Shown: in pieces, positions 1 to 64,000 of the stretch
Position numbering within the stretch: the stretch's first letter is position 1
How the letters are laid out: every line of letters begins with the position of its first letter
Assembly: GCA_017528205.1 (NCBI GenBank)
Contig: JAFXPE010000033.1
Coordinates: 1 to 64,000, forward strand
DNA from: Alphaproteobacteria bacterium
GTDB lineage: Bacteria > Pseudomonadota > Alphaproteobacteria > RF32 > CAG-239
Direction of reading: 5' to 3'
Length of the DNA stretch: 64,000 bases
Notes under the pieces: generated by a model
Told to the model about the DNA's origin: nothing
Seen by the model: the letters and a program-made list of their open reading frames with translations, nothing else
The model's database searches: none
Position numbers and translations under genes: made by a program

Positions 1-1
1 A

Positions 2-253
2 GACGGCAACACGGCTGTTGCAGGTACTGCTGATATTGAAGGCGATACAACAATCGGCGACAAATTCAGCGTAACGGCTGAAGATGGCTCGATGTCTGCT
101 GCCGGAGGCAACTTCACAGTTGACAAAGACGGCAACACGGCTGTTGCAGGTACTGCTGATATTGAAGGCGATACAACAATCGGCGACAAATTCAGCGTAA
201 CGGCTGAAGATGGCTCGATGTCTGCTGCCGGAGGCAACTTCACAGTTGACAAA
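2..253 (+). repeat. 126-bp tandem repeats in the adhesin stalk
   Basis: Bases 2-91 recur at 128-217 with no difference that I can see. The unit start ATGTCTGCTGCC at 92 recurs at 218. The third copy diverges after about 35 bp. The array probably continues upstream of the window. Confidence 0.9.
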
Positions 254-1681
254 GATGGCAACACGGCTGTTGCTGGTACCTTAAATGTAACAGGTGCTAC
301 AGAATTGGCTGATACTTTGGATGTTGCAGGTAAGACGACATTGAGTTCTGATAACGGAATGGCGTTTAGTGCTAAACCAGATGTAGTAGTTAAATCTATT
401 GATGATGGTTCTACACCTGTTACCGGTGACGGTGATCCGGAAGCTTTGGCTACAACCGCTACGGTTATGACCAGTGCTGAAAATGCTAAATACACCGGCG
501 GTAATTCTACCCAAGGTGCTACTTATGCAACAGTTGGTGCCGACACCATTAAGGGTGCGTTCGAAGCTATCGAGAAATTCGTTGGCCCGAACGAAGCTAT
601 GGAACACAACGCGATTGCCGCTGATACCAACACCAGCGTAACCGAAGCCCTGAACAACTTGGCAACCAACGTTGCTAACGGAATGGGTGGTGAATTCGCT
701 GCTGACGGTAGCTGGTCCGGCAGTATGGCTAATGACAAGGGCGCTGATTATCGTGACCTGACAGGTGAAAATCTGGCAGCAGCTGTTGAAGTTATTAACA
801 GCAACATCGGTACGGCTAGCGAATTGTCTAACGCTTACAACGGCGTAAGCTCCAGCAATACGGTTAACGCCAACATTGATGCCATCAACGAGACAATCGG
901 TGATCTCTCCGGCTTGAATACCAAGCTGAAGAACTTGACCAACGGTGATGGTCCGAAGCCGCAAGATGTGGTTACAGCGTTTAACAACATTGATGCAACC
1001 CTCGGTCGTATTCACGGCTTGGCCGCTGAATTGGAGAAGAAGGGTGAATACCAAGGCAACTTGGCTGAAGGTACTACGGTTGAACAACACTTGACCGCTT
1101 TGGATAAGGCTATCGGTAATCGTAAGAACTACAAGAATACTGAAGGTTCTAACGGTTTCGTTGCTACCTCCGGCGCAGATGTTGCTACGGCTTTGACCGA
1201 AATCGCATCTAACATCGGTACAGCAGCTGACTTGGGTACTGAAGGTCTTAACGGTGTAAGCTCTGCTAACACGGTTAACTCCAACATTGCCTCTGTCAAC
1301 GAAGCTTTGGGTAACATTGATGAACTGAAGAATGCTGCATTCGCAAGAGGCAACTCTGTTGCTGAAGCTATCGGCAGCGTTGACGGTAAGTTAGTTGAGT
1401 TGGATGATCGTATGGGCTCGGTTGAACGTGACCTCAAAGAAACGCATCATGAATTGCGTAGAGGTATGGCTTCCATGGCCGCTATGTCGGCTTTGGTTCC
1501 GAACTCTCGTTCGACTGGCAACACAACGTTGTCACTCGGTACGGGTGCTTACAGCGGACATGGCGCTGTGGCAGTCGGTGCATTCCACTATCTCACAGAC
1601 AACTTAATGCTTAACGCAGGTCTTGCTTGGAGTGATAGTAGAGATGCTGTATACCGCGTAGGTGTTAGCTACTCGTTCTAA
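2..1681 (+). CDS. Trimeric autotransporter adhesin, C-terminal part (5' truncated by window)
   Basis: The reading frame is open from base 2, so the gene starts outside the window. The first ~85 visible residues are a 42-residue repeat (126 bp) with motifs such as GGNFTVDKDG and GDTTIGDKFSV. A long Asn/Ala/Thr-rich stalk follows, with recurring units that contain NGVSS.NTVN.NI. Near the end is a short coiled coil (LDDRMGSVERDLKETHHELR) and then about 70 residues ending in VGVSYSF, which resemble a YadA-type membrane anchor with a terminal aromatic. Proteins of this family form trimers, place the anchor as a beta-barrel in the outer membrane and display the stalk for adhesion. A terminator follows the stop directly. 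The family call is secure; the ligand is unknown. Confidence 0.88.
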   Translation, partial: DGNTAVAGTADIEGDTTIGDKFSVTAEDGSMSAAGGNFTVDKDGNTAVAGTADIEGDTTIGDKFSVTAEDGSMSAAGGNFTVDKDGNTAVAGTLNVTGATELADTLDVAGKTTLSSDNGMAFSAKPDVVVKSIDDGSTPVTGDGDPEALATTATVMTSAENAKYTGGNSTQGATYATVGADTIKGAFEAIEKFVGPNEAMEHNAIAADTNTSVTEALNNLATNVANGMGGEFAADGSWSGSMANDKGADYRDLTGENLAAAVEVINSNIGTASELSNAYNGVSSSNTVNANIDAINETIGDLSGLNTKLKNLTNGDGPKPQDVVTAFNNIDATLGRIHGLAAELEKKGEYQGNLAEGTTVEQHLTALDKAIGNRKNYKNTEGSNGFVATSGADVATALTEIASNIGTAADLGTEGLNGVSSANTVNSNIASVNEALGNIDELKNAAFARGNSVAEAIGSVDGKLVELDDRMGSVERDLKETHHELRRGMASMAAMSALVPNSRSTGNTTLSLGTGAYSGHGAVAVGAFHYLTDNLMLNAGLAWSDSRDAVYRVGVSYSF

Positions 1682-1702
1682 TCAGAACACAACTAAAGCA
1701 AA

Positions 1703-1736
1703 ACGTAGGGAGGGGAAACTCTCCCTATGTTTTTTT
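1703..1736 (+). terminator. Rho-independent terminator of the adhesin gene
   Basis: The 10-bp arms ACGTAGGGAG (1703-1712) and CTCCCTATGT (1721-1730), with one G-U pair, are followed by a T run to 1736. It lies 22 bases past the adhesin stop. Confidence 0.85.
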
Positions 1737-1757
1737 ATACGCTCTTGCAGAAAAAAC

Positions 1758-1786
1758 TTGAAAATCAAGAAGCTTTTGAATATAGT
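1758..1786 (+). promoter_or_regulatory. Sigma-70 promoter for the Skp-like gene
   Basis: TTGAAA (1758-1763) and TATAGT (1781-1786) are separated by 17 bp. They lie just after the adhesin terminator and 33 bp before the next start codon. Confidence 0.65.
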
Positions 1787-1819
1787 ATGCGCAAGTGATT
1801 TTATGCTAAGGGGGGTATT

Positions 1820-2476
1820 ATGGCAAAAAAAGCTGATACACAGGCAAAGTTTGAAGAAATAGAAAAATTTGAGGCCGAGACGGATAAGGAAACCGTTAAA
1901 AAGGAAACCAAATCCAAGGCCAAAAAGAAAAGCGAAGATGTCGCTTATGAGCCGCAACAAGCGCCTAAATGTTGTTGCACAGGTAGCAAAGTTGCTCTGA
2001 CTTTGCTGTTGTGCATCTTAATCGCGTCCAACGCGTTTTTGTTTTATAAGTATGATCAGTTGAACAATTTGGTTACGCAAAATCGCAACATTTATGTTTA
2101 TAATATGGAAAATTCTCTCTTGATGGCCGGAATGGCTGACGAAAATCAGCAGTTTGAGGCAGATTTGTACGCCTTGGAAAAAGATATCGATACCGCCAAA
2201 AAGAAGCTGAATAACATTAAGGATAAAAAGCTTAAACAAGAATATCAGGAAATGTATATGAACTCTCTGAAAATTAAGAGAGATGACTTGATAAAAGGAC
2301 ACGAAAAATTTGTGAACACATTGTCTAAAAATGTTGGCAAAGCGTTGGTAAAGGTGGCTAACGAGCATAACGTGGCAACCATTTTTTCAGCTCGGTCTAT
2401 TGCCGTCACCACGCCTTATGTGGTTGACGTTACGCCACAAATCGTGGAAATTCTCAAGAAAAAGATGGATAAGTAA
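1820..2476 (+). CDS. Membrane-anchored Skp/OmpH-like protein
   Basis: This 218-residue protein has a Lys/Glu-rich cytoplasmic N-terminus (1-48), a Cys triplet (KCCCTG) just before one hydrophobic segment (about 56-75), and a helical, charged periplasmic part. The C-terminus (ATIFSARSIAVTTPYVVDVTPQIVEILKK) has the layout of Skp/OmpH chaperones: a long helical hairpin followed by a short strand region and a final V/ITxxIV helix. Skp proteins bind unfolded outer-membrane proteins in the periplasm, but they are normally soluble and lack a transmembrane anchor. A strong ribosome site (AAGGGGGG) supports the start. The gene sits beside a trimeric autotransporter, so a folding role for it is plausible but inferred. 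It could instead be a TrbI-like or unrelated coiled-coil protein. Confidence 0.5.
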   Translation: MAKKADTQAKFEEIEKFEAETDKETVKKETKSKAKKKSEDVAYEPQQAPKCCCTGSKVALTLLLCILIASNAFLFYKYDQLNNLVTQNRNIYVYNMENSLLMAGMADENQQFEADLYALEKDIDTAKKKLNNIKDKKLKQEYQEMYMNSLKIKRDDLIKGHEKFVNTLSKNVGKALVKVANEHNVATIFSARSIAVTTPYVVDVTPQIVEILKKKMDK

Positions 2477-2503
2477 ACCCGTCGATATATAAATTTGTTG
2501 AGG

Positions 2504-2530
2504 GGAGGTTGCGTTGCAATCTCCTTTTCT
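2504..2530 (+). terminator. Terminator of the Skp-like gene
   Basis: GGAGGTTGC (2504-2512) pairs with GCAATCTCC (2516-2524) across a 3-base loop and is followed by TTTTCTTT. Confidence 0.75.
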
Positions 2531-2543
2531 TTATTTGGCTTAC

Positions 2544-2575
2544 AAAAAAAGTCACTGCCAAACAGACAGTGACTT
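2544..2575 (-). terminator. Terminator of rpoD
   Basis: AGTCACTG (2550-2557) pairs with CAGTGACT (2567-2574). Read on the minus strand it ends in a run of seven T (2550-2544), 20 bases after the rpoD stop. Confidence 0.85.
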
Positions 2576-2595
2576 GAATTTAATCGCGCCGCGGA

Positions 2596-4671
2596 CTATG
2601 AATGATCCAAAAACGAACGTAAACGCTTCGAGCGGCTAGGGTGTTTTAATTTGCGTAAAGCCTTAGCCTCAATTTGACGAATACGCTCACGAGTTACGTT
2701 GAATTGTTTGCCGACTTCTTCCAAGGTGTGGTCGGTGTTCATGCCGATGCCGAAACGCATACGCAAAACACGTTCTTCACGCGGAGTTAATGAGGATAAA
2801 ATCTTGGTACATGTTTCCTTCAGGTTGCTGTGAATTGCCATATCCAAAGGCTGCATTGCACTCTCGTCGGCAATAAAATCGCCCAAAGAAGAATCTTCCT
2901 CATCACCCACCGGTGCTTCCAAACTCACCGGCTCTTTGGCTATTTTCATAACCTTGCGAATTTTATCAAGCGGCATGGACAGGCGTTTGGCCAATTCCTC
3001 AGGCACCGGCTCACGCCCCATTTCCGCCAACATCTGCCGCGAAGTGCGTACCAGTTTGTTGATGGTTTCAATCATATGCACCGGAATACGAATAGTGCGC
3101 GCCTGATCAGCAATCGAGCGGGTAATGGCCTGACGTATCCACCAAGTTGCATAGGTTGAAAATTTATAGCCGCGACGATATTCGAACTTATCCACGGCCT
3201 TCATCAAACCGATGTTGCCTTCTTGAATCAAATCCAAAAATTGCATACCGCGGTTGGTGTATTTTTTGGCAATAGAAATCACCAAGCGTAAGTTAGCCTC
3301 AATCATTTCCTTTTTGGCGCGCTCGGCTTCGCGTTCGCCTTTTTTGATGGTTTCGACCATTTTGCGATATTCGGTAATCGGCAAATCGCATTCTTGTGCC
3401 ATTTGTGCCACATTTTGCCGAATTTCGATAATATCGTCTTTGTGTTTTTCTACAAATTGCGCCCAATGCTTATCTTTTTTCTGCGCAATTTTATTGAGCC
3501 AATTCGGGTCTAATTCCGATTTTTGATAAACCGCCAGAAAATCCTCGCGCTTGATTTTGCAATTAAGGGCAAAGCGCAACAATTTTCCTTCTTGCGTCAG
3601 CAGGCGATTGTTCATATCGTTAAGCTGTTCGACCAATTGTTCCACGCGGGAGCTGTTTAAGTGAATTGAGCTCATCAGCTCTATCAGCTCTTTTTTGAGC
3701 TTAAGGTATTTCTTTTCAATCGTCGGAATGATTTTTCTGCCGGATAGAATAGCCGCCATGCGTTGTCCCTGAACTTTTTTCAAGTTGTCGTAATAGCCGG
3801 AGATTTTGGTTAAGTTTTCCAAAACCGGCTGCATCAACATCGCTTCCATTGAAGACATAGAGGTAGAGGAGTGGCCGATTCCTTCGATATCATCTTCGTC
3901 ACCGTCGGAGTTTTCCTCGTCGAGCGATTCGATATTGTCGTCAGCTTCGTCAATTTCATCATTCACATCGCCGTCAATGTCGATATCCGTATCCAAATCG
4001 TCGTCAATCTCGTCCAGATTCTTTTCGTTGAGCTCTTTGGTTACCTTTTCCAAATCATCAACCTGAGTTTCCGTGTCGTCATAAACGATGGCCTCGGAAT
4101 CGTCACCGAACATCATTTCCACATCAACAATGTCGCGCAGTTGCAATTCGCCGTTTTCCAGCTGATCGCGCCATTCCGAGATGGCTTTAATGGTCATCGG
4201 ACTTTCGCATAATCCGCTAATCATCACCGTTTTACCGGCTTCAATTCGCTTAGAAATGGCAATTTCACCTTCACGCGACAGCAACTCGACAAGCCCCATT
4301 TCTTTCAGGTACATTCTGACCGGATCGTCGGAATGACCGACATCGCGGGAATCAATATTACCTACGTTTTCAAGGTCTTCGCTGTCTTCGTCATAGGCAT
4401 AATCTTCACCTGAGGCCTCATTTTCTTCGTCGGAAAGCTCGGAATCCGAAGTAATGTTAATTCCCATTTCCGAGATGCTTGACATAATGTCTTCCAGTCT
4501 TTCGGAAGAAAGCTTTTCGGGCGGAAGGGTTTTATTCAACTCTTCCATAGTGATATAGCCCAGTTTTTTGCCTTTTGCTATTAAATTGCGAATAGCTGTC
4601 TCCGAGGCATTTATAACGGCGTCGTCGCCATTTTCTGCCTCGTATAAATCCTGATTGTTTTTTTCCGCCAT
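2596..4671 (-). CDS. rpoD: Primary sigma factor RpoD (sigma-70)
   Basis: This 691-residue protein directs RNA polymerase to housekeeping promoters. Region 1.1 occupies the first ~80 residues. Region 1.2 follows ([20 protein letters not shown]). Region 2 contains [42 protein letters not shown] and [15 protein letters not shown]. Region 4.2 is the helix-turn-helix with [20 protein letters not shown] near the C-terminus. The non-conserved region between 1.2 and 2 carries a very acidic stretch (about residues 200-268, mostly Asp, Glu, Ile). The gene has its own promoter downstream of dnaG and a strong terminator. It matches the classical dnaG-rpoD macromolecular synthesis arrangement. Confidence 0.97.
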
Positions 4672-4730
4672 AACGTTCCTTAAAAAATCGATTTTTAATC
4701 TTGTAAAGATTATTTTGCTAGCACCGGATA

Positions 4731-4759
4731 TATTTAGTTAATTTTTATGGATTTGTCAA
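4731..4759 (-). promoter_or_regulatory. Promoter of rpoD
   Basis: On the minus strand, TTGACA (4759-4754) and TAAATA (4736-4731) are spaced by 17 bp. They lie in the 112-bp gap between dnaG and rpoD. Confidence 0.65.
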
Positions 4760-4783
4760 GAACTGAAAACAACTTTTTTACAG

Positions 4784-6628
4784 TTATTCTTCGGTGGCTA
4801 AAAATTTGTTGCGTTCAACAATCAATTGTTTGTATCGGTTATAGTTTTCGTCGGCGTTTTCGGGTGCTTGTTTAATTAAAGTCATACATTCTTTTATTTC
4901 TTTATCAATTTGTTTTAATTGAATTTCTTTTAATCCTTCATTTATTTCGGTTTTCAAATCGAGAAAATCTGTTTTTTGCAGTTTATACATATTCAGCTCC
5001 CACAGATTTTCTATTTCCGTCTTGAAATTCAGCTTTAATTTCTCAATCATAATATCCGAATCGATTGATTTATCTTCTTGCACTATCTCAATGATTTCGT
5101 TTAATATTTTGGCCATCGGTGATTTTTCGATTTCAAACGACATTAGCTGTTCTTCGTAATCTATTGAAAGTTTGGGATAAATAATCATGGCAGCCACGAT
5201 TTTGCGCAAAAATAAATCATTCAACGGCGGTTTTTTTACCAAATGATAATCTTGTCCGGTTTTAGAGTTTATATTCTTGCGACTGCGGTTGGGAGTGTAG
5301 GTGCCGATAGATGAACTTGGTTGGATAACTTGTTGAGAATTCTTAAATTCTGCTCCGCGACCAAAGGTATAATAGATGCGCTTTTTCATCTCTTGCGCAT
5401 AATAGTTGCGGATTTGATTGTCTTTGATTTTGGCCACTTCTTCAAAAATTTCTTTTTCAATCAGGGCCTTTTGTTCAGGAGTTTCAGTTTCTTTATTCAT
5501 CTTGCACTTGTGCCACAAAATATCCACCAGCGGTTTGGCACGTTGCAAATGACGCTCAAAAACTTCGGCGCCCAGCTTGTGCAAAAGTTCGTCCGGATCT
5601 TTGGCTTCTTTCAAAAAAATATAATTGGCAGAATATCCGGCACGCAAATTAGGTAAAATGCGGTCAACCGAGCGAATGGCGGCGCGAATTCCGGCAGAAT
5701 CGCCGTCAAAGCACAAAGTCGGATTGTTGCAAACTTTCCACGCTTCCAAAATCTGTTCTTCAGTTAAGGCTGTACCCAGCGGCGCAACAGCATAACCAAA
5801 ACCGAAACAATCAAGCGCAATAACGTCCATATAACCTTCGCAGATAATCAGGCGTTTCTGGTTATACGCCGGCTCGCGGGCGTTGTTCATATTATAGAGA
5901 ATGCGGCGCTTGTTAAAAATAGGGGTTTCCGGCGAGTTTAGGTATTTAGGCTGTCCGTCTCCCAAAATTCGTCCGCCGAAAGCAATAATGTTATTTTGTT
6001 TATCCATAATCGGAATCATCACCCGATCGCGGAAAAAGTCGCTCGGCTGGCGTGTTTTATCTTCCGGAACGGTAATCAGGCCCAAATCCGCCATATCTTC
6101 CTCGCTGACGCCTTTGGAGGATAAAAATGCTTTCAAACCCTTGTTATTCGGCGCATACCCCAAACGAAAACGCTTGATGTTTTCGTCGCTCAGACCGCGT
6201 TTTTGCCGCAAATAGCTCAAGCCTTGAGCGCCAATCGGCATATAGAGATTTTTTTCAAAAAACGCCGCTGCCAATTCCATAATTTCATACAATGATTTCC
6301 GTTTTTGCGCTGCTTCCTGACTTTCCTTGGAAAAAGCCGGCAAAGTTAAACCCACGCGAGCCGCCAGTTTTTTGACGGCTTCTATATACGGCAGTCCGTC
6401 TTTATCCATCAAAAACTTAATGGCATCGCCGTGCGCTCCGCACCCGAAACAATGGTAAAATCCCTTGCTTTCGTTAATGGTGAAAGAGGGGGTTTTCTCT
6501 TGATGAAACGGGCATAAACCGGTATATTCGCGGCCTCGTTTTTGTAATTTTACTTTTTCACCGACAACTTCGGCAATGGAAATGCGGCTGCGTAATTCAT
6601 CCAAAAATTTTTGGAAATCATCATTCAT
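4784..6628 (-). CDS. dnaG: DNA primase DnaG
   Basis: This 614-residue protein makes RNA primers at the replication fork. The N-terminal CHC2 zinc domain has C39-x2-H42 and C60-x2-C63 (CPFH, CFGC). The TOPRIM catalytic core follows, with the IICEGYMDVIAL motif and CFDGDSAGIRAA metal-binding acidic residues. The last ~200 residues are the helical DnaB-binding region, which is poorly conserved as expected. It follows yqeY by 18 bp on the same strand and precedes rpoD. Length and domain order are normal. Confidence 0.97.
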   Translation of the reverse strand: MNDDFQKFLDELRSRISIAEVVGEKVKLQKRGREYTGLCPFHQEKTPSFTINESKGFYHCFGCGAHGDAIKFLMDKDGLPYIEAVKKLAARVGLTLPAFSKESQEAAQKRKSLYEIMELAAAFFEKNLYMPIGAQGLSYLRQKRGLSDENIKRFRLGYAPNNKGLKAFLSSKGVSEEDMADLGLITVPEDKTRQPSDFFRDRVMIPIMDKQNNIIAFGGRILGDGQPKYLNSPETPIFNKRRILYNMNNAREPAYNQKRLIICEGYMDVIALDCFGFGYAVAPLGTALTEEQILEAWKVCNNPTLCFDGDSAGIRAAIRSVDRILPNLRAGYSANYIFLKEAKDPDELLHKLGAEVFERHLQRAKPLVDILWHKCKMNKETETPEQKALIEKEIFEEVAKIKDNQIRNYYAQEMKKRIYYTFGRGAEFKNSQQVIQPSSSIGTYTPNRSRKNINSKTGQDYHLVKKPPLNDLFLRKIVAAMIIYPKLSIDYEEQLMSFEIEKSPMAKILNEIIEIVQEDKSIDSDIMIEKLKLNFKTEIENLWELNMYKLQKTDFLDLKTEINEGLKEIQLKQIDKEIKECMTLIKQAPENADENYNRYKQLIVERNKFLATEE

Positions 6629-6646
6629 ATTGCGGCAAGTCTTCTC

Positions 6647-7099
6647 TTAAGCCAAGATTTTTTTGATAATCGCAGATGCCGAGCCGAAATCCATCTGTCC
6701 GGCATATTTGTTTTTAAGCGCACCCATAACTTTGCCCATATCTTTAATGGATGCGGCACCGACTTCGGATACCACCGCCTTAATGGCGGCTTCGGTTTCT
6801 TCTGCCGAGAGTTGCTTTGGCAGAAAACGCGAGATAACATCAATTTCCGACTGTTCTTTTTCGGCCAAATCCGGACGGTTGCCGCTTTGGTAAATTTTTA
6901 TGGATTCATTGCGTTGTTTAATCATACTTTGCATCATGGCAAGCAACACGTCGTCCGAGGCTTTTTCCAAACCCTTGCCGCGAGCTTCCACGTCTTTTTC
7001 TTTTTGGCCGGCGATAATCAGACGCACGGCGTTAACCGTTTGGGTATCTCTGTTTTTCATAGCCTCTTTCAGGCTGTTTTGCAAATCATCTCTTAACAT
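6647..7099 (-). CDS. yqeY: GatB/YqeY-domain protein
   Basis: This 150-residue protein is of full family length. It has the characteristic opening MLRDDLQNSLKEAMKNRD, the central FLPKQLS motif and the tail DMGKVMGALKNKYAGQMDFG. The YqeY domain resembles the tRNA-binding tail of GatB; its function is not settled. Its position before dnaG and rpoD is the common rpsU-yqeY-dnaG-rpoD order, here without rpsU. The start is supported by TAGGAGAAT upstream. It lies 15 bp after the zinc-ribbon gene and is probably cotranscribed with it. Confidence 0.9.
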   Translation of the reverse strand: MLRDDLQNSLKEAMKNRDTQTVNAVRLIIAGQKEKDVEARGKGLEKASDDVLLAMMQSMIKQRNESIKIYQSGNRPDLAEKEQSEIDVISRFLPKQLSAEETEAAIKAVVSEVGAASIKDMGKVMGALKNKYAGQMDFGSASAIIKKILA

Positions 7100-7114
7100 T
7101 TTATTCTCCTAAAA

Positions 7115-7930
7115 TTATTCATTAAAATCACGCAACACGTCTTCCATGGTTATTCTGAGTTTTGAATTGAAATCGGAAGGATAATCGAGCAACACCCGGA
7201 ATAATACGCTGAAACCGGATTCTACCTTATGCTCGGGCAGAATTTCCACCACTTCGTCTTCAATCTGGTTATTGCGGTTAACAACGGAAACTTTGACCGG
7301 CAACAGATGCACGGTTTTATCGCCCTTGTTGCAAATACGTCCGCTGACTTCAATTTGCGGCCGGTCTTTATCTTCCAACTCTTTAACTTGAACATCTTCA
7401 AAAACGAGGTCTTTGCCGCGATACATACTTTCCACCTTAAAGCGTCCGTACATATTTTCCAACCACGGCGCCGCATTAACCACGTCGTAACGATAAACAT
7501 AAAACAGTTTGGCACCCAAAATCACAACGGCGATTAATAAAAAAGCACAAATCAAATACAGCGATATGTTGTTCAGCGTATAGTGCTTAAATTTTTGCCC
7601 CACCGACATATCTTCTACCGAATTTCCCGAAGAAAACAGATTTTTAGTGTCGTGCGACAGGCGGTTAAACATAATGTTGATGTCTTCGTTGATATCCTCA
7701 TTTATCTCAGTATTCTGAGTATTTTCCGAACCGCTTGCCGCGTCTTGCTGACTATCGGTTGAAATTTCGTCTTCAACCGGCATATCTTCCGCCTCGGCAT
7801 CGGAAAGCGAACTCGGATACACCATCCATATTTCACCGCACTCGGCGCATTTAAACTTTTTGCCGTTTTCCGGTATTCGATCGGCAGATATATTGTACAC
7901 GGAACGGCATTTCGGACAACTTATTAACAT
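7115..7930 (-). CDS. MJ0042-type zinc-ribbon membrane protein
   Basis: The 271-residue protein opens with a zinc ribbon, CPKCRSVYNI....KCAECGEIW, of the MJ0042 type that is common at the N-terminus of proteobacterial membrane proteins. An acidic linker (about 45-105), one transmembrane helix (about 123-145) and a C-terminal domain of ~120 residues follow, the last resembling the DUF3426 type with VEVSGRICNKGDK-like strands. The gene is divergent from ftsE, and in Alphaproteobacteria such genes are often next to ftsE. The function is unknown. It leads the operon that continues into yqeY and dnaG. Confidence 0.75.
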   Translation of the reverse strand: MLISCPKCRSVYNISADRIPENGKKFKCAECGEIWMVYPSSLSDAEAEDMPVEDEISTDSQQDAASGSENTQNTEINEDINEDINIMFNRLSHDTKNLFSSGNSVEDMSVGQKFKHYTLNNISLYLICAFLLIAVVILGAKLFYVYRYDVVNAAPWLENMYGRFKVESMYRGKDLVFEDVQVKELEDKDRPQIEVSGRICNKGDKTVHLLPVKVSVVNRNNQIEDEVVEILPEHKVESGFSVLFRVLLDYPSDFNSKLRITMEDVLRDFNE

Positions 7931-8046
7931 ATTAACCTCTTTTTTTTACACTATATTCTAAAAATCTTGAGAAGCAATTAAAAAAAATATTTTATTAAAT
8001 AGATTATTGTTGTATGATTTGTCATCATCGGTTTAAAGGAGGAATT

Positions 8047-8751
8047 ATGACAGATAACGCAGCGAATTTACAACAACCGATTATTGATTTGCAAAATGTG
8101 GCTGTCGGCTATGACGGCGAAAACGTTTTAAGTGACGTGCATTTATCGCTTATGCCAGGCTCTTTTACGTTTGTTACCGGAAAGAGCGGTGCCGGCAAAA
8201 CCACTTTGCTCAGTATGCTTTATTTGATTAGAAAACCGTATAAGGGAGTGCTGAACGTTTTCGGCACCAATGTTAATTTTTCCAATCGCGCCACTTTGGC
8301 CAACATGCGCCAAAGAATAGGCGTTGTTTTTCAAGATTTCCGACTTTTGGACCATCTTACGGTTTATGACAATATCGCGTTGCCGCTCCGCGTTCGCGGT
8401 ATGAACGAAAAAGAAATCAATCGGCGGGTGATGGAGTTGCTGCGTTGGATAGAATTGCATAAAAACGTTTATAAGCTGTGCAGTACGCTTTCCGGCGGAG
8501 AAAAACAGCGTGTGGCCATTGCTCGAGCGGTTATCAATCGGCCGGATATTTTGTTTGCCGACGAGCCTACGGGCAGCGTTGATGCGGAAATCGCCGATAA
8601 ATTGATGCGTTTGTTTGTTGAACTTAACCGAGTGGGGACAACGGTTGTAATTGCCACCCACAACGAGCAACTGACTTCTTCTTATAACTATCAGAGAATA
8701 AATTTATTAAACGGAACAGCCAAATTGTTACCGCCATTAAAGCGGATTTAG
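8047..8751 (+). CDS. ftsE: Cell division ATP-binding protein FtsE
   Basis: An ABC ATPase of 234 residues. It has Walker A GKSGAGKTT, the signature LSGGEKQRVAIARA, Walker B ILFADEPTG and a switch His (IATHNE). I chose the ATG at 8047 because AAAGGAGG lies just upstream; an in-frame ATG at 8014 has no ribosome site. FtsE and the next gene, FtsX, form the complex that links the Z ring to activation of peptidoglycan hydrolases. It is the first gene of the long plus-strand run that ends with yejF. Confidence 0.93.
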   Translation: MTDNAANLQQPIIDLQNVAVGYDGENVLSDVHLSLMPGSFTFVTGKSGAGKTTLLSMLYLIRKPYKGVLNVFGTNVNFSNRATLANMRQRIGVVFQDFRLLDHLTVYDNIALPLRVRGMNEKEINRRVMELLRWIELHKNVYKLCSTLSGGEKQRVAIARAVINRPDILFADEPTGSVDAEIADKLMRLFVELNRVGTTVVIATHNEQLTSSYNYQRINLLNGTAKLLPPLKRI

Positions 8752-8766
8752 CGGAGAAAACACATT

Positions 8767-9675
8767 ATGAACACAGAATTGATGCGCAAAAACGAAATCA
8801 CGGTTGAAGACGAAGACACATCCGTATTTATGTATGTTCTTTCTTCTATTTATATGTATTTGTTTGTTGTGGTTTTGGCTATGGTTATGGCGATTCACTC
8901 AATGGTCAGCAATTGGGAAAAAGACATTGTCGGCTCCATCACCGTACAGATTGTGCCGGTGGAAGACGAGGATAAAAAGGTTGATACGGAAAAAAGTCAG
9001 CAGGAAGTCAATAAGGTTTTACAATATATGGAAAATGTTACAGGCGTAAAAAGCGTGCATTTGTTGGACTCGCAAAGCATAGAAAAGCTGATGACGCCGT
9101 GGCTCGGCAACAAGGTGGATATTTCCGCTTTGCCGATTCCGCAACTTTTGGATGTTCAACTTGACGACAGCGCGGAACTCAATTATGACGAAATCACCAG
9201 AGGCTTGCACAAGTTAACGCCTAATGCTTCCATCGATAATCACCGTTTGTGGCTGAATCGTTTGCTTAAATTTGCCAATTCGCTCAACACTTTGGCCTTG
9301 GCGGTGTTGATAATGGTGGTGGTGATTTGCGCCTTTTCGATATATTATTCCGCCCGCACCAGCTTGGGAATCAATATGGATTCTATCGAGATTCTGCACA
9401 TTATCGGCGCGCATGACGATTATATTGCCGGTCAATACGCGCGCAGTTACGGCAAAATCGGTTTCTTTTCGGGAATTATTGGTTTAATGTTTGCCGTACC
9501 GAGCATTATTTTGATTTCCAAATACGGCATATCCACCGGTAGCGGATTATTAAACGGCGCCGGATTGTCGCAACTAAACTGGGCAATTATGCTGATGACG
9601 CCGCTGTTTGCATTTTTATATGCCAAATATACGGCCTATTACACGGTGCGTAAATCGTTGGAGAAGATGTGTTGA
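8767..9675 (+). CDS. ftsX: Cell division protein FtsX
   Basis: This 302-residue permease-like partner of FtsE has four transmembrane segments (about 26-48, 176-198, 228-250 and 272-292). A periplasmic loop of about 120 residues between the first two is the usual site for contacting hydrolase regulators. The start has GGAG upstream and lies 15 bp after ftsE. Sequence conservation is low, as usual for FtsX, but context and topology fit. Its stop overlaps the start of the next gene. Confidence 0.88.
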   Translation: MNTELMRKNEITVEDEDTSVFMYVLSSIYMYLFVVVLAMVMAIHSMVSNWEKDIVGSITVQIVPVEDEDKKVDTEKSQQEVNKVLQYMENVTGVKSVHLLDSQSIEKLMTPWLGNKVDISALPIPQLLDVQLDDSAELNYDEITRGLHKLTPNASIDNHRLWLNRLLKFANSLNTLALAVLIMVVVICAFSIYYSARTSLGINMDSIEILHIIGAHDDYIAGQYARSYGKIGFFSGIIGLMFAVPSIILISKYGISTGSGLLNGAGLSQLNWAIMLMTPLFAFLYAKYTAYYTVRKSLEKMC

Positions 9676-10268
9676 TAAAAAAACAAAAAAAATACCTCTT
9701 TACCGCCGTAACGGTGCTTGTTATCGGATTATGGCTGGGGGGATTTTTTTGTTTTTGCCACACCATCAATCATTATAAGGTCAGCGATGAGGCGACCGAT
9801 GCCATTGTGGTTTTAACCGGCGGTCGCAACCGAATCGCCGAAGCCATTAAGCTGTTTAACGCCGGATTGGCCGAAAAGCTGTTCATATCCGGAGTGTCTC
9901 AAAAAGTAAGCGTCGGCGATATTGAAGCTAAAACCGGAGTCAAAATCAACAATCCGGAAAAAATAGAGCTGGGATATAAGGCCGAAAACACGCTCGGCAA
10001 TGCCTCGGAAATTAAGGAATGGATTGAAAATAACCAAATTTCTTCGGTGCGCCTGATTACTTCCAATTATCATATGCCGCGCAGTATGGCGGAACTTTCC
10101 ACCTATCATTTGCCGCTTAAAGTTATTTGTCATCCGGTTTATTCCGAAAGAATATCCAAACGCTGGTGGCATTCGTGGGCAACTTTTTTATTTATTTTTG
10201 CCGAATATAACAAGTTTTTGTATGTTCAGGCGCGCAATTTTATAAAATATACCGGAGGGAGAAAATGA
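9669..10268 (+). CDS. DUF218/YdcF-like membrane protein
   Basis: The 199-residue protein has an N-terminal transmembrane helix (about 8-28) and a DUF218 domain: AIVVLTGGRNRIAEAIKLF near its start, then the conserved ENTLGNASEIKEW and RLITSNYHMPRS motifs. DUF218 proteins (YdcF, SanA, ElyC) are linked to envelope maintenance, but the reaction is not established. The start is GTG at 9669, overlapping the ftsX stop by 7 bp (TTG at 9672 is an alternative), which suggests translational coupling. The stop overlaps plsC by 4 bp. Confidence 0.85.
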   Translation: MLIKKQKKYLFTAVTVLVIGLWLGGFFCFCHTINHYKVSDEATDAIVVLTGGRNRIAEAIKLFNAGLAEKLFISGVSQKVSVGDIEAKTGVKINNPEKIELGYKAENTLGNASEIKEWIENNQISSVRLITSNYHMPRSMAELSTYHLPLKVICHPVYSERISKRWWHSWATFLFIFAEYNKFLYVQARNFIKYTGGRK

Positions 10269-11026
10269 TTTATATTCGCTCGTTGTTGGCAAACACATTT
10301 TATTTTGCCACTTTGGCTTTGGGGTGCACTTTGCAACTGGGGGTGGCGCTTTTGCCGCGCAAAGCAACGATTTATTTTTGGGATAATATGGTTATGCCGG
10401 TTGCGCTGTTTTGGGTGCATTTTTTTGCCGGCATAAAATTTGAAGTCAGAGGACAGGAGAATATTTTGAAAAATCACGCCATTTATGCTTGCAAGCATGA
10501 ATCGGCGCTGGAAACCTATGCCTTTACGCAATTTGTGCCGACCACAACCTATATTTTGAAAAAAGAATTGGTTTATATGCCGTTTTTCGGTTGGACACAA
10601 TATTTTTACGGTATGATTCCGGTAGATCGCAAAGGCGGAGCGGCGGCTATGAAAGGTATGGTGCGGGCGGTTAAAAAACAAACCGACACCGGTCGTCCGG
10701 TGGTGATTTTTCCGGAAGGCACTCGCTGTTTGCCCGGAACTACCAAAGGTTATAAGTCCGGCATCTTTTTCTTGGCTGAAAATATTAAACTTCCTGTTGT
10801 GCCGGTAGCGGTAAATACCGGTTTGTTCTGGGCCAAAAACTCGTTCTTGCGCTATCCGGGAACAGCGGTGTTTGAATTTTTGCCGCCGATAAGCGCCGAA
10901 GGTAAGACTAAAGAAGAATTTATGGCTGAATTACAATCAGTTATCGAAAGCAAATGCGCCGAACTCAATAAAGAAGCGGTAGAAAAATATCCTTATGTGC
11001 GCAAAATGTTGGTAGAAGACAAATAG
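10265..11026 (+). CDS. plsC: 1-acyl-sn-glycerol-3-phosphate acyltransferase PlsC
   Basis: This 253-residue protein makes phosphatidic acid from lysophosphatidic acid at the inner membrane. It has a hydrophobic N-terminus, the acyltransferase box KHESALET (HX4E, a variant of HX4D seen in related sequences), the substrate motif FPEGTR and the late PVVPVAVN motif. It overlaps the DUF218 gene by 4 bp (ATGA) and sits 8 bp before sppA. Confidence 0.9.
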   Translation: MIYIRSLLANTFYFATLALGCTLQLGVALLPRKATIYFWDNMVMPVALFWVHFFAGIKFEVRGQENILKNHAIYACKHESALETYAFTQFVPTTTYILKKELVYMPFFGWTQYFYGMIPVDRKGGAAAMKGMVRAVKKQTDTGRPVVIFPEGTRCLPGTTKGYKSGIFFLAENIKLPVVPVAVNTGLFWAKNSFLRYPGTAVFEFLPPISAEGKTKEEFMAELQSVIESKCAELNKEAVEKYPYVRKMLVEDK

Positions 11027-11034
11027 GGGGAAAT

Positions 11035-12774
11035 ATGCGGAAAATCATCGGTTTTATCAAATCAGTATGCACGGTTTTGGGCGCAATGGTGCTTATTTGC
11101 GGTATCGGTGCCGTTTTGATTCGTTTTTATAACGGCAAGGCAATTGAAATTCCGAAGCATACAATGCTGATGATTGATTTCGGACACAATTTCAGCGAAG
11201 TGCAAACCGACGGTTTGCTCAACGAGTTGTTGGACCGGCAGGGAGTGTCATTTACCTCATTAATACAGTCCATCGAAATGGCGGCCGGAGATGAAAGAAT
11301 TGACGGTATTGTGGCCAGAATTGATGTTTCCGGCTTGGAACTGGCGCAAATTCAAGATGTTGCGCGTGCTGTTGAAGTTTTCAAACAAAGCGGCAAAAAA
11401 ACTTATGTTTTTTCACAAGGTTTCGGCCCGTTCGGACAAGGCAATCGCGAATATTATCTGGCAACATTTTTTGATAAAATATATATGCAACCGCATACCT
11501 ACATCGGTTTAACCGGTATCGGTATGGAATTGCCGTTTGCCCGCGATATTTTGGATAAAGTCGGAATATATCCGGAATATTACACGCGTTACGAATACAA
11601 AACCGCGATGATGTCATTTACCGATAAAAATATATCCGAACCATATAAAGTGGAAATGACACGCCTTGGTAACAGTTTGATGAATGAACTGAAAAGTGGA
11701 ATTTGGCAAAATCGTGATATTTCAGCAACTCCGGAAACAGTTATCAACCAAGCGCCGTTAAGTGCCGAAGAAGGTAAAAAGCTGAATTTGATTGACGATG
11801 TTTTATATTTACCGCAGGTTGAAAAGCTGATAAAAGAAGAAGGGGTTGAAAACTTTGTCGCAGTTGAAGATTATGCCACGCAGATTCATCCCAATGAGGG
11901 AAATTTACCGGCGATTGCTATTTTAAATTTGAGCGGAATTATTGATGCCGGAGAAAATTCAACCGATATTGACGGCGAATTTACCATCGGCAGTAAGAGT
12001 GTGTTGGCAGATTTGGCCGATATTGAAGATATAGAGAATCTGAAAGCCGTGGTGGTGAGAATCGACAGTCCGGGCGGAAGTTATAATGCGGCTGATGAAA
12101 TTTATTTTGCGTTGAAGGATTTGAAGCAAAACAAAAATGTACCGATTATTGTTTCGCAATCCGGCTATGCCGCTTCCGGCGGATATTTCATTTCACTCGC
12201 CGGAGACGTAATTATTGCCGAGCCGACCACCATTACCGGCTCGATCGGCGTTTTGGGCGGCAAGTTTGTGTTGCAGGAACTGTGGCAAAAACTGGGGGTT
12301 GAATGGGCGAATATTAAAATCGGCCAAAATGCGGATATTTTAAGCGTTAATAAGCCGTTTACGGCCGAAGAACGGCAAATTTTTAATGCTTCGCTTGATG
12401 AGGTTTATCGTGATTTTACGCAAAAAGTGGTCGAAAATCGGCCGTTGAAGCAAAATATCGATAAAATCGCCCGCGGTCGGGTATGGACCGGGCAAGAGGC
12501 TTTGGAACTGGGGTTGATTGATATGCTCGGCGGTTTAAGTCAGGCAATTACCGTCGCGCGTGACAAAGGCGGCATAGTTAAAGGCGAGAAATTCAAAATC
12601 GTTTCTTTTCCGCGCGAAAAAAGTTTTAGCGATAAAATTCGCGAATTGTTGATACAAAGCAAAATCAACGTGACGGATGTTGTTGCGCAAAGCGGTGTTG
12701 ATATCCGTTATTTAAAACTTTTCAAACGCTTGCAATATGATACTGTATTAACACCGTTTGAGATTAAAATGTAA
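11035..12774 (+). CDS. sppA: Signal peptide peptidase SppA, 67-kDa type
   Basis: This 579-residue membrane protease degrades cleaved signal peptides. There is one N-terminal transmembrane helix (about 8-28). Two related S49 domains follow, as in the long E. coli form. The N-terminal half carries the Lys-containing region (about 170-200, EYYTRYEYKTAMMSF). The C-terminal half carries the Ser nucleophile in SGYAASGGYFISLAGD and the RIDSPGGSYNAADEI motif. A strong GGGGGA ribosome site precedes the ATG. Confidence 0.92.
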   Translation: MRKIIGFIKSVCTVLGAMVLICGIGAVLIRFYNGKAIEIPKHTMLMIDFGHNFSEVQTDGLLNELLDRQGVSFTSLIQSIEMAAGDERIDGIVARIDVSGLELAQIQDVARAVEVFKQSGKKTYVFSQGFGPFGQGNREYYLATFFDKIYMQPHTYIGLTGIGMELPFARDILDKVGIYPEYYTRYEYKTAMMSFTDKNISEPYKVEMTRLGNSLMNELKSGIWQNRDISATPETVINQAPLSAEEGKKLNLIDDVLYLPQVEKLIKEEGVENFVAVEDYATQIHPNEGNLPAIAILNLSGIIDAGENSTDIDGEFTIGSKSVLADLADIEDIENLKAVVVRIDSPGGSYNAADEIYFALKDLKQNKNVPIIVSQSGYAASGGYFISLAGDVIIAEPTTITGSIGVLGGKFVLQELWQKLGVEWANIKIGQNADILSVNKPFTAEERQIFNASLDEVYRDFTQKVVENRPLKQNIDKIARGRVWTGQEALELGLIDMLGGLSQAITVARDKGGIVKGEKFKIVSFPREKSFSDKIRELLIQSKINVTDVVAQSGVDIRYLKLFKRLQYDTVLTPFEIKM

Positions 12775-12792
12775 AAAAAAGAAGGATGAAAA

Positions 12793-13080
12793 ATGGCAAT
12801 AGATAATCATACCGTGAAAAGAATAGCCTTTCTTTCACGACTGAAAGTAGAAGATGCTAAAATAGAAAGCACCAAAGAGGAATTTAATAAGATTTTGGCG
12901 TGGATTGAAGAACTTAACGAAATAGATACCGAAAACGTCGAGCCGCTGATTGCGGTTAACGATACCACGCTGCGAGTGCGTGAAGATGTGGTCAGCGACG
13001 GCAACTATAAAGATGATATTTTGAAAAACGCGCCGTCTGCGGAATATGATTATTTTGCCGTGCCGAAAGTTGTGGAGTAA
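12793..13080 (+). CDS. gatC: Asp/Glu-tRNA amidotransferase subunit C
   Basis: This 95-residue subunit stabilises GatA-GatB. It has the family pattern: [18 protein letters not shown] at the N-terminus, then [11 protein letters not shown] and LREDVV-like strands. GatCAB converts mischarged Glu-tRNA-Gln and/or Asp-tRNA-Asn to the correct amino acid. AAGGATGA precedes the start, and gatA begins one base after the stop. Confidence 0.95.
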
Positions 13081-13081
13081 G

Positions 13082-14539
13082 ATGATGACGGATATTACGA
13101 GATTAACTGTGGCAGAGGCCTTGAACTCTCTGAAAAATAAAGAATTTTCGGCTGTGGAATTAACCGAGCAATATATCAAAAATATGGAAGCCGGACGTAA
13201 ATATAATGCCTATATCACCGAATGCGCCGATGTGGCAATAAAGCAGGCCGAAGAAGCGGATAAACGCTATGCCGCGGGTACCAATCGCGCTTTAGAGGGC
13301 ATTCCGCTCGGAATTAAAGATTTGTTCTGCACCAAAGATATTCGCACCACCGCTGCATCACACATTTTGGATAACTTTGTGCCGCCTTACGAATCAACGG
13401 TTACGCAACATTTGCTCAATGACGGTGCCGTATTTTTGGGCAAATTGAACTTAGATGAATTTGCCATGGGCGGCAGTAACGAAACCAGCTACTTCGGACC
13501 GGTAATAAATCCGTGGAGCAAAGATAAAAATTTGGTACCGGGAGGTTCTTCCGGCGGTTCGGCGGCAGCTGTGGCGGCGCATATGTGCGCGGCGGCCACC
13601 GGTACGGATACCGGCGGTTCCATTCGTGAGCCGGCGGCGTTTTGCGGAATTACCGGCATTAAGCCGACTTACGGTCGTTGCTCGCGTTGGGGAATTGTGG
13701 CTTTTGCTTCTTCTTTGGACCAAGCCGGCCCGATTGCGCAAGATGTTCGCGACTGCGCTCTGTTGTTGAGAAGTATGTCGGGATTCGATGCCAAAGATTC
13801 CACTTCTTGCGATATTGCGGTGCCGGATTATGAAAACTTTATGAACGGCGATATTCGCGGACTGACCATCGGTTTGCCGAAAGAATATCGACCGGAAGGG
13901 TTAAATCCGGAAATTGCGGCTTATTGGGATAAAGCCACCGAATATTTGAAAGCGCGCGGCGCCAATGTTAAGGAAATTTCGTTGCCGCACACCAAATATG
14001 CTTTGGCCACCTATTATGTTTTGGCACCGGCGGAGGCTTCTTCCAACTTGGCGCGTTATGACGGTATTCGTTACGGTTTCCGCGCCAACGGAGAGCATTT
14101 GGACGACTTGTATATCAACACCCGCACTCAAGGTTTCGGTGCTGAAGTAAAACGCCGTATAATGATTGGAACATACGTTCTTTCGGCCGGATATTACGAT
14201 GCTTATTTCTTGAAAGCGCAAAAAATGCGCCGTCTGATTCATAATGATTTTCTTGAAGCATTCAAGCAATGCGATGTGATTTTAACGCCGACTTCGCCGA
14301 TTACGGCTTTCCCGATTGGTGACGAAAGCATGTTGCAAAACCCGATAAATATGTATTTGAACGATGTGTTTACGGTTTCGGTTAACTTGGCCGGATTGCC
14401 GGCTTTGAGCCTGCCGATAGGTTTGTCGGCAAATGGATTGCCGTACGGAATGCAGCTGATTGGCAAGCCGTTTGATGAAGGCACGCTGTTCAACGTGGCC
14501 GCAAAATTAGAAGCCGATGCAAAGTTTGAAAGGATATAA
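13082..14539 (+). CDS. gatA: Asp/Glu-tRNA amidotransferase subunit A
   Basis: An amidase-signature enzyme of 485 residues that releases ammonia from glutamine. The catalytic Lys is in [10 protein letters not shown]. The Ser-cis-Ser-Lys core lies in [17 protein letters not shown] with [16 protein letters not shown] downstream. The ATG at 13082 (or 13085) directly follows the gatC stop; an upstream in-frame ATG at 13046 lies inside gatC and is not preferred. The stop overlaps gatB by one base. Confidence 0.96.
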
Positions 14540-16002
14540 TGATGGCAGAATATTTTATAGAAACAGCCAAGGGGAAATGGGAAGTTGTCGTCGGTTTGGA
14601 AATTCATTGCCAAATTATTTCCAAGTCTAAAATTTTTAGCGGTGCTTCAACGGAATTCGGCGATGATCCGAATGTTAACGTTTGTTTTGTTGACGCCGGA
14701 ATGCCGGGAATGTTGCCGACATTGAATAAAGAATGTGTGCGTCAGGCGGTTAAAACCGGTTTGGGTTTGAATGCCAAAATCAATAAATATTCGGAATTTT
14801 CGCGCAAAAACTACTTTTATGCCGATATGCCGACCGATTATCAGATAACCCAGTTCCGTTATCCGATTGTCGGCGAGGGCGAGATTTTAATTGATTTGAG
14901 CGACGGTACAACGCGCAAAATCGGCATTGAACGTATGCATATTGAGCAGGATGCGGCAAAATCTATTCATGATTTAAGTCCGACCAAAAGTTATATTGAT
15001 TTAAATCGAGCCGGTGTAGGGTTGATGGAAATTGTAACCAAGCCTGATTTCCGTTCACCGGAGGAAGCCGGGGCATTTTTACGCAAATTGCGTTCTATTC
15101 TGCGCTATCTTGAAACTTGTGACGGCAATATGGACGAAGGCTCTATGCGTTGTGATGCCAACATCTCGGTACGTCCGTTAGGTTCAGCAGAGTTGCGTTC
15201 TCGTTGTGAAATGAAAAACGTCAATAGCGTCAAATTTGTTATGCAGGCCATAGAAAACGAGGCTAAAAGACAGATAGAAGTATATGAAAACGGCGGCACA
15301 ATTGAGCAGGAAACCAGGCAGTTTGATCAGACAACAGGACAAAGTAAAGCTATGCGCAAGAAGGAATTTGCGCATGATTATCGTTACTTTCCGGAGCCGG
15401 ATTTACCGCCGCTGGTATTAACCGACGAGTATATCAATGCCGTTAAGGCCGAAATGGTCGAGCTTCCGGACGCCAAAAAACAACGCTTTATCGAAACCAT
15501 GGGGTTAACTCCGTATGACGCTATGGTTTTGTGTGAAAATAAAGAACACGCGGCATTTTTTGAAAAAGCGGCGGCCGGTCATGACGCCAAAAAGGTGGCA
15601 AACTGGATGATGAGCGACTTTTTCGCCATGCTCAACAAAAAGCGTCTGGATATTTCGCAAAGTCCGGTTTCGGCAGAAAATTTGGGCAAGCTGGTGGAAT
15701 TAATCAGCAAAGAAGTCATCTCCGGCAAAATAGCCAAAGATGTGTTTGAAATTATGGCTCAAACCGGAGAAGATCCGGAAAAAATCGTTGAAGAAAAAGG
15801 CTTGAAACAGGTTACCGATACAGGTGCAATTGAAAACATTATAGATGAAGTGATTGCCTCCAATCCGGACAATGTTTCGGCCTATAAAAACGGTAAGACC
15901 AATTTGGCCGGTTGGTTTGTCGGACAAGTGATTAAAATGTCGCAAGGTAAGGCAAATCCGGCTATTGTTAATAAACTAGTCAGAGAAAAACTGGATAAAT
16001 AA
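14539..16002 (+). CDS. gatB: Asp/Glu-tRNA amidotransferase subunit B
   Basis: This 487-residue subunit carries the kinase and tRNA-recognition function of GatCAB. It has the N-terminal VGLEIHCQI, the [11 protein letters not shown] and [15 protein letters not shown] motifs, [17 protein letters not shown], and a C-terminal helical plus YqeY-like tail ([19 protein letters not shown]). Length is typical. The start is ATG at 14539 or 14542. Confidence 0.96.
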
Positions 16003-16003
16003 A

Positions 16004-18046
16004 ATGTGGATGAACAGTGCAAATCGCGTAGAACAATCAGAGGCCGTATCGCCTTTAACGCATGACATAAAAGGAGCTTTTTCCCGTAAAGGAAAACCGC
16101 TGAGCAGAGAAAAAACCGATCCGCTGTGGCTGGATACTTTGCTGGTGATTGTATATATATTTTCCTTGCTGGCAATGGATTTTATCGCTTTTGCCGGTTC
16201 GGGATATATGAACGTTTTTGACGGCTCTCTTTTGCCGATTCCCGAAGTTTCGCGGATTTTGCTGTGCATCTTCGGCGTAACGGCGACAGTGATTATTCTT
16301 TGTCACCAAAACCGCGAGGCTAAATATGTTATTGCTGCGGTTGTAACCGCGCTGATTGCCTATGTTATCACCAGACAGTTTTTCCAATATCATCAGGATT
16401 TTATGATTGGCGATTATCCGGTTCCGGTCACGATTATCGTATCGCTGTTGCTCGGCGGTTTGACTTTTGTGATTTTTTATCAAAAGGAGCGGGTGTTGTA
16501 TCGCGTTTTATACATTATGGTATTTTTCATAATGTTCCTAAACACTTACTTCTCTCATTATTTCCGCGATAAAAACCACGATTTTGAAGAAATATACAAC
16601 ACTCAGGAGCAAACCGAACAAAAAGACAAGAGATTTATCTACTTTATGTTTCCGAACTTCGCGCCTTATTCGTATCTTTCCAAAATCGGCAACGATGAGG
16701 CTATTAAAACTCAGGAAATTATGCAAGGATTTTTCCGCAAAAACAAGTTTAAGGTATTCGATCGGGCTTATACTCCGGAAGTTAACTACACCGGAAACGT
16801 TATTCGCAGTTTGAACCCGTCAATCAATAAATCCAGCGCTTATCATCGAATGAATACCAAGCTTTTGGACAGATATTGGCGGTTGCACAATTTGCGTTCC
16901 GAATACATATTTTTGCAAAACAACGAATTGTATGATTTGTTTAATAAGGCCAAATTTCAGATATCTGCATACAAATCGCGCGATGTCGATATGTGCCGCA
17001 AAGACCACAAATTCAACGTTAACCGCTGTGTGGAAAAGGTAAATAAACCGGTTGATTTGTACCACTCTAATTTGTCGGTGTCTTCGCGCGCCAAAATTCT
17101 GGCCATCGAATGGTTTACCAGTATGCGTTTATCCAAGGACGCCTCGTTTGTTTATAACGTTATCGGCTTGTTCAAAGATCCGGATGAAATTGAGGTGGTA
17201 AAGATTGATTTCAATAATTTATATGTGATAAATGCCCCGAAAACCTTTGATGTTGTTTTTGATAACATAAAAAAAGACAAAGGAAAGCAGGCCTATATGG
17301 TGTTTGTGGATATGCCGTCAAACTTATATGCTTACGACGAATTCTGCCACATAAAGCATCCGTACAAATGGGTGACGATGTCTAATTTGCCGTGGGTAAC
17401 CAAGGAATATAAAACCGAGCGGCAAAGCGCTTATTTGCAGCAAACCCGTTGCTTATTCGGAAAACTTGAGCAGTTTATGGAAAACTTAAAACAAGAAGAT
17501 ATGCTGAAGAATTCCATCGTGGTAATTCAAGGCGTTTCCGGAGTTAATGATTTTGAGCCGTTTACCACCGATGCTTCGGCCGATAAATTTATCGGCAGCC
17601 GCATAGTTAATATGGCCATCTATGATGAAACCCACAATGACTATGAAGTTGATGACCGTTTCTGCGCCACTTCGCAAATTTTGACCGAATATCTTTATCC
17701 GAACCGCAAGTGCGGCGCCGATATAACCGGCTATCACCAAAAAATCGTTGACCAAATCAATGAAGATTTGGCGGTGTTGAATCAGGGAATTGAAAATGAT
17801 ACGGTGAGTATTTTTGATGATTGGTATAAAACTTGGAAGGTAAAAGAGGCGGAAACCGCAACCGAAGAAATGCTGATGATTGAGCCGTTGGAAGAAAAGG
17901 TTATAACCGACGAGGATATGGGCTTAAATACCAAGGTTGAGGAAAGCACCGAAAAAATTGAGGAAGAACCGGAAGAAAAGCCGGAAGCACCAGAGTTAAA
18001 TAAGGGCGTATTTGACGACGTCGGCGATTTATTTGAACAGGAATAG
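16004..18046 (+). CDS. Unknown membrane protein with large periplasmic domain and acidic tail
   Basis: 680 residues; I do not recognise a named family. Five hydrophobic segments lie at about 45-65, 83-103, 107-126, 135-158 and 163-186. A soluble region of about 400 residues follows, then a Glu-rich tail (about 620-680). The five-helix-plus-soluble-domain architecture recalls membrane sulfatases and phosphoethanolamine transferases, and short pieces such as YFMFPNFAPYSYLSKIG and YMVFVDMPSNLYAY sit where an alkaline-phosphatase-fold core might lie. I see no clear metal-binding DxxxxT or DHG motif, so catalytic activity is doubtful. It starts one base after gatB and ends two bases before yejE, so it is embedded in the operon. 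Confidence 0.55.
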   Translation: MWMNSANRVEQSEAVSPLTHDIKGAFSRKGKPLSREKTDPLWLDTLLVIVYIFSLLAMDFIAFAGSGYMNVFDGSLLPIPEVSRILLCIFGVTATVIILCHQNREAKYVIAAVVTALIAYVITRQFFQYHQDFMIGDYPVPVTIIVSLLLGGLTFVIFYQKERVLYRVLYIMVFFIMFLNTYFSHYFRDKNHDFEEIYNTQEQTEQKDKRFIYFMFPNFAPYSYLSKIGNDEAIKTQEIMQGFFRKNKFKVFDRAYTPEVNYTGNVIRSLNPSINKSSAYHRMNTKLLDRYWRLHNLRSEYIFLQNNELYDLFNKAKFQISAYKSRDVDMCRKDHKFNVNRCVEKVNKPVDLYHSNLSVSSRAKILAIEWFTSMRLSKDASFVYNVIGLFKDPDEIEVVKIDFNNLYVINAPKTFDVVFDNIKKDKGKQAYMVFVDMPSNLYAYDEFCHIKHPYKWVTMSNLPWVTKEYKTERQSAYLQQTRCLFGKLEQFMENLKQEDMLKNSIVVIQGVSGVNDFEPFTTDASADKFIGSRIVNMAIYDETHNDYEVDDRFCATSQILTEYLYPNRKCGADITGYHQKIVDQINEDLAVLNQGIENDTVSIFDDWYKTWKVKEAETATEEMLMIEPLEEKVITDEDMGLNTKVEESTEKIEEEPEEKPEAPELNKGVFDDVGDLFEQE

Positions 18047-18048
18047 GG

Positions 18049-19059
18049 ATGAATATATCGGAAAAAGCGCATATTTTCTGCAAAAACAGGCGTGCTTTTT
18101 GGTCGCTGATAATCTTTTCGGCAATATTTGTTCTGTCGCTGTTTTCGGAACTGTTGGCCAACGATAAACCGTTGATTGTAAAGTATAATAATCAATATTT
18201 GTTTCCGGCGGTGCACACTTATTCTGATGCTTTTTTCGGCGGAGATTTTCCGACGGCGGCAAATTATAAGGATAAGCTCATCAAAGATAACATTGCGCAA
18301 AACGGCTGGATGATAATGCCGCCGATACCTTATTCTTTTAACACGGTGGACTATTATTTGAACACGGCAACTCCTTCGGCGCCGGATAAAAACCATTGGC
18401 TCGGCACGGACGAGGAGGGGCGTGATATTGTCGCCAGATTGTTGTATGGCATTCGGCTATCGGTGGTGTTTGCCTTTTTCTTAACGGTAATATCGTCGGC
18501 CATCGGCATTTTTATCGGAGCGATTCAGGGTTACTTTGGTGGCAAAATTGACTTGATTTTTCAACGTTTTATCGAAATTTGGGATTCACTTCCGCAACTG
18601 TTCATTTTGATTATTATTGCCAGCGTGTTTTTGCCGACGTTTTGGAGTTTGCTGGTAATTTTGCTACTTTTCTCATGGACCGGATTAACCGGAATGGTGC
18701 GTGCCGAGTTTTTGCGCCTGCGCAATTTTGAATTTGTTAAGGCTGCGAAAGTTTTGGGGGTAAGTAATTTTCGCATAATGTTCCGCCATATATTGCCTAA
18801 TGCTTTGGTGACTTCGGTCACCTTTATTCCGTTTATTATGGCCGAGGCCATAACCTCGCTCAGCGCGTTGGATTTTCTGGGTTTGGGCTTGCCGACCGAC
18901 TATCCTTCGCTCGGCGATTTGGTGCGGCAGGGCAAAGATAATTTGCAGGCTCCGTGGATAGGGATAAGCATTTTTATAGTTTTGTCGGGATTGTTGTCGA
19001 TGTTGATATTTATCGGCGAGGGGATTCGCGATGCCTTAGATACGAGGAAAAACGGATGA
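18049..19059 (+). CDS. yejE: ABC transporter permease, YejE/OppC type
   Basis: The 336-residue permease has an N-terminal helix, a periplasmic segment typical of YejE (including a PPIPYSFNTVDY-like stretch) and the LGTDEEGRDIVARLLYGIR motif found in OppC-type subunits. The EAA loop EFVKAAKVLGVSNFRIMFRHILPN contacts the ATPase. In other Proteobacteria YejABEF imports peptides, including microcin C. Here no yejA (binding protein) or yejB (second permease) is adjacent. The stop overlaps yejF by 4 bp (ATGA). Confidence 0.88.
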   Translation: MNISEKAHIFCKNRRAFWSLIIFSAIFVLSLFSELLANDKPLIVKYNNQYLFPAVHTYSDAFFGGDFPTAANYKDKLIKDNIAQNGWMIMPPIPYSFNTVDYYLNTATPSAPDKNHWLGTDEEGRDIVARLLYGIRLSVVFAFFLTVISSAIGIFIGAIQGYFGGKIDLIFQRFIEIWDSLPQLFILIIIASVFLPTFWSLLVILLLFSWTGLTGMVRAEFLRLRNFEFVKAAKVLGVSNFRIMFRHILPNALVTSVTFIPFIMAEAITSLSALDFLGLGLPTDYPSLGDLVRQGKDNLQAPWIGISIFIVLSGLLSMLIFIGEGIRDALDTRKNG

Positions 19060-20636
19060 GTCTCTTAGAAATAAAACATTTATCTATTGCATTTAATAAC
19101 CGAGAAAATGTTAAATTTCAAGCGGTTAGCGATGTTAATTTAAAGTTGGAAAGCGGAGAGATTTTAGGTATTGTTGGGGAATCCGGCTCCGGTAAATCGG
19201 TCACGGCGCTGTCAATTTTGGGACTATTGCCGTATCCGAAGGCCGAACACGATAAAGATTCTTCGATTATTTTTGAAAATCAAGAACTTATCAATATGCC
19301 AAACGAGAAGTTTCAAAAAATTCGCGGCAATAAAATTGCTTTTATCTTTCAAGAGCCGATGTCGTCGTTAAACCCGTTGCACAAAATCGGCAAACAGATA
19401 GAAGAAAGCCTGAAATTGCACCAAAATTTGAGCAAGGAAGAAATAAAAAAACGTACGCTTGAGTTGCTGAAAGCGGTTAAAATTCCCAATCCGGAAGAAA
19501 AAATGAAAGCTTATCCGTTTGAGCTTTCCGGCGGTCAGCGGCAAAGAGTGATGATTGCTATGGCTATTGCCAACAACCCGCAAATTCTGATTGCCGATGA
19601 GCCGACGACTGCACTTGATGTTACCATACAGGAGCAAATCATTGATTTGTTGCTGGAATTAAAGCAAAAGCTTGGTATGGCCATAATTTTCATCAGCCAT
19701 AATCTGCGTTTGGTGCATAAAATCGCGGACAATATTGCGGTGATGTATCAGGGAAAAATTGTTGAATACGGAACTGCGGAGCAAATTTTTAATCACCCGC
19801 AGCATGATTATACCAAAAAATTAATTTCATCTAATTTATTGTTGAATTTACAGAATAAAAATGAAAATAACACTATTCTCAAGGCTGAAAATATAGAAGT
19901 ATCTTTTCCCTTAAAGAAAAACTTATGGGGAAGGGTAATTCAGGAGTTGAGGGCGGTTGATAATATCAGTTTTGAGCTTAATCGCGGTGAAACGCTCGGT
20001 GTTGTGGGAGAATCCGGATCGGGAAAAACCACCTTGGCGATGTCGGTGGTTAATCTGGTTAAACACAAAGGTAAAATATATATTAAAAACAATAAATTAT
20101 ACGAAGAAGTTAATCATTTTTCCAAAGACCTGCAAGTGGTATTTCAAGATCCGTATAACTCATTGAATCCGCGAATGAATATTGCGCAAATCATCGGTGA
20201 AGGTCTGAGCGTGCATTATCCGCAACTTTCTAAAAGTGAACGCGACGAACAAATTAAAGAAATTGTGCGCGAAGTTGAACTCAGTGATGATATATTAAAT
20301 AAGTATCCGCACGAGTTTTCCGGTGGTCAGCGACAGCGAATTGCTTTGGCCAGAGCTTTAATCTTAAATCCGAAAATCATAATTCTGGACGAGCCGACTT
20401 CGGCATTGGACGTTACAGTTCAGGCGCAAGTTATCGCGTTGTTGAAAAATCTGCAAAGCAAATATGAGTTGTCGTACATATTTATATCGCATGACATGAA
20501 TGCCGTGCGTGCCATGTCGCATCAAATTATGGTAATGAAAGACGGTAAGGTTGTCGAGAAAGGTTCTGCCGACGAGATATTTAATCATCCGCGGCGTACG
20601 TACACCAAACAATTGATTCACGCGTCAATCATTTAA
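19056..20636 (+). CDS. yejF: ABC transporter double ATPase, YejF type
   Basis: The 526-residue protein has two fused ABC domains. The first has Walker A GESGSGKSV, signature LSGGQRQRVMIAMA and ILIADEPTTALD. The second has GESGSGKTT, SGGQRQRIALARAL and IIILDEPTSALD. Both end with the oligopeptide-transporter tail (Y...L...). The start at 19056 is set by the ATGA overlap with yejE; an upstream in-frame ATG at 18954 lies inside yejE. It powers peptide uptake with YejE. It is the last gene of the 12.6-kb run, and no clear terminator follows. Confidence 0.92.
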   Translation: MSLLEIKHLSIAFNNRENVKFQAVSDVNLKLESGEILGIVGESGSGKSVTALSILGLLPYPKAEHDKDSSIIFENQELINMPNEKFQKIRGNKIAFIFQEPMSSLNPLHKIGKQIEESLKLHQNLSKEEIKKRTLELLKAVKIPNPEEKMKAYPFELSGGQRQRVMIAMAIANNPQILIADEPTTALDVTIQEQIIDLLLELKQKLGMAIIFISHNLRLVHKIADNIAVMYQGKIVEYGTAEQIFNHPQHDYTKKLISSNLLLNLQNKNENNTILKAENIEVSFPLKKNLWGRVIQELRAVDNISFELNRGETLGVVGESGSGKTTLAMSVVNLVKHKGKIYIKNNKLYEEVNHFSKDLQVVFQDPYNSLNPRMNIAQIIGEGLSVHYPQLSKSERDEQIKEIVREVELSDDILNKYPHEFSGGQRQRIALARALILNPKIIILDEPTSALDVTVQAQVIALLKNLQSKYELSYIFISHDMNAVRAMSHQIMVMKDGKVVEKGSADEIFNHPRRTYTKQLIHASII

Positions 20637-20805
20637 GAACGCGTAATATATTGATAATACGACTTTTTGTTAATATAAAACTATACATAATATATATTAT
20701 GCGACAAATATGTTTATGTAAATGAGCAAATTCTCTTTTGTCGTTTGCTTGTATGATGAAACCCAAATCCCAATATAGAATAACAATCATTTCTTCTATT
20801 CTGTC

Positions 20806-20826
20806 ATGCCCGACCTAATCGGGCAT
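20806..20826. repeat. Short GC-rich palindrome
   Basis: ATGCCCGA (20806-20813) pairs with TCGGGCAT (20819-20826) around a 5-base loop, in the context GTCATGCCCGAC. This phrase is of the kind dispersed between genes in several bacterial genomes. Confidence 0.6.
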
Positions 20827-20852
20827 CTCTTAAAAAAACAAAACACAATTCC

Positions 20853-20953
20853 GTCATCCTGAACGAAACAAAGTGAAGTGAAGGATCCATTCTTTCAACG
20901 GAACGAATAACGTCGGCGGCTTTATTGGATATTTCGCATTCGCTCAGAATGAC
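20853..20953. repeat. Imperfect inverted repeat of the GTCATCCTGA type
   Basis: The left end GTCATCCTGAACGAA is mirrored by TTCGCTCAGAATGAC at the right end, with AAGGATCC and GGATAT further inside. It resembles widespread intergenic repeats with GTCATCCTGAGCGAA ends. No transposase is encoded. Confidence 0.6.
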
Positions 20954-21046
20954 AGCTCAATTGCACGGCGACGAATGAGATTACCGATCGCAGTCGGCAA
21001 TGATGTGTCAGGTTCTTTGGAAACGGCGAAACAGCTCTCGGCTTAA

Positions 21047-21838
21047 TTAAAAATTGTTCTTTTCGATATCCAGAAAATAGCTGACGGTTTCGCGCGAAAG
21101 CTCGGAGGTGGCTGCCTTGTCGCACAAAACAATGCCGTGGGGATGGCGTTGCAATGCCGAAATAGTCCAAACGTGGCTTATGCCCTCTTCTATTCCGTGT
21201 TTCAGCGCTTGAGCTTTGTTCGCACCGGTAGCTAAAATCAGCACTTCTTCCGCGTCCATAATCGTACCGATACCGACGGTCAATGCCATAGTCGGCACTT
21301 TAGATAAATCACCGTCAAAAAAGCGCGAATTGGCTTTGATCGTGCTTTCGGTTAGGGTTTTTACGCGGGTACGCGATTCCAATGATGAAAACGGCTCGTT
21401 GAAGGCAATATGCCCGTCTTCGCCCACGCCGCCGATAAACAGATGAATTCCGCCAGCTTCCTTGATTGCCAGCTCATAATTGCGACATTCTTTGGCGTAA
21501 TCTTTGGTCATACCGTCTAAAATGTGAATATTTTTGCGCTGAATATCGATATGGTTGAAGAAATTTTCAAACATAAAATAGTGATAACTTTGCGGGTGTG
21601 TAGGTTCCAAACCAATGTATTCATCCATATTAAAGGTAACAACGTGTTCAAAAGAAACCTTACCGTCATTGTTAAGCTTAATCAGCTCGGCATACATTCC
21701 GAGCGGAGTCGAACCTGTCGGCAAGCCCAAAACAAACGGCTTCTTGGCGTTAGGGCGAAAATGGTTGATTTTATAAGCCACATATTGCGCCGCCCATTCG
21801 GCCACCATTTGCTTATCTTCTTTTATTACTACACGCAT
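21047..21838 (-). CDS. nagB: Glucosamine-6-phosphate deaminase NagB
   Basis: This 263-residue protein converts glucosamine 6-phosphate to fructose 6-phosphate and ammonia. It has [12 protein letters not shown] for phosphate binding, FNMDEYIGL with the proton-acceptor Asp, [14 protein letters not shown] with the catalytic Asp-His-Glu, and [14 protein letters not shown]. Length matches the family. AAAGG upstream supports the start, which lies 10 bp inside the end of nagA. Confidence 0.96.
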
Positions 21839-23010
21839 ACTTCTTTACCTTTCTGATAAATTTTTCCTTGTATAATCGTATATATCACGTTGAGTTTTTC
21901 GCTCAAAATCACAATATCGGCATCATATCCCGGTGCCAAAACGCCCAAGTGGTCCTGTTTCATAATTCGTGCCGGATTGGTCGAGGCCATATGCACCGCT
22001 TGCTCTAAAGTTAAGCCGTACGAAACAATGTTGCGAACGCTATCCAGCATAGTCAATGCCGAACCGGCAATCGCATCGTCGGATTTACGATAAAAGCATT
22101 GGTCCAAATACACCTCGTCACCGTTTGCTATCAGCGGTTTGGTTTTTTGTTTGGTCGGCTTCAAGGCATCAGTAACCAAAACCACCTTGTCCAAAGATTT
22201 ACAGGTCAGCAAAAATTTGATGATTTCCGGATTGATATGAATGCCGTCGGCAATAATTTCGCACGACAATTCCGGATGAATAAACACCGCCCCTACCGTG
22301 CCGGGGTCGCGGTGATGCATTCGGCTCATGGCGTTGAACAAATGCGTAACGTGCATAATTCGCGCCTGCATTGCCTCAATCATCTGCTTGTAGGTGGCGT
22401 TGGTGTGGCCGGCCTGCAGAACAATGCCTTTAGAAAGGCAATACAGCGCCAACTCACGCATATTTTTCAGCTCGGGAGCAACCGTCATGTTGATAATATG
22501 CCCTTCCGAGGCCTCCCAAAAAGCGTCCATTAAATCCAAATCCACCGGACTTACGGAATCGGCAGTTTGCACGCCCAAACGCTGCGGCGAAATAAACGGA
22601 CCTTCCAAATGAACGCCCAAAATCCGCGCTCCCTTTTCGCGGCCCATAGCCTTAACTATGGCCTTAATGCCGCGCAACATCTGTGTTTTGGAACCGGAAT
22701 AGAGCGTCGGAATAAAAGAGGTAACGCCGTAACTTAGCAACCCCTCAGACATTTTTAAGATTGATTTATCCGAGCAATCTTCCGTACCGTATCCGCCAAA
22801 TCCGTGAATGTGCGTATCCACAAACCCCGGCATAACGTTAGCACCTTTGGCATCAATGAAATAAGTATCGGCTTTGAACACTTTTTTTGCAAAACGTTCT
22901 TCATTGAAAACGTCGATAATTTTGTTTTGCTTAATCAGCACCGCACAGTTTTTCATTCTGGAATAACCGTTAAAAACCGTGGCGTTGTGTATACAAATAG
23001 CGGCAACCAT
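21829..23010 (-). CDS. nagA: N-acetylglucosamine-6-phosphate deacetylase NagA
   Basis: This 393-residue amidohydrolase removes acetate from GlcNAc-6-P, feeding NagB. It has the barrel metal motif HIHGFGGYG, the metal-binding Glu in LEGPFIS, a His in [25 protein letters not shown], and the catalytic Asp in VLVTDAL. It overlaps nagB by 10 bp, a two-gene amino-sugar catabolic operon. The start codon abuts a hairpin whose loop holds the ribosome site (see 23011-23035). Confidence 0.95.
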
Positions 23011-23035
23011 GACATATACTCCCGAATAATATGTC
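23011..23035 (-). promoter_or_regulatory. Hairpin with the ribosome site in its loop, abutting the nagA start
   Basis: On the minus strand, GACATAT and ATATGTC (7-bp arms) enclose an 11-base loop containing GGGAG. The second arm ends at the base before the nagA ATG. As RNA it could control access to the start; as DNA the same inverted repeat could be an operator. Structure is seen; role is inferred. Confidence 0.45.
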
Positions 23036-23076
23036 TACATCATAATCACTTGATTGTGGTTTGGCAAGTGTATTTT

Positions 23077-24078
23077 TTACAGCAAACCGTTGCGACACAA
23101 ATCGGCAAACACCGGCTTATACAGTCCGAGCTTTTTAATTAAAACCGAAGGGCGGGCATCTGTTTTCAAATTACGCTCACCGAAAGTGTTTCCTTTTTGG
23201 AATTTAAGAGTGGCGCTCGGCAATTCGGCTTTGCCGATACAAGAAGATAAATAAATCCAAACTTCATCATTATCCGCCAAATTTTCCACGGCTAACTTGC
23301 GTGCGTATAAATTAAGCGTTAAATCAGCCTTGGTGGCGTCTTTGCTCCACGGTGAACCTCCGCCCACGGCGCTGGCCGCGGAATAAAAGTCAACCGCTAA
23401 TTTACGTCCGGTTATGCCGCAGTCGGCAATGCTGGAATGGGTGGTATAATTTCCTGCCCCGTTGATGATGATTTGCCGCGGCTCGGTTTCTAAAGCCCGA
23501 CAAATGTCTGCGTGCAAATCTTCGTATTCGAGCATTGGCACGGCGGCAATTGCGGTTAAAACCTCTCCCCCGTTGCCGACGGTTACCTGTGTTTTGATGT
23601 CCAGCCCCAAGTTACGGCTGTCCAAAGCTTTGGCATATAAAGCGCGATTAAGTTTGCGTGCCAGATAAAGCTCGCGGTTGATATATCCTTCTCCCTGACA
23701 AGCATAGCCGATATATACGCCTTGGTCTCCCCAACCGTTGTTATCCACACCGGCGGCAATTTCGCTCGATTGCTTTCCGATAAGGTTAATTACCTTAATT
23801 TTGCGCACATCAACGGCCTTGTCCTGCCATATTTGAGCATATTCTTCATTATAGCCTATTTCGCGCAATGCTTCCTTCACATATTCCGCAAACGGCACAT
23901 CTGTAAATTGAGAACAAACTTCGCCGCCCAAAACCACGGTATTGTCTTTAATCATAACTTCTACGGCGTAACGTGTTGAGGCGTCGTGTTCAATAAAGCG
24001 GTCCAAAATATAGCTGGTAATGTAGTCGGCAATTTTATCCGGGTGTCCCAACGAGACACTTTCTGCTGTTTTAATCAT
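23077..24078 (-). CDS. metK: S-adenosylmethionine synthase, short divergent form
   Basis: 333 residues against about 385 in typical MetK. It makes SAM from methionine and ATP. Core motifs are present: ESVSLGHPDKIAD (catalytic His, methionine/ATP site), GGEV, NGWGDQGVYIGYA in place of the usual GAGDQG..FGYA, DCGITGRK, and the P-loop-like GGGSPWSKDATKAD in place of GGGAFSGKDPTKVD. The missing length is in loops and the C-terminal end. Retained catalytic residues argue for activity. AGGAG lies 7 bases before the ATG and forms the 3' edge of the riboswitch. No other metK lies in the window. Confidence 0.88.
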   Translation of the reverse strand: MIKTAESVSLGHPDKIADYITSYILDRFIEHDASTRYAVEVMIKDNTVVLGGEVCSQFTDVPFAEYVKEALREIGYNEEYAQIWQDKAVDVRKIKVINLIGKQSSEIAAGVDNNGWGDQGVYIGYACQGEGYINRELYLARKLNRALYAKALDSRNLGLDIKTQVTVGNGGEVLTAIAAVPMLEYEDLHADICRALETEPRQIIINGAGNYTTHSSIADCGITGRKLAVDFYSAASAVGGGSPWSKDATKADLTLNLYARKLAVENLADNDEVWIYLSSCIGKAELPSATLKFQKGNTFGERNLKTDARPSVLIKKLGLYKPVFADLCRNGLL

Positions 24079-24085
24079 TTTCTTT

Positions 24086-24137
24086 CTCCTGTTTAGTCCA
24101 TTTAATGCTGGACAATTCGGTTAAATCCACATTTACG
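24086..24137 (-). promoter_or_regulatory. SAM-II (SAM_alpha) type riboswitch in the metK leader
   Basis: Read on the minus strand. P1 is AAUGU (24133-24129) with GCAUU (24108-24104). The loop is GGAUUUAACCGAAUUG followed by UCCA, very close to the conserved SAM-II loop GAUUU..CCG..UUG. The pseudoknot P2 pairs GUCCA (24113-24109) with UGGAC (24100-24096). The conserved CUAAA comes next and runs into the metK ribosome site AGGAG (24090-24086). SAM-II is known to bind SAM and hide the ribosome site of methionine/SAM genes in Alphaproteobacteria. The match is from memory of the consensus, not from a covariance search. Confidence 0.78.
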
Positions 24138-24167
24138 GTAACGGTTTTCGTTGTCGTAACGCAAACT

Positions 24168-24196
24168 TTATAAAACGGAATTATTCACATTGTCAA
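24168..24196 (-). promoter_or_regulatory. Promoter of metK
   Basis: On the minus strand, TTGACA (24196-24191), a 17-bp spacer and TTATAA (24173-24168). It lies about 90 bp upstream of the start codon, leaving room for the riboswitch leader. Confidence 0.7.
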
Positions 24197-24254
24197 GGTT
24201 TAATGTTGTGCTTTGCAACAGCTGTGATATATTGATACACGAAGGAGATTTAAA

Positions 24255-24923
24255 ATGAAACACATCGGTTTAATGTTTGCTATGCAAAAGGAAATGAATT
24301 TCTTTGCTTCTATTTTGCAAGATTTACAGCAACAAACTATTCATAAATGTACTTTTTATACCGGCCATATCGGTGATAAAATTATTACCGCCGTGGTTTC
24401 GGGAATGGGAAAAGTCAACGCCGCGCTCTGCACTTCTGATTTGATCAAAGTTTTTAACGCGGATATAATATTAAATATCGGTATTTCCGGTGGCATAGAC
24501 AACAGCTTGAAAATCGGCGATTTTGTGGTTGGTAAAGATATCGTTTATCACGATGTATGGTGCGGAAATCCTTATAAATACGGACAAGTCCAGGGGTTGC
24601 CGGAAGTTTATCACAGCGAACCGACTTTGGTGGCTAAACTCAAAAAATATAAACAGGGACTGTTGTGTTGCGGCGATTTCTTTGTAGAAAAAGACGATAA
24701 ATTGCAAGAAATTAAAAAAATGTTTCCGTCGGGATTGGCTGTGGATATGGAAAGTGCGGCAATCGCCCAAACTTGCTTTTTATATAATGTTCCTTTTTTG
24801 TCGGTACGACAAATAAGCGATGTACCAGGAGAAGAAAATCAAGCCGAGCAATATGTCACGTTTTGGGATAACGCGCCGAAGAATTCCATCAACACCGTTC
24901 GCGAAATTTTGGAGATAATTTAA
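24255..24923 (+). CDS. mtnN: 5'-methylthioadenosine/S-adenosylhomocysteine nucleosidase
   Basis: This 222-residue protein cleaves adenine from MTA and SAH, removing the by-products of SAM use. The N-terminus (IGLMFAMQKEMNFF) has the acid/base Glu. GMGKVNAAL, NIGISGGID, AVDMESAAIAQ (substrate-binding Glu) and RQISDVPG (catalytic Asp) follow. GAAGGAGA precedes the ATG. It is divergent from metK, so SAM synthesis and SAH/MTA clearance flank one intergenic region. Its stop overlaps the next start by one base. Confidence 0.92.
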   Translation: MKHIGLMFAMQKEMNFFASILQDLQQQTIHKCTFYTGHIGDKIITAVVSGMGKVNAALCTSDLIKVFNADIILNIGISGGIDNSLKIGDFVVGKDIVYHDVWCGNPYKYGQVQGLPEVYHSEPTLVAKLKKYKQGLLCCGDFFVEKDDKLQEIKKMFPSGLAVDMESAAIAQTCFLYNVPFLSVRQISDVPGEENQAEQYVTFWDNAPKNSINTVREILEII

Positions 24924-26647
24924 TGCAAGCACTTAAAGAAATTTTTCGGGATATGCTGGATAGCATGTGGGAGCACTATATCATCTGGAGTCTGTTTTTA
25001 ACCGCTGCTTTTGTGGGACTGAACTTTGAACTGTTTTGGATTTATAAAGAAGGCGAAATTTTTTATACCGATACCGATTGCTATACGCGAGCCATGCGCA
25101 TTATTGACTGGTTGCAAAATTTTCAATGGCAGGAAAAGATTTTTCCTTACGCTAATCCGCCGCACGGATTTGTTTTGCATTTTACGCGCATTTGCGATGT
25201 GATTTGGGCGTTTTTCACCCTACCGTTTTTGCTGTTTTTGCCGGTTAAAAATGCGGTGTTCTACGGCGGAATGTTTTTTTCGCCGCTGTTTCTGGCTCTG
25301 TCCTTAATCAGCATTTTGTGGGGATTGCGGTCGTATATGCCGCTTTTGCACAACTATAAAAAATTCTTTTTTATTCTGCTGGTTACCTCGTTATTTTATC
25401 TCAATAAATTGAGCGGAATATTTGATTTCAGCCGGCCGGATCATCATTCGATGATGTGCTTTGTGTTTTGTTTCAATTTGGCCGTGGTGCTAAGGACAAA
25501 CATTAAGCACAGCATTAAAGAAATGTTGATTGCCGGCATTTTGTGTGGTTTCGGAATGTGGGCCGCCTCGGCCATCGAAGGTCTGTTCGTGGTGGCTATG
25601 ATGCTGGTTGTGCTTTCGTTTAACTGGATTTTTTACAAACACCCTATTCAGGATTTGCTATATTACAGTTTGGGTTTGTTTTTATCGGTAACGTTTGCTT
25701 GGCTGGTAAATCCTCCGTACGGCGGCTGGGGCGTTTATGACATCAACCGCTTGTCGATTATTCACGCGGCTTTAACGGCGCTGATTTTTATTGCTTACTT
25801 GGTTTTGTCCCGTCTGTCGCTCAATACGATAAAAAGCAAAATATTCTGTTCGGGCGTTGCGGCTGTTTTGTGTGCTTTGTGTATGTTGTTGCTGTTCGGC
25901 ACTCAAAATTTGTTTACTTCGATTTATGAAGAACATGTGCTGAAATATTTTATTCCGCGTGTTTCCGAAATGCAGCCCTTTAAGCACTTTACGTTTGAAA
26001 CCCCGAGCATGGTTTTCGGCATAATCATTATGAGTGCGTTTTTATATTTCAGTCGTTGCAAACAATCATATGTAGTTGATTTGGCATTATTTTTTGCTAT
26101 GTGTTTACCGGTTGCTCAATGCGTTAATCGCTTTTATCCGTATTATCTCGGCTTGTTTGTTATGATTTCCGGCTTGGGGCTGTTTATTTTGCTTGATGCG
26201 GCCGAGCGCAAATATGCCTATAAGTGGGTGGCGTTGTTTTATACTATATTACCGTTCTTCTATTTGGCCGGATTTTCCGTTATTCCCGGACACGAAAAAG
26301 AGCCTAAAATGGAAGGTCCGGTTTTGGTTGATTTATTTCGTTCGCCGGAGTTGCTGTTTTGGCAAAACATAGATGCCGTCGGTTCACCGTATCATACCAA
26401 CGTTGAAGGCATAATCGACAATTATACGATGTGGTTTACCGAAGATGAGGACGAACTCAAAACATTGTTGAAAAAGCACAATGTGCAAATGATATATTTG
26501 CCGGACAAATATGCGCTGGTATATTATCGCCGCCCGCATAAAAACCTTAAAAAACTATATGCCAAAGTTATGCTGGATAAAGATGTTTATCCGTGGATGG
26601 AAAAGGTTGAAGATCACGTTTATCGCGTGAATTACGACAAGTTTTAG
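24923..26647 (+). CDS. Multi-spanning membrane protein, GT-C glycosyltransferase-like
   Basis: 574 residues with about 12 hydrophobic segments. The first periplasmic loop holds YTDTDCYTRAMRI, an acidic motif placed as in GT-C enzymes. A later loop holds DFSRPDHHSMM, reminiscent of the DHH region of STT3/AglB-type oligosaccharyltransferases. A soluble C-terminal part (about 460-574) follows. GT-C enzymes transfer sugars or oligosaccharides from lipid carriers at the periplasmic face. I infer that class from topology and motifs; donor and acceptor are unknown. It is coupled to mtnN by a TAATG overlap. The 3' end overlaps the convergent orphan by 4 bp. Confidence 0.6.
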   Translation: MQALKEIFRDMLDSMWEHYIIWSLFLTAAFVGLNFELFWIYKEGEIFYTDTDCYTRAMRIIDWLQNFQWQEKIFPYANPPHGFVLHFTRICDVIWAFFTLPFLLFLPVKNAVFYGGMFFSPLFLALSLISILWGLRSYMPLLHNYKKFFFILLVTSLFYLNKLSGIFDFSRPDHHSMMCFVFCFNLAVVLRTNIKHSIKEMLIAGILCGFGMWAASAIEGLFVVAMMLVVLSFNWIFYKHPIQDLLYYSLGLFLSVTFAWLVNPPYGGWGVYDINRLSIIHAALTALIFIAYLVLSRLSLNTIKSKIFCSGVAAVLCALCMLLLFGTQNLFTSIYEEHVLKYFIPRVSEMQPFKHFTFETPSMVFGIIIMSAFLYFSRCKQSYVVDLALFFAMCLPVAQCVNRFYPYYLGLFVMISGLGLFILLDAAERKYAYKWVALFYTILPFFYLAGFSVIPGHEKEPKMEGPVLVDLFRSPELLFWQNIDAVGSPYHTNVEGIIDNYTMWFTEDEDELKTLLKKHNVQMIYLPDKYALVYYRRPHKNLKKLYAKVMLDKDVYPWMEKVEDHVYRVNYDKF

Positions 26648-28326
26648 AGAGAATTTTGCCGCTTGGATTGTTCCAAAATATTGGCTGCGACCATTTCCTT
26701 GTTGGTTTTTATCGAGCGTTCTTCGATTAAGCCGGAAAGAGTTTTTTCTCTGTTCTGCATAATGGTGCGCATTTTGTTTTCGTCGGCTATATTCTTTGAC
26801 TGATATTCTGCTTCTTTAATCACGCGCCGACTGATATCCGTGTCGCTGTGGCTTTTACGCAAAGCTTCTTCTTGCATATCGTTTTTGGCTTTGGTCTTTG
26901 TTTCATTCCAAGCTATTGTATTTTTCAGCGTATCTTCGGCCTGTTGTTTATTTTTAGCCGCAGTTTCTTCTCGCATTGCCTTATTTCTAAGCGCCTCTTC
27001 AGTCTGTTGTTTAGTCTTATTCTGTTGTTCTTCAACTTGTTTTTTCGGCACTTTCGGATATATGGTGCGGAAACTGTGGTGCCATTGAAAATACACCAAA
27101 AACACCGACGGAAAGGCCGCTATCAAAGTTTGATCCATTGTGCGAGGTTTTGTTAATTCATAAGCGTGAGCGGCCAAAAGTTTGCGAGTATATTCAATAA
27201 AGCGTTCCATTTTCTTCTTACTTTTATCGCTCGGACGCCCCAGACGATATTCGCACATTTCAATCAAACGATTAATAATCGGGTCGCTGTTACCCATCGC
27301 TAATTGCCGCAAAATTTTCAGCATTTTCTGCATATTGGCACTTTTATTCCAAAACGAACGAATGGTTTTTGCAGCAATTCCGTCAAAGCCGATGGAACGC
27401 AAATTCTCCATTCCGCCGGCGGATTTAATCATTTCATCGACAAAGTCGTAAAGCGCATCCCAATTTATGGTGGCATCATGATTTATAAGCTCTTTGCAAC
27501 GACCTGACTTCAGTTGTTGTAAGGCGTGTTTAACAATCGGAAAATCGGCTGTCGGCACATCTTCACCTTGCAAAAGCAAATAAATTTGCGAGGTGGCCGT
27601 ATCCATAATAAAATCTTCGATTTCTTCGGTTTCTCCGAGCAAAAAGCCTTTCAAATACAGATAAACATAAGCAAAAACGCTGGAATGTACCGCCCGCAAA
27701 ATACCGATGGTTTGAATTGTTCTCTTGTATTTATCGCGAAAATCAATCAGCCTTTTTAACCTTTCTTCGCCTCTGAAATTTTGGCGTATGGTTTGATAAC
27801 GATATCCGAAACTGCGCATTTGTTGCGGATACATTTTTTTGAAATGTAGCGCCATAGCCCATTCTCTAACCAAGGAATAAATAGAAAACAGCGGGTCGCG
27901 GGAATATCCGGTAACCACCGTTGCCACCACACCGTCATAGCCCAAAAAATATGGTTCCATATGTGAACAAAAAGCATTTTTACGAAATTCGGCCTCCAAC
28001 ATCATGGTATATTGCTCGACATCTTCATCAGACATTCCCCAAGAGGATAAATCAGATTCCAAATCTTGTGACAAGCGTTTCAAATCAACCTGCGGCACAA
28101 CCGCACCGTTTTTCTCGACATAGCCGTCAACATACTCATCGTAATATACGCTTTGAAAGGCATATTCGTTATCATCATAATAGTTTTTGAAATCGCATAA
28201 ATCGTCGGCGATAAATTCCTTCACCTTATCAACAAACGCCGGCATATACACTTGTGTTTCAAAAAAGTGTACGGCATCTTCTTCGAGTTCCTCTCGACTA
28301 TATGTTAAATCTGCAAAATGCAACAT
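26644..28326 (-). CDS. Orphan protein with C-terminal coiled coil
   Basis: 560 residues, no family recognised, no signal peptide or transmembrane segment. Residues 1-430 look globular and helical. From about 435 on, the sequence is Lys/Gln/Glu-rich with repeats such as NKTKQQTEEALRNKAMREE and KNKQQAEDTLKNT, giving a strong coiled-coil pattern. No good ribosome site precedes the ATG at 28326. A cytoplasmic structural or regulatory role is possible, but I cannot support a function. It could be lineage-specific. Confidence 0.6.
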   Translation of the reverse strand: MLHFADLTYSREELEEDAVHFFETQVYMPAFVDKVKEFIADDLCDFKNYYDDNEYAFQSVYYDEYVDGYVEKNGAVVPQVDLKRLSQDLESDLSSWGMSDEDVEQYTMMLEAEFRKNAFCSHMEPYFLGYDGVVATVVTGYSRDPLFSIYSLVREWAMALHFKKMYPQQMRSFGYRYQTIRQNFRGEERLKRLIDFRDKYKRTIQTIGILRAVHSSVFAYVYLYLKGFLLGETEEIEDFIMDTATSQIYLLLQGEDVPTADFPIVKHALQQLKSGRCKELINHDATINWDALYDFVDEMIKSAGGMENLRSIGFDGIAAKTIRSFWNKSANMQKMLKILRQLAMGNSDPIINRLIEMCEYRLGRPSDKSKKKMERFIEYTRKLLAAHAYELTKPRTMDQTLIAAFPSVFLVYFQWHHSFRTIYPKVPKKQVEEQQNKTKQQTEEALRNKAMREETAAKNKQQAEDTLKNTIAWNETKTKAKNDMQEEALRKSHSDTDISRRVIKEAEYQSKNIADENKMRTIMQNREKTLSGLIEERSIKTNKEMVAANILEQSKRQNSL

Positions 28327-28440
28327 AAGGGGCTCGCTTGTTTATCTTTATATTTAAATATTAAACAAAATTTTTGGCAAGTCAACAAAAACTTGATTTT
28401 TACCCTGTTCGTCGGTATAGATATTTTTAAGGAGGATGTT

Positions 28441-29208
28441 TTGAAATTTTGCGCCAAAACAAATTTATTGCTGATAATCAGCTTATTTTTCGCCGCTTGC
28501 ACTACTTTGCAAATACCGGATAATTTTGTGTATCAAGAGGTTGAAACGCCTGATTTTGATATTGTTGTATGGCAAAAAGTCAACAATCCCCTGCTCCCTT
28601 ATAAAGTATATATCGAAGGCGACGGCTATTCGTTTAACGCCGACGGGCAACCGACGAGCAATCCGACACCACGCGGAACATTGGTGCGCAATATGGCGTT
28701 TGGCGATAACAGCGCCAATGTGGTGTATATGGCGCGAGCCTGTCAATTTGTTTTGCATAAAAAATGCGCGCAAAAATATTGGACAACTGCGCGTTTTGCA
28801 CCGGAAATAATTGAGGCCGAGGCAAATGCTTTGGAACAAATCGTGCAAAATCGGCCGGTTGTTTTGGTCGGTTTTTCCGGAGGTGCGCAAGTGGCCGGAT
28901 TGATTGCGGTTACACATCCCGAAATCAATGTGCAAAAAATCATCACCATTGCCGGAAATCTTAATCATCCGGCATGGACGCAGTATCATCGAGTTCCGCC
29001 GCTCGCTGATTCAATGGATTTAAACGATTATGCCGATAAATTTGCAACTATTCCGCAAATTCATTATGTTGGTGAAAAGGATGAAATTATACCGCCGTTT
29101 TTGAATCAAAATTTTGTTGCGGACAAACAAACGCTTCGCGAAGTAAAAGGCGCAACGCATAATTCCGGCTGGGAAAAAATAATTCCGGAAATTCATAACG
29201 AACATTAA
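28441..29208 (+). CDS. Lipoprotein with alpha/beta-hydrolase fold
   Basis: 255 residues. The start is TTG at 28441, seven bases after AAGGAGG; upstream in-frame codons from 28318 lack a ribosome site. The N-terminus is a lipoprotein signal with lipobox LFFAAC, so the mature protein starts at Cys and is membrane anchored. The hydrolase core shows the nucleophile elbow VGFSGGAQ (GxSxG), an Asp in VGEKDEIIPP and a late His in ATHNSGW, a plausible Ser-Asp-His triad. The substrate is unknown; an esterase or lipase is likely. Confidence 0.75.
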   Translation: MKFCAKTNLLLIISLFFAACTTLQIPDNFVYQEVETPDFDIVVWQKVNNPLLPYKVYIEGDGYSFNADGQPTSNPTPRGTLVRNMAFGDNSANVVYMARACQFVLHKKCAQKYWTTARFAPEIIEAEANALEQIVQNRPVVLVGFSGGAQVAGLIAVTHPEINVQKIITIAGNLNHPAWTQYHRVPPLADSMDLNDYADKFATIPQIHYVGEKDEIIPPFLNQNFVADKQTLREVKGATHNSGWEKIIPEIHNEH

Positions 29209-29298
29209 ACCGATAATATTTTCTGTTTGCTTGAAAATCAAAAAATATGGCATATTTAAATGGCGGCTAAGAATAATTTTTTTATAAGGAGAATTGAT

Positions 29299-29679
29299 AT
29301 GAAATATAAGCTTTTATCTGTCTGTGCCGTTTTGGGAATGATGTTCTGTGCCGCGGCCAATGCCGGAAATATGCCGTCAGCACCGGAAAACAAACCAATC
29401 AGTCAAGTCAGCGATGTAAATAATATGCCGGAAGACACCATGGTGTATATTCAAGGCTATTTAATCAACAATTTGGGAAATGAAATGTATACTTTTCAGG
29501 ATAACAGCGGCAGCATAACAGTCGAAATTGACGAGGATTTACTTGCCTCAGGCTCTGCTACTCCGAACACTTTGGTATGGATTGCCGCCGAGGTTAATAA
29601 AGACGGCAACGTTACTTCTTTGGAAGCCGAGGAAATTCAATTTTTACCGTCTCAAGCTTCAAACAGCGCAAACAATTAA
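29299..29679 (+). CDS. Periplasmic OB-fold (BOF/YgiW-like) protein
   Basis: 126 residues starting at 29299, where TAAGGAGA precedes the ATG. An earlier in-frame ATG at 29260 lacks a site and would spoil the signal peptide. The signal peptide ends near ANA (about residue 22). The mature domain has the BOF pattern: PEDTMVYIQGYLINNLGNEMYTFQDNSG, then ITVEIDEDL and WIAAEVNKDG. YgiW/YdeI-type proteins are periplasmic OB-folds tied to stress tolerance, possibly binding small cationic ligands. The role here is inferred. Confidence 0.75.
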   Translation: MKYKLLSVCAVLGMMFCAAANAGNMPSAPENKPISQVSDVNNMPEDTMVYIQGYLINNLGNEMYTFQDNSGSITVEIDEDLLASGSATPNTLVWIAAEVNKDGNVTSLEAEEIQFLPSQASNSANN

Positions 29680-29687
29680 GCTCGGGC

Positions 29688-29716
29688 TTGACAATTGTTT
29701 TTTGTACGGCTAATCT
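29688..29716 (+). promoter_or_regulatory. Promoter of the repeat-protein gene
   Basis: TTGACA (29688-29693), 17 bp, TAATCT (29711-29716). The predicted start site near 29723 falls inside the 5' arm of the terminator of the gene before it. Confidence 0.55.
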
Positions 29717-29717
29717 A

Positions 29718-29762
29718 AACACAACGTTGCTTTAAGCCAATGCGGCGTTGTGTTCTTTTTTT
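29718..29762 (+). terminator. Terminator after the BOF-domain gene
   Basis: AACACAACG (29718-29726) pairs with CGTTGTGTT (29746-29754), followed by CTTTTTTT. It overlaps the start region of the next transcript. Confidence 0.75.
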
Positions 29763-29775
29763 GTAAGGTGCCAAA

Positions 29776-30195
29776 ATGGATAAATTAAAAATATGTACCA
29801 TAATGTTGGTGTTATGTGCCGGAGTAGCTAATGCCGGCAATATTGAATACGGTTATAATCCTCGCGGTGAATATGTGCCGATTAAAATTGACGGAGAAAA
29901 CGTGGAATACGGCTATAACTCCAAAGGCGAATATGTAGCCACCAAAATCGGCAACAATAAAGTTGAATACGGCTACAATGCTCGCGGCGATTATGTGCCG
30001 ACCAAACTCGGTAACGACAATATTGAGTATGGCTATAATCCGCGCGGCGATTATGTGCCGACCAAAGTAGGAAACAACAAAGTTGAATACGGATATAATC
30101 CTAAAGGAGAATATACAGCTGATAGAGTCGGCGATAAACGCGTGGAATATGGTTACAACCCACGCGGTGAATATGTGCCGGTGAGCATAAAATAA
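29776..30195 (+). CDS. Secreted protein of six 20-residue repeats
   Basis: 139 residues: a signal peptide of about 20 residues (ending ANAG), then six tandem 20-residue units with consensus VEYGYNPRGEYVPTKIGNNK and no other domain. Tyr, Gly and charged residues are fixed while positions 17-20 vary. Each unit could form a beta-hairpin, so a repetitive beta structure is likely. The pattern is faintly like MORN or YD-type repeats but matches neither in length. I do not recognise a described family. The promoter is its own, and the gene lies between two envelope-protein genes. Confidence 0.65.
   Translation: MDKLKICTIMLVLCAGVANAGNIEYGYNPRGEYVPIKIDGENVEYGYNSKGEYVATKIGNNKVEYGYNARGDYVPTKLGNDNIEYGYNPRGDYVPTKVGNNKVEYGYNPKGEYTADRVGDKRVEYGYNPRGEYVPVSIK
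29837..30192 (+). repeat. 60-bp tandem repeat array (six units)
   Basis: Units begin with the codons for (N/K/R)(I/V)EYGYN and recur every 60 bp through to the stop of the gene. Third-position differences between units show the array is not freshly amplified. Confidence 0.85.
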
Positions 30196-30273
30196 TTTGA
30201 GCAAACTTAAACGTTTTTTAAATATATTGTTCTAGTCTTAAAAACAGTAATTAACTAATCGAAGGACTGGAAC

Positions 30274-31140
30274 ATGACTAAAAAATTAAGTTTATCGTTG
30301 TTGCCGGCTTTGGCATTAAGTGTTGCGGCACAAACGGCACAGGCGGCAGATGTACCTGCTTCTGGTTGGAGTCTGGTTTTAAATAAAGCCGGATTGGAAA
30401 TTTCTTCAACCGATATCAAAAATTCCGAAGAATATAAATCTTCTCCGAATTCCGAACTGAGCGGCGACAGCCAAAGTTTGGTTAAGGGAATTTTTGATTT
30501 GTCGCTGATTGACCAGCAAGATACCTTTAAATGGGAAAACAATATCTTTATGGAATACGGCAAAACCAAGGTTCGCCCGCACGGCTCACCGAATATAGAA
30601 AATGAAACTGCAGATAAAATTTTGCTTTCTACCGACTATGCGCGTAAAACTTGGCGTTATTGGGATGCCGATGTCGGTCCATTTGTTAATTTGGCATATC
30701 AAACCGAATTTGATCCGAATGAAGATGCTCCGCGTACCAAAATTGCCCGCGGCACTACCGGTATTAAAATGTTTGACGGCCCGATTATCAAAAATATGTA
30801 TGCCGCGCTCGTCGGTGAATATGACTTTACTTACAAACACGATAAAACCACTAAATTGGCATATGAAGTCGGTTTGAAAGCCACTTACCCGTTGCGTGAA
30901 GGTATCAATTTCAACTTAGACACATATTTCCGCGATTATTTTGATTATAATAAATATAATCCGCGAGATTTTGATTATGAATGGAATACCAAAGCCGATA
31001 TGATGGTTGATATTTATAACGGATTGGCAATCGGTCCGTATATTCAATACTTTAGAGCTAAAGACCGTGGCTCGAGAAAATACGGCAGCAGCACCATCAT
31101 TGGTGTTGAGGGTACATTCGGCGGCGCTTGGGGATTGTAA
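30274..31140 (+). CDS. Outer-membrane beta-barrel candidate
   Basis: 288 residues with a signal peptide ending near AQAAD (about residue 25). The mature sequence alternates polar and aromatic residues in strands (KWENNIFMEYGKT, YWDADVGPFVNLAYQTEFD, FNLDTYFRDYFDYNKYN, GLAIGPYIQYFRAKD) and ends GTFGGAWGL. This looks like a 10- to 12-strand barrel, comparable to DUF3078-type proteins. I infer an outer-membrane location; no function is visible. A bidirectional terminator follows. Confidence 0.6.
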   Translation: MTKKLSLSLLPALALSVAAQTAQAADVPASGWSLVLNKAGLEISSTDIKNSEEYKSSPNSELSGDSQSLVKGIFDLSLIDQQDTFKWENNIFMEYGKTKVRPHGSPNIENETADKILLSTDYARKTWRYWDADVGPFVNLAYQTEFDPNEDAPRTKIARGTTGIKMFDGPIIKNMYAALVGEYDFTYKHDKTTKLAYEVGLKATYPLREGINFNLDTYFRDYFDYNKYNPRDFDYEWNTKADMMVDIYNGLAIGPYIQYFRAKDRGSRKYGSSTIIGVEGTFGGAWGL

Positions 31141-31159
31141 TATCCGGCACAAAGTCAAT

Positions 31160-31196
31160 TAAAAAACTTCCGAAATTGTTTTCGGAAGTTTTTTTG
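31160..31196. terminator. Bidirectional terminator between convergent genes
   Basis: AACTTCCGAAA (31165-31175) pairs with the complementary arm TTTCGGAAGTT (31180-31190). A run of A precedes and a run of T follows, so it can serve both the barrel gene and the minus-strand phosphodiesterase gene. Confidence 0.8.
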
Positions 31197-31208
31197 TGTA
31201 ATTTAAAA

Positions 31209-32336
31209 TCAGCAACAGCGTATCAATATCAGCGGCACGGTCATTTCTTCGATGCTGTAACCGGCGTGCGTGGCAACAAAGAGTTTCAACTCACGCTTTC
31301 CGGAATCGTAATTGAGCGACAGTTTTCCGGTGGCAATGGCAACATATTCACCCAAAAAGCTGTCAATCATCGGATGCGGCTCACCGTAGCCCAGAATATG
31401 TGCTTGCAAAAATTCTTGTTTGCTGAACAAAACGAAGCTGTCGCCGTAATATTGCTTAAACAAACGCTCAAACTTTTCGCTTTGTCCCTCTTTAACAAAA
31501 AACGAAATAACGCGCGTTTCAATGGTTGGCGGCAAGCGCAGAGTATCGCACAAATCCGGATGTTCGTTGATGATTATTTCTTCAACGTCTATCGCTCCGT
31601 GGTCGGCCGATATGATAATCAGCGTGTCTTTTAATTGCGCAGAAAGTTCTTCCAATTGTCGATTTAAATCGGCAACGGTTTCATGCACCACGTCTGAAGT
31701 TACGCCGTTGTAATGAATAGTGTGATCCGGCTCGGTCCAATAGGCGGAAATGATTTTGCGCTTATCGCTCGATTTGGTCGCCTGCTCAACTCGCTCGCAC
31801 ATTTCCGCAAAAGTTGCGGCACCGCCTTCGATAAACGCCGGAAAAATCTGATGATATTCCACCTCTGGATTTTGCTTGATTATTTTTTCGTAAATCGTTT
31901 CATATTTCAAAATTGTTTCGGCCGGATGCGGCGTTGAAAGTTCTTCGCCGGTATAAAAGTCGACATTGCGGAAATTTTCAATTACTCTGCCGTATTGCGG
32001 AAAGTAATTCATCCACCCTATCCAACCGCTTTTAATCGGCGGCAATCCGGAGTGAAACGTAATTGTTGCGGCGGCGGTTGTCGGCGGAAAAATCGTGCTG
32101 ATATATTTGCTGACATTTCGGCGTAAAAAATCCTGCGGCGCCAGATGTTGTTCGATAATGTTTTTACCGAAACAATCTAGAATTAAAAATACCACGTTTT
32201 TAAAATTTTCAGCCAATGCTTTATCTAAAATATCCAAAGTTTTGTATTCGCTCGGAATATTGTAATGCCGCAAAATGGAGTTGCTTAACGCCAAAATACT
32301 GTTATCAAAATCAACTTTTATATCTTCTTTTTTCAT
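31209..32336 (-). CDS. Alkaline-phosphatase-superfamily phosphodiesterase
   Basis: 375 residues from the ATG at 32336, which has GAGGG upstream; a TTG at 32351 is less likely. Metal and nucleophile motifs of the type I phosphodiesterase / nucleotide pyrophosphatase family are visible: FLILDCFG, the nucleophile Thr in FPPTTAAA, TEPDHTIHY and ISADHGAI. No signal peptide is present, so it is probably cytoplasmic, unlike many relatives. Substrates may be nucleotides or phosphonate or phosphodiester metabolites; this cannot be told from sequence alone. Confidence 0.8.
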   Translation of the reverse strand: MKKEDIKVDFDNSILALSNSILRHYNIPSEYKTLDILDKALAENFKNVVFLILDCFGKNIIEQHLAPQDFLRRNVSKYISTIFPPTTAAATITFHSGLPPIKSGWIGWMNYFPQYGRVIENFRNVDFYTGEELSTPHPAETILKYETIYEKIIKQNPEVEYHQIFPAFIEGGAATFAEMCERVEQATKSSDKRKIISAYWTEPDHTIHYNGVTSDVVHETVADLNRQLEELSAQLKDTLIIISADHGAIDVEEIIINEHPDLCDTLRLPPTIETRVISFFVKEGQSEKFERLFKQYYGDSFVLFSKQEFLQAHILGYGEPHPMIDSFLGEYVAIATGKLSLNYDSGKRELKLFVATHAGYSIEEMTVPLILIRCC

Positions 32337-32350
32337 TTTAAGTTCCCTCA

Positions 32351-32385
32351 AAAGAAAAAACGGCGCTTATTATATGCGCCGTTTT
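32351..32385 (-). terminator. Terminator of tolB
   Basis: AAAACGGCGC (32357-32366) and GCGCCGTTTT (32376-32385). On the minus strand the stem is followed by TTCTTTT, 22 bases past the tolB stop. Confidence 0.8.
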
Positions 32386-32406
32386 CTAATAGTTGTCATT
32401 TAACCA

Positions 32407-33726
32407 TTATAACGGCAACAACGGCGACCATGCCGGATCCGATGCCTCGGACGGAGTAACGATACGACGCTCATTATAACCGGTCAAATCAATGGTATAT
32501 AAGCGCACCGGACCGCCTCTGTCTTGGCGCGAATACATAATCACGCGGCCGTTCGGCGACCAAGTCGGACCTTCTACCAAAAAGCCGTCGGCCAAAATAC
32601 GTTCACCGCTGCCGTCAGGCGCCATAACACCGATATAAAATGCACCGCCTGACATTTTGGTAAAGGCAATATAATCACCGCGCGGCGACCATACCGGAGT
32701 GGCATATCTGCCGTTGCCGAAACTGATTCTTTCGGCCTCTCCGCCGGAAGAACTCATAACATAAAGCTGTTGATTGCCGCCTTTATCCGAGTTAAACACA
32801 ATCTTTGAACCGTCCGGAGAATAGCTGGCCGAAGTGGCAATTGCGCTGTCAAAAGTAAGCTGTTTCACGGCCCTGGTATTGAGGTTCATTTCAAAGATGT
32901 TGGTCTTTCCCTTGTTGGCATAGCTCATCAAAACTTTAGAGCTGTCCGGCGACCATACCGGCGCAAACGTCATACCCGGGAAATTACCCAAAACCTGTTT
33001 GCTGTTGGTGTTCAAATCCATCAAATAAACGCGCGGACTGTTACCCACATATTCCATATAGGTAATTTTTTGCATATTCGGCGAAAAACGCGGAGTTAAA
33101 ACCAAATTCCGTCCGTCGGTCAGAAAACGATGATTTTCTCCGTCCTGATCCATAATTGCCAAACGTTTGATTTTCCGCGGTGCGGTTCCGTTTTCGGAAA
33201 CATAAACCACGCGGGTGTTGAAATATCCCTTATCGCCGGTAACGCGCTCATAAATAGCATCAGCCACAACGTGAGCAATTCGGCGCCAGTTGTCGGTTGT
33301 TGAGGTAAACGATTTGCCCAGCATCTGCTTTTCCGCCACCGTATCCCACAAGCGAAAATCAACCCGCAGTTTATTGTTTTCCAATTCCGTAATTTGGCTT
33401 TGAACCAATGCCTGAGATTTAATGGCCTGCCAATCAACAAAACTCGGTTTTTGATCAATTGAATTTAAGGTTTCGATATAACTGTTTTCCGGTATAACCT
33501 TGAACAGACCGCTTCTATCCAAATCGGCGACGATAACTTCATGAATTTTATCTCCGTAATCTTTGCCGACAATTTTGGTGAAAAGATTGGAATTGGAACC
33601 AATCATTTCCGGAATGGCAATCGGCATCGGACTGCGGGTTGCGCCGCTAACGTCAATTTCCAGCTCGGCATGCGCCGGAAGGCTGAAAAATATTGTTAAA
33701 GCGGCCAAAATATATTTAATTTTCAT
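32407..33726 (-). CDS. tolB: Tol-Pal system beta-propeller protein TolB
   Basis: 439 residues: a signal peptide ending AHA (about residue 20), the N-terminal TolB domain ([19 protein letters not shown]), then a six-bladed propeller made of [12 protein letters not shown] / [13 protein letters not shown] / [12 protein letters not shown]-type blades. TolB is periplasmic, binds Pal and helps outer-membrane constriction at division. The usual neighbours tolQ, tolR, tolA and pal are absent, so tolB is alone here. It is divergent from ruvX. Confidence 0.95.
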
Positions 33727-33827
33727 AACTTCACCTCAAAATATAAACTTCGACTTATGACTAACAACATACAAGGTATTATTCAAATAATAAAGCAAAA
33801 AAACAGGTTATAGACAGCATATTACAG

Positions 33828-33855
33828 TTGACTTTTTGTTAAAAACGTCTAACCT
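33828..33855 (+). promoter_or_regulatory. Promoter of ruvX
   Basis: TTGACT (33828-33833), 16 bp, TAACCT (33850-33855); 17 bp upstream of the ruvX start. Confidence 0.45.
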
Positions 33856-33872
33856 TTCGTTGTGAGGTAATT

Positions 33873-34334
33873 ATGGATTTGGCACAATTCAAGTCATCGT
33901 TGCAACCGTATAGGGCACTCTTGGGGTTTGACTACGGCTCCAAGCGCTTGGGTGTGGCTGTTTCCGACTTAATGCGCGGGATTGCAACTTCATACAAAAT
34001 CATTCAGCGCTCATCTTGGGAAAAAGACTTGGCGGAAATAAAAAAAATCGTTGCCGAAAAAGAAGTCGGCGGGTTTGTTTTCGGGTTGCCCTTGCAAATG
34101 AATGGCGAAGAAGGTGAAATTGCCGTCGAAGTCCGCGCTTTTGCCGATAAAATAGCCCAAGAAATTCCGCTTCCGGTTTTGTTTTGGGACGAACGCTTAT
34201 CCTCATCGGCGGTAGAAAGATTTTTGATTGATGAAGTTGATATGTCACGCCAAAAACGCAAAAAAGTTTTAGATGCTTCGGCCGCCGCCTATATTCTGCA
34301 AGGTGCGCTTGATGCTTTGCATTATCTGAAATGA
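33873..34334 (+). CDS. ruvX: Putative Holliday junction resolvase RuvX/YqgF
   Basis: This 153-residue protein has an RNase H-like fold. It shows the first metal Asp in GFDYGSKRLGVAVSD, FGLPLQMNGEEG, the WDERLSS motif, and the last catalytic Asp in LDASAAAYILQ. Family members act on DNA junctions or in 16S rRNA processing. Length is typical. It is followed by a small membrane protein gene that begins at its stop. Confidence 0.92.
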   Translation: MDLAQFKSSLQPYRALLGFDYGSKRLGVAVSDLMRGIATSYKIIQRSSWEKDLAEIKKIVAEKEVGGFVFGLPLQMNGEEGEIAVEVRAFADKIAQEIPLPVLFWDERLSSSAVERFLIDEVDMSRQKRKKVLDASAAAYILQGALDALHYLK

Positions 34335-34342
34335 GGTATGGT

Positions 34343-34579
34343 ATGGATACAACCGAAAATAACGAAAAACAACCGCCTCGCCCGCTGTGGAAACGCATTT
34401 GGGCAGAAATTTACGAGCTGTTTGAAGCCATATTTATCATAATCGGCAATATTTTGCGCGGTGTGTTTAAGGATATGCGTAAACAACCGCGAATTTGGGG
34501 TAAAATGGTTTCTTTGCTTTTATTTATGCTGATTTATCTTTTATATTCTTGGTTGTTTTCAAGTTGCAAAAATTGTTGA
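34343..34579 (+). CDS. Small single-span membrane protein
   Basis: 78 residues from the ATG at 34343 (GAGG upstream); ATG at 34331 overlapping the ruvX stop is the alternative. A basic cytoplasmic part (about 1-52) precedes one hydrophobic segment (about 53-72, MVSLLLFMLIYLLYSWLF) and a Cys-rich tail. No family is recognised. It is probably cotranscribed with ruvX. Confidence 0.6.
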   Translation: MDTTENNEKQPPRPLWKRIWAEIYELFEAIFIIIGNILRGVFKDMRKQPRIWGKMVSLLLFMLIYLLYSWLFSSCKNC

Positions 34580-34665
34580 TTTAACTCGCTGTAACATTTA
34601 TTAACACAACTTTATAAGACATTTCAAATTTTCCGGTTATTATAGCCATAACAGAAAGGTTTGAA

Positions 34666-36072
34666 ATGAAAAATAATCCGTTTGCCAAGGTTTTTGCCGG
34701 AGCTTTTTATAAAGATGTTCTTGACGGGGCCGTCTTTACCCCTACTCATCACACCGAGCATCCGCGGCGCGTTAAGTCGTTTATGCGGCAATTGAATCGC
34801 TTTATTGCCACTGCCGGCGAAACTCCGATTATGTATCCGAAATATGCGTTTGACGAACACAAACTTTTTGAATATGCCCTGTTTTTGCGCGGTTATATGC
34901 GCGATTCGCAGAGCGTTTTAGCTCATCTTAAACAAGAATACGCTGTGGATAACGATTTAATATCGCTGTTTAACGCCTCAAGTGAATATGTAATGGCCTG
35001 CAACGGCAAAATCGGCGATAAACGCACATTCGATAATAATGTCGGCTACAAGGTTTGGAAAACGGATTTGACTTCCGGCTTGGCCGAAGCTTCATATCAA
35101 CCGCTGGAAGAAAAAATTTCGGCTCAAAGACACAACCTGTTTTTGTTTATGCCTTTCCGCATCAAAGATACCGAAGAAATGGTCAATAAATGGATTTTGA
35201 ACACCATGCGGCAAAGTTTGGATAATCCGGTTTATGTAAATGATGTCGATGTTTACGCCGTGCATTATCCGATACAAAAGTCACGCAGTTCCAACGTTAC
35301 TTCGGTATTGAAAACGCTGAAAATGAATGAAAGTTTTTACGAACCGGAAGATTTGGAGTTTGTAAAAAACAATTGGTTACAATTTATTGCCGCCGACATA
35401 GAGTTAAACAGTTTGAACAAAGTGGTATCCGCCACGCCTTATTCGGCCGAAAAGTTGGCAGAAAATTTCCGCAACATAACGATTTTCAGCTATTGCGCCG
35501 GAACGGCCAACGCCCACCGTTGTCTGAATGTGTTATATGAAATAACGCGGCAAATTTATGACCAACAAACCGCTGACAAAGCCATTGCCGAAGTGTTTGT
35601 CAGCTCTTACGGCTTTTTGCCGGTGCGCGACCGTTTGCGCTATTCGGGCATACATTTTTACACCAATGCCGTTGACGATAAAAATCGTCGTGAGCCGTTT
35701 GTAAATTTGAATAATCACGAATTATACGAAAAAACCAAGGTTTCTAACAACGATATGCCGGCTAAATTATCGGTTTTGCCGGACGGCCGGAATTATATTT
35801 TGGCTTTTAAATTGGCCGATAAAATAGGATTTTATCAAAATAATGAGCTGGAGCAAATCACCGACGGCGAATTCGGACATAACATGGCCAATATCAGTAC
35901 ACCCAATGTTTATGACCGCAACAATTACGCTCACAACATTTTTAAAACCGTCTTAGCCAACAGCAGTGTCGGTATGCGCGGCAATAAAGTTTTGAATGTG
36001 AAAAAATCAATATCGGCGGATAACCTTTTGCTCCATTCCGTAATTTTATCGCAAATCCAAAAAATCAAATAA
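34666..36072 (+). CDS. Orphan protein, 468 residues
   Basis: No family recognised, no signal peptide and no transmembrane segment. The sequence is well mixed, and GAAAGG before the ATG supports translation. A hydrophobic strand followed by SYCAGTANAHRCLNVL (about residues 273-288) resembles a nucleophile elbow in which Cys takes the usual Ser place, as in PHA synthases. An alpha/beta-hydrolase relationship is therefore possible but weak. THHTEHPRR near residue 27 is rich in His. It stands alone between the ruvX unit and a gene with its own promoter. Confidence 0.55.
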   Translation: MKNNPFAKVFAGAFYKDVLDGAVFTPTHHTEHPRRVKSFMRQLNRFIATAGETPIMYPKYAFDEHKLFEYALFLRGYMRDSQSVLAHLKQEYAVDNDLISLFNASSEYVMACNGKIGDKRTFDNNVGYKVWKTDLTSGLAEASYQPLEEKISAQRHNLFLFMPFRIKDTEEMVNKWILNTMRQSLDNPVYVNDVDVYAVHYPIQKSRSSNVTSVLKTLKMNESFYEPEDLEFVKNNWLQFIAADIELNSLNKVVSATPYSAEKLAENFRNITIFSYCAGTANAHRCLNVLYEITRQIYDQQTADKAIAEVFVSSYGFLPVRDRLRYSGIHFYTNAVDDKNRREPFVNLNNHELYEKTKVSNNDMPAKLSVLPDGRNYILAFKLADKIGFYQNNELEQITDGEFGHNMANISTPNVYDRNNYAHNIFKTVLANSSVGMRGNKVLNVKKSISADNLLLHSVILSQIQKIK

Positions 36073-36112
36073 TCCGGCCCGCAAAAATGCTCTTGGCAAC
36101 CGATTTTTGGGG

Positions 36113-36140
36113 TTGACTTTTTTGCAGACTTGTTTATGTT
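36113..36140 (+). promoter_or_regulatory. Promoter of the 283-residue membrane protein gene
   Basis: TTGACT (36113-36118), 16 bp, TATGTT (36135-36140), 70 bp upstream of the start. Confidence 0.5.
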
Positions 36141-36209
36141 GGCTGGAAAATTATATCATTAAAGTATTAATTTATTAAATCTGCTGCAAAGGACAGCTGT
36201 TATTATTTT

Positions 36210-37061
36210 ATGGAACAAAAAACTCGTGTTCTGTTAAAAGAGTTTATTCTCTTGGTGTTAACCTTTATGGTCGGCAGTATGTTTTGGCTTTCGCTGGTGT
36301 ACGAGCACACGCTAAACACTTGTATTATTGCGGTTTTAGCCGCTTACACTCTGGAATGCGGCATTATCGGAGCTCTCAGTCACGGATTGGTCGAAAAACA
36401 AATACCGACCTTTAAGCTGATTTGCGTCTGCTGTTTGGCGGTTATCTGTATTTTAATGCTGGCAACCGTTGTTTATCGGGATTTGTATTTTTTGCTACAA
36501 TTGTTGATTATCGGTGGTTTTATTGTCGGTGTAATCTGCGCAATGTTTATGATCAGACTAAATTACATCATAGATTGCCGCGGTTATTATCACATCAAAG
36601 ACACCGCAGCCGAAATGTCGAAATTTGCAAGCTTAAAGCAATATCCCGTGTGGCATGGCAAATCGCCCGAAAAAGTTGCTGACTTCGCAGTTCCGCGCTA
36701 TGTTTACGAAAATATGGCCGAAACCAAAAAGCCGACAACGAAAAACGGCCGCATCATCGGTTATCGCATCGGTCCGGAACTGGTTATCCGCAGTGCCATA
36801 TCTCCGGCAAAGGGGTGGAATAAGGGCGATATTAACGCTTTTATTGAACACTTTGGCGGTAAACTCTTAAATCATCAAGATGCCAATATCCTGCGCCGTT
36901 ATTGGGATATTGTCTCCGAAATGCGTCTGGCCGCAGGCGAAACACCCCTGCCCTTGCCGTATTTCTGGTATCAGGACGAATACGGCATTGCGTCCGGTCA
37001 TTATCGTGAAGATTTCAACGAGGTTGATCCGACACAAAGCGCTGTAATTCTCAAGTTTTGA
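36210..37061 (+). CDS. Unknown membrane protein with C-terminal soluble domain
   Basis: 283 residues. Four hydrophobic segments lie in the first 120 residues (about 10-30, 36-58, 67-87 and 92-115). A soluble domain of about 160 residues follows, with KNGRIIGYRIGPELVIRSAISP and a Pro-rich LPLPYFWYQDE near the end. I see no catalytic motif and know no family. A bidirectional terminator follows. Confidence 0.55.
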   Translation: MEQKTRVLLKEFILLVLTFMVGSMFWLSLVYEHTLNTCIIAVLAAYTLECGIIGALSHGLVEKQIPTFKLICVCCLAVICILMLATVVYRDLYFLLQLLIIGGFIVGVICAMFMIRLNYIIDCRGYYHIKDTAAEMSKFASLKQYPVWHGKSPEKVADFAVPRYVYENMAETKKPTTKNGRIIGYRIGPELVIRSAISPAKGWNKGDINAFIEHFGGKLLNHQDANILRRYWDIVSEMRLAAGETPLPLPYFWYQDEYGIASGHYREDFNEVDPTQSAVILKF

Positions 37062-37082
37062 AACTTTCACACCGCTTAACGG

Positions 37083-37123
37083 CAAAAAAACAGCCCCTGA
37101 AAAATTCAAGGGGCTGTTTTTTA
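37083..37123. terminator. Bidirectional terminator between convergent genes
   Basis: CAGCCCC (37091-37097) pairs with GGGGCTG (37109-37115), with a further GAA/TTC pairing inside. A run of seven A precedes it and a run of T follows. Confidence 0.8.
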
Positions 37124-37136
37124 TAATTCGCAATTT

Positions 37137-37577
37137 TTATCTCTGTATTTGATTGTCGTCGGTTTTTTCGACGTTGGCGTAATTTTTATTCATGTTTTTG
37201 CACATTGTCTTATAGGTTTCGGCATTAATGCCCAAGCACGTTGCCACTTCTTCGCCTTTATCCCAAGTTGCCATCAAAATCTGCAACGTATTGTCGCGTC
37301 TAAAACATAAGGCGTCGTTGTTCACTTCATCATACTTTTCCACATCGCCGATGGCCTGATACAATATTTTTTCGGTAACTTTGGTATTTTGACCTTTCAA
37401 AAGCACCTGCAATCTTTTGCCCAATTCTTCGGCAGAATTGGCCGGAAAGGCAATATCCAGAGAGGACGGATTTTCTTTTAGAGCTTTCAATAAAATCGGG
37501 TTTTTACAATTAAATGTTTCGTTGGCCATATCTGCACGATATTTATCCGCCTGTAATTTTTTGATATCTCCAGCCAT
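37137..37577 (-). CDS. Unknown small cytoplasmic protein
   Basis: 146 residues from the ATG at 37577, with GGAGG upstream; in-frame ATGs further up lack a site and one precedes the promoter. The sequence is mostly helical and charged (ILLKALKENPSSLDIAFPAN, SAEELGKRLQVLLKGQ). No family is recognised. It has its own promoter and a shared terminator. Confidence 0.6.
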   Translation of the reverse strand: MAGDIKKLQADKYRADMANETFNCKNPILLKALKENPSSLDIAFPANSAEELGKRLQVLLKGQNTKVTEKILYQAIGDVEKYDEVNNDALCFRRDNTLQILMATWDKGEEVATCLGINAETYKTMCKNMNKNYANVEKTDDNQIQR

Positions 37578-37613
37578 AATATCCTCCATATGTAAAAAAT
37601 ACCCAACGCCTGT

Positions 37614-37642
37614 ACAGTAGCATATTTTCGGGCACGAGTCAA
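37614..37642 (-). promoter_or_regulatory. Promoter of the 146-residue protein gene
   Basis: On the minus strand, TTGACT (37642-37637), 17 bp, TACTGT (37619-37614). Confidence 0.55.
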
Positions 37643-37700
37643 TAAGATGTAACGCAAAAATTACATCAAAAAACAAATTATGAAAATCGGTATCGAAAGA

Positions 37701-38075
37701 TTATAAAATTGCCGTCCACAAACCGTGCAAATTACAATATTCGTAGGCTTTTAACGGCGTATCGTCTTCGGCAATACAAAAATCCGCTTCCGGTTGCTCA
37801 TTCGGATGCAAATATTTTATTTGCACGCCCTTTTGAGTTTCCAAAATTATCCATTGAATATAATGGGCTTCAATCATCGGATGGGCCACGCTGCCGATGG
37901 CGATATGCACTTTGTTGCCTTCGCGTGAGGCAACCGGAACATGCTTTTCGGTTGCGGCATCAACGGTATTTTCGGTTATTCTGCCCATTTCTTCGCCGCA
38001 ACAAATCATCGGCACGCCGGATTTATGCATCATCATAACCAAATTTCCGCAGTGTTTGCATCTGTAAAATTCCAT
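37701..38075 (-). CDS. dfx: Desulfoferrodoxin-type superoxide reductase
   Basis: 124 residues. The N-terminal desulforedoxin domain has C6-x2-C9 and C25-C26, ligands of an Fe(Cys)4 centre. The catalytic domain has EKHVPV (Glu-Lys-His), further His in SVAHPMIEAHYIQW, and CNLHGLW with the Cys and His ligands of the active iron. The enzyme reduces superoxide to peroxide without making oxygen, a strategy typical of anaerobes. AAAGGGAT precedes the start, 13 bp after the secreted-protein gene, so the two are probably cotranscribed. Confidence 0.93.
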   Translation of the reverse strand: MEFYRCKHCGNLVMMMHKSGVPMICCGEEMGRITENTVDAATEKHVPVASREGNKVHIAIGSVAHPMIEAHYIQWIILETQKGVQIKYLHPNEQPEADFCIAEDDTPLKAYEYCNLHGLWTAIL

Positions 38076-38088
38076 ATTTTTATCCCTT

Positions 38089-39087
38089 TCATTTAATAAC
38101 CGGTTTATTTTGTTTGCAAAAACCGTTCTTTTGCAGATAGTACATCAAAGCGATATCGGCATCTTGAGCCTCTTTTGGCTGCTCGGCATCGCTGGCATCC
38201 GGAGCCGCATATTTGGCGACAATATCCTTAAAATAAGGTTCCAACTCGTCAATTTCACTTTGCGGCAACCGACAAACAACGCCATAATCAAAATATTTGC
38301 CGTCCAAGTCCAATTCGTTTTGCAGATATATGGTGCAAATTCCGTCTTTATATTCGGCATTAAGTCCGCGCGTTACAACGGCATCAACCAGCTTTTCCTC
38401 TTCTTCTATACCCATATATTCTTCTTGTTTGGCACAAGCATCAAGAGCGTAAATCACTCCCTCGTAAGTGTAATTCGGCGTATAATTATATTTGGCAAAA
38501 TCCGAATTTTTGATAACCGTTTGCAAGTCGTCAAAGCTATGGATATTGTTTAATATCGTCGGCGGCAAATCCAAAACATAATTGCCGTATTCCAAATGAC
38601 ACTTATCTTCAATAATTCCGACAATTTTTAAAACTCTGCCCTCGTTATCAGCAGTATCCGGCTGACATTTCATCAAAGAGTTCATAAATTCCGGCTCAAA
38701 CACTTCCAGTTGAACTTCCTCAATCGTTTCATCTACGGATTCCTCCCCGCTTTCGTCGGTCGTTTCAGCTACATCTTCGGCTGATTGTTCCGTAACCGGA
38801 TTTTCAGATTGCAACCCTTGAGGCGACAAAACTTCCGGCTGATTTTCCGCTGCTTGAGCTTCTTTGTTTTTTATCTCGGCCAAAATATCATCGGCATTTA
38901 ACTCTGCGGGATTGACATTTTCGTTATATTCTTGTTCGGCAACAGGCTCTTGTTCGGCCGAAACATCGGGCGTTTTTTGCGCCAATTCTTCCAATGTCGG
39001 AACTCCGTCGATTGCGGCGGCTTTTTGAGTTAAGGCTAAATTTGCAACCGCCAACGAAACCAGAAAGACAGATAACCAATAACGCAT
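38089..39087 (-). CDS. Secreted acidic protein of unknown function
   Basis: 332 residues with a signal peptide (MRYWLSVFLVSLAVANLALT, cleavage near KAAA). A Glu-rich low-complexity stretch (about 30-135, with many EE, QE and NPxE runs) leads to a C-terminal domain of about 190 residues containing several Cys (MKCQPDT, DKCHLEYGNYVLDLP, ALDACAKQEE, YGVVCRLP). Disulfides are likely in the periplasm. No family is recognised. It is upstream of the superoxide reductase gene. Confidence 0.6.
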   Translation of the reverse strand: MRYWLSVFLVSLAVANLALTQKAAAIDGVPTLEELAQKTPDVSAEQEPVAEQEYNENVNPAELNADDILAEIKNKEAQAAENQPEVLSPQGLQSENPVTEQSAEDVAETTDESGEESVDETIEEVQLEVFEPEFMNSLMKCQPDTADNEGRVLKIVGIIEDKCHLEYGNYVLDLPPTILNNIHSFDDLQTVIKNSDFAKYNYTPNYTYEGVIYALDACAKQEEYMGIEEEEKLVDAVVTRGLNAEYKDGICTIYLQNELDLDGKYFDYGVVCRLPQSEIDELEPYFKDIVAKYAAPDASDAEQPKEAQDADIALMYYLQKNGFCKQNKPVIK

Positions 39088-39475
39088 TTTTATCTCCAGT
39101 TATTATCAATATCAATTACATAATAACCGGATTTATAAAAAATGGAAACATATTTTGCAACTTTGTGCATAGGCGTTATTGCTAAAAAGGAAGGGAGTAG
39201 AATTTACCCCCTTCCCCGTCCGTAAGTCGTTTATGGTGACCATAAGCAAAAATAGCTTAAAAAAAACACCGAACAAACCAAACTTACGGAACCGACACCG
39301 CATACCCGGTAAAATAATCCCCTCAGAGGATTATTTAATCTGTTATGATGCCAAAGTGTCGTTGTTCCGCAAATGCTTAGAATTTAATTGCTTAAAAACA
39401 TCACATTTTATCAAGAACACACCCAAAATATATGCTGTTTTGATTATTTCAAGCCGCCTAAAACCAAAGAACAGG
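39088..39475. other. Intergenic region with ordered RNA-like stems
   Basis: 388 bp between uup and the secreted-protein gene. It holds a stem CCGTAAGT (39220-39227) / ACTTACGG (39282-39289) enclosing the hairpin TTATGG-TGA-CCATAA, and another hairpin AATAATCC/GGATTATT near 39311-39333. The 108-residue frame across it lacks a ribosome site and family resemblance and is rejected. Confidence 0.45.
39184..39215 (-). terminator. Terminator downstream of uup or of an intergenic RNA
   Basis: On the minus strand GGAAGGG (39215-39209) pairs with CCCTTCC (39195-39189), followed by TTTTT. It lies about 260 bp past the uup stop. Confidence 0.7.
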
Positions 39476-41284
39476 TCAGGCGTTGGCGATTTCTTCCGCT
39501 TTTAGCTGAATTTCCAGCCATTGTTCTTCCATTTGCGCTATTTTCTCTTTATTTTGCGCCAATTTAGAAGTCAACTCATCAAATTTTTGCGGATCGTCGG
39601 TATATAAATTCGGATTGCCCAAAGCTATTTCAATAGCTTTGTTTTCTTCTTCCAACTTGGCGATTTCTTTCGGCAGATTATCCGATAAATATTGTTCCTT
39701 AAAGCTCAGCTTTACGGTTTTGTTGCGTTCTCTTATTTTCGGTTCTTCTTTAACCGGAATTTTTTTGACGCTTTTGGCCGCCGGTTTGTTTTTGAGCTTA
39801 TCCAAAAGCTCGGTATAAGAGCCGACGTGTTCATAGATGGTGCCGTCACCTTTCATATATAACAGCGAGGTGGCGACTTTATCCATAAAATCGCGGTCGT
39901 GACTGACAATCAGCACCGTACCTTCGTATTCATCAAGGACTTCCTGTAATAAATCCAATGTATCCATATCCAAATCGTTGGTCGGCTCGTCCAAAACCAA
40001 CAAATTAGACGGACGGGCTAAGGCAACAGCCAGCATCAGGCGATTTTTTTCGCCGCCGGATAAGGCCGATACCGGACATTGCGCCTGTTCAGGCTTGAAC
40101 AGAAAGTCTTTCAAATAAGCCACCACATGCCGAAAATGCCCTCTTACCCAAATATGATCACCCTCGTTACACAGAGTTTTCCACAGCGTTTTTTTCGGGT
40201 CCAAAGTCAACCGATTTTGATCAAAATACGCTTCCTCCAAATTTTTACCGATGCGGATAAAGCCGGAATCCGGCTCCAAACGTTTGGTCAACAATTTAAT
40301 CAGCGTACTTTTGCCCGAACCGTTCGGCCCGACGATTCCGAGTTTGTTTCCTTTAATTACCCTTAGCGAAAAATCTTTCACCAGTTGCCTGTCACCGAAA
40401 GCCTTATAAACGTGTTTGGCCTCGATAACCATTTTTGAGCGTTGCTCGGCGGTTTCCACTTCCATATTGACCGAGCCCATCATCTTGATTTGCTCGCGAC
40501 GTTCTTGTCGCAACTGTTGCAAACGACGCAAGCGCCCCATATTGCGTTTTCTTCTGGCCGTAACTCCTTTATGCAGCCATTCCGTTTCTTCGGCAATTTT
40601 TTTATTTAAGGCTTTTTGCTCGATAATTTCCTGATCGATAACCTGATTTTCCCATTCTTCAAAAAAAGCAAAACTTTTGTTGTTACGGCGCAAAATTCCC
40701 CTGTCCAGCCAAAAAGTGGTGCGTGAAATATGGCTCAAAAACGAGCGGTCGTGACTGATAACAATTACGGCACCGGCAAAATTTTGAATTATATCTTCCA
40801 GCTTTTCAATAGCTTCAATATCCAAATGGTTGGTCGGCTCGTCCAAAAGCAAAATATCCGGCTCGTTGATTAAGGCCTTGGCAAGTGCTGCTTTCCGACA
40901 TTCGCCGCCGGATGATTCTTTGGGGTTTTGCTCGGCTCGGATATCAAAATATTCAATCAGCCGGTCTGCCTGATAAGTTTGATTTTTATCGCTTTTCGGC
41001 AAACCGCTTTCCACTACTTCGCGCAAAGTATTGTAACCCTCAAAATTCGGCTCTTGCGGCATATATCCGACGCGCATTCCCGGCTGAATAAAAAATTCGC
41101 CCTCGTCCGGCTCAATTTCGTGGGCAATAACTTTTAACAGCGTTGATTTACCGCAGCCGTTGCGGCCGACAAGGCATATTTTATCACCGCGATTGATATA
41201 CAAATCGACCCCTAAAAACAACGGTTTTAAGCCAAAACTCAATTTGGCGCCGCGAATAGTGTAAATCGGAGCTTCTACAACCAT
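39476..41284 (-). CDS. uup: ABC-F ATPase Uup
   Basis: 602 residues, no transmembrane segment. There are two ABC domains: Walker A GRNGCGKST and GPNGSGKST, signatures SSGGECRKAAL and LSGGEKNRLML, and Walker B LLLDEPTNHLD and LVLDEPTNDLD. The linker between them is charged and helical. The C-terminal ~70 residues form the coiled coil typical of Uup (LEEENKAIEIAL....LTSKLAQNKEKIAQMEEQW). ABC-F proteins act on ribosomes; Uup has also been tied to DNA branch structures. It stands as a single gene. Confidence 0.92.
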   Translation of the reverse strand: MVVEAPIYTIRGAKLSFGLKPLFLGVDLYINRGDKICLVGRNGCGKSTLLKVIAHEIEPDEGEFFIQPGMRVGYMPQEPNFEGYNTLREVVESGLPKSDKNQTYQADRLIEYFDIRAEQNPKESSGGECRKAALAKALINEPDILLLDEPTNHLDIEAIEKLEDIIQNFAGAVIVISHDRSFLSHISRTTFWLDRGILRRNNKSFAFFEEWENQVIDQEIIEQKALNKKIAEETEWLHKGVTARRKRNMGRLRRLQQLRQERREQIKMMGSVNMEVETAEQRSKMVIEAKHVYKAFGDRQLVKDFSLRVIKGNKLGIVGPNGSGKSTLIKLLTKRLEPDSGFIRIGKNLEEAYFDQNRLTLDPKKTLWKTLCNEGDHIWVRGHFRHVVAYLKDFLFKPEQAQCPVSALSGGEKNRLMLAVALARPSNLLVLDEPTNDLDMDTLDLLQEVLDEYEGTVLIVSHDRDFMDKVATSLLYMKGDGTIYEHVGSYTELLDKLKNKPAAKSVKKIPVKEEPKIRERNKTVKLSFKEQYLSDNLPKEIAKLEEENKAIEIALGNPNLYTDDPQKFDELTSKLAQNKEKIAQMEEQWLEIQLKAEEIANA

Positions 41285-41413
41285 TTTATTACCCTTTCCG
41301 CGATATATCTAAATCAAAATATTCAATAATACAAGCAAATAATTTTTTTACCTTGCAACATCGTGCTTTTCGTATTATGGTAAGCAAAAATAATTTTCTT
41401 GAGGTGATGTGTT

Positions 41414-42559
41414 ATGAAAAGTACACTTTTGGCAATGCTTGCCGCTCTATTAGTTATAAATGCGGCTTACGCGGTTGATGAAGTGAGCCTGTTGGCCGAT
41501 GAAATGTTTGTATCCGGAACAATAGATGAAGACGAAGATGAAACCGCGACTAAAAATAATGAAAATGAGGATTCGTCAGGTTCCATTTTCGGATTTATAG
41601 TTCGGCCGTTGTCAAAAATTTTCGGCTCTGACGATGATGTTACGCAAAAAGAAGAAGGAGCCAAGGAAAGTTATTTGGAAAGAAGTATTCGTTTGGCCGG
41701 CGAAGGCAGTCTTGAAGACCAAATGAATCTGGCCTATATGTATTTATATGGTACCAACGGCGTGGAACAGGATTTTGCCGCATCGCTGAAATATTACACC
41801 ATGGCAGCCGAACAAAATGATCCGATAGCCTTAAATAACCTCGGCAGTTTATATTTTAATGGTATCGGCACACAGAAAAATATTAAAAAGGCGTTGGAAA
41901 TGTTCAAAAAAGCCAGCAACTTAGGCAACAGCGATGCCTCCGTAAACTTGGCTTTTATTTATCTTACGGGCGGACCTCACGATACTGAGCGCAATCGTAT
42001 GGCTGTGGAATTATTTGAAAAAGCTCACGAAAAAAACAACATTGCCAAATTTATGTTGGGATATGCTTATTATAAAGGTTTTGTGGTTGATAGAAATTAT
42101 GAACAGGCATTTAAGTTGATTAAGGCCGCGGCTGGCGGAGATGCTATGATTGATGAGGCTCAACTTACCTTGGCGGGAATGTATATCAACGGCGAAGGCA
42201 CGGTTCAGAACTATCAAAAAGCCATAGAAGCCTATCGTGCCGCCGTTATGCAAGGCAATATAGAAGCCATAATGACATTGGCCGGCATATATAACGAAGG
42301 CAAAATAACACCGCGCAATCCGGTATTAGCGCATGCTTTATATAATATTGCCGCGGCACAAAACGTGGCTTTGGCTGCAAAAAAGCGCGAAGAACTCAGT
42401 AAGGAGCTTCCTTTGGAAGCATTAACCAAAGCACAAGAAACGGCTCAAAGTTATAATGCATCGGCTTCTGAGTTGACTACTTACATTCGCCAAACTTACG
42501 GATTAAACATCCGCAATTATATAAATAACAACATCATAATAAAGCCGGAGCAAAAATAG
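41414..42559 (+). CDS. Secreted Sel1-repeat protein
   Basis: 381 residues. A signal peptide ends near AYA (residue 20), followed by an acidic linker (about 30-80) and six or so Sel1-like repeats of about 36 residues (LAYMYLYGTNGVEQDFAASLKYYTMAA, LGSLYFNGIGTQKNIKKALEMFKKA, and so on). Such solenoids mediate protein-protein contacts in the envelope and sometimes with host cells. One repeat (TGGPHDTERNRMAVELF) is irregular. GAGGTGAT precedes the start. Confidence 0.8.
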   Translation: MKSTLLAMLAALLVINAAYAVDEVSLLADEMFVSGTIDEDEDETATKNNENEDSSGSIFGFIVRPLSKIFGSDDDVTQKEEGAKESYLERSIRLAGEGSLEDQMNLAYMYLYGTNGVEQDFAASLKYYTMAAEQNDPIALNNLGSLYFNGIGTQKNIKKALEMFKKASNLGNSDASVNLAFIYLTGGPHDTERNRMAVELFEKAHEKNNIAKFMLGYAYYKGFVVDRNYEQAFKLIKAAAGGDAMIDEAQLTLAGMYINGEGTVQNYQKAIEAYRAAVMQGNIEAIMTLAGIYNEGKITPRNPVLAHALYNIAAAQNVALAAKKREELSKELPLEALTKAQETAQSYNASASELTTYIRQTYGLNIRNYINNNIIIKPEQK

Positions 42560-42605
42560 AATTTTGCGTAAAACAAAAAAAATTGAATAACCGCAAAAAA
42601 TAATA

Positions 42606-42634
42606 TTGACAATTAAAAATATCCATAGTAATAA
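42606..42634 (+). promoter_or_regulatory. Promoter of tRNA-Met
   Basis: TTGACA (42606-42611), 17 bp, TAATAA (42629-42634); 15 bp before the tRNA. Confidence 0.7.
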
Positions 42635-42649
42635 TCTATTCCAGATTTT

Positions 42650-42726
42650 GGCGGGGTAGCTCAGTTGGTTAGAGCAGCGGAATCATAATCCGCGTGTCGT
42701 TGGTTCGAATCCGACCCTCGCTACCA
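42650..42726 (+). tRNA. tRNA with CAT anticodon (probably elongator Met)
   Basis: 77 nt ending in encoded CCA. The acceptor GGCGGGG pairs with CCTCGCT (two G-U pairs, including position 1-72). The D arm is GCTC..GAGC; the anticodon stem is GCGGA/TCCGC around loop ATCATAA; the T arm contains GGTTCGAATCC. A CAT anticodon can be Met or lysidine-modified Ile; the stem-loop matches alphaproteobacterial elongator Met as I recall it. The 3' arm differs from the usual form, as expected if an integrating element replaced it. Confidence 0.85.
42710..42726 (+). repeat. Attachment core, left (attL) in the tRNA 3' end
   Basis: The 17-base TCCGACCCTCGCTACCA at the tRNA 3' end is repeated exactly at 45109-45125 and 45282-45298. 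Confidence 0.85.
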
Positions 42727-42731
42727 TTCAT

Positions 42732-42765
42732 ACTCCTAACTTATTGAAGTTAGGAGTTATTTTTT
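42732..42765 (+). terminator. Terminator after tRNA-Met, brought by the element
   Basis: ACTCCTAACTT (42732-42742) and AAGTTAGGAGT (42747-42757) are followed by TATTTTTTTATT. The presumed original tRNA terminator remains beyond the attachment repeats at 45133 and 45305. Confidence 0.85.
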
Positions 42766-42847
42766 TATTCACCCCCTAAAAAATTACCTTGAAAGATGGA
42801 TTTTTGCAGGTGTTACACAACACTGTTACACAAGGCATCAGAAAGCA

Positions 42848-43465
42848 ATGAACGGGCACAACAGATTGGTAAGAAGGAATGCTACATACTACATTAGGGC
42901 ACGAATCCCTGATGAATTAAGGGATTTAGCACATAGAAACGAGTATATTTATTCCCTGAAAACGAATAACTATAACGAAGCACTGGAAAAAGTGAGAAAA
43001 GAGTCTTATAAAGTTGATTGTAGGATTAACTTTTTAAGAGCAATAAAAATGAGAATTGAAAATGGCACTTTAATACTTGATGATGGTGATATTGATAAGT
43101 TGGTAATTCATCATTTGAAGTTGATTGAGAGCACATTTGAAAATAAATATGACGATATTGCTGACGGAAATTTTGATACCGAGAATCTGCTTGTAAATTC
43201 TTCAAGGCATATGGAGCAAGCAAAGCAAGAATGTAAAAATCCTAATGAAACCCCAGAATTGAAATGTGTTGAACTTTACATTAGAAATTATTTTGAGGAG
43301 ATTAAGAATAAACGGGAAACCCATTATAAAACGACTCAACTGATAGGTAGGTTGGATTCTGAGGATATTGCTATCATTAAGGATTATTCTAAACCTGCTG
43401 ATTGGGTTAAAAACACCAGAACTGCTCTAAAAGGGTTGGATAAGTATGTCAAGGATATCCTATAG
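42848..43465 (+). pseudogene. Tyrosine integrase, N-terminal fragment
   Basis: 205 residues. The start LVRRNATYYIRARIPDELRDLA is the DUF6538-type N-terminal segment of tRNA-targeting tyrosine recombinases, which normally have about 400 residues or more. Here the frame stops after KGLDKYVKDIL, before the catalytic domain with its R, HxxR and Y residues. The stop lies at the junction with the ankyrin fragment, so the back half was probably deleted. Confidence 0.78.
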
Positions 43466-43595
43466 TATCAGTGGAGTTTAAATCCAAGTTGTTTTCAAGT
43501 AATTCATTTACAGAATTGTAATCACCAATAGCAATAGCAGTATTCAATTCATCTAGCATAATGGTGTTTTTAGTGGAATTTCTTTTTCTAATCAT
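43449..43595 (-). pseudogene. Ankyrin-repeat protein, N-terminal fragment
   Basis: 48 residues from the ATG at 43595 (AAGGAT upstream). LNTAIAIGDYNSVNELLENNLDLNSTDTIGYP is the first ankyrin unit; the next helix should follow at once, but the frame stops. Its last 17 bp overlap the end of the integrase fragment on the other strand. Ankyrin genes are common cargo of elements in host-associated bacteria. Confidence 0.55.
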
Positions 43596-43690
43596 GTTCT
43601 TATCCTTATAAAATATTATTGTTACAAAAATATTTATCTGGGATTCATTCAAAATGATGATAAATAGTAGTTGGAAGTTCTTATCCTCCC

Positions 43691-43727
43691 CAAAAAAATG
43701 CTACTGATTTTATGTCGGTAGCATTTT
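43691..43727 (-). terminator. Terminator downstream of the HxH-motif gene
   Basis: On the minus strand the stem GTAGC..GCTAC, extended by AAAT/ATTT (43696-43704 with 43718-43726), is followed by ATTTTTTT. It lies about 145 bp past the stop of the minus-strand gene at 43872. Confidence 0.6.
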
Positions 43728-43871
43728 AGTTATCCAGAGGGTAAATTTTATGGTTGATTTTTTCAAAAATTGATGCTCCCGTGAGAATGCAACTATGAAT
43801 CAGTATGAGAAGTAGTCCATCTTATTCGGGCAAGGAAGTGTTACCAGCAGTAATGTTGGTAACATCTCTTT

Positions 43872-44411
43872 TTATTCAGTATAAGTTGCTCCAAATAATT
43901 CACTGGATATATAGAGCGGTGGAGTAATTCTCCTCTTGGATTTATACCTATCCTTTTTAGATGGTGTAATAGAGGTGTATTCATACCATTTTTCTACATC
44001 ATATATTTTCTTCAACTTGTGAGAAGTTTTAGGATATATGGATTTCATCATATCTTTTATGTATGTGGCAAAAATGGATACTTCTACAATATCTGCTTGA
44101 TAAATGGTAATGTGAATATGTGGTATATCGTTAGATTGTGTTTCAATAATACCTTCAAAAAAGTTCTGTATATCAGTTAATTTTCTCCATTTAGTCCCAT
44201 ACTTCCATTGATAATAGTGTGATAAAATGGATTTTAAGGTTCTTTCCAGTTCAACTTCATCAACATATTGGTTCGGGTTTAATGATAAAGCATATAATCC
44301 ATATGGTGTATCTCCAATCATTTCTTTACTCATATCATCTATCCAAAGTGATTTCATCTTCCTTATTTTACTCTCTGTTTCTTGTGTTATTCTATTCTTA
44401 AATATCTTCAT
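43872..44411 (-). CDS. Orphan element protein with an HxH motif
   Basis: 179 residues, start ATG at 44411 with GGAGAG upstream. A central strand reads IPHIHITIYQ, preceded by an acidic residue (FEGIIETQ), and a later segment is VEKWYEYTSITPSKK. The order resembles rolling-circle Rep proteins (ExxxxxPHxH, then W..Y..K), and the size is small but possible. I did not find a convincing first Rep motif, so this is a hypothesis only. Otherwise it is an unknown cargo protein of the element. Confidence 0.45.
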   Translation of the reverse strand: MKIFKNRITQETESKIRKMKSLWIDDMSKEMIGDTPYGLYALSLNPNQYVDEVELERTLKSILSHYYQWKYGTKWRKLTDIQNFFEGIIETQSNDIPHIHITIYQADIVEVSIFATYIKDMMKSIYPKTSHKLKKIYDVEKWYEYTSITPSKKDRYKSKRRITPPLYISSELFGATYTE

Positions 44412-44806
44412 AATTCTCTCCTTTAATGGTTTATTGTGATTATTGATTTTAAATAATGCTAAATCATATGGTTAGTTTTTAACCATTGGAATTAGTGCGT
44501 TAAATTTAATTGTGGGATTAGCAAGGTTGTTATTCAACATTCGGTGCTAACAAAATTCAAAAGCAACAAGAGCGTGGGAATTCCTTAAATATACCGCCCT
44601 TAACATCAAAATTACAGAGGATGTTAATGCTCCATAATTCCATTGTTGCTGGTTCATAATAATATCAAGTGCTAAAATTCAAAAAGTTCAGATAATAAAG
44701 TTTTTATTGTAGGGTTCTAAATCATAGAGTTTTTAATCATAAAGTTTTTTACATAGAGTCTTTTATTATAACTTCTAAAAGTATTTATTAGAATTGGAGC
44801 AAAAAA
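44412..44806. other. AT-rich noncoding DNA of the element
   Basis: No gene is supported on either strand. It contains a hairpin TAACATC/GATGTTA around 44610-44640 and a cluster of four ATA(A/G)AGT-type repeats (44695-44766). Confidence 0.5.
44695..44766. repeat. Four short iterated AT-rich repeats
   Basis: ATAAAGTTTTTAT (44695), ATAGAGTTTTTAAT (44724), ATAAAGTTTTTTAC (44739) and ATAGAGTCTTTTAT (44753) share the consensus ATARAGTTTTTTA, with spacings of 29, 15 and 14 bp. Confidence 0.6.
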
Positions 44807-44923
44807 TTGAATTTTAAAAATCTCATACCAGAAACAATCCAAAAACGGTGGAATTTTTATGTGCTTTACCAACAAAAATCAGCGTTGCGGGCAATCATTA
44901 AAAATATAATGAATAATCAATAA
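44807..44923 (+). CDS. Possible 38-codon gene
   Basis: TTG start seven bases after TTGGAG. The product begins NFKNLIPETIQKRW and is basic and helical. No match is known to me. It may be a fragment or chance; the ribosome site and residue mix are the only support. Confidence 0.22.
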   Translation: MNFKNLIPETIQKRWNFYVLYQQKSALRAIIKNIMNNQ

Positions 44924-45108
44924 GTTATTGTATTATACAAGTGATTGAATTATCAACACATTTTATTGAGCGGTAGAAATTGCTTGACACCATTATTTAT
45001 AAGGATTATAAGCGACTCAACACAGTTACATTAAAAATTCATTTATTGGCAAGTTTTTGAGGTAATAATTTAGTATTTTCAATATGTTAGAGTTTTAGAT
45101 TCGGTGCT

Positions 45109-45125
45109 TCCGACCCTCGCTACCA
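45109..45125 (+). repeat. Attachment core copy 2
   Basis: Exact 17-base copy of the tRNA 3' end; it closes the 2.4-kb element. It is followed by a terminator resembling the one after copy 3. Confidence 0.85.
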
Positions 45126-45132
45126 ATAAACG

Positions 45133-45161
45133 AAAAAGGTACCTGAAAAGGTGCCTTTTTT
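45133..45161 (+). terminator. tRNA-type terminator, copy 1
   Basis: AAAAAGGTACC pairs with GGTGCCTTTTT (one G-U) around TGAAAA, then T residues. Confidence 0.7.
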
Positions 45162-45281
45162 GTTTATATGTGTAGCCGGATACGAACCAACATAAGACGG
45201 CTTTAGCCGGATTTCGGGGGTTTGACGCCAAGCGAAAAAGGCGATAGCCGTTGAGCGCGAAGGAAACGCGAAGCGGAACAA

Positions 45282-45298
45282 TCCGACCCTCGCTACCA
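45282..45298 (+). repeat. Attachment core copy 3 (probable original chromosomal end)
   Basis: Identical 17-base core; here the match to the tRNA extends two bases further left (AATCCGACC). Confidence 0.8.
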
Positions 45299-45304
45299 AT
45301 AAAC

Positions 45305-45335
45305 GAAAAAGGTACCTAAAAAGGTGCTTTTTTTG
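45305..45335 (+). terminator. tRNA-type terminator, copy 2
   Basis: AAAAAGGTACC pairs with GGTGCTTTTTTT around TAAAAA. Probably the original terminator of the tRNA-Met gene. Confidence 0.65.
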
Positions 45336-45443
45336 TTTTTAAATAAATCGGAAATAATAGCAAAAAAATAAGCTTTACAAAATTATACATACCTATAAGT
45401 ATAAAAAAGTTGCAATAAACATACCCAAAAGTACATTTTTTAA

Positions 45444-45472
45444 TTGATTTATCTGTCTTTAGAATATATATT
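45444..45472 (+). promoter_or_regulatory. Promoter of the mlaA operon
   Basis: TTGATT (45444-45449), 17 bp, TATATT (45467-45472), 24 bp before the mlaA start. Confidence 0.55.
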
Positions 45473-45495
45473 ACGAGGCTAAAGGAAGATGAAAA

Positions 45496-46272
45496 ATGAA
45501 TAAAATATCAAAGTTTTTGGGAGTATTACTCCTCGCCTCCGCGGCGCAAATTGTTCCGGTTTGGGCTGAAGAAAATGCCGACGATTCGGCATTGGAAAGC
45601 TACAATCGGGCAATGTTTAACTTTAACGCGGTTGCCGATCATTTTGTAATTAAGCCGGTAGCAAAAGGATATCGTGCCATAACCACGGAGTTTATCCGTG
45701 AGCGTGTTCGTAATTTTTACGCCAATCTCAAAGAGCCGGTTTCGGTGGTTAATCACACTTTGCAAGGAGATATAGCGGATTCCGGCAAATCGCTCGGCCG
45801 TTTTTTGATAAACTCCACTCTCGGTTTGTTGGGAACATTTGATGTCGCCTCCGGTTGGGGCATTAAGAAAAATGAAACAGATTTTGATAAAACCCTCGCC
45901 GCTTGGTGTGTGCCTGATGGTCCGTTTTTTATTTTGCCGATTTTTGGTCCGAGTACCCCACGCGCCACAACCGGTATGGCTGCAGATGCGTTTACGGGAA
46001 CAACTTATTGGACCGGATATTTCGCTACTTTCGGCAACGATGTGGAAAAATATTCCTTCTATTATGGTATTACGGCTCTTGGTTTTGTCAGTATGCGTGA
46101 AGAAAAAATCGAGTTTTTGGATAATCTTACCGCCAATTCGGTCGATCCGTACAGCACCATTAAGTCGGCATATATTCAAAATCGCCTTAAAATAGGCGTA
46201 TGCGGAAAAGCCGGTGCTTCGGCCGAAGAAGCCGGATATGACTTTGATTTTGACGATATGGATGACGAATAG
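45496..46272 (+). CDS. mlaA: Outer-membrane lipid asymmetry protein MlaA (VacJ)
   Basis: 258 residues. MlaA removes misplaced phospholipids from the outer leaflet and passes them to MlaC. The family core is clear: LESYNRAMFNFNAVADHFVIKPVAKGY, VRNFYANLKEPVSVVN, SLGRFLINSTLGLLGTFDVA, GPFFILPIFGPSTPRATTG. The N-terminal signal (ending VWA) has no lipobox Cys, unlike the E. coli lipoprotein. The mlaD/E/F transporter genes are not in the window. GGAAGATG precedes the start. Confidence 0.93.
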   Translation: MNKISKFLGVLLLASAAQIVPVWAEENADDSALESYNRAMFNFNAVADHFVIKPVAKGYRAITTEFIRERVRNFYANLKEPVSVVNHTLQGDIADSGKSLGRFLINSTLGLLGTFDVASGWGIKKNETDFDKTLAAWCVPDGPFFILPIFGPSTPRATTGMAADAFTGTTYWTGYFATFGNDVEKYSFYYGITALGFVSMREEKIEFLDNLTANSVDPYSTIKSAYIQNRLKIGVCGKAGASAEEAGYDFDFDDMDDE

Positions 46273-46294
46273 TTTTTTATAAAGGAGTAATTAA

Positions 46295-46891
46295 ATGAAA
46301 AAATTGTTTTCTGTTTTGTTTGCGTCTTTGCTTTTTTGTGCGACCAATGCGCAAGCCGATGTTAACCCTGCCAAAGCAGAGGAATTTATCAAAAACGTTA
46401 CCACTCAAGGCATTGAAGAGCTGATAAATTCTAATGTTTCCGATGCGGAAAGAAATGCCCGCTTCACCAAGCTTTTCAATCAGGATTTGGATTTGGATTT
46501 TATAGGCAAGTTCGTTCTCGGCCGCTATTGGCGTACGGCTACCCCGAAGCAACGCGAGGAATTTATTGACGTTTATCGTAAGCTCAATATCAAAACCTGG
46601 TCGGAACGCTTTAACGAATTTAAGGGTAAACATTTTGAATTCTTGGGTACCGAAACCTCAAAGTCAGAAGATCAGATTTTTGTAAATACACAAGTTCCAA
46701 TGCAAGAAGGTGCTCCGGCGTCGGTTAAATGGCGCGTTAAGGATAACAACGGCACCATGCGCATTGTCGATATTATCATTGAAAATGTCAGCTTGGCGCA
46801 AACTGCACGCAGCGAATATACCTCGTATATTCAAAAGTCTCCGAACGGCATTGACGGCCTGATTCAAGATTTGAAAGCTAAATTAAAATAA
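46295..46891 (+). CDS. mlaC: Periplasmic phospholipid carrier MlaC
   Basis: 198 residues with a signal peptide ending NAQA (about residue 22). It has the family pattern FTKLFNQDLDLDFIGKFVLG(R)YWR, a QREEFIDVYRKL segment and the late VKWRVKDNNGTMRIVDIIIENVSL strand pair. It shuttles phospholipids between MlaA and the inner-membrane MlaFEDB complex. It lies 22 bp after mlaA, with a GGAG ribosome site. Confidence 0.92.
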   Translation: MKKLFSVLFASLLFCATNAQADVNPAKAEEFIKNVTTQGIEELINSNVSDAERNARFTKLFNQDLDLDFIGKFVLGRYWRTATPKQREEFIDVYRKLNIKTWSERFNEFKGKHFEFLGTETSKSEDQIFVNTQVPMQEGAPASVKWRVKDNNGTMRIVDIIIENVSLAQTARSEYTSYIQKSPNGIDGLIQDLKAKLK

Positions 46892-46892
46892 T

Positions 46893-47927
46893 ATGGCTGA
46901 GGTAATTACATTCGGTTGCCGGATTAATGCCTATGAATCCGAGGTAATTAAGGAAAAGCTTAAAGATTACGAGAATTTAATTATCGTAAACACTTGTGCC
47001 GTAACCGGAGAAGCCGAGCGGCAATGTCGTCAGGCCATTCGCAAACTCAAACGCGAACATCCGGAATGCGAGATTATCGTTACCGGATGTTCGGCGCAAA
47101 TCAATGCCGCAAAACTGGCAGATATGCCGGAAGTTACGCTGGTTTTGGGAAATATCGAAAAAAAAGAAATTGAAAAATATGTCGGCGGAATTTTTGCCGA
47201 TAAAAAGCAGGTCAGCGACATTTTTTCCGATACGGTATGTGATGATTATTTGATTACCGGTTTTGAAGGGCGACACAAAGCCTTTGTGCAAATTCAGCAG
47301 GGTTGCAACCACCGTTGCACCTATTGCATTGTGCCTTACGCTCGCGGCAAAAACCGGAGCGTGCCGCAAGAATTAATTATTAGGCAGATAAAAAAACTGT
47401 TGGCCGCCGGCTTTAAGGAAATTTGTTTGACCGGCGTCGATATTTGTTCGTATCAGCCGTCTTTGAGCGCTTTAGTGGCAAATATTTTGGAGCAAATTCC
47501 GGAATTGCCTCTTTTGGCCTTCGGTTCACTCGATCCGGCAGCGATTGATGATAAATTTATAGATTTACTAAATAAATACAATAATATATCCGATTATTTT
47601 CATTTTTCAATTCAATCAGGTGATAACGAGGTGTTGCGTTCTATGGGACGTCGCCACAAACGTGAAGATGTTATAAATTTATGTAATAAAATCAAAAAGA
47701 TAAAGCCACAAGCTAAATTTGGTGCCGACTTTATATGCGGATTTCCGACCGAAACCGAAACCGCGTTTGAAAATACTTGTCTTTTGGTAAAAGAAGCCGG
47801 ATTGAATAAGTTGCACGTCTTTCCGTATTCGGAACGTTCCGGAACTCCGGCGGCCAAAATGAAGCAGTTGCCGATGGCTGAACGCCGCAGAAGAGCCGCA
47901 ATTTTAAGAGAATTAAGTGAGGAATAA
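46893..47927 (+). CDS. mtaB: tRNA t6A37 methylthiotransferase MtaB, short form
   Basis: 344 residues. This radical SAM enzyme adds a methylthio group to t6A at tRNA position 37. The N-terminal domain has Cys in TFGCRIN, NTCAVT and TGCSAQ (auxiliary cluster). The radical SAM domain has GCNHRCTYCIVPYARG (CxxxCxxC). The protein ends at ERRRRAAILRELSEE, where relatives continue with a TRAM RNA-binding domain of about 60 residues, so that domain is missing. The stop is directly followed by the ftsY ATG. Confidence 0.88.
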   Translation: MAEVITFGCRINAYESEVIKEKLKDYENLIIVNTCAVTGEAERQCRQAIRKLKREHPECEIIVTGCSAQINAAKLADMPEVTLVLGNIEKKEIEKYVGGIFADKKQVSDIFSDTVCDDYLITGFEGRHKAFVQIQQGCNHRCTYCIVPYARGKNRSVPQELIIRQIKKLLAAGFKEICLTGVDICSYQPSLSALVANILEQIPELPLLAFGSLDPAAIDDKFIDLLNKYNNISDYFHFSIQSGDNEVLRSMGRRHKREDVINLCNKIKKIKPQAKFGADFICGFPTETETAFENTCLLVKEAGLNKLHVFPYSERSGTPAAKMKQLPMAERRRRAAILRELSEE

Positions 47928-48845
47928 ATGAGTTTTTGGGAAAAACTGGGACTGGGATTAAAGAAAACTTCGGCTAATATAACCGGCGGAATTGCCGATA
48001 TTTTTACCAAAAAGAAGCTGGATGCCGCCACTTTGGAAGAATTGGAAGAACTCTTACTTGAGGCAGATTTTGGCGTGGAAACTGCAATGCGTATAGTTTC
48101 CGAGTTTTCCGCTCAAAAACAAAACAAAGAAATTACCGATGAAGAAATTCGCACTCTGTTGGCGCAGAATATAGAGCAAATACTGCAACCTTGCGAGGGT
48201 AAAACCTTGCTTGATTCCCCTGCTAAACCCTACGTTATTTTAATGGTCGGAGTTAACGGCGCCGGCAAAACCACCACCATAGGCAAAATTGCGGCAAAAT
48301 TGCAGGCTCAGGGCAAAAAGGTTTCGTTTATTGCCGCCGATACATTTCGCGCCGCGGCGGTGGCGCAACTTAAAGTTTGGGCAGAACGCTCGAATATTCG
48401 CCTTTTCAGCGGTCCTGACGGTTGTGATAGCGCCGGTTTGTGTTATGACGGCCTTAATGCGGCCATCAAAAACGGCGACGATGTGGTATTTATTGATACT
48501 GCCGGTCGCTTGCAGAACAAAAGCGGCTTAATGGCTGAGCTGGAAAAAATCGTGCGCGTAATTAAAAAGCTTTTGCCGGAGGCTCCGCATAAAGTTTTGT
48601 TAACGCTTGATGCCACCACCGGTCAAAATGCTGTGGCACAGGTGCAAACTTTTAAGGATATTGTCGGAGTTAACGGCCTGATTGTAACCAAACTCGACGG
48701 TACTGCCAAAGGCGGAATTCTAGTGGCAATTGCCGACAAATATAAACTTCCGATATATTACATCGGTGTTGGCGAACAAATCGATGATTTAGATGAATTT
48801 AAAGCCGCCGACTATGCCCGTCAATTGCTTAACTTGCCGCGATAA
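47928..48845 (+). CDS. ftsY: Signal recognition particle receptor FtsY
   Basis: 305 residues. This GTPase receives SRP-ribosome complexes at the membrane. The N domain (about 1-90) leads to the G domain: GVNGAGKTTTIGKIA (G1), AADTFRAAAVAQL, DTAGRLQ (G3), TKLDGTAKGG (G4) and the closing GVGEQIDDLDEF. The long acidic A domain of E. coli FtsY is absent, which is common. The 3' end overlaps the convergent membrane-protein gene by 17 bp. Confidence 0.95.
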   Translation: MSFWEKLGLGLKKTSANITGGIADIFTKKKLDAATLEELEELLLEADFGVETAMRIVSEFSAQKQNKEITDEEIRTLLAQNIEQILQPCEGKTLLDSPAKPYVILMVGVNGAGKTTTIGKIAAKLQAQGKKVSFIAADTFRAAAVAQLKVWAERSNIRLFSGPDGCDSAGLCYDGLNAAIKNGDDVVFIDTAGRLQNKSGLMAELEKIVRVIKKLLPEAPHKVLLTLDATTGQNAVAQVQTFKDIVGVNGLIVTKLDGTAKGGILVAIADKYKLPIYYIGVGEQIDDLDEFKAADYARQLLNLPR

Positions 48846-51477
48846 TTCTTTTCTTTCGGCCGCGGTATAGTGCTATGCCCAGCAATAACCATACCGCCAA
48901 ACTGATAAATCCCCCTAACCGCCAATACGGTGTTTCATAACTCAGTTCGACGTGATGTTTCCCCGCCGGTAACAATAACGCCATAAAGGCAATATCGGCC
49001 TTGATGAGCGGCGCATCTTGGTTATTGACTTTAGCCTGCCAGCCCTTAGAATACGGAACAGACATAAATACATATTGTTCTTTGTCGGTATTCACCTCGA
49101 AATCAAACTTATTCTCGGACATTTTGACATTCTCGCCCAACGCTTTCAAATGCGATATATTTTGCATAATATCCGCTTTGCGGCGCAGATACACTTTCAT
49201 ATCCGAGGTTGTATATTTGCCGATGATATTAAACGCCGTGCGTATGTGATTGATTTGATTTTCGGTATAGCCCAAATTTATCAGCCATTCGTGTTTATTG
49301 CCGTAAGTGTGGCTTAATCCGGTTGTTGCTTTCATTGCCGCCTGAATTTCGCTGTGCACCGTGGTATCATCAAAGCCGGCAAAACCCAGCATATAACCCT
49401 GAATATAATCTTTGACATAATTGAGATTTTCCAAACCGTTAAGGTAAAGGTATATTTCACCAAAGCTCATCGGTTCGGTAAGAATATTCACATACGGGTC
49501 GAGCGGCGGTATATAAAAGCCATTAGAGTTAAGCGGAACTCCGCCATCGGTCTCGAGTTTATAGGCTACCTCGGTTTCTTCAATATGTAATTCTTCCGGC
49601 GCAACGGTTTCTGCCGAATTTTCCAAAATCACCGCTTGCAAAAGTGCCTGTTGGCGGGCAAAAGGCGAAAGTTTCATAAAATCATCGAGCGCTAACGCTT
49701 GCTCAAAGCCGTAAATCAACGAAGTTTTGAACTCCGGACGGGCAATAATGTAATTATTTTCCTTAATCTGCCAATTATAACCCACCGGCAACAAATAGCT
49801 GTGTGCAACATCGGAGATAAAATATTCCACCCCCAGTAAAGCCGCCAATTCCGCACGGCGGTCAAGGTTTAAATATTGCGTCACCCACGGCGGTGTCAAA
49901 AGCGCTACCGAACGATGAAAACGGTCTACATTGTCATTATAAATACTCATATAAAAGTTGGTTCCGCTTAGGCCGTAAAGCCACGAAGCATTACTGCGCT
50001 CGCTTAACCTTATCTGATTATAACGCCGCATATCGCCGGACATTATTTTTGCCAAAGTCGGCAATCCGGAATCATTGATAACGGTTTGATACGCAACTCC
50101 GGCCGGCATATTGCGTTTGCCGTATTTGTCTTCTCCCGTGCTGAAATATACAAATGCCGAGGCCAAAGCGGAAAAAGCCGCCGCCAATGTGAAAATCACT
50201 GCCGCCTGACGTTCATCGCCCCCGCGGGCATAAAACAGCAAAAAGATAACTACGGCTTCTTCAATTAAAAACAGGAAAGATTTTTCAATATCCTGAGTGT
50301 AAAAACCGACCAAAATAATATATATCAAACACCAACACACGGCGGATTTCAGCTTCTTTTTATCCAGCATTTGCAACGATAACGTTATAATATATGCCAC
50401 CACCAGACAATAAGCCCACACCCAACGATTTGCCGGATAGCTGAAACCGTTCAACACATAACCGCAAATCGGCGTTAAAAGAAACAGCGTTAAAATCATA
50501 AACTCCGCTTTTAATCTGATATGACCGGAAGTTTTGAAAAACACCAACAAACAAGGCAACGCCACCGCGCCGAAACCGACAACGCTGTCGCTGGCCAAAG
50601 CCCAAGTCGGCCGAATAAAACTCATTAAAATTTGCTTGTAATAAAACGAAGGATAAATCACCGGCAGATAATATTTTATATCCATGCGGCCCTGATTCAT
50701 CATATTTTCGGCCAACGGCAACAAAATAATTGCCGCCCCCGCAATCGCTATCGCAGAAAATCCGCCGATTTTCAACATTTTGCCGAGCGCCGATTGCCAA
50801 TTATGCGACTGTAATCCGTCTTCGATAAAGCGCAAAATGCCGTATCCCAGCAAAAACAGGCTCATCATATAGGCAAAATAAAAGTGGTTTAAAAAGCACC
50901 ACATCAACATCAACGTATACATGCCGAATTTATTGTTGTTCCACAAACGGTCAAAGCCGATAATCAAAAGCGGAAACAAATACATCGGATTAATGAAATA
51001 CATCTGAATAAAGCCGATATACATTGTGGCGCAAAAAGTATAAATAACGGCTCCGGCCAACACATATTGCGGCTTTTGACGGCGATAAAATGCAAAAGCG
51101 CTGTACGCCAAGCCGCAAAGATAAAACTTGAAAACGATAATGCCGTCAAACACATATTCCGACCATTTTTCGGGAGTTAGCGCCGAAATATAATTAAACG
51201 GATCAAAAATATAAGCCGCCAAAGTGGTGGGAATATCGGCACCATACCCCATACCGTGATTCCACATCGGAATAATAAAATTGTGTTCGATAAATATATT
51301 GCGGCAAATTTCGTTTATCCAACGCCCCATATACAAAAACGAGGTATAATGCTGCTCCAAACCGTCGATATTTTCAAATAAAGCTAACCCCTGCTGCATA
51401 AAATACACGCCGAAACAGCCGAAAAACAAAAGGCTGAAAACCAGCGTGTAAAGCAATATATATTTAACTGTGTTCAT
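48829..51477 (-). CDS. YfhO-family polytopic membrane protein
   Basis: 882 residues. The N-terminal ~500 residues hold a dozen or so hydrophobic segments. A large periplasmic domain (about 500-855) and a last transmembrane helix before a basic tail (GRKKRIIAAS) follow. Motifs such as GMGYGADIPTTLAAYIFDPFN and YPANRWVWAY agree with the YfhO family, relatives of GT-C glycosyltransferases implicated in glycosylating cell-surface polymers. The final region YSKGWQAKVN....LPAGKHHVELSY is also typical. The substrate is unknown. Confidence 0.8.
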   Translation of the reverse strand: MNTVKYILLYTLVFSLLFFGCFGVYFMQQGLALFENIDGLEQHYTSFLYMGRWINEICRNIFIEHNFIIPMWNHGMGYGADIPTTLAAYIFDPFNYISALTPEKWSEYVFDGIIVFKFYLCGLAYSAFAFYRRQKPQYVLAGAVIYTFCATMYIGFIQMYFINPMYLFPLLIIGFDRLWNNNKFGMYTLMLMWCFLNHFYFAYMMSLFLLGYGILRFIEDGLQSHNWQSALGKMLKIGGFSAIAIAGAAIILLPLAENMMNQGRMDIKYYLPVIYPSFYYKQILMSFIRPTWALASDSVVGFGAVALPCLLVFFKTSGHIRLKAEFMILTLFLLTPICGYVLNGFSYPANRWVWAYCLVVAYIITLSLQMLDKKKLKSAVCWCLIYIILVGFYTQDIEKSFLFLIEEAVVIFLLFYARGGDERQAAVIFTLAAAFSALASAFVYFSTGEDKYGKRNMPAGVAYQTVINDSGLPTLAKIMSGDMRRYNQIRLSERSNASWLYGLSGTNFYMSIYNDNVDRFHRSVALLTPPWVTQYLNLDRRAELAALLGVEYFISDVAHSYLLPVGYNWQIKENNYIIARPEFKTSLIYGFEQALALDDFMKLSPFARQQALLQAVILENSAETVAPEELHIEETEVAYKLETDGGVPLNSNGFYIPPLDPYVNILTEPMSFGEIYLYLNGLENLNYVKDYIQGYMLGFAGFDDTTVHSEIQAAMKATTGLSHTYGNKHEWLINLGYTENQINHIRTAFNIIGKYTTSDMKVYLRRKADIMQNISHLKALGENVKMSENKFDFEVNTDKEQYVFMSVPYSKGWQAKVNNQDAPLIKADIAFMALLLPAGKHHVELSYETPYWRLGGFISLAVWLLLGIALYRGRKKRIIAAS

Positions 51478-51494
51478 TATGTTGCTTTCCTAAG

Positions 51495-51571
51495 TGGTGC
51501 AAGCGGGCGGACTCGAACCGCCTGCCTACTTCTTAGGAGGAAGTCGCTCTATCCTGATGAGCTACGCCTGC
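51495..51571 (-). tRNA. tRNA-Arg (CCT)
   Basis: 77 nt read on the minus strand with encoded CCA. Acceptor GCAGGCG/CGCTTGC (one G-U), D arm GCTC..GAGC, anticodon stem ACTTC/GAAGT with loop CTCCTAA (anticodon CCT), T arm GGCGG TTCGAGT CCGCC. It reads AGG codons. Confidence 0.95.
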
Positions 51572-51605
51572 AATATTTTTTGTTTATTGCTCCTTAAGTG
51601 TATAT

Positions 51606-52037
51606 CTACATTCCGGCAAGTTTGTTGCGCAATATTTTCAATTCTCCCACCGCATCGGAGATACCGCGCAAAATTTCCGGCTTTAAGCGATTAACCACTG
51701 CCGCCGGTGCTTCAACCTTTTTCTCGGCCTCGGCGAGATTGTCTGCAAAGAAGTCTTTTTGAATTTCCTCATTTCCCAAAAGATTTTTCAGCCCTTTGGA
51801 TTTTATCAGTTGCTGAGCGCCTTCAATAGTATAGCGGTTGCTGTATAACAAATTTTTAATCAGCTTAATAACTTCCACATCGTCCGGACGATAATATCTG
51901 CGACCGCCGCCGGTTTTCATCGGTTTAATTTGGCTGAACTTAGTTTCCCAAAAACGCAAAACGTGCGCAGCCACGCCGAGTTCTTCGGCAACTTCGGCAA
52001 TTGTTTTGAATGCGGACTTTGACTTATTTACAACCAT
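51606..52037 (-). CDS. MerR-family transcriptional regulator
   Basis: 143 residues. The N-terminal winged helix-turn-helix is clear: [28 protein letters not shown], then [23 protein letters not shown]. The C-terminal part ([19 protein letters not shown]...) is short and helical, with no Cys metal site. A MerR gene directly after ihfA is the usual alphaproteobacterial arrangement; its target is unknown. It starts 24 bp after ihfA ends. Confidence 0.88.
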
Positions 52038-52061
52038 GTAGCGCCCTATCTGCCAAACAAA

Positions 52062-52352
52062 CTATTTTGTGCCGTTGACAGCCTTTCTTAAAATTTGCGA
52101 AGGTTTGAACGAAATAACCGTACGCGGAGTAATCGGCGCGGCAACACCGGTTTTCGGGTTACGTCCGACTCGAGCATTCTTTTTGCGCAAGGCAAAAGTA
52201 CCGAATGAAGAAATTTTCACATCGTTACCGCGTTCCAATTCCGCTTTGATTTCCTCGATAATCATATCCAAAACATCGCCGGAATCTTTGCGAGACAATC
52301 CGATTTCTTCATAAATAGCTTCTGTTATGCTTACACGCGTGATAGTTTTCAT
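52062..52352 (-). CDS. ihfA: Integration host factor subunit alpha
   Basis: 96 residues from the ATG at 52352, where GGAAGGA lies upstream; an in-frame ATG at 52379 lacks a site. This DNA-bending protein has the HU/IHF fold, with VKISSFGTFALRKKNARVGRNPKTG carrying the DNA-intercalating beta arm and the conserved Pro just after. It follows the IHF-alpha start pattern ITRVSITEAIYEEIGLSRKDS. Works in recombination, replication and transcription. Confidence 0.93.
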   Translation of the reverse strand: MKTITRVSITEAIYEEIGLSRKDSGDVLDMIIEEIKAELERGNDVKISSFGTFALRKKNARVGRNPKTGVAAPITPRTVISFKPSQILRKAVNGTK

Positions 52353-52470
52353 TTTTTCCTTCCCAGTTAGATTAAACATTTACCTTAACATAATACGCCT
52401 GTTACAAAAACAAAACAGCTTTAACAAAATGATGCACAACTTTTTTAAAGTTTATTTTTATTTTGTGATT

Positions 52471-53307
52471 TTATTCATATACTCTACCGTTTAAAATTAC
52501 TTTGGTAGTATATAAAATAAAGCACATGCCGGGCTCATAGCCACTGACCACCTGATTTTTGTGTTTTTGATTTTTGCGGGTTCCGGTATTCAGCCGCATA
52601 GCCGGCACATCAACCAATATTCCCTCCAAATGCACCACATCTCCGGCAACCAACATACTGAGAGCTTTATTGATTCTTTCGTTGGCCGGAATCGGATGAT
52701 AATTGTTCAAATCAGCACCATTCATATATCGTTGGCAATTTTTATATTTTTCTTGGCTTTTTTGATATTCTTTTTCGCTCAGCATTTTCGGCATAAACGA
52801 TTTGGAATATTCCACACCTTTACACAGCATTGTGCCCATACGTTCTTCATGTTCAAATTCAAACAGCTTAAACACCTGCGGGTCGGCCAATTTACCGATA
52901 ACCAAAAACAAATCCCGCGGCACCAGATTTATATAATTTCCTTGAAACTGACCGCGAAAAATGCGATTGCGCAAAGTCGAATAATCATCTATAATCCCTA
53001 CCCGTCCGGTCACCTTATATTTTGTGCGCGGCTGCAATACATAAACTTGTCCGCCGCGGGTATATTTAAACGGTGCCGCCGTAATATCCTCAAACTCGTC
53101 GGCAACGGAGATTTGCAACGGCTCGGCTGTCGGTTTGCCAAACATAAAAGGATAAACCATGCGGCGCAGATATTGCGGAAATAACAAATACAAAATCAGC
53201 AGGCAAACCCCTATTTTCAGCAACCAGCTCTTATATTTTGAACGTTGCTTCTTTTCGAGTATTCTGATTTTGCTCTCATCAAGCTGTTTTTGCCAAATTT
53301 CGTTCAT
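52471..53307 (-). CDS. Membrane-anchored protein of an uncharacterised family
   Basis: 278 residues. A basic N-terminus (MNEIWQKQLDESKIRILEKK) precedes one transmembrane helix (about 27-45) and a soluble part. The C-terminal pattern HPIPANERINKALSML..GDVVHLEGILVDV....C(F)ILYTTKV resembles uncharacterised proteobacterial proteins with N.HLIPAN...GD.V.L.GYLV...C; I recall the pattern but no function. Its first 13 residues are nearly repeated by a short frame at 53595. It is third in the DUF2130 operon. Confidence 0.6.
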   Translation of the reverse strand: MNEIWQKQLDESKIRILEKKQRSKYKSWLLKIGVCLLILYLLFPQYLRRMVYPFMFGKPTAEPLQISVADEFEDITAAPFKYTRGGQVYVLQPRTKYKVTGRVGIIDDYSTLRNRIFRGQFQGNYINLVPRDLFLVIGKLADPQVFKLFEFEHEERMGTMLCKGVEYSKSFMPKMLSEKEYQKSQEKYKNCQRYMNGADLNNYHPIPANERINKALSMLVAGDVVHLEGILVDVPAMRLNTGTRKNQKHKNQVVSGYEPGMCFILYTTKVILNGRVYE

Positions 53308-53339
53308 GTTTCATCCATTTGTTGTGTGGTTCAAATAAA

Positions 53340-53546
53340 TTATTCTTCTTTATCTCGCGGATATTTTTTCAATATGGCCATCAAACAAGCGCCCAAAAAC
53401 AAGGCAAAGCCGCAATATGCCAAAATAACCGGTCTCATTTCTTCTTTAGTTTCCGCGTTGAATAAAAAATAAGCAACAATTAACAGGGCAATACTGTCAA
53501 GTGTCATAATGGCGACAATCCAAAACTTTCTGACATCTTTTTTCAT
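53340..53546 (-). CDS. Small two-span membrane protein
   Basis: 68 residues with two hydrophobic segments (about 8-28 and 40-60) and charged ends (MKKDVRK, KKYPRDKEE). AAGGA precedes the ATG. It lies between the DUF2130 gene and the 278-residue membrane protein gene, 32 bp before the latter, and starts inside the short frame 53497-53595 in another phase. No family is recognised. Confidence 0.55.
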   Translation of the reverse strand: MKKDVRKFWIVAIMTLDSIALLIVAYFLFNAETKEEMRPVILAYCGFALFLGACLMAILKKYPRDKEE

Positions 53547-53595
53547 GTTTTTTCCTTTTGCTTTCGTTGAGTTGTTTCTGCCAAATTTCGTTCAT
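53497..53595 (-). pseudogene. Short frame repeating the start of the next-but-one gene
   Basis: 32 codons, starting two bases after the DUF2130 stop. Residues MNEIWQKQLNESK match MNEIWQKQLDESK of the gene starting at 53307 in 12 of 13 positions, while the DNA differs at several third positions. The remainder is unrelated. Probably the remnant of a duplicated paralogue, possibly still translated by coupling. Confidence 0.5.
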
Positions 53596-53597
53596 AT

Positions 53598-54899
53598 TTA
53601 CCATTCTGACTTATCATTCAGTTCTGCAAATTTTTGTTTCATCGTCGGATTGTTACGCGTCAAACGTTTTACCGTCAACTCTTGTGCCTTATTATTTGCC
53701 AATCGCAAATTATTATCCGATGAAAGCAGAGCCTCTTTGGTTTTTTGTAAATGGTCGATAGTTTTATCGATTTCCTCAATCGCCTTCTTAAACTTATCAC
53801 TTGCCAGTTGATAGTTGCGATCGAATTTATCTTTGAAATCATTAAGACTTTCCTCAAAATTCGTAATATCCAGATTCTGATTGCGCAATTCCAATGCCTG
53901 TCTGCGATATTGTGCTGAATTAAGTGAAGCGTTGCGCAACAGCGTAATCAGCGGAATAAAAAATTGCGGCCTGATGACATACATTTTAGGATAGCGATAT
54001 GAAACATCAACTATGCCGGCGTTATAAAAATCGCTGTCACTTTCCAACAGCGATACCAGCACCGCATATTCACAGCCCTTTTCGGTGCGGTCCTTATCGA
54101 GTTCTTTGAAAAAATCCTCATTTTTATGCTTGGTGGCGGTGGTATCCATTTCGTTTTTCATCTCAAACATAATAGATAAAAACTCCACTCCGTCCTCGGT
54201 TTTATCTCTAAAAATGTAATCGCCCTTGCTTCCGGTGCGGGCATCATTGTCTTTTTCAAAATAAGCATACGGAAAAGCCGTCATCCGCAAGCGGTTAAAC
54301 TCGGTTTCACAATGCTGTTCCAAAGTTTCGCCCACCATTTTGGTAGACATTTTGGTTTTCAAATCTTTATAAAACTCAATTGCGGCATCTTTAGCCTTAA
54401 GCTGCGCATTAAAGCTTTCTTTCAAATTCTGTTCTTTGAGCAAACTGTCTTTTTCGGCTTCTTTGAGCTTGCTTTGCAATTCCATAATTGCCTGCTCTTT
54501 TTGAGACAATGCGTCTTTTTGCGCGTCAACCGCGGCAATTAAGGCAATTTGCTTATCTTTATCAAAGGCGGAAATTTGCGCTTTTAATTGTTCTATCTGC
54601 TGAATATATTGCGCCGCCGTCTGCGCCTGTTCCAACTCTTTATCTTTGCCTAGTGCCTGCAATTTGTTTTTCAGCTGTTCGTTTTCTTGTTTCAAATCAT
54701 ATACCGATTTTTCTTTTTCGGCCTGAGCCTGCACCGAAGCAAGTTTCAAAGCCTCGTCTTTTTCGCGCTGCAGCTGAGCGGCGCGCTCGTGTAATTCTTT
54801 ATGAAACTGTTCATCGCGAACTTGTGCCAACAAAGCCGCATAGCCGGACTCATCAACCGTAAAAACTTCGCCGCATTTCGGACATTTTATTTCGTGCAT
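53598..54899 (-). CDS. DUF2130 protein (zinc ribbon, coiled coil, nuclease-like domain)
   Basis: 433 residues from the ATG at 54899 (GGAAGG upstream); the in-frame ATG at 54944 lacks a site. A zinc-ribbon-like start ([14 protein letters not shown]) is followed by a long Gln/Lys/Glu coiled coil (about 25-190). The DUF2130 domain (about 200-360) contains [11 protein letters not shown]...[11 protein letters not shown], which fits a PD-(D/E)xK core (D, then ExK) as in RmuC-like proteins. A DNA-related role is plausible but not shown. First gene of a short operon. Confidence 0.82.
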
Positions 54900-55000
54900 T
54901 TTGCCTTCCTTTTTTGCCGTTGTATTGACCAGATTGTAACACAAAATTTGCCCGACTCAACCACATTATTGACTTATGCAAAAATATCTTGTGAACTTTA

Positions 55001-55048
55001 AAAAAGAAGAAACTCATCGGCAAACTAGCCGGTGAGTTTCTTTTTTTA
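55001..55048 (-). terminator. Terminator of the amidotransferase gene
   Basis: GAAACTCATCGGC (55009-55021) and GCCGGTGAGTTTC (55028-55040) form a 13-bp stem (one G-U). On the minus strand it is followed by TTCTTTTTT, and on the plus strand by T7. Confidence 0.8.
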
Positions 55049-55092
55049 GGCAAGGAAAATAATACTCTGTTTATCTCCTCACCCTTAAGTTG

Positions 55093-55983
55093 TTACATCT
55101 GAGCCTTGATTTCGTTAGCTAGCCAGCGGAAGATTTCCATCATCTGCTCGTTACCGTCGGCAACCATGTCCTCGGGATGCCATTGCACGCAGAGGATGTG
55201 GTCTTCCTCGGAACCCCAAGCTTCGGGAACTCCGTCGTTGGCCTCAGCGTAGAAATCAAGCGGCAAATTCACCTTTTCAACAGAGGTACGGCGCTTCTGT
55301 GCCCACAGCTCCTTCTGTATCTTCAGGGGAGCAGCCATCTCCTTGTGGCGAGAGTTGATGAACATCTGATTGTTCGACTTCAGAATCTTCGCTAACGGGG
55401 TGTCGGGAAACACGTTCAGACGATGTGCCTCAGCCTTGGTGTTCTTGTGCTTGAGCGGAGTTTCCAGATAGCTCTGATTGCGATAGAGCTTCAGGCCGAA
55501 ACAACCGGCAATCATCTGCGCTCCGGCACAAATTCCCAAAATCGGGATATTCATGTCAAGCGCCAGCTGAATGCAATCGTAATACGCCTTCGAGCGAGCA
55601 CTCGGAAAACGCGTCTTCTTGGTCTTGGCGTCGGTGTAATACACCTCGGGTGACGCAAAAGCTCCACCGGGCAAACACAATCCCTGACAACCATTAAGCT
55701 GTGCCTTGCAATGCGGATAAGTCAGGAAACGTAGGTTGTACCCCAACTTGGCTAACGCCAGAACATAGTTCTTTCCGGCAGAATAGCAGTCCCGATCACG
55801 CCCTAGCAAAAAGCCGATAACCGGAGCATCTGCACTCGGAATCGGGCAACCAAGCAACTCGTAACCTTGTTCATTCAACCCGAGCATCGGAATTTCATAT
55901 TCCTGCTCAATTGCATAGATGTACGCATCTTCAATGCAAAACGCCTTAAATTCAGGCTCATAAGATAAATAATACTTCTCCAT
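55093..55983 (-). CDS. Class I glutamine amidotransferase-like (peptidase C26) protein
   Basis: 296 residues. The nucleophile elbow is GICAGAQMI, the His/Glu pair is in CVQWHPEDMV, and GLCLPGGAFASPEVYY is typical of gamma-glutamyl-gamma-aminobutyrate hydrolases (PuuD-like). Such enzymes cleave gamma-glutamyl amides; the exact substrate is unknown. Base use is unlike its neighbours: many C/G third positions, rare AAA/TTT runs. No ribosome site is visible before the ATG. Both suggest recent acquisition, perhaps from a lineage with weak Shine-Dalgarno use. Confidence 0.82.
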   Translation of the reverse strand: MEKYYLSYEPEFKAFCIEDAYIYAIEQEYEIPMLGLNEQGYELLGCPIPSADAPVIGFLLGRDRDCYSAGKNYVLALAKLGYNLRFLTYPHCKAQLNGCQGLCLPGGAFASPEVYYTDAKTKKTRFPSARSKAYYDCIQLALDMNIPILGICAGAQMIAGCFGLKLYRNQSYLETPLKHKNTKAEAHRLNVFPDTPLAKILKSNNQMFINSRHKEMAAPLKIQKELWAQKRRTSVEKVNLPLDFYAEANDGVPEAWGSEEDHILCVQWHPEDMVADGNEQMMEIFRWLANEIKAQM

Positions 55984-56023
55984 ACACGATAATTTGAGTT
56001 TCTAAAAATACTGTTTTATAAAA

Positions 56024-56052
56024 GGTTTAACATACTGCGTCTATTTTGTCAA
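56024..56052 (-). promoter_or_regulatory. Possible promoter of the amidotransferase gene
   Basis: On the minus strand, TTGACA (56052-56047), 17 bp, then TAAACC (56029-56024), a weak -10. Confidence 0.4.
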
Positions 56053-56098
56053 TATCATTTATCGACAAGACACAAAAAGTATGATGATTGAAAATTTT

Positions 56099-57931
56099 TT
56101 AGCGGCGTTCAAAAAGTTTTTCTATATCGGCTAGTTTGATTTTAACATAAGTCGGCCGGCCGTGATTGCATTGTCCGGAATGTTCGGTACGCTCCATATC
56201 GCGCAACAAACGATTCATTTCTTCAATATTCAGCGCCCTGCCCGCCCGTACCGAGCCGTGGCAGGCAATGGTGGCGCAAATATGATGGATTTTATCATTT
56301 AAGGCATAGGCACTGCCCCACTCGGAAATTTCCGCCGCCAAATCTTTAATCAGTTTTTTAACTTCGATATTACCCAAAAGTGCCGGAATTTCTCGCACCA
56401 AAACCGCTTGCGGCCCGAATTCTTCCACGCTCAAGCCCAAATCGGCCAAGGTGGAAGCGTATTCCAATATATTTTCTTTTTCCAACAGGCTTAAGTCCAC
56501 AACTTCCGGAATCAGCAACATTTGCGATGCCATCCGCTCGTGTTTTTCCATACTTTGCAACATTCGCTCCATGGTTATCCGTTCATGCGCCGCGTGCTGG
56601 TCGATAATAACTATGCTATCCTCGGTTTGCGAAATAATGTAAGTGTTATGAAACTGGGCTTTTGCCAACCCCAATTCCCCTACCTGTTCCAAGGTTTCCG
56701 CCGCCGGAGCTTCTGCCACTCGCACCGAATATTGACTTTCCAACGTCGGCAAAGAAATCGGCGGTGTATTGCGTCCGTGCTTAGAAAGCGGCATCTGTAA
56801 CCGAGAAAATTCTTTATGATTTTCTCTAACCGACTGCTCCGCCCCCAACGATACCGAGTTTAGTCTTGCGGTTTCAGCCATAATCTGTTGTGCCAGCAAA
56901 TGTTCCAAACCGTCGGTTTCGGCGCTGTGCCGTCCGCCTACACTTAAGGCGTTGCGAATTGCCCCCACCAACAACCCGCGCACCGAATTGTTGTCAAAAA
57001 AGCGCACCTCGGCCTTGGTCGGATGCACGTTTACATCAACATAGCGCGGATTTACATGGATATAAATCACACAAGCCGGATAACGTCCCGCCATAATCAA
57101 ATCCTGATACGCACCTTTGATTGCGCCCAATATCAGCTTATCGCGCACCGGACGATTATTCACAAACAAAAACTCCGACAGCGAGTTGGCTTTATTGTAA
57201 GTCGGAACGCTCACAAAACCGCTGATGTCGCAAAACTCGTTCTGGGCGGTTATTGGCACCGAATTTTCCTTGAATTCCGCGCCCAAAACATCGGCAATTC
57301 TTTGCCGTCTTGCCTCGACAACATCGCCGTCACAAGCATTTAAGGCCAGTTTTTTCTTGCCGTCGCTGAACAAATAAAAAGAAATATGCGGGTTGGCCAA
57401 AGCTATGCGCTGCAACATATCGACACATTGCGCTGTCTCAGAAGCATCCGCTTTCAAAAACTTCAGCCGCGCCGGCGTGGTATAAAATAAGTCGCGCACC
57501 TCAATTCGGGTTCCGCCGCTGATGGCTGCCGGCTCAACCGCATTTTTAACGCCGCCCTCAACACTTATTTTCCACCCCTCGGAACTTCCTTTTTCCCGCG
57601 AGGCAATACTTAAGCGCGAAACCGAGCCGATAGACGGTAATGCTTCACCTCTGAATCCTAAAAAATTGATTTGAAACAAATCGTTATCCGGCAATTTTGA
57701 AGTTGCATGACGTTCTACGGCCAACGCTAATTCTTCCGGCGACATACCGCAACCGTCATCGGTAACGGTCAAAACATTTTTTCCGCCGCCGGTCAGGGTA
57801 ACTTCTATTTTTTGAGCTCCGGCATCAATCGCGTTTTCCACCAATTCTTTCAAAGCAGACGCCGGACGTTCAATAACCTCACCGGCGGCAATTTGGTTGA
57901 TAAGATTTGAAGGCAAAACTCGAATATTCAT
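56099..57931 (-). CDS. mutL: DNA mismatch repair protein MutL (endonuclease type)
   Basis: 610 residues. The GHKL ATPase N-terminus has ELVENAIDAGAQ, TDDGCGMS and GFRGEALPSI. The C-terminal domain carries DQHAAHERITME, the DQHAxxExxxxE metal motif of nicking MutL proteins, and CNHGRP near the end in place of CPHGRP. It therefore probably cuts DNA itself rather than relying on MutH. It follows pgi by 12 bp. Confidence 0.95.
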   Translation of the reverse strand: MNIRVLPSNLINQIAAGEVIERPASALKELVENAIDAGAQKIEVTLTGGGKNVLTVTDDGCGMSPEELALAVERHATSKLPDNDLFQINFLGFRGEALPSIGSVSRLSIASREKGSSEGWKISVEGGVKNAVEPAAISGGTRIEVRDLFYTTPARLKFLKADASETAQCVDMLQRIALANPHISFYLFSDGKKKLALNACDGDVVEARRQRIADVLGAEFKENSVPITAQNEFCDISGFVSVPTYNKANSLSEFLFVNNRPVRDKLILGAIKGAYQDLIMAGRYPACVIYIHVNPRYVDVNVHPTKAEVRFFDNNSVRGLLVGAIRNALSVGGRHSAETDGLEHLLAQQIMAETARLNSVSLGAEQSVRENHKEFSRLQMPLSKHGRNTPPISLPTLESQYSVRVAEAPAAETLEQVGELGLAKAQFHNTYIISQTEDSIVIIDQHAAHERITMERMLQSMEKHERMASQMLLIPEVVDLSLLEKENILEYASTLADLGLSVEEFGPQAVLVREIPALLGNIEVKKLIKDLAAEISEWGSAYALNDKIHHICATIACHGSVRAGRALNIEEMNRLLRDMERTEHSGQCNHGRPTYVKIKLADIEKLFERR

Positions 57932-57943
57932 TTATAACACCTT

Positions 57944-59587
57944 TTATTTGCGTATTTTATTTATATACGAAATTAAGTTTGATGTTGAGCTATCATGTTC
58001 CACATTGTGCGCTGTTCCCTGCAATTCCGGCAAAATCTTTAAGGCCAGTTTTTTGCCAAGCTCAACTCCGAACTGGTCAAACGAATTGATGTTCCAGATA
58101 ACCCCTTGCGAATAAATCTTGTGCTCGTACATTGCCACCAACATTCCCAAACCGTACGGATCTATTTTTTTCAATACAATAGTGGTTGACGGCCGATTTC
58201 CGCTAAAACTCTTGAATTTTTTCATCCGATTGATTTCGGTCTGAGGTTTGCCGGCGGCTTCCAATTCTTCCGCCGTTTCGGCCTCGGTTTTGCCGCGCAT
58301 CAAAGCCTCGCCCTGTGCCAACACGTTAGCCAGCAGAATTTGCTGATGTGAACCGATTTCGTTGTGAGAAATAGCCGGCACAATCAAATCTATCGGCACC
58401 ACTTCTGTTCCCTGATGTAAAAGCTGGAAAAACGAGTGTTGCACGTTGGTTCCGGCCCCACCAAACAGCACCGGACCGGTTGCATAATCAACGTATTTAT
58501 TGTCGAGTGTAACCGACTTGCCGTTACTTTCCATATCAAGCTGTTGCAAATATGCCGGAAGATATTGCAAATACTGGTCGTACGGCACAACGCAGTGGCG
58601 ATGTATACCGTAAAAATTGTTATACCATATACCGATAAGCGCCAAGATAACCGGAATATTATGCTCTAGCTCGGTTTCGGCAAAGTGTCTGTCCATGGCA
58701 TAAGCCCCCTCCAGCATCCGCTCAAAGTTCTTATACCCCACGGCGATGGCTATAATCATACCGATTGCCGACCACATAGAATAACGACCGCCGACAAAAT
58801 CCCAAAATTCAAACATATTGTCCGGATTGATGCCGAATTTTTCCACTTCTTCTTTATTGGTGGATAAGGCAATAAAGTGCTTAGCAACCGCATGCTCGCC
58901 CAAAGCATCCACCAACCATTTGCGGCAAGTACGCGCATTGGTGAGGGTTTCAATGGTGGTAAATGTTTTGGAAGCCACAATAAATAAGGTGGTTTCCGGA
59001 TCTATTTTGTTCAAAACCTCGGCGCAACCAGTGCCGTCTATGTTGGAGATAAACCAGCATTTTATGTCTTTGGCCCAATAATAGCGCAAGGCCTCACAAG
59101 CCATAAACGGTCCCAAATCCGAGCCACCGATGCCGATATTGACGATGTTGGTTAATTTTTTGCCGGTATATCCGGTAAAACGTCCTAAACGCACGGCTTC
59201 GGAAAAATCTTTCATCTTTTCTAAGGTGGCGTTGATTTTCGGCATAACATCGCGACCATCAACATATATCGGGGTATTGCCTCGATTACGCAAAGCTATG
59301 TGCAAAACTGCCCGATTTTCCGTAGCGTTGATTTTTTTGCCGCTGAACATATCATCTATTTTTTCTTTTAAGCCGCGTTCGCGCGCCAATTCAAACAAAG
59401 CTTTCAACACATTATCGTCAAAACGGTTTTTTGAATAATCCACCAACATGGTGTCAAGCTGTTCCGAATAGCGCTCACCGCGCAATTTATCCTGAGCAAA
59501 CAAATCTTTCATTTCCGTTTTGCGAAAATGCTTATAGACGCTCTCTAACTGGCGCCATGCCTTTGATTTGTTTTTACCGAACATCAA
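57944..59587 (-). CDS. pgi: Glucose-6-phosphate isomerase
   Basis: 547 residues, full length. It interconverts glucose 6-phosphate and fructose 6-phosphate. Seen: NIGIGGSDLGPFMA, VASKTFTTIETL, GGRYSMWSAIG, QQLDMESNGK (catalytic Glu) and HQGTEVVPIDLI. The start overlaps the stop of the M16 gene by 4 bp. NagB also yields fructose 6-phosphate, so both enzymes meet at the same sugar phosphate. Confidence 0.96.
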   Translation of the reverse strand: MMFGKNKSKAWRQLESVYKHFRKTEMKDLFAQDKLRGERYSEQLDTMLVDYSKNRFDDNVLKALFELARERGLKEKIDDMFSGKKINATENRAVLHIALRNRGNTPIYVDGRDVMPKINATLEKMKDFSEAVRLGRFTGYTGKKLTNIVNIGIGGSDLGPFMACEALRYYWAKDIKCWFISNIDGTGCAEVLNKIDPETTLFIVASKTFTTIETLTNARTCRKWLVDALGEHAVAKHFIALSTNKEEVEKFGINPDNMFEFWDFVGGRYSMWSAIGMIIAIAVGYKNFERMLEGAYAMDRHFAETELEHNIPVILALIGIWYNNFYGIHRHCVVPYDQYLQYLPAYLQQLDMESNGKSVTLDNKYVDYATGPVLFGGAGTNVQHSFFQLLHQGTEVVPIDLIVPAISHNEIGSHQQILLANVLAQGEALMRGKTEAETAEELEAAGKPQTEINRMKKFKSFSGNRPSTTIVLKKIDPYGLGMLVAMYEHKIYSQGVIWNINSFDQFGVELGKKLALKILPELQGTAHNVEHDSSTSNLISYINKIRK

Positions 59588-60975
59588 TCTTTCTCCTTTT
59601 CACTTGTTTCCTGCACTCCGACATTCACAAAATCGGGCACATTCTTAAAATACTTACGCGCCGCCGCATTAACCTGTTGCAAGGTTACATCTCGGATATA
59701 ATCGTTGCGCTTATCCAAAAAATCCAGTCCCAAATCATATTCTTGCATTGCCAGCAACATATCGGATATGCCGCCGATGGAGGCAAAACGCAGATTATGC
59801 GAGGAAATCAGGGCTTGTTTTGCCTGTTGCAATTCTTGGGCGGTTACGCCTTTATCTGCCATTTTTTGCCACTCGGAGAGCAATAATTCTCTGGCTTTGC
59901 CAAAGTTTTCCGCCGTTGCCGAATAGCCTCCGCCTAATGTCTGTACCGCATCTTTTAAGGATAAAGTTGTATATATTCCATAAGTTAATCCATTTTCTTC
60001 ACGCACAACTTGAGAAATTCGCGAATTTAATCCGGAACCGCCGAAGATATAATTGGCGAGATAAAGCGGATAAAAATCTTCACTTTTTCGGGTTGTTCCC
60101 ACCGTTACAAAGTGCGTCATCGCCTGAGCAAAGGTTTGCGGAACATTATGCTGAGCGCCTGAGGTGTGCAACTCCACTTTTTCCAGCGGTTTTGCGTTAA
60201 ATTCGCTTGCCAGTCCGCCAAACATTTGTTTTATCAAATCTTGTGCTTCATCGGCGGTTAAATCACCGGCAATACCGATAATTATATTACTACTGGTGAA
60301 ATAATCGTGCATAAATTCGCGCAAATCCTCGGCTGAAACCGCCTCAACCGTTTCTAAAGTGCCGATATACGGCCTGCCGTACGGATGGTCGCCGAAAATG
60401 GTTTCAGCAAAAGCATTTCCCAGCACCACGCTGATTTTTTCTTTGCCTCGCTTTATAATATGTTGCAATTGCGCTTTGGTTAAATCCATATATTTGGCCT
60501 CGAAACGCGGGCTGTACAACACTTGCGTAAACAGCTCGACAGCCTTATCTTTATATTCCGACGGCATTTGCAACGAACCGCTGAAATTATCGTCTGAGGC
60601 GCTGAAACCGATGTGTATGCCGTATTCTTCGCTTATATCCTTGAAAGAAATCGCGTCATATTTTTCGGTTCCGTTCGTCAGCATGTTTTCCAGTATGGCA
60701 ATTAGTCCCATTTTTTCTTCCGGTTCATAGGCAGAACCGGCGTTTCTGAACAAAAAGCTGACAGAGATAATCGGGTTTGAATGTTCTTCCAAAAAATAAG
60801 CGCTTAAGTTATCAGCCTTAATTTCCTGAACCTTTGAGGTGAATTTTTTATCTTTCAACACCGAATGTGCCAAAATTGCTTCGCTGTCGATTTTTGCATA
60901 ATACTTATTCCATGCCCAAACCGCAAGCAAAATAAGCAAAATCAATATGCTCAGTTTCCAGCCTTTATTCTTCAT
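59584..60975 (-). CDS. M16-family peptidase-like protein, inactive-type partner
   Basis: 463 residues from the ATG at 60975, with GGAGGG upstream; the longer frame to 61047 lacks a site. An N-terminal anchor helix (about 6-25) precedes two M16 domains. The zinc motif HxxEH is replaced (GLIAILENML), so it is likely the non-catalytic partner that binds substrate, while RDVTLQQVNAAARKYF and SRISQVVREENGLTYG are the retained M16 motifs. It overlaps the active partner by 11 bp. Confidence 0.88.
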   Translation of the reverse strand: MKNKGWKLSILILLILLAVWAWNKYYAKIDSEAILAHSVLKDKKFTSKVQEIKADNLSAYFLEEHSNPIISVSFLFRNAGSAYEPEEKMGLIAILENMLTNGTEKYDAISFKDISEEYGIHIGFSASDDNFSGSLQMPSEYKDKAVELFTQVLYSPRFEAKYMDLTKAQLQHIIKRGKEKISVVLGNAFAETIFGDHPYGRPYIGTLETVEAVSAEDLREFMHDYFTSSNIIIGIAGDLTADEAQDLIKQMFGGLASEFNAKPLEKVELHTSGAQHNVPQTFAQAMTHFVTVGTTRKSEDFYPLYLANYIFGGSGLNSRISQVVREENGLTYGIYTTLSLKDAVQTLGGGYSATAENFGKARELLLSEWQKMADKGVTAQELQQAKQALISSHNLRFASIGGISDMLLAMQEYDLGLDFLDKRNDYIRDVTLQQVNAAARKYFKNVPDFVNVGVQETSEKEKD

Positions 60976-62308
60976 TTTGCCCTCCGTCTTGTTCGTCTGA
61001 AGGCAACAATATTCCCACAACTTTTGAGGCCTTTTCAACTGCGGCAAAAGCGTTTTTCACGCCCTCAAGCGTTACATTATTGATTCTGTCGGCATAATTT
61101 TGCACCTCATCTAAAGAAAATCCCAGCGAGAGCATATATCCAATCCAATAGGCCGCGGTTTCCGGATTATCATTGGTAAACACCAAATCGGCCAACATTT
61201 TGCGTTTAATTTGCTCCAAACGCTCTGCCGTCAGATTATTCATGCCTTTTTTAAGCGCCGCCTGCAAATCTTCTACGCTTTTTTCCGGAGAAAATTCAAC
61301 ACTTGCATCCGGCGTCATTGATATTCCGAAGGTGGTATTGGCGCGGCTGATATAGTTATAAGATGCGGAAACGCCCAAGGCCGTCTTGCGTTTCAATACC
61401 AATTCGCGATACAGCTCCGAGGTTTCTCCGTCGCCCAAAAACTCGGCTAAAACCATATAATCATAAATGCTTCCCACCAAATTCTGATGGTCCGGCAAGA
61501 GATAAGTTATCGATATTTTCGGCGCGGTTATTTTCGGCAATTGCATTTTTAATGTTTGTTCAAAATGCTCAGTCTGTACCTCCGGTTGTTCACGTTCCAC
61601 CGGTCTTTTTTCCAGTTTTCCGTAATATTTTTCCGTCAGCTTGCGAGCCGTCGCACTGTCGATATCGCCCGATAAAACCAGTATGGCGTTATTCGGCGCA
61701 TAATATTTGTGATAAAAATCGAGTGTTTCATCAAACTTGAGGGCCATTATATCTTCCGGCAGACCGGTAATCGGCTGACCGTAAGGAGATGTGCCCCACA
61801 GCATTTGCCGCAAACGTTCACCAAACGGCGATGCCGGATTGTTTTCAACCACCTGCTTACGTTCTTGAAACACAATTTTGCGCTCGGCTTCAAAGTCATC
61901 TTCGCTGATTTTAAGATTTTGCATTCTGTCGGCTTCCAAAGCCATCAAAACCTCAAGCCGACTGACATCGGCAAACTGGTGATATGCGGTCACGTTATAA
62001 CCTGTAAAAGCGTTGGAAACCGCACCGTTTTGTTCCATAATTCGGTTAAATTCCTTGCCGCTGACTTTTTTGGTGCCGCGAAACAATATATGCTCTAACA
62101 AATGAGCACTTCCGCCACGTCCGCGAAATTCGTCGACTGCACCAACCTGATACCACAACATTTGCTTTACGAGAGGTGCCTTGTGATTTTCTACCACCAC
62201 TACTCGCAAGCCGTTATCCAACATAAATTCGTCGGCCTTGAAAGTTTCGGCATCGGCAGCTTGGCACATTCCGAAAATAAACAGCGCCAAAAGAATAAAT
62301 TTATTCAT
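60965..62308 (-). CDS. M16-family zinc metallopeptidase
   Basis: 447 residues from the ATG at 62308, which overlaps the lipoprotein stop (AATGAATAA). A signal peptide ends near AADA (about residue 20). The zinc motif HLLEH lies in GGSAHLLEHILFRGT, and the more distal Glu is in DDFEAERKIVFQER. It probably acts in the periplasm as a dimer with the next product. The substrate is unknown; related pairs degrade peptides or process envelope proteins. Confidence 0.92.
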   Translation of the reverse strand: MNKFILLALFIFGMCQAADAETFKADEFMLDNGLRVVVVENHKAPLVKQMLWYQVGAVDEFRGRGGSAHLLEHILFRGTKKVSGKEFNRIMEQNGAVSNAFTGYNVTAYHQFADVSRLEVLMALEADRMQNLKISEDDFEAERKIVFQERKQVVENNPASPFGERLRQMLWGTSPYGQPITGLPEDIMALKFDETLDFYHKYYAPNNAILVLSGDIDSATARKLTEKYYGKLEKRPVEREQPEVQTEHFEQTLKMQLPKITAPKISITYLLPDHQNLVGSIYDYMVLAEFLGDGETSELYRELVLKRKTALGVSASYNYISRANTTFGISMTPDASVEFSPEKSVEDLQAALKKGMNNLTAERLEQIKRKMLADLVFTNDNPETAAYWIGYMLSLGFSLDEVQNYADRINNVTLEGVKNAFAAVEKASKVVGILLPSDEQDGGQNEE

Positions 62309-62525
62309 TACCGGCTTCATCTTCTTTTTCAGAATCTTCACTATCTTCGGCCTTATTCACTTTCGGGCGAACATTGAATTCCGGCGGCAAAATCAGCGGA
62401 TTATTGGTCTGCACCAAAGTTTCGTCCGGTCCGGTTTTGGTAAAACCGAGTTTTTTCTTGGTCCAACCGCAGGAACTTAACACCAAAACAACGGCAAGTG
62501 CCGCAACTAAAGCTGTTTTTCTCAT
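62301..62525 (-). CDS. Small lipoprotein (DUF3035-like)
   Basis: 74 residues. The signal ends in the lipobox LSSC (Cys19). The mature part has GFTKTGPDETLVQTNNPLILPPEFNVRP, resembling DUF3035 lipoproteins found beside lspA in Alphaproteobacteria, and an acidic tail. It overlaps lspA by 4 bp (ATGA) and the M16 gene by 8 bp. Function unknown. Confidence 0.72.
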   Translation of the reverse strand: MRKTALVAALAVVLVLSSCGWTKKKLGFTKTGPDETLVQTNNPLILPPEFNVRPKVNKAEDSEDSEKEDEAGNE

Positions 62526-62995
62526 ATTTTTTCCTCTTCTTTCTTTTGTTTACGCAAAAATTCCATAACAATCAACACTCCGGCACCGATACAAATAAAG
62601 CTGTCGGCCAAGTTAAACGCCGGCCAGTGATATCCGGCAATATGAAAGTCCAAAAAATCGAGCACCGCGCCAAAACGCACACGGTCAATCACATTTCCGA
62701 GTGCGCCGCCGATAATCAGGCCGAGGCTGATAACTTTCAGCGCGTTTTTTTCTTTCAACATCCAATACAGCAAAAAAGCGCAAACCACCAAGGAGAGCAC
62801 ACACAAAACTATTCTGCCCAAATCTCCGTGGTTGTTGAACATTGAAAAACTGACGCCGGTATTCCACACTTTGACCAAACTGAAATAATCTCCAAACGGG
62901 ATATTCTCTCCGTTAGAAAGATTTACGGCCAGCATATATTTGCTGAATTGATCTGCCCAAAGCGCGAAAACCAAAGCCGCGATACCGAAAAACAA
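62522..62995 (-). CDS. lspA: Lipoprotein signal peptidase LspA
   Basis: 157 residues, four transmembrane segments. It cleaves the signal from prolipoproteins. DQFSKYMLA is near the N-terminus; the catalytic Asp pair lies in GNVIDRVRFGAVLDF and FNLADSFI. The start is TTG at 62995, seven bases after GGGGAG; no ATG is available nearby. The lipoprotein gene right behind it encodes a likely substrate. Confidence 0.93.
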   Translation of the reverse strand: MFFGIAALVFALWADQFSKYMLAVNLSNGENIPFGDYFSLVKVWNTGVSFSMFNNHGDLGRIVLCVLSLVVCAFLLYWMLKEKNALKVISLGLIIGGALGNVIDRVRFGAVLDFLDFHIAGYHWPAFNLADSFICIGAGVLIVMEFLRKQKKEEEKI

Positions 62996-63126
62996 AAACT
63001 TTCTCCCCTTTTACAATACATTGGCAACAATATAGCTTAAAATTTTTCAATCGGCTACAACTCTATGCAAATAATCTACAATTTTTTGAGATTTTGCCGC
63101 TTTATTCGCCGGATTGCAGCTTTAAA

Positions 63127-63756
63127 CTACACCGCCTTATCCACAAATTCCTTAATCGGTTTATAGCTTTTGCGATGTTCCGGCGTAATTCCCAGTTTTT
63201 TCAGCCCGTCGATATGTTCTTTGGTGCCATAACCGGCATTTTTTTCAAACCCGTATCCCGGATATTTTAGCGCCATTTCTTTCATTAAATTATCACGATA
63301 AACTTTGGCTAAAATGCTGGCCGCCGCAATGGAATACGATTTGGCATCGCCGCCGATATAGCAAGAAGCCGCGCAAGCAAATGTTGCCGGCAAACGATTG
63401 CCGTCAATTAAGGCGTGCTGAGGCTGGGGATTGAGTTTTTGCACCGCACGTTGCATAGCCGTAAAAGTTGCCTGTAAAATATTCAAAGTATCAATTTCTT
63501 CTGCTCCGGCCTCGCCGATACCGTAGGTTAAATTCCCCTTTTGTGCCTCTTGTAACAAAAGCTCATACAAACGTTCCCGTTTTTTTGTCGTCAATTTTTT
63601 GGAATCATCAATATTTTTTAAGATTTCCGGATTTATATCGCGAGTTAAAAACATAACCGCACCGGCCACCACCGGCCCCACCCACGGACCGCGACCGGCC
63701 TCGTCTACACCGCAAACGGCGCCTTGAATTTTATCTTCTATTTCCCAAGTTGGCAT
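63127..63756 (-). CDS. rnhB: Ribonuclease HII
   Basis: 209 residues from the ATG at 63756 with AAGGAGAA upstream; the longer frame to 63819 has none. It removes RNA from RNA-DNA hybrids and single ribonucleotides. CGVDEAGRGPWVGPVVAGA holds the first acidic pair; DSKKLT, HALIDGNRLP and SIAAASILAKVYRD follow. Length is typical. Confidence 0.95.
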   Translation of the reverse strand: MPTWEIEDKIQGAVCGVDEAGRGPWVGPVVAGAVMFLTRDINPEILKNIDDSKKLTTKKRERLYELLLQEAQKGNLTYGIGEAGAEEIDTLNILQATFTAMQRAVQKLNPQPQHALIDGNRLPATFACAASCYIGGDAKSYSIAAASILAKVYRDNLMKEMALKYPGYGFEKNAGYGTKEHIDGLKKLGITPEHRKSYKPIKEFVDKAV

Positions 63757-63831
63757 GCTTATTCTCCTTATAGCGGAGATATTAAAGCAATTTGCGGCTT
63801 TTCTCAATTTATTTTGCAAGTTATTCCCTGT

Positions 63832-64000
63832 TTAATGTCTTATAATTTCTAATCCGGCATATTCGGCCTCAACCATACCGCCGACAATCACAGCCACATT
63901 ATCAAAGCCGATTTTTTCGAACATTTCCGCCGCTTTTGAAGCTCTGATACCCGAAGCACACAAAATATTTATGGTTTGTTCGTCGGTAAGGTTGTTTTCG
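63832..64000 (-). CDS. Rhodanese-like protein, C-terminal part (5' end outside window)
   Basis: 55 visible codons to a TAA at 63832-63834. The active loop CASGIRASKAAEMF and the following GFDNVAVIVGGMVEAEYAG match the sulfurtransferase pattern, with Cys as the persulfide site. Function beyond sulfur transfer is open. Confidence 0.7.
   Translation of the reverse strand, partial: ENNLTDEQTINILCASGIRASKAAEMFEKIGFDNVAVIVGGMVEAEYAGLEIIRH

Follow-up and report, generated by a model that had tools for sequence, protein, structure and literature searches.

The metK gene in the 64-kb window (the whole stretch of DNA that was analysed, 64,000 nt) is preceded by a leader that very probably acts as a translational OFF riboswitch for SAM, with the fold of SAM-II and SAM-V and forming a subfamily of its own. 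The leader lies on the minus strand (24086-24159) and contains the stem P1 (AAUGU/GCAUU), the GAUUUAACCGAAUUG segment, the pseudoknot GUCCA/UGGAC and a CUAAA tract abutting the Shine-Dalgarno (SD) sequence, followed by the metK ATG at 24078 on the same strand (Table 1). The preliminary description had named P1, the loop, the pseudoknot, CUAAA and the SD, and each of them was found on the minus strand where it had been placed. The promoter that it saw upstream can likewise be read in the sequence as TTGACA, an 18-nt spacer and TATAAA, and the transcript would start near 24160. A generic promoter scan did not list this TTGACA/TATAAA pair, because the scan demands a T at the last -10 position. 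A structural pattern combining the third strand with a complementary pseudoknot, CUAAA and GGAG occurred once in the 64-kb window and in none of 200 dinucleotide shuffles.

Table 1. Features of the metK leader and its surroundings (positions in the window)
Feature	Position	Strand	Basis
-35 element TTGACA	24191..24196	-	sequence; similar TTGACA-type boxes upstream in relatives
-10 element TATAAA, 18-nt spacer from -35	24167..24172	-	sequence
P0, extra 5' hairpin UUACG-AC-AACG-AAAAC-CGUU-AC-CGUAA, immediately 5' of P1	24133..24159	-	minimum free energy fold; stems in relatives
P1 5' strand AAUGU (AATGT 24133-24129)	24129..24133	-	covariation
GATTTAACCGAATTG, conserved segment	24127-24113	-	sequence
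GAUUUA, putative triplex third strand (SAM pocket)	24122..24127	-	conserved in alignment, partly imposed by search pattern; role by SAM-V/SAM-II structural equivalence (PMC6061858)
P2a 5' strand CC, partner GG of SD	24119..24120	-	free-energy fold; compensatory changes CCU/AGG, CCA/UGG in relatives
P2 5' strand UUGUCCA (GTCCA 24113-24109)	24109..24115	-	P2 pairing; compensatory variants GUUC/GAAC, GCCC/GGGC in relatives
P1 3' strand GCAUU (GCATT 24108-24104)	24104..24108	-	covariation
P2 3' strand UGGAC-U-AAA (TGGAC 24100-24096, CTAAA 24096-24092)	24092..24100	-	sequence, covariation; PMC6061858
Shine-Dalgarno AGGAG, partly within P2a	24086..24090	-	sequence; free-energy fold
metK, SAM synthetase, 333 aa, regulated gene	23077..24078	-	Pfam N- and C-terminal domains above cut-off
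MTA/SAH nucleosidase, divergent neighbour	24255..24923	+	likewise near metK in 21 relatives

Rfam at gathering thresholds reported two tRNAs only in the 64-kb window and no SAM family. When a 501-nt region was searched permissively, the best match was SAM-V with 23.5 bits (23.6 in a repeat) against a threshold of 41, with E 0.17 over 4227 families. SAM_alpha (SAM-II, RF00521) did not match the window at its gathering score of 36, and neither this model nor SAM-II long loops (RF01726) nor SAM/SAH (RF01727) matched the region at E up to 10. Among 20 relatives, no Rfam SAM family was found at gathering score. The Rfam SAM-II search on the leader that the preliminary description had proposed therefore came back empty, with SAM-V scoring better, yet sub-threshold. 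SAM_alpha matched 123 of the 240 genomes of the class (above cut-off in 100), which shows that the model works in the class and does not see the metK-leader element. On the window's own genome it left the metK leader unmatched and gave chance-level matches elsewhere, of a kind also obtained in 14 control genomes at that E-value.

A MetK protein query gave 58 loci in named alphaproteobacterial MAGs, for the most part of animal gut or rumen origin, and a further 25 came from sister genomes. Of the 79 related loci whose DNA extends 150 nt or more upstream of metK, 71 carry the element there, and this conservation is the decisive evidence for it. The preliminary description had staked its reading on homologous leaders keeping the P1 and P2 pairings, and both were preserved. 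A covariance model with P1 only, built from related leaders (R1), matched 92 of 152 genomes of the family, belonging to 13 of its 16 genera, and was also matched in four further alphaproteobacterial families (E 4e-13 to 2e-7), in two of which metK is located downstream. The R1 score on the window itself, 66.5 bits, is circular because the model includes the window sequence.

Covariation was analyzed in 50 distinct sequences, aligned as equal-length pieces with trimmed loops and N padding. P1, P2 and P2a together formed standard pairs in 87.7% of cells, as compared to 28-49% with the partners slid, and none of 500 shuffles reached the observed paired percentage, double-change cells or covariation score, although the covariation counts are inflated by related sequences. 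Five of the seven P1 pairs were changed on both sides, and in a larger set of 121 distinct sequences the P1 types included AATGTG/CACATT, AAGGTG/TACCTT, GAATCG/CGATTC and AAAGTG/CACTTT. P2 was near-invariant and its variation is confined to few sequences, with the compensatory variants GUUC/GAAC in L185 and GCCC/GGGC in L259 and L260; the core was in part preset by the extraction patterns, which accounts for some of its invariance. P2a is formed by the linker pairing with the SD, with 2 bp only in the window, while in one group a CUCC linker pairs the entire GGAG. Its outer pair was UA in 43 cases, AU in 6 and AA in 2, i.e. CCU/AGG vs. CCA/UGG, which makes the SD itself part of the conserved helix; some linker/SD combinations, such as ACCTTA with ATGGAG, are without extended P2a pairing. 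A candidate pair joining the nucleotide just 3' of UCC to the one just 5' of GGAC showed no covariation above chance level in the full set. Taken together, the structure is present and conserved and is placed on the ribosome site, with strong covariation in P1 and rarer compensatory changes in P2 and P2a.

The element combines traits of two known classes. As in SAM-II (RF00521, the metA motif), it has one stem, P1, and one pseudoknot, P2, both supported by covariation, and it has the pocket segments GAUUU(A/G), (A/C)UUG and CUAAA when compared with the classical copies L098-L127. It is located upstream of a methionine/SAM gene (metK) in Alphaproteobacteria, and a metX example of SAM-II is also translational with a 2-bp P2a. 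It differs from SAM-II by a longer P2 (UUGUCC/GGAC vs. UUGC/GC in the classical copies examined), by a P2a of 2-4 bp on the SD where the classical one is about 5 bp, by the lack of an RF00521 match and by its target, which in SAM-II is metA, metX, metY, metC or hom. With SAM-V (RF01826) it shares the H-type pseudoknot, a long P2 of the form UUGUxC/GxACUAAA with four pairs below a bulged U, a short P2a that includes the SD, translational control and occurrence in Alphaproteobacteria. In contrast to SAM-V, the third strand is GAUUUA instead of GCAUUUG, and the P3 stem between P1 and P2 is absent from the window, which has a three-A loop there, and from most copies; a P3-like stem was seen in few relatives only (L052, L056, L066). 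GAUUUA and the missing P3 are rather SAM-II-like traits. The extra 5' hairpin P0 also differs from SAM-V, as do the targets, here metK and mobile cassettes and in SAM-V metY, bhmT and mmuM. SAM/SAH (RF01727) resembles the element as a small pseudoknot upstream of metK in Alphaproteobacteria (Rhodobacterales), but gave no match, and the core segments here are those of SAM-II/SAM-V. SAM-II long loops (RF01726) were named as an expansion of SAM-II (PMC2864571), but were reported from Bacteroidetes and marine samples and gave no match either. Known SAM_alpha targets in Proteobacteria are metY, metA, metX, metC, metW and hom, with metK not among them, and the alphaproteobacterial metK riboswitch described is the SAM/SAH one of Rhodobacterales (PMC4239095); metK is not mentioned by Corbino et al. 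(PMC1273637).

The element could still be an ordinary member of SAM-II (RF00521) or SAM-V (RF01826) that merely scores low in the Rfam models, and the shared pocket segments and pseudoknot, the sub-threshold SAM-V match and the superposition of the SAM-II and SAM-V cores at 0.37 A rmsd (PMC6061858) are in line with this. We consider it rather doubtful, as SAM_alpha omits the site altogether, yet finds classical members in those 123 genomes, and as classical SAM-II and SAM-V loci in turn escape R1. Without a significant cross-match (best 11.2 bits), the three groups cannot be merged at the model level. In addition, the lengths of P2 and P2a are unlike those of classical SAM-II and most copies are without the P3 of SAM-V. 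SAM-V was itself split from SAM-II because of differing helix lengths and separate sorting by search algorithms (PMC2704228), and by the same criterion the metK-leader element is best placed in the SAM-II/SAM-V superfamily as a third subfamily, absent from Rfam. Of the SAM-II riboswitch on metK in the preliminary description, the kind of pseudoknot stood and the RF00521 label did not, since SAM-V scores higher and the P2 length and SD helix are SAM-V-like. In two loci of another alphaproteobacterial family (L270, L271), the third strand is GATTTG as in classical SAM-II, yet P2 is GUCC/GGAC; they precede a protein of at least 331 aa without known identity and are possible intermediates.

In the SAM-V structure the SAM adenine pairs with U47, the sulfonium is adjacent to the U20:A48.U9 triple and the contact to A50 is made by the amino acid moiety (PMC6061858). 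By alignment, the equivalents of these contacts in the window would be UUU at 24125-24123, UUG at 24115-24113, U24095 and A24094-24092, so that the 3' strand of P2 includes the U and A equivalent to U47 and A50. The matching segments (UUU, UUG, CUAAA) are kept across relatives, although the search patterns themselves demanded part of this invariance. We infer that the ligand is SAM and that its binding turns expression off. P1 and the pseudoknot P2 would stack, and GAUUUA would lie in the major groove of P2 and form the SAM pocket with UUG and CUAAA. Binding of SAM would then lock the third strand and close P2a (CC with the GG of AGGAG), thereby hiding the ribosome site, and SAM synthase would be made only when SAM falls. 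The product feedback on SAM synthase suggested in the preliminary description is still the best reading, as the downstream gene makes SAM and homologous leaders keep P1 and P2.

The same fold might instead serve another ligand (SAH, SAM/SAH or MTA), for example in view of the divergent MTA/SAH nucleosidase; the metK riboswitches of Rhodobacterales bind both SAM and SAH (PMC2864571) and a change of ligand is known for some SAM aptamers (PMC10853860). This is highly unlikely, because the counterparts of the nucleotides close to the sulfonium and the adenine are kept, and because the nucleosidase, on the opposite strand, is preceded by a leader of its own and accompanies only part of the metK copies. 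A conserved protein-bound leader, or a ribosome-site structure that binds no small molecule, would agree with a short leader that ends in the SD. Such an explanation is hardly probable at all given the detailed identity with the SAM-II/SAM-V pocket, the SAM-synthesis gene downstream and the combination of the same element with various expression platforms, namely a direct SD, a leader ORF and a terminator-like hairpin.

When metK follows the aptamer directly, P0 is usually found immediately 5' of P1, with stems that are diverse between species but at the same place (TTACGG/CCGTAA, TTGCGG/CCGCAA, AAAGAGAG/CTCTCTTT, TGATGA/TCATCA). A test for P0 gave p <=0.05 in 38 of 73 such leaders (Fisher p 3.5e-25), and the signal was weak (5 of 31, Fisher p 0.02) where a leader ORF or a long spacer follows the aptamer. 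The P0 of the window is an interrupted hairpin (-6.6 kcal/mol, z -1.67) and is not significant alone (p 0.87 under a short-loop rule). Probably, P0 stacks on the weak P1 and steadies it. Alternatively, it could protect the 5' end of the mRNA, as the predicted transcript start sits at its foot. The idea in the preliminary description of a minimal variant does not hold, since most such leaders add P0 beside the short P1 and the element is likewise found before genes outside methionine metabolism.

Other relatives appear to use the aptamer differently. In 18 relatives with the P1 type AAGGTG (L019, L020, L022, L023, L027, L029, L030, L032, L037, L040, L042, L043, L045, L046, L051, L053, L054 and L064) the aptamer SD serves a leader ORF, which in the cases read spans, and often passes beyond, a hairpin CCTTTGGTT...AACCAAAGG hiding the metK SD. 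The sequence AATCCACC, complementary to GGTGGATT of the aptamer (5' part), is kept in all 18, in one with a single mismatch. At low SAM, translation of the leader ORF would likely open the anti-SD hairpin over the metK SD. A conserved leader peptide was also considered and rejected, as the reading frame of the leader ORF is not fixed among relatives, which favours translation through the anti-SD hairpin. In L056, L058, L060 and L061 the aptamer is followed by a hairpin that, read by eye, resembles a terminator and has a T run (CCGTCAGCCGTT..AACGGTCGGCGGTTTTTT), which suggests a transcriptional version. Control at a distance is known for SAM-II from metA of Sinorhizobium (PMC9373788). A variant aptamer, GATTTAGGCCAAC, was observed upstream of metK in L033, L039, L041, L044 and L049; at least one genome with this variant (JAFUSH: L009, L039, L048) has further metK copies, and therefore the variant may mark a metK paralogue.

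The MetK protein is short and divergent (TIGR01034 162 bits vs. a cut-off of 309), and its gene is single-copy in a genome with an estimated completeness of 100%. In length it is close to the MetK genes of Streptococcus phages, with an identity of 32-34%. Several relatives have 2 or 3 metK copies, and the copies L047, L048, L055 and L063 are without the riboswitch. The genome lacks MetH, any MetE catalytic domain and a MetQ-type lipoprotein, and no transsulfuration-type enzyme was found above cut-off; from these absent enzymes the organism is probably a methionine auxotroph. The classical SAM-II targets are thereby missing, leaving metK as the remaining step to control.

The element is also found beyond metK. 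Two more copies are present in the window's own genome (contig 10:23898-23949 and contig 40:673-725; L187, L188), each with an ankyrin-repeat gene and a DUF3768 gene downstream, and the copy on contig 40 has a phage-integrase-family gene and a larger integrase nearby. Among 116 classified copies, 70 are located before metK, 26 before a small protein of unknown family and 14 before ankyrin genes. Cassette copies in relatives (L169-L186, L219-L260) are on integrase-bearing islands, and in L189 the island starts with an integrase adjoining a tRNA. Between the same genera, identity is 91-97% for the cassette DNA and 64-75% for the metK loci, which indicates that the cassette moves horizontally. 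The small protein has a confident predicted structure (pLDDT 90), but no Pfam, PADLOC or PHROG family was found for it, and the model had no fold match in PDB or BFVD. No plasmid or viral-contig copies of the cassette proteins were found, and a literature search found no link of SAM-II to ankyrin genes and no mention of DUF3768. The island in L189 also encodes a reverse transcriptase (L189:4148-5452) with a group II maturase-like domain, which matches DRT-type profiles as well (best RT_UG17). It is conceivable, albeit improbable, that the third subfamily extends beyond methionine metabolism, with the ankyrin, DUF3768 and small-protein cassettes switching on as host SAM falls. SAM depletion, for instance by phage attack on SAM or on the DNA-methylation supply, would then trigger a mobile-element or defence programme.

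Annotation based on Rfam thus misses a widespread putative SAM-sensing RNA subfamily in gut Alphaproteobacteria. The subfamily bridges SAM-II and SAM-V, with the ribosome site lying within the covarying aptamer, and offers natural examples of one aptamer on three expression platforms. Its cassette copies raise a testable question, namely for what reason a mobile element would read the SAM level of its host.

Follow-up and report, generated by a model that had tools for sequence, protein, structure and literature searches.

Why do the front parts of an integrase gene and an ankyrin-repeat gene, encoded on opposite strands, meet tail to tail beside a tRNA gene? The question is raised by a 1.91-Mb alphaproteobacterial genome in which both genes lie on a 108-kb contig (G000:C8). 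The part of this contig analyzed here, a stretch of 64,000 nucleotides, is referred to as the window. The initial annotation proposed that one internal deletion had removed both 3' parts and all the DNA between them, and that the element had been immobilised as a result. In this study, we compared the locus with genomes of the same genus and family. Our analyses indicate that this is very probably a small integrative element, located at the tRNA-Met 3' end, which lost an internal block and also took part in module exchange.

A tRNA-linked element with two truncated genes

The element occupies a 2.4-kb stretch that starts at the tRNA-Met gene and has 17-bp repeats of the tRNA tail at both limits (Table 1). 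The tRNA gene is identical at 77 of 77 bases to its copies in genomes G021 and G002. Searches with PADLOC and PHROGs returned matches to ankyrin, integrase and invertase, as expected, together with some weak ones.

Table 1. Features of the element and its borders in the window
Feature	Position	Strand	Remark
tRNA-Met (CAT), intact, integration target	42650..42726	+	last 17 bp (42710-42726) form attL
Tyrosine integrase gene, 5' fragment, 205 codons	42848..43465	+	DUF6538 kept, PF00589 lost
Join of integrase and ankyrin DNA	43453..43463		integrase-identical to 43457, ankyrin-like from about 43458
Ankyrin-repeat gene (142 aa in relatives), 5' fragment, 48 codons from ATG	43449..43595	-	assigned by homologues
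ORF179, intact, 179 aa	43872..44411	-	HxH and invariant Tyr
Element right end, mostly non-coding, about 0.6 kb	44556..45125		99.1% identical to G021
attR, 17 bp	45109-45125		identical to tRNA tail 42710-42726
Further copy of 17-bp tRNA tail	45282..45298	+	173 bp past attR; 172 bp in G021

The integrase fragment contains 203 native residues of about 590, followed by two codons from beyond the join. In Pfam searches, its 205 residues matched only the N-terminal DUF6538 (E 1.1e-13), a domain of which our literature search found no mention. The full-length integrase of G021 (590 aa), whose residues 1-203 are identical to those of the window protein, also contains Phage_integrase (PF00589) at residues 377-547; the window copy, cut at residue 203, is therefore missing the catalytic domain. 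Longer forms are the rule among homologues: in 136 family genomes, at a limit of E <= 1e-60 that favours long matches, 32 of the 33 matches besides the window's own reach at least residue 580, and the remaining one, in G002, stops at a contig end. This G002 contig (C36) has the same left end as the window and stops within the integrase. At E <= 0.001, the 205-aa query matched 13 of the 26 genus genomes, several matches being short; none of the short matches inspected (L016, L025, L020, L040 and L018, with one on G001:C15 left out) was a stub ending at residues 203-205.

The ankyrin reading frame (43449-43652, minus strand) encodes 67 aa if translation starts at a TTG codon and 48 aa if it starts at the ATG at 43595, and its stop codon comes from integrase DNA. 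Pfam gave no ankyrin match for this fragment, and its identity rests on homologues. A search of 152 family genomes yielded 21 matches. Eleven of them in the genus, besides the window's own (E <= 2.4e-9), end at query residue 65 or 66, i.e., at the join, in open frames of 146-182 codons; all six homologues that were aligned are 142 aa long. This 142-aa family recurs in the genus beside differing small ORFs (L063:2077-2505, L067, L068, L069, L071 and L072). Both genes are thus truncated, as had been proposed, and the tail-to-tail arrangement with its 17-bp overlap (43449-43465) was confirmed.

At the right border (45109-45341), the tRNA tail with a terminator is present twice, and the two copies are 95% identical across 60 bp. 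The layout in G021 is alike. Its terminator differs from that of the window and is common to both G021 copies, which suggests that the copies are homogenised within each genome.

An intact relative and the structure of the join

An intact relative, which the initial annotation had advised finding and aligning across the join, was sought in 26 genus genomes with the element stretch as query. It was found on contig C25 of G021, another species of the genus, at the same tRNA-Met, with about 6.8 kb between att repeats. A homologous TPR gene adjoins the element at tRNA-Met in both genomes. This contig matches the window in two blocks on one strand, 42727-43457 and 43464-45120, that lie 4,422 bp apart in G021, from integrase codon 203 to ankyrin codon 48. 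Besides the remaining parts of the integrase and of the 142-aa ankyrin protein, the 4,422-bp block encodes a serine recombinase of 187 aa (PF00239) and three further ORFs, of 160, 159 and 213 aa. The 159- and 213-aa products look membrane-anchored, judging by their N-terminal hydrophobic stretches. The window copy lacks the catalytic domain of the integrase and roughly two thirds of the ankyrin gene; its ORF179 and att repeats are intact.

The switch in identity is sharp: 42727-43457 corresponds to the G021 integrase gene, and the sequence from 43464 onward to the G021 ankyrin gene. As judged from these alignments, the join is not a chance alignment. Its minus-strand sequence is GGATATCCTTGA. 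Microhomology at this position, which the initial annotation had suggested looking for, is possible. The motif TATCC (minus strand; GGATA on the plus strand) stands in the integrase and at the aligned place in four of six ankyrin genes (L063, L068, L069 and L071), and the join could include microhomology of up to 5 bp. However, the join is one codon (3 bp) shorter than all six aligned ankyrin genes; since this extra codon is present in each of them and the parental allele was not found, the microhomology is only a suggestion.

Comparison with G021 also revealed a mosaic. The left end (42727-43457) is identical at 730 of 731 positions (99.9%), and against G002 it has no mismatch and 2 gap columns. 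The middle (43464-44555) is 83.4% identical (886 matches, 176 mismatches and 60 gap columns), and the right end (44556-45125) is 99.1% identical (564 matches, 5 mismatches and 4 gap columns). This pattern implies that exchange with a divergent element also happened. With a middle at 83% and ends over 99%, a G021-like copy that underwent one clean deletion was ruled out as a full account. Thus, the missing block anticipated by the initial annotation is real with respect to G021, and its origin in a single event is not established. By sequence comparison, the ankyrin/ORF179 module appears to have a history distinct from that of the element ends. Two neighbouring core genes (46893-48845) are 79% identical to G021, compared with about 99-100% for the ends, which points to recent spread of the element between species.

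Searches of viral contigs, plasmids and the 26 genus genomes revealed no undeleted parent with the ankyrin/ORF179 allele of the window; the search of genome contigs returned one locus, the G021 contig itself. The right flank of the window (MlaA) is unlike that of G021, where MlaA lies on another contig. In G010 (L110), sequence resembling the DNA past attR directly follows tRNA-Met, as expected of an empty site, and L110 is the only such case among the other tRNA-Met loci without the element. In that scan of 24 loci, the tRNA-tail pattern gave no tail in more than half, three of which have the tRNA by ARAGORN or BLAST; the pattern was too strict or the tail could not be read on the scanned strand. 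No clean empty site was detected upstream of MlaA, where the pattern occurred in 0 of 24 loci. Among these MlaA loci, ARAGORN predicted tRNA-Met at one, L084 in G025, and tRNAs of other kinds at two, and gene order differs. The tRNA query matched all 26 genus genomes, many of the matches being other tRNAs.

Probable deletion and module exchange, and alternative explanations

We propose the following course of events. Recombination with a divergent element would have supplied the ankyrin/ORF179 segment, either ahead of the deletion or along with it; the internal block may have been removed by an illegitimate deletion that used a few bases of microhomology; and the element probably passed between species recently.

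A drop in identity from 99.9% to 83.4% at precisely the join, with a return to 99.1% at about 44556, would also be expected if a G021-like element had swapped everything from integrase codon 203 to about 44555, in one event, for a divergent fragment carrying an already truncated ankyrin gene and ORF179. We consider this unlikely: it demands a non-homologous left break plus a second crossover in the same event, and as its right boundary falls within homologous sequence, a history in which an ordinary module swap came first and the deletion later is no more complicated. The coincidence of the divergence switch with the join could likewise reflect tandem accretion at the tRNA gene involving a resident element, a process described for tRNA genes in excerpts of PMC5704250, and the extra tRNA-tail copy downstream of attR fits such a history. 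However, G021 carries the extra copy as well, and the return to 99.1% identity at the right end means that the resident would itself have to be a mosaic, so accretion appears decidedly improbable.

The left end is near-identical to elements of other species and is thus able to confuse assemblers, which raises the question of whether the join exists in any cell. Usual assembly overlaps are far above about 5 bp. The break has only about 5 bp in common with either parent, and the join lies within the 108-kb contig, with no gap letters in the stretch read; an assembly chimera is therefore very improbable. Finally, that these are two natural short proteins, as open frames and a possible ATG start might allow, was rejected with near certainty, since each frame runs to a stop codon at or beyond the join, within DNA of the other gene, and no integrase or ankyrin homologue was seen to end at the join residues, the finding that the initial annotation had named as contrary to its reading.

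Deletion of the internal block together with module exchange, the preferred explanation, bears on whether the element can still move. Self-excision is not expected, because the integrase catalytic domain is lost, and to this extent the initial annotation was correct in calling the element immobilised. The word overstates the case, since attL and attR are both retained (G021 has att repeats at corresponding places) and the element may still be open to rescue, either in trans or through accretion. The same genome encodes two full-length related integrases, on C28 (44%) and C40 (39%), the former adjoining tRNA-Gly. We give little credence to the idea that the deleted form is a moving non-autonomous mini-element, composed of the left end, ORF179 and the right end and excised and integrated by full-length relatives. 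If this were true, the ends would be over 99% identical across species because the deleted form travelled after integrase loss. A deleted form that still moves would represent a natural non-autonomous derivative; otherwise, the locus reflects ordinary genome decay.

The intact ORF179 may provide an additional lead. Six homologues (45-59% identity) occur in other genera of the family, and five of them enter the alignment. Residues H98, H100 and Y145 are invariant in all nine aligned sequences, two of which are distant (23% and 29%); the two His around one residue, with Y145 as putative catalytic Tyr, are what we take to be an HUH endonuclease motif. At L152-L155, the homologues are found near recombinase or integrase-like ORFs, the latter label being our own reading for ORFs that gave no match; at three of these loci (L152, L154 and L155), ORFs that match ankyrin weakly are also close by. 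The family occurs in tRNA-linked elements of several genera. No Pfam family was assigned to ORF179, and neither the window nor the G021 copy gave a Rep or relaxase match. Its structural model is of low confidence (pLDDT 51.8), with strands and helices arranged in a ferredoxin-like order; weak matches included origin-binding domains of AAV Rep and viral Rep proteins, mixed with unrelated ferredoxin-like folds. In VIA-align, parvovirus NS1 nuclease ranked 41st with a Z of 6.8 that unrelated folds shared, so this match proves nothing, and comparison of the ORF179 alignment with sequences of solved structures gave nothing below E 0.13. ORF179 is a candidate small HUH-like nuclease, which this weak evidence offers as a lead only.

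Related remnants and comparison with known elements

Similar integrase stubs elsewhere in the genus argue for ordinary decay of an integrative element. Such stubs are found beside tRNA-Gly (L016), tRNA-Ser (L025) and tRNA-Leu (L020), and also at L040. Like the window, they keep a 5' fragment of the integrase gene and are missing the remainder; unlike it, they end at residues 21 to 70 instead of 203 and have other partners. The integrase match at L018 ends at a contig end. Overall, a tRNA gene adjoins four of these five inspected short matches. A search with integrase residues 204-590 matched 14 of the 26 genus genomes, again with some short frames, e.g., in G008:C3 (147 codons) and G001:C35; decay is therefore not confined to one side. 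At L040:909-1663, a 66-aa integrase stub (minus strand) and a 198-aa serine recombinase ORF (plus strand) overlap tail to tail by 43 bp.

Related tRNA-linked elements at L066, L073 and L074 combine the same integrase type with a serine recombinase of the DNA-invertase family. Long, repetitive ORFs that resemble fibre genes lie close by, and these mobile islands may carry a phase-variable inversion system. Islands that target tRNA genes form a recurrent set in this uncultured proteobacterial genus.

Compared with its G021 relative, the window element occupies the same tRNA-Met, has both ends, and shares the order of the ORF179 and ankyrin genes; it differs by the 4,422 bp that are extra in G021 and by the ankyrin/ORF179 segment being only 83.4% identical. 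Relative to tyrosine integrases that combine PF00589 with DUF6538, the window fragment has no catalytic domain. The locus documents the decay of a tRNA-targeting island whose intact counterpart lies at the same tRNA: the catalytic part of the integrase goes, and the ends stay.

The closest known counterparts are cis-mobilizable elements (CIMEs), which excerpts of PMC5704250 and PMC7563491 describe as common: remnants of decayed ICEs or IMEs in which attL and attR are retained. Among seven ORFs of the G021 relative, no relaxase or conjugation family scored above the Pfam cut-off, although ORF179 might be HUH-like; because the intact relative has no recognised conjugation or relaxase gene, descent from an ICE or IME is only a possibility, and we regard the window element as CIME-like, not a CIME. 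Like the CIMEs in these excerpts, it is a tRNA-linked deletion remnant still flanked by attL and attR, has lost its functional integration gene (cut at residue 203), keeps a cargo ORF and has undergone module exchange.
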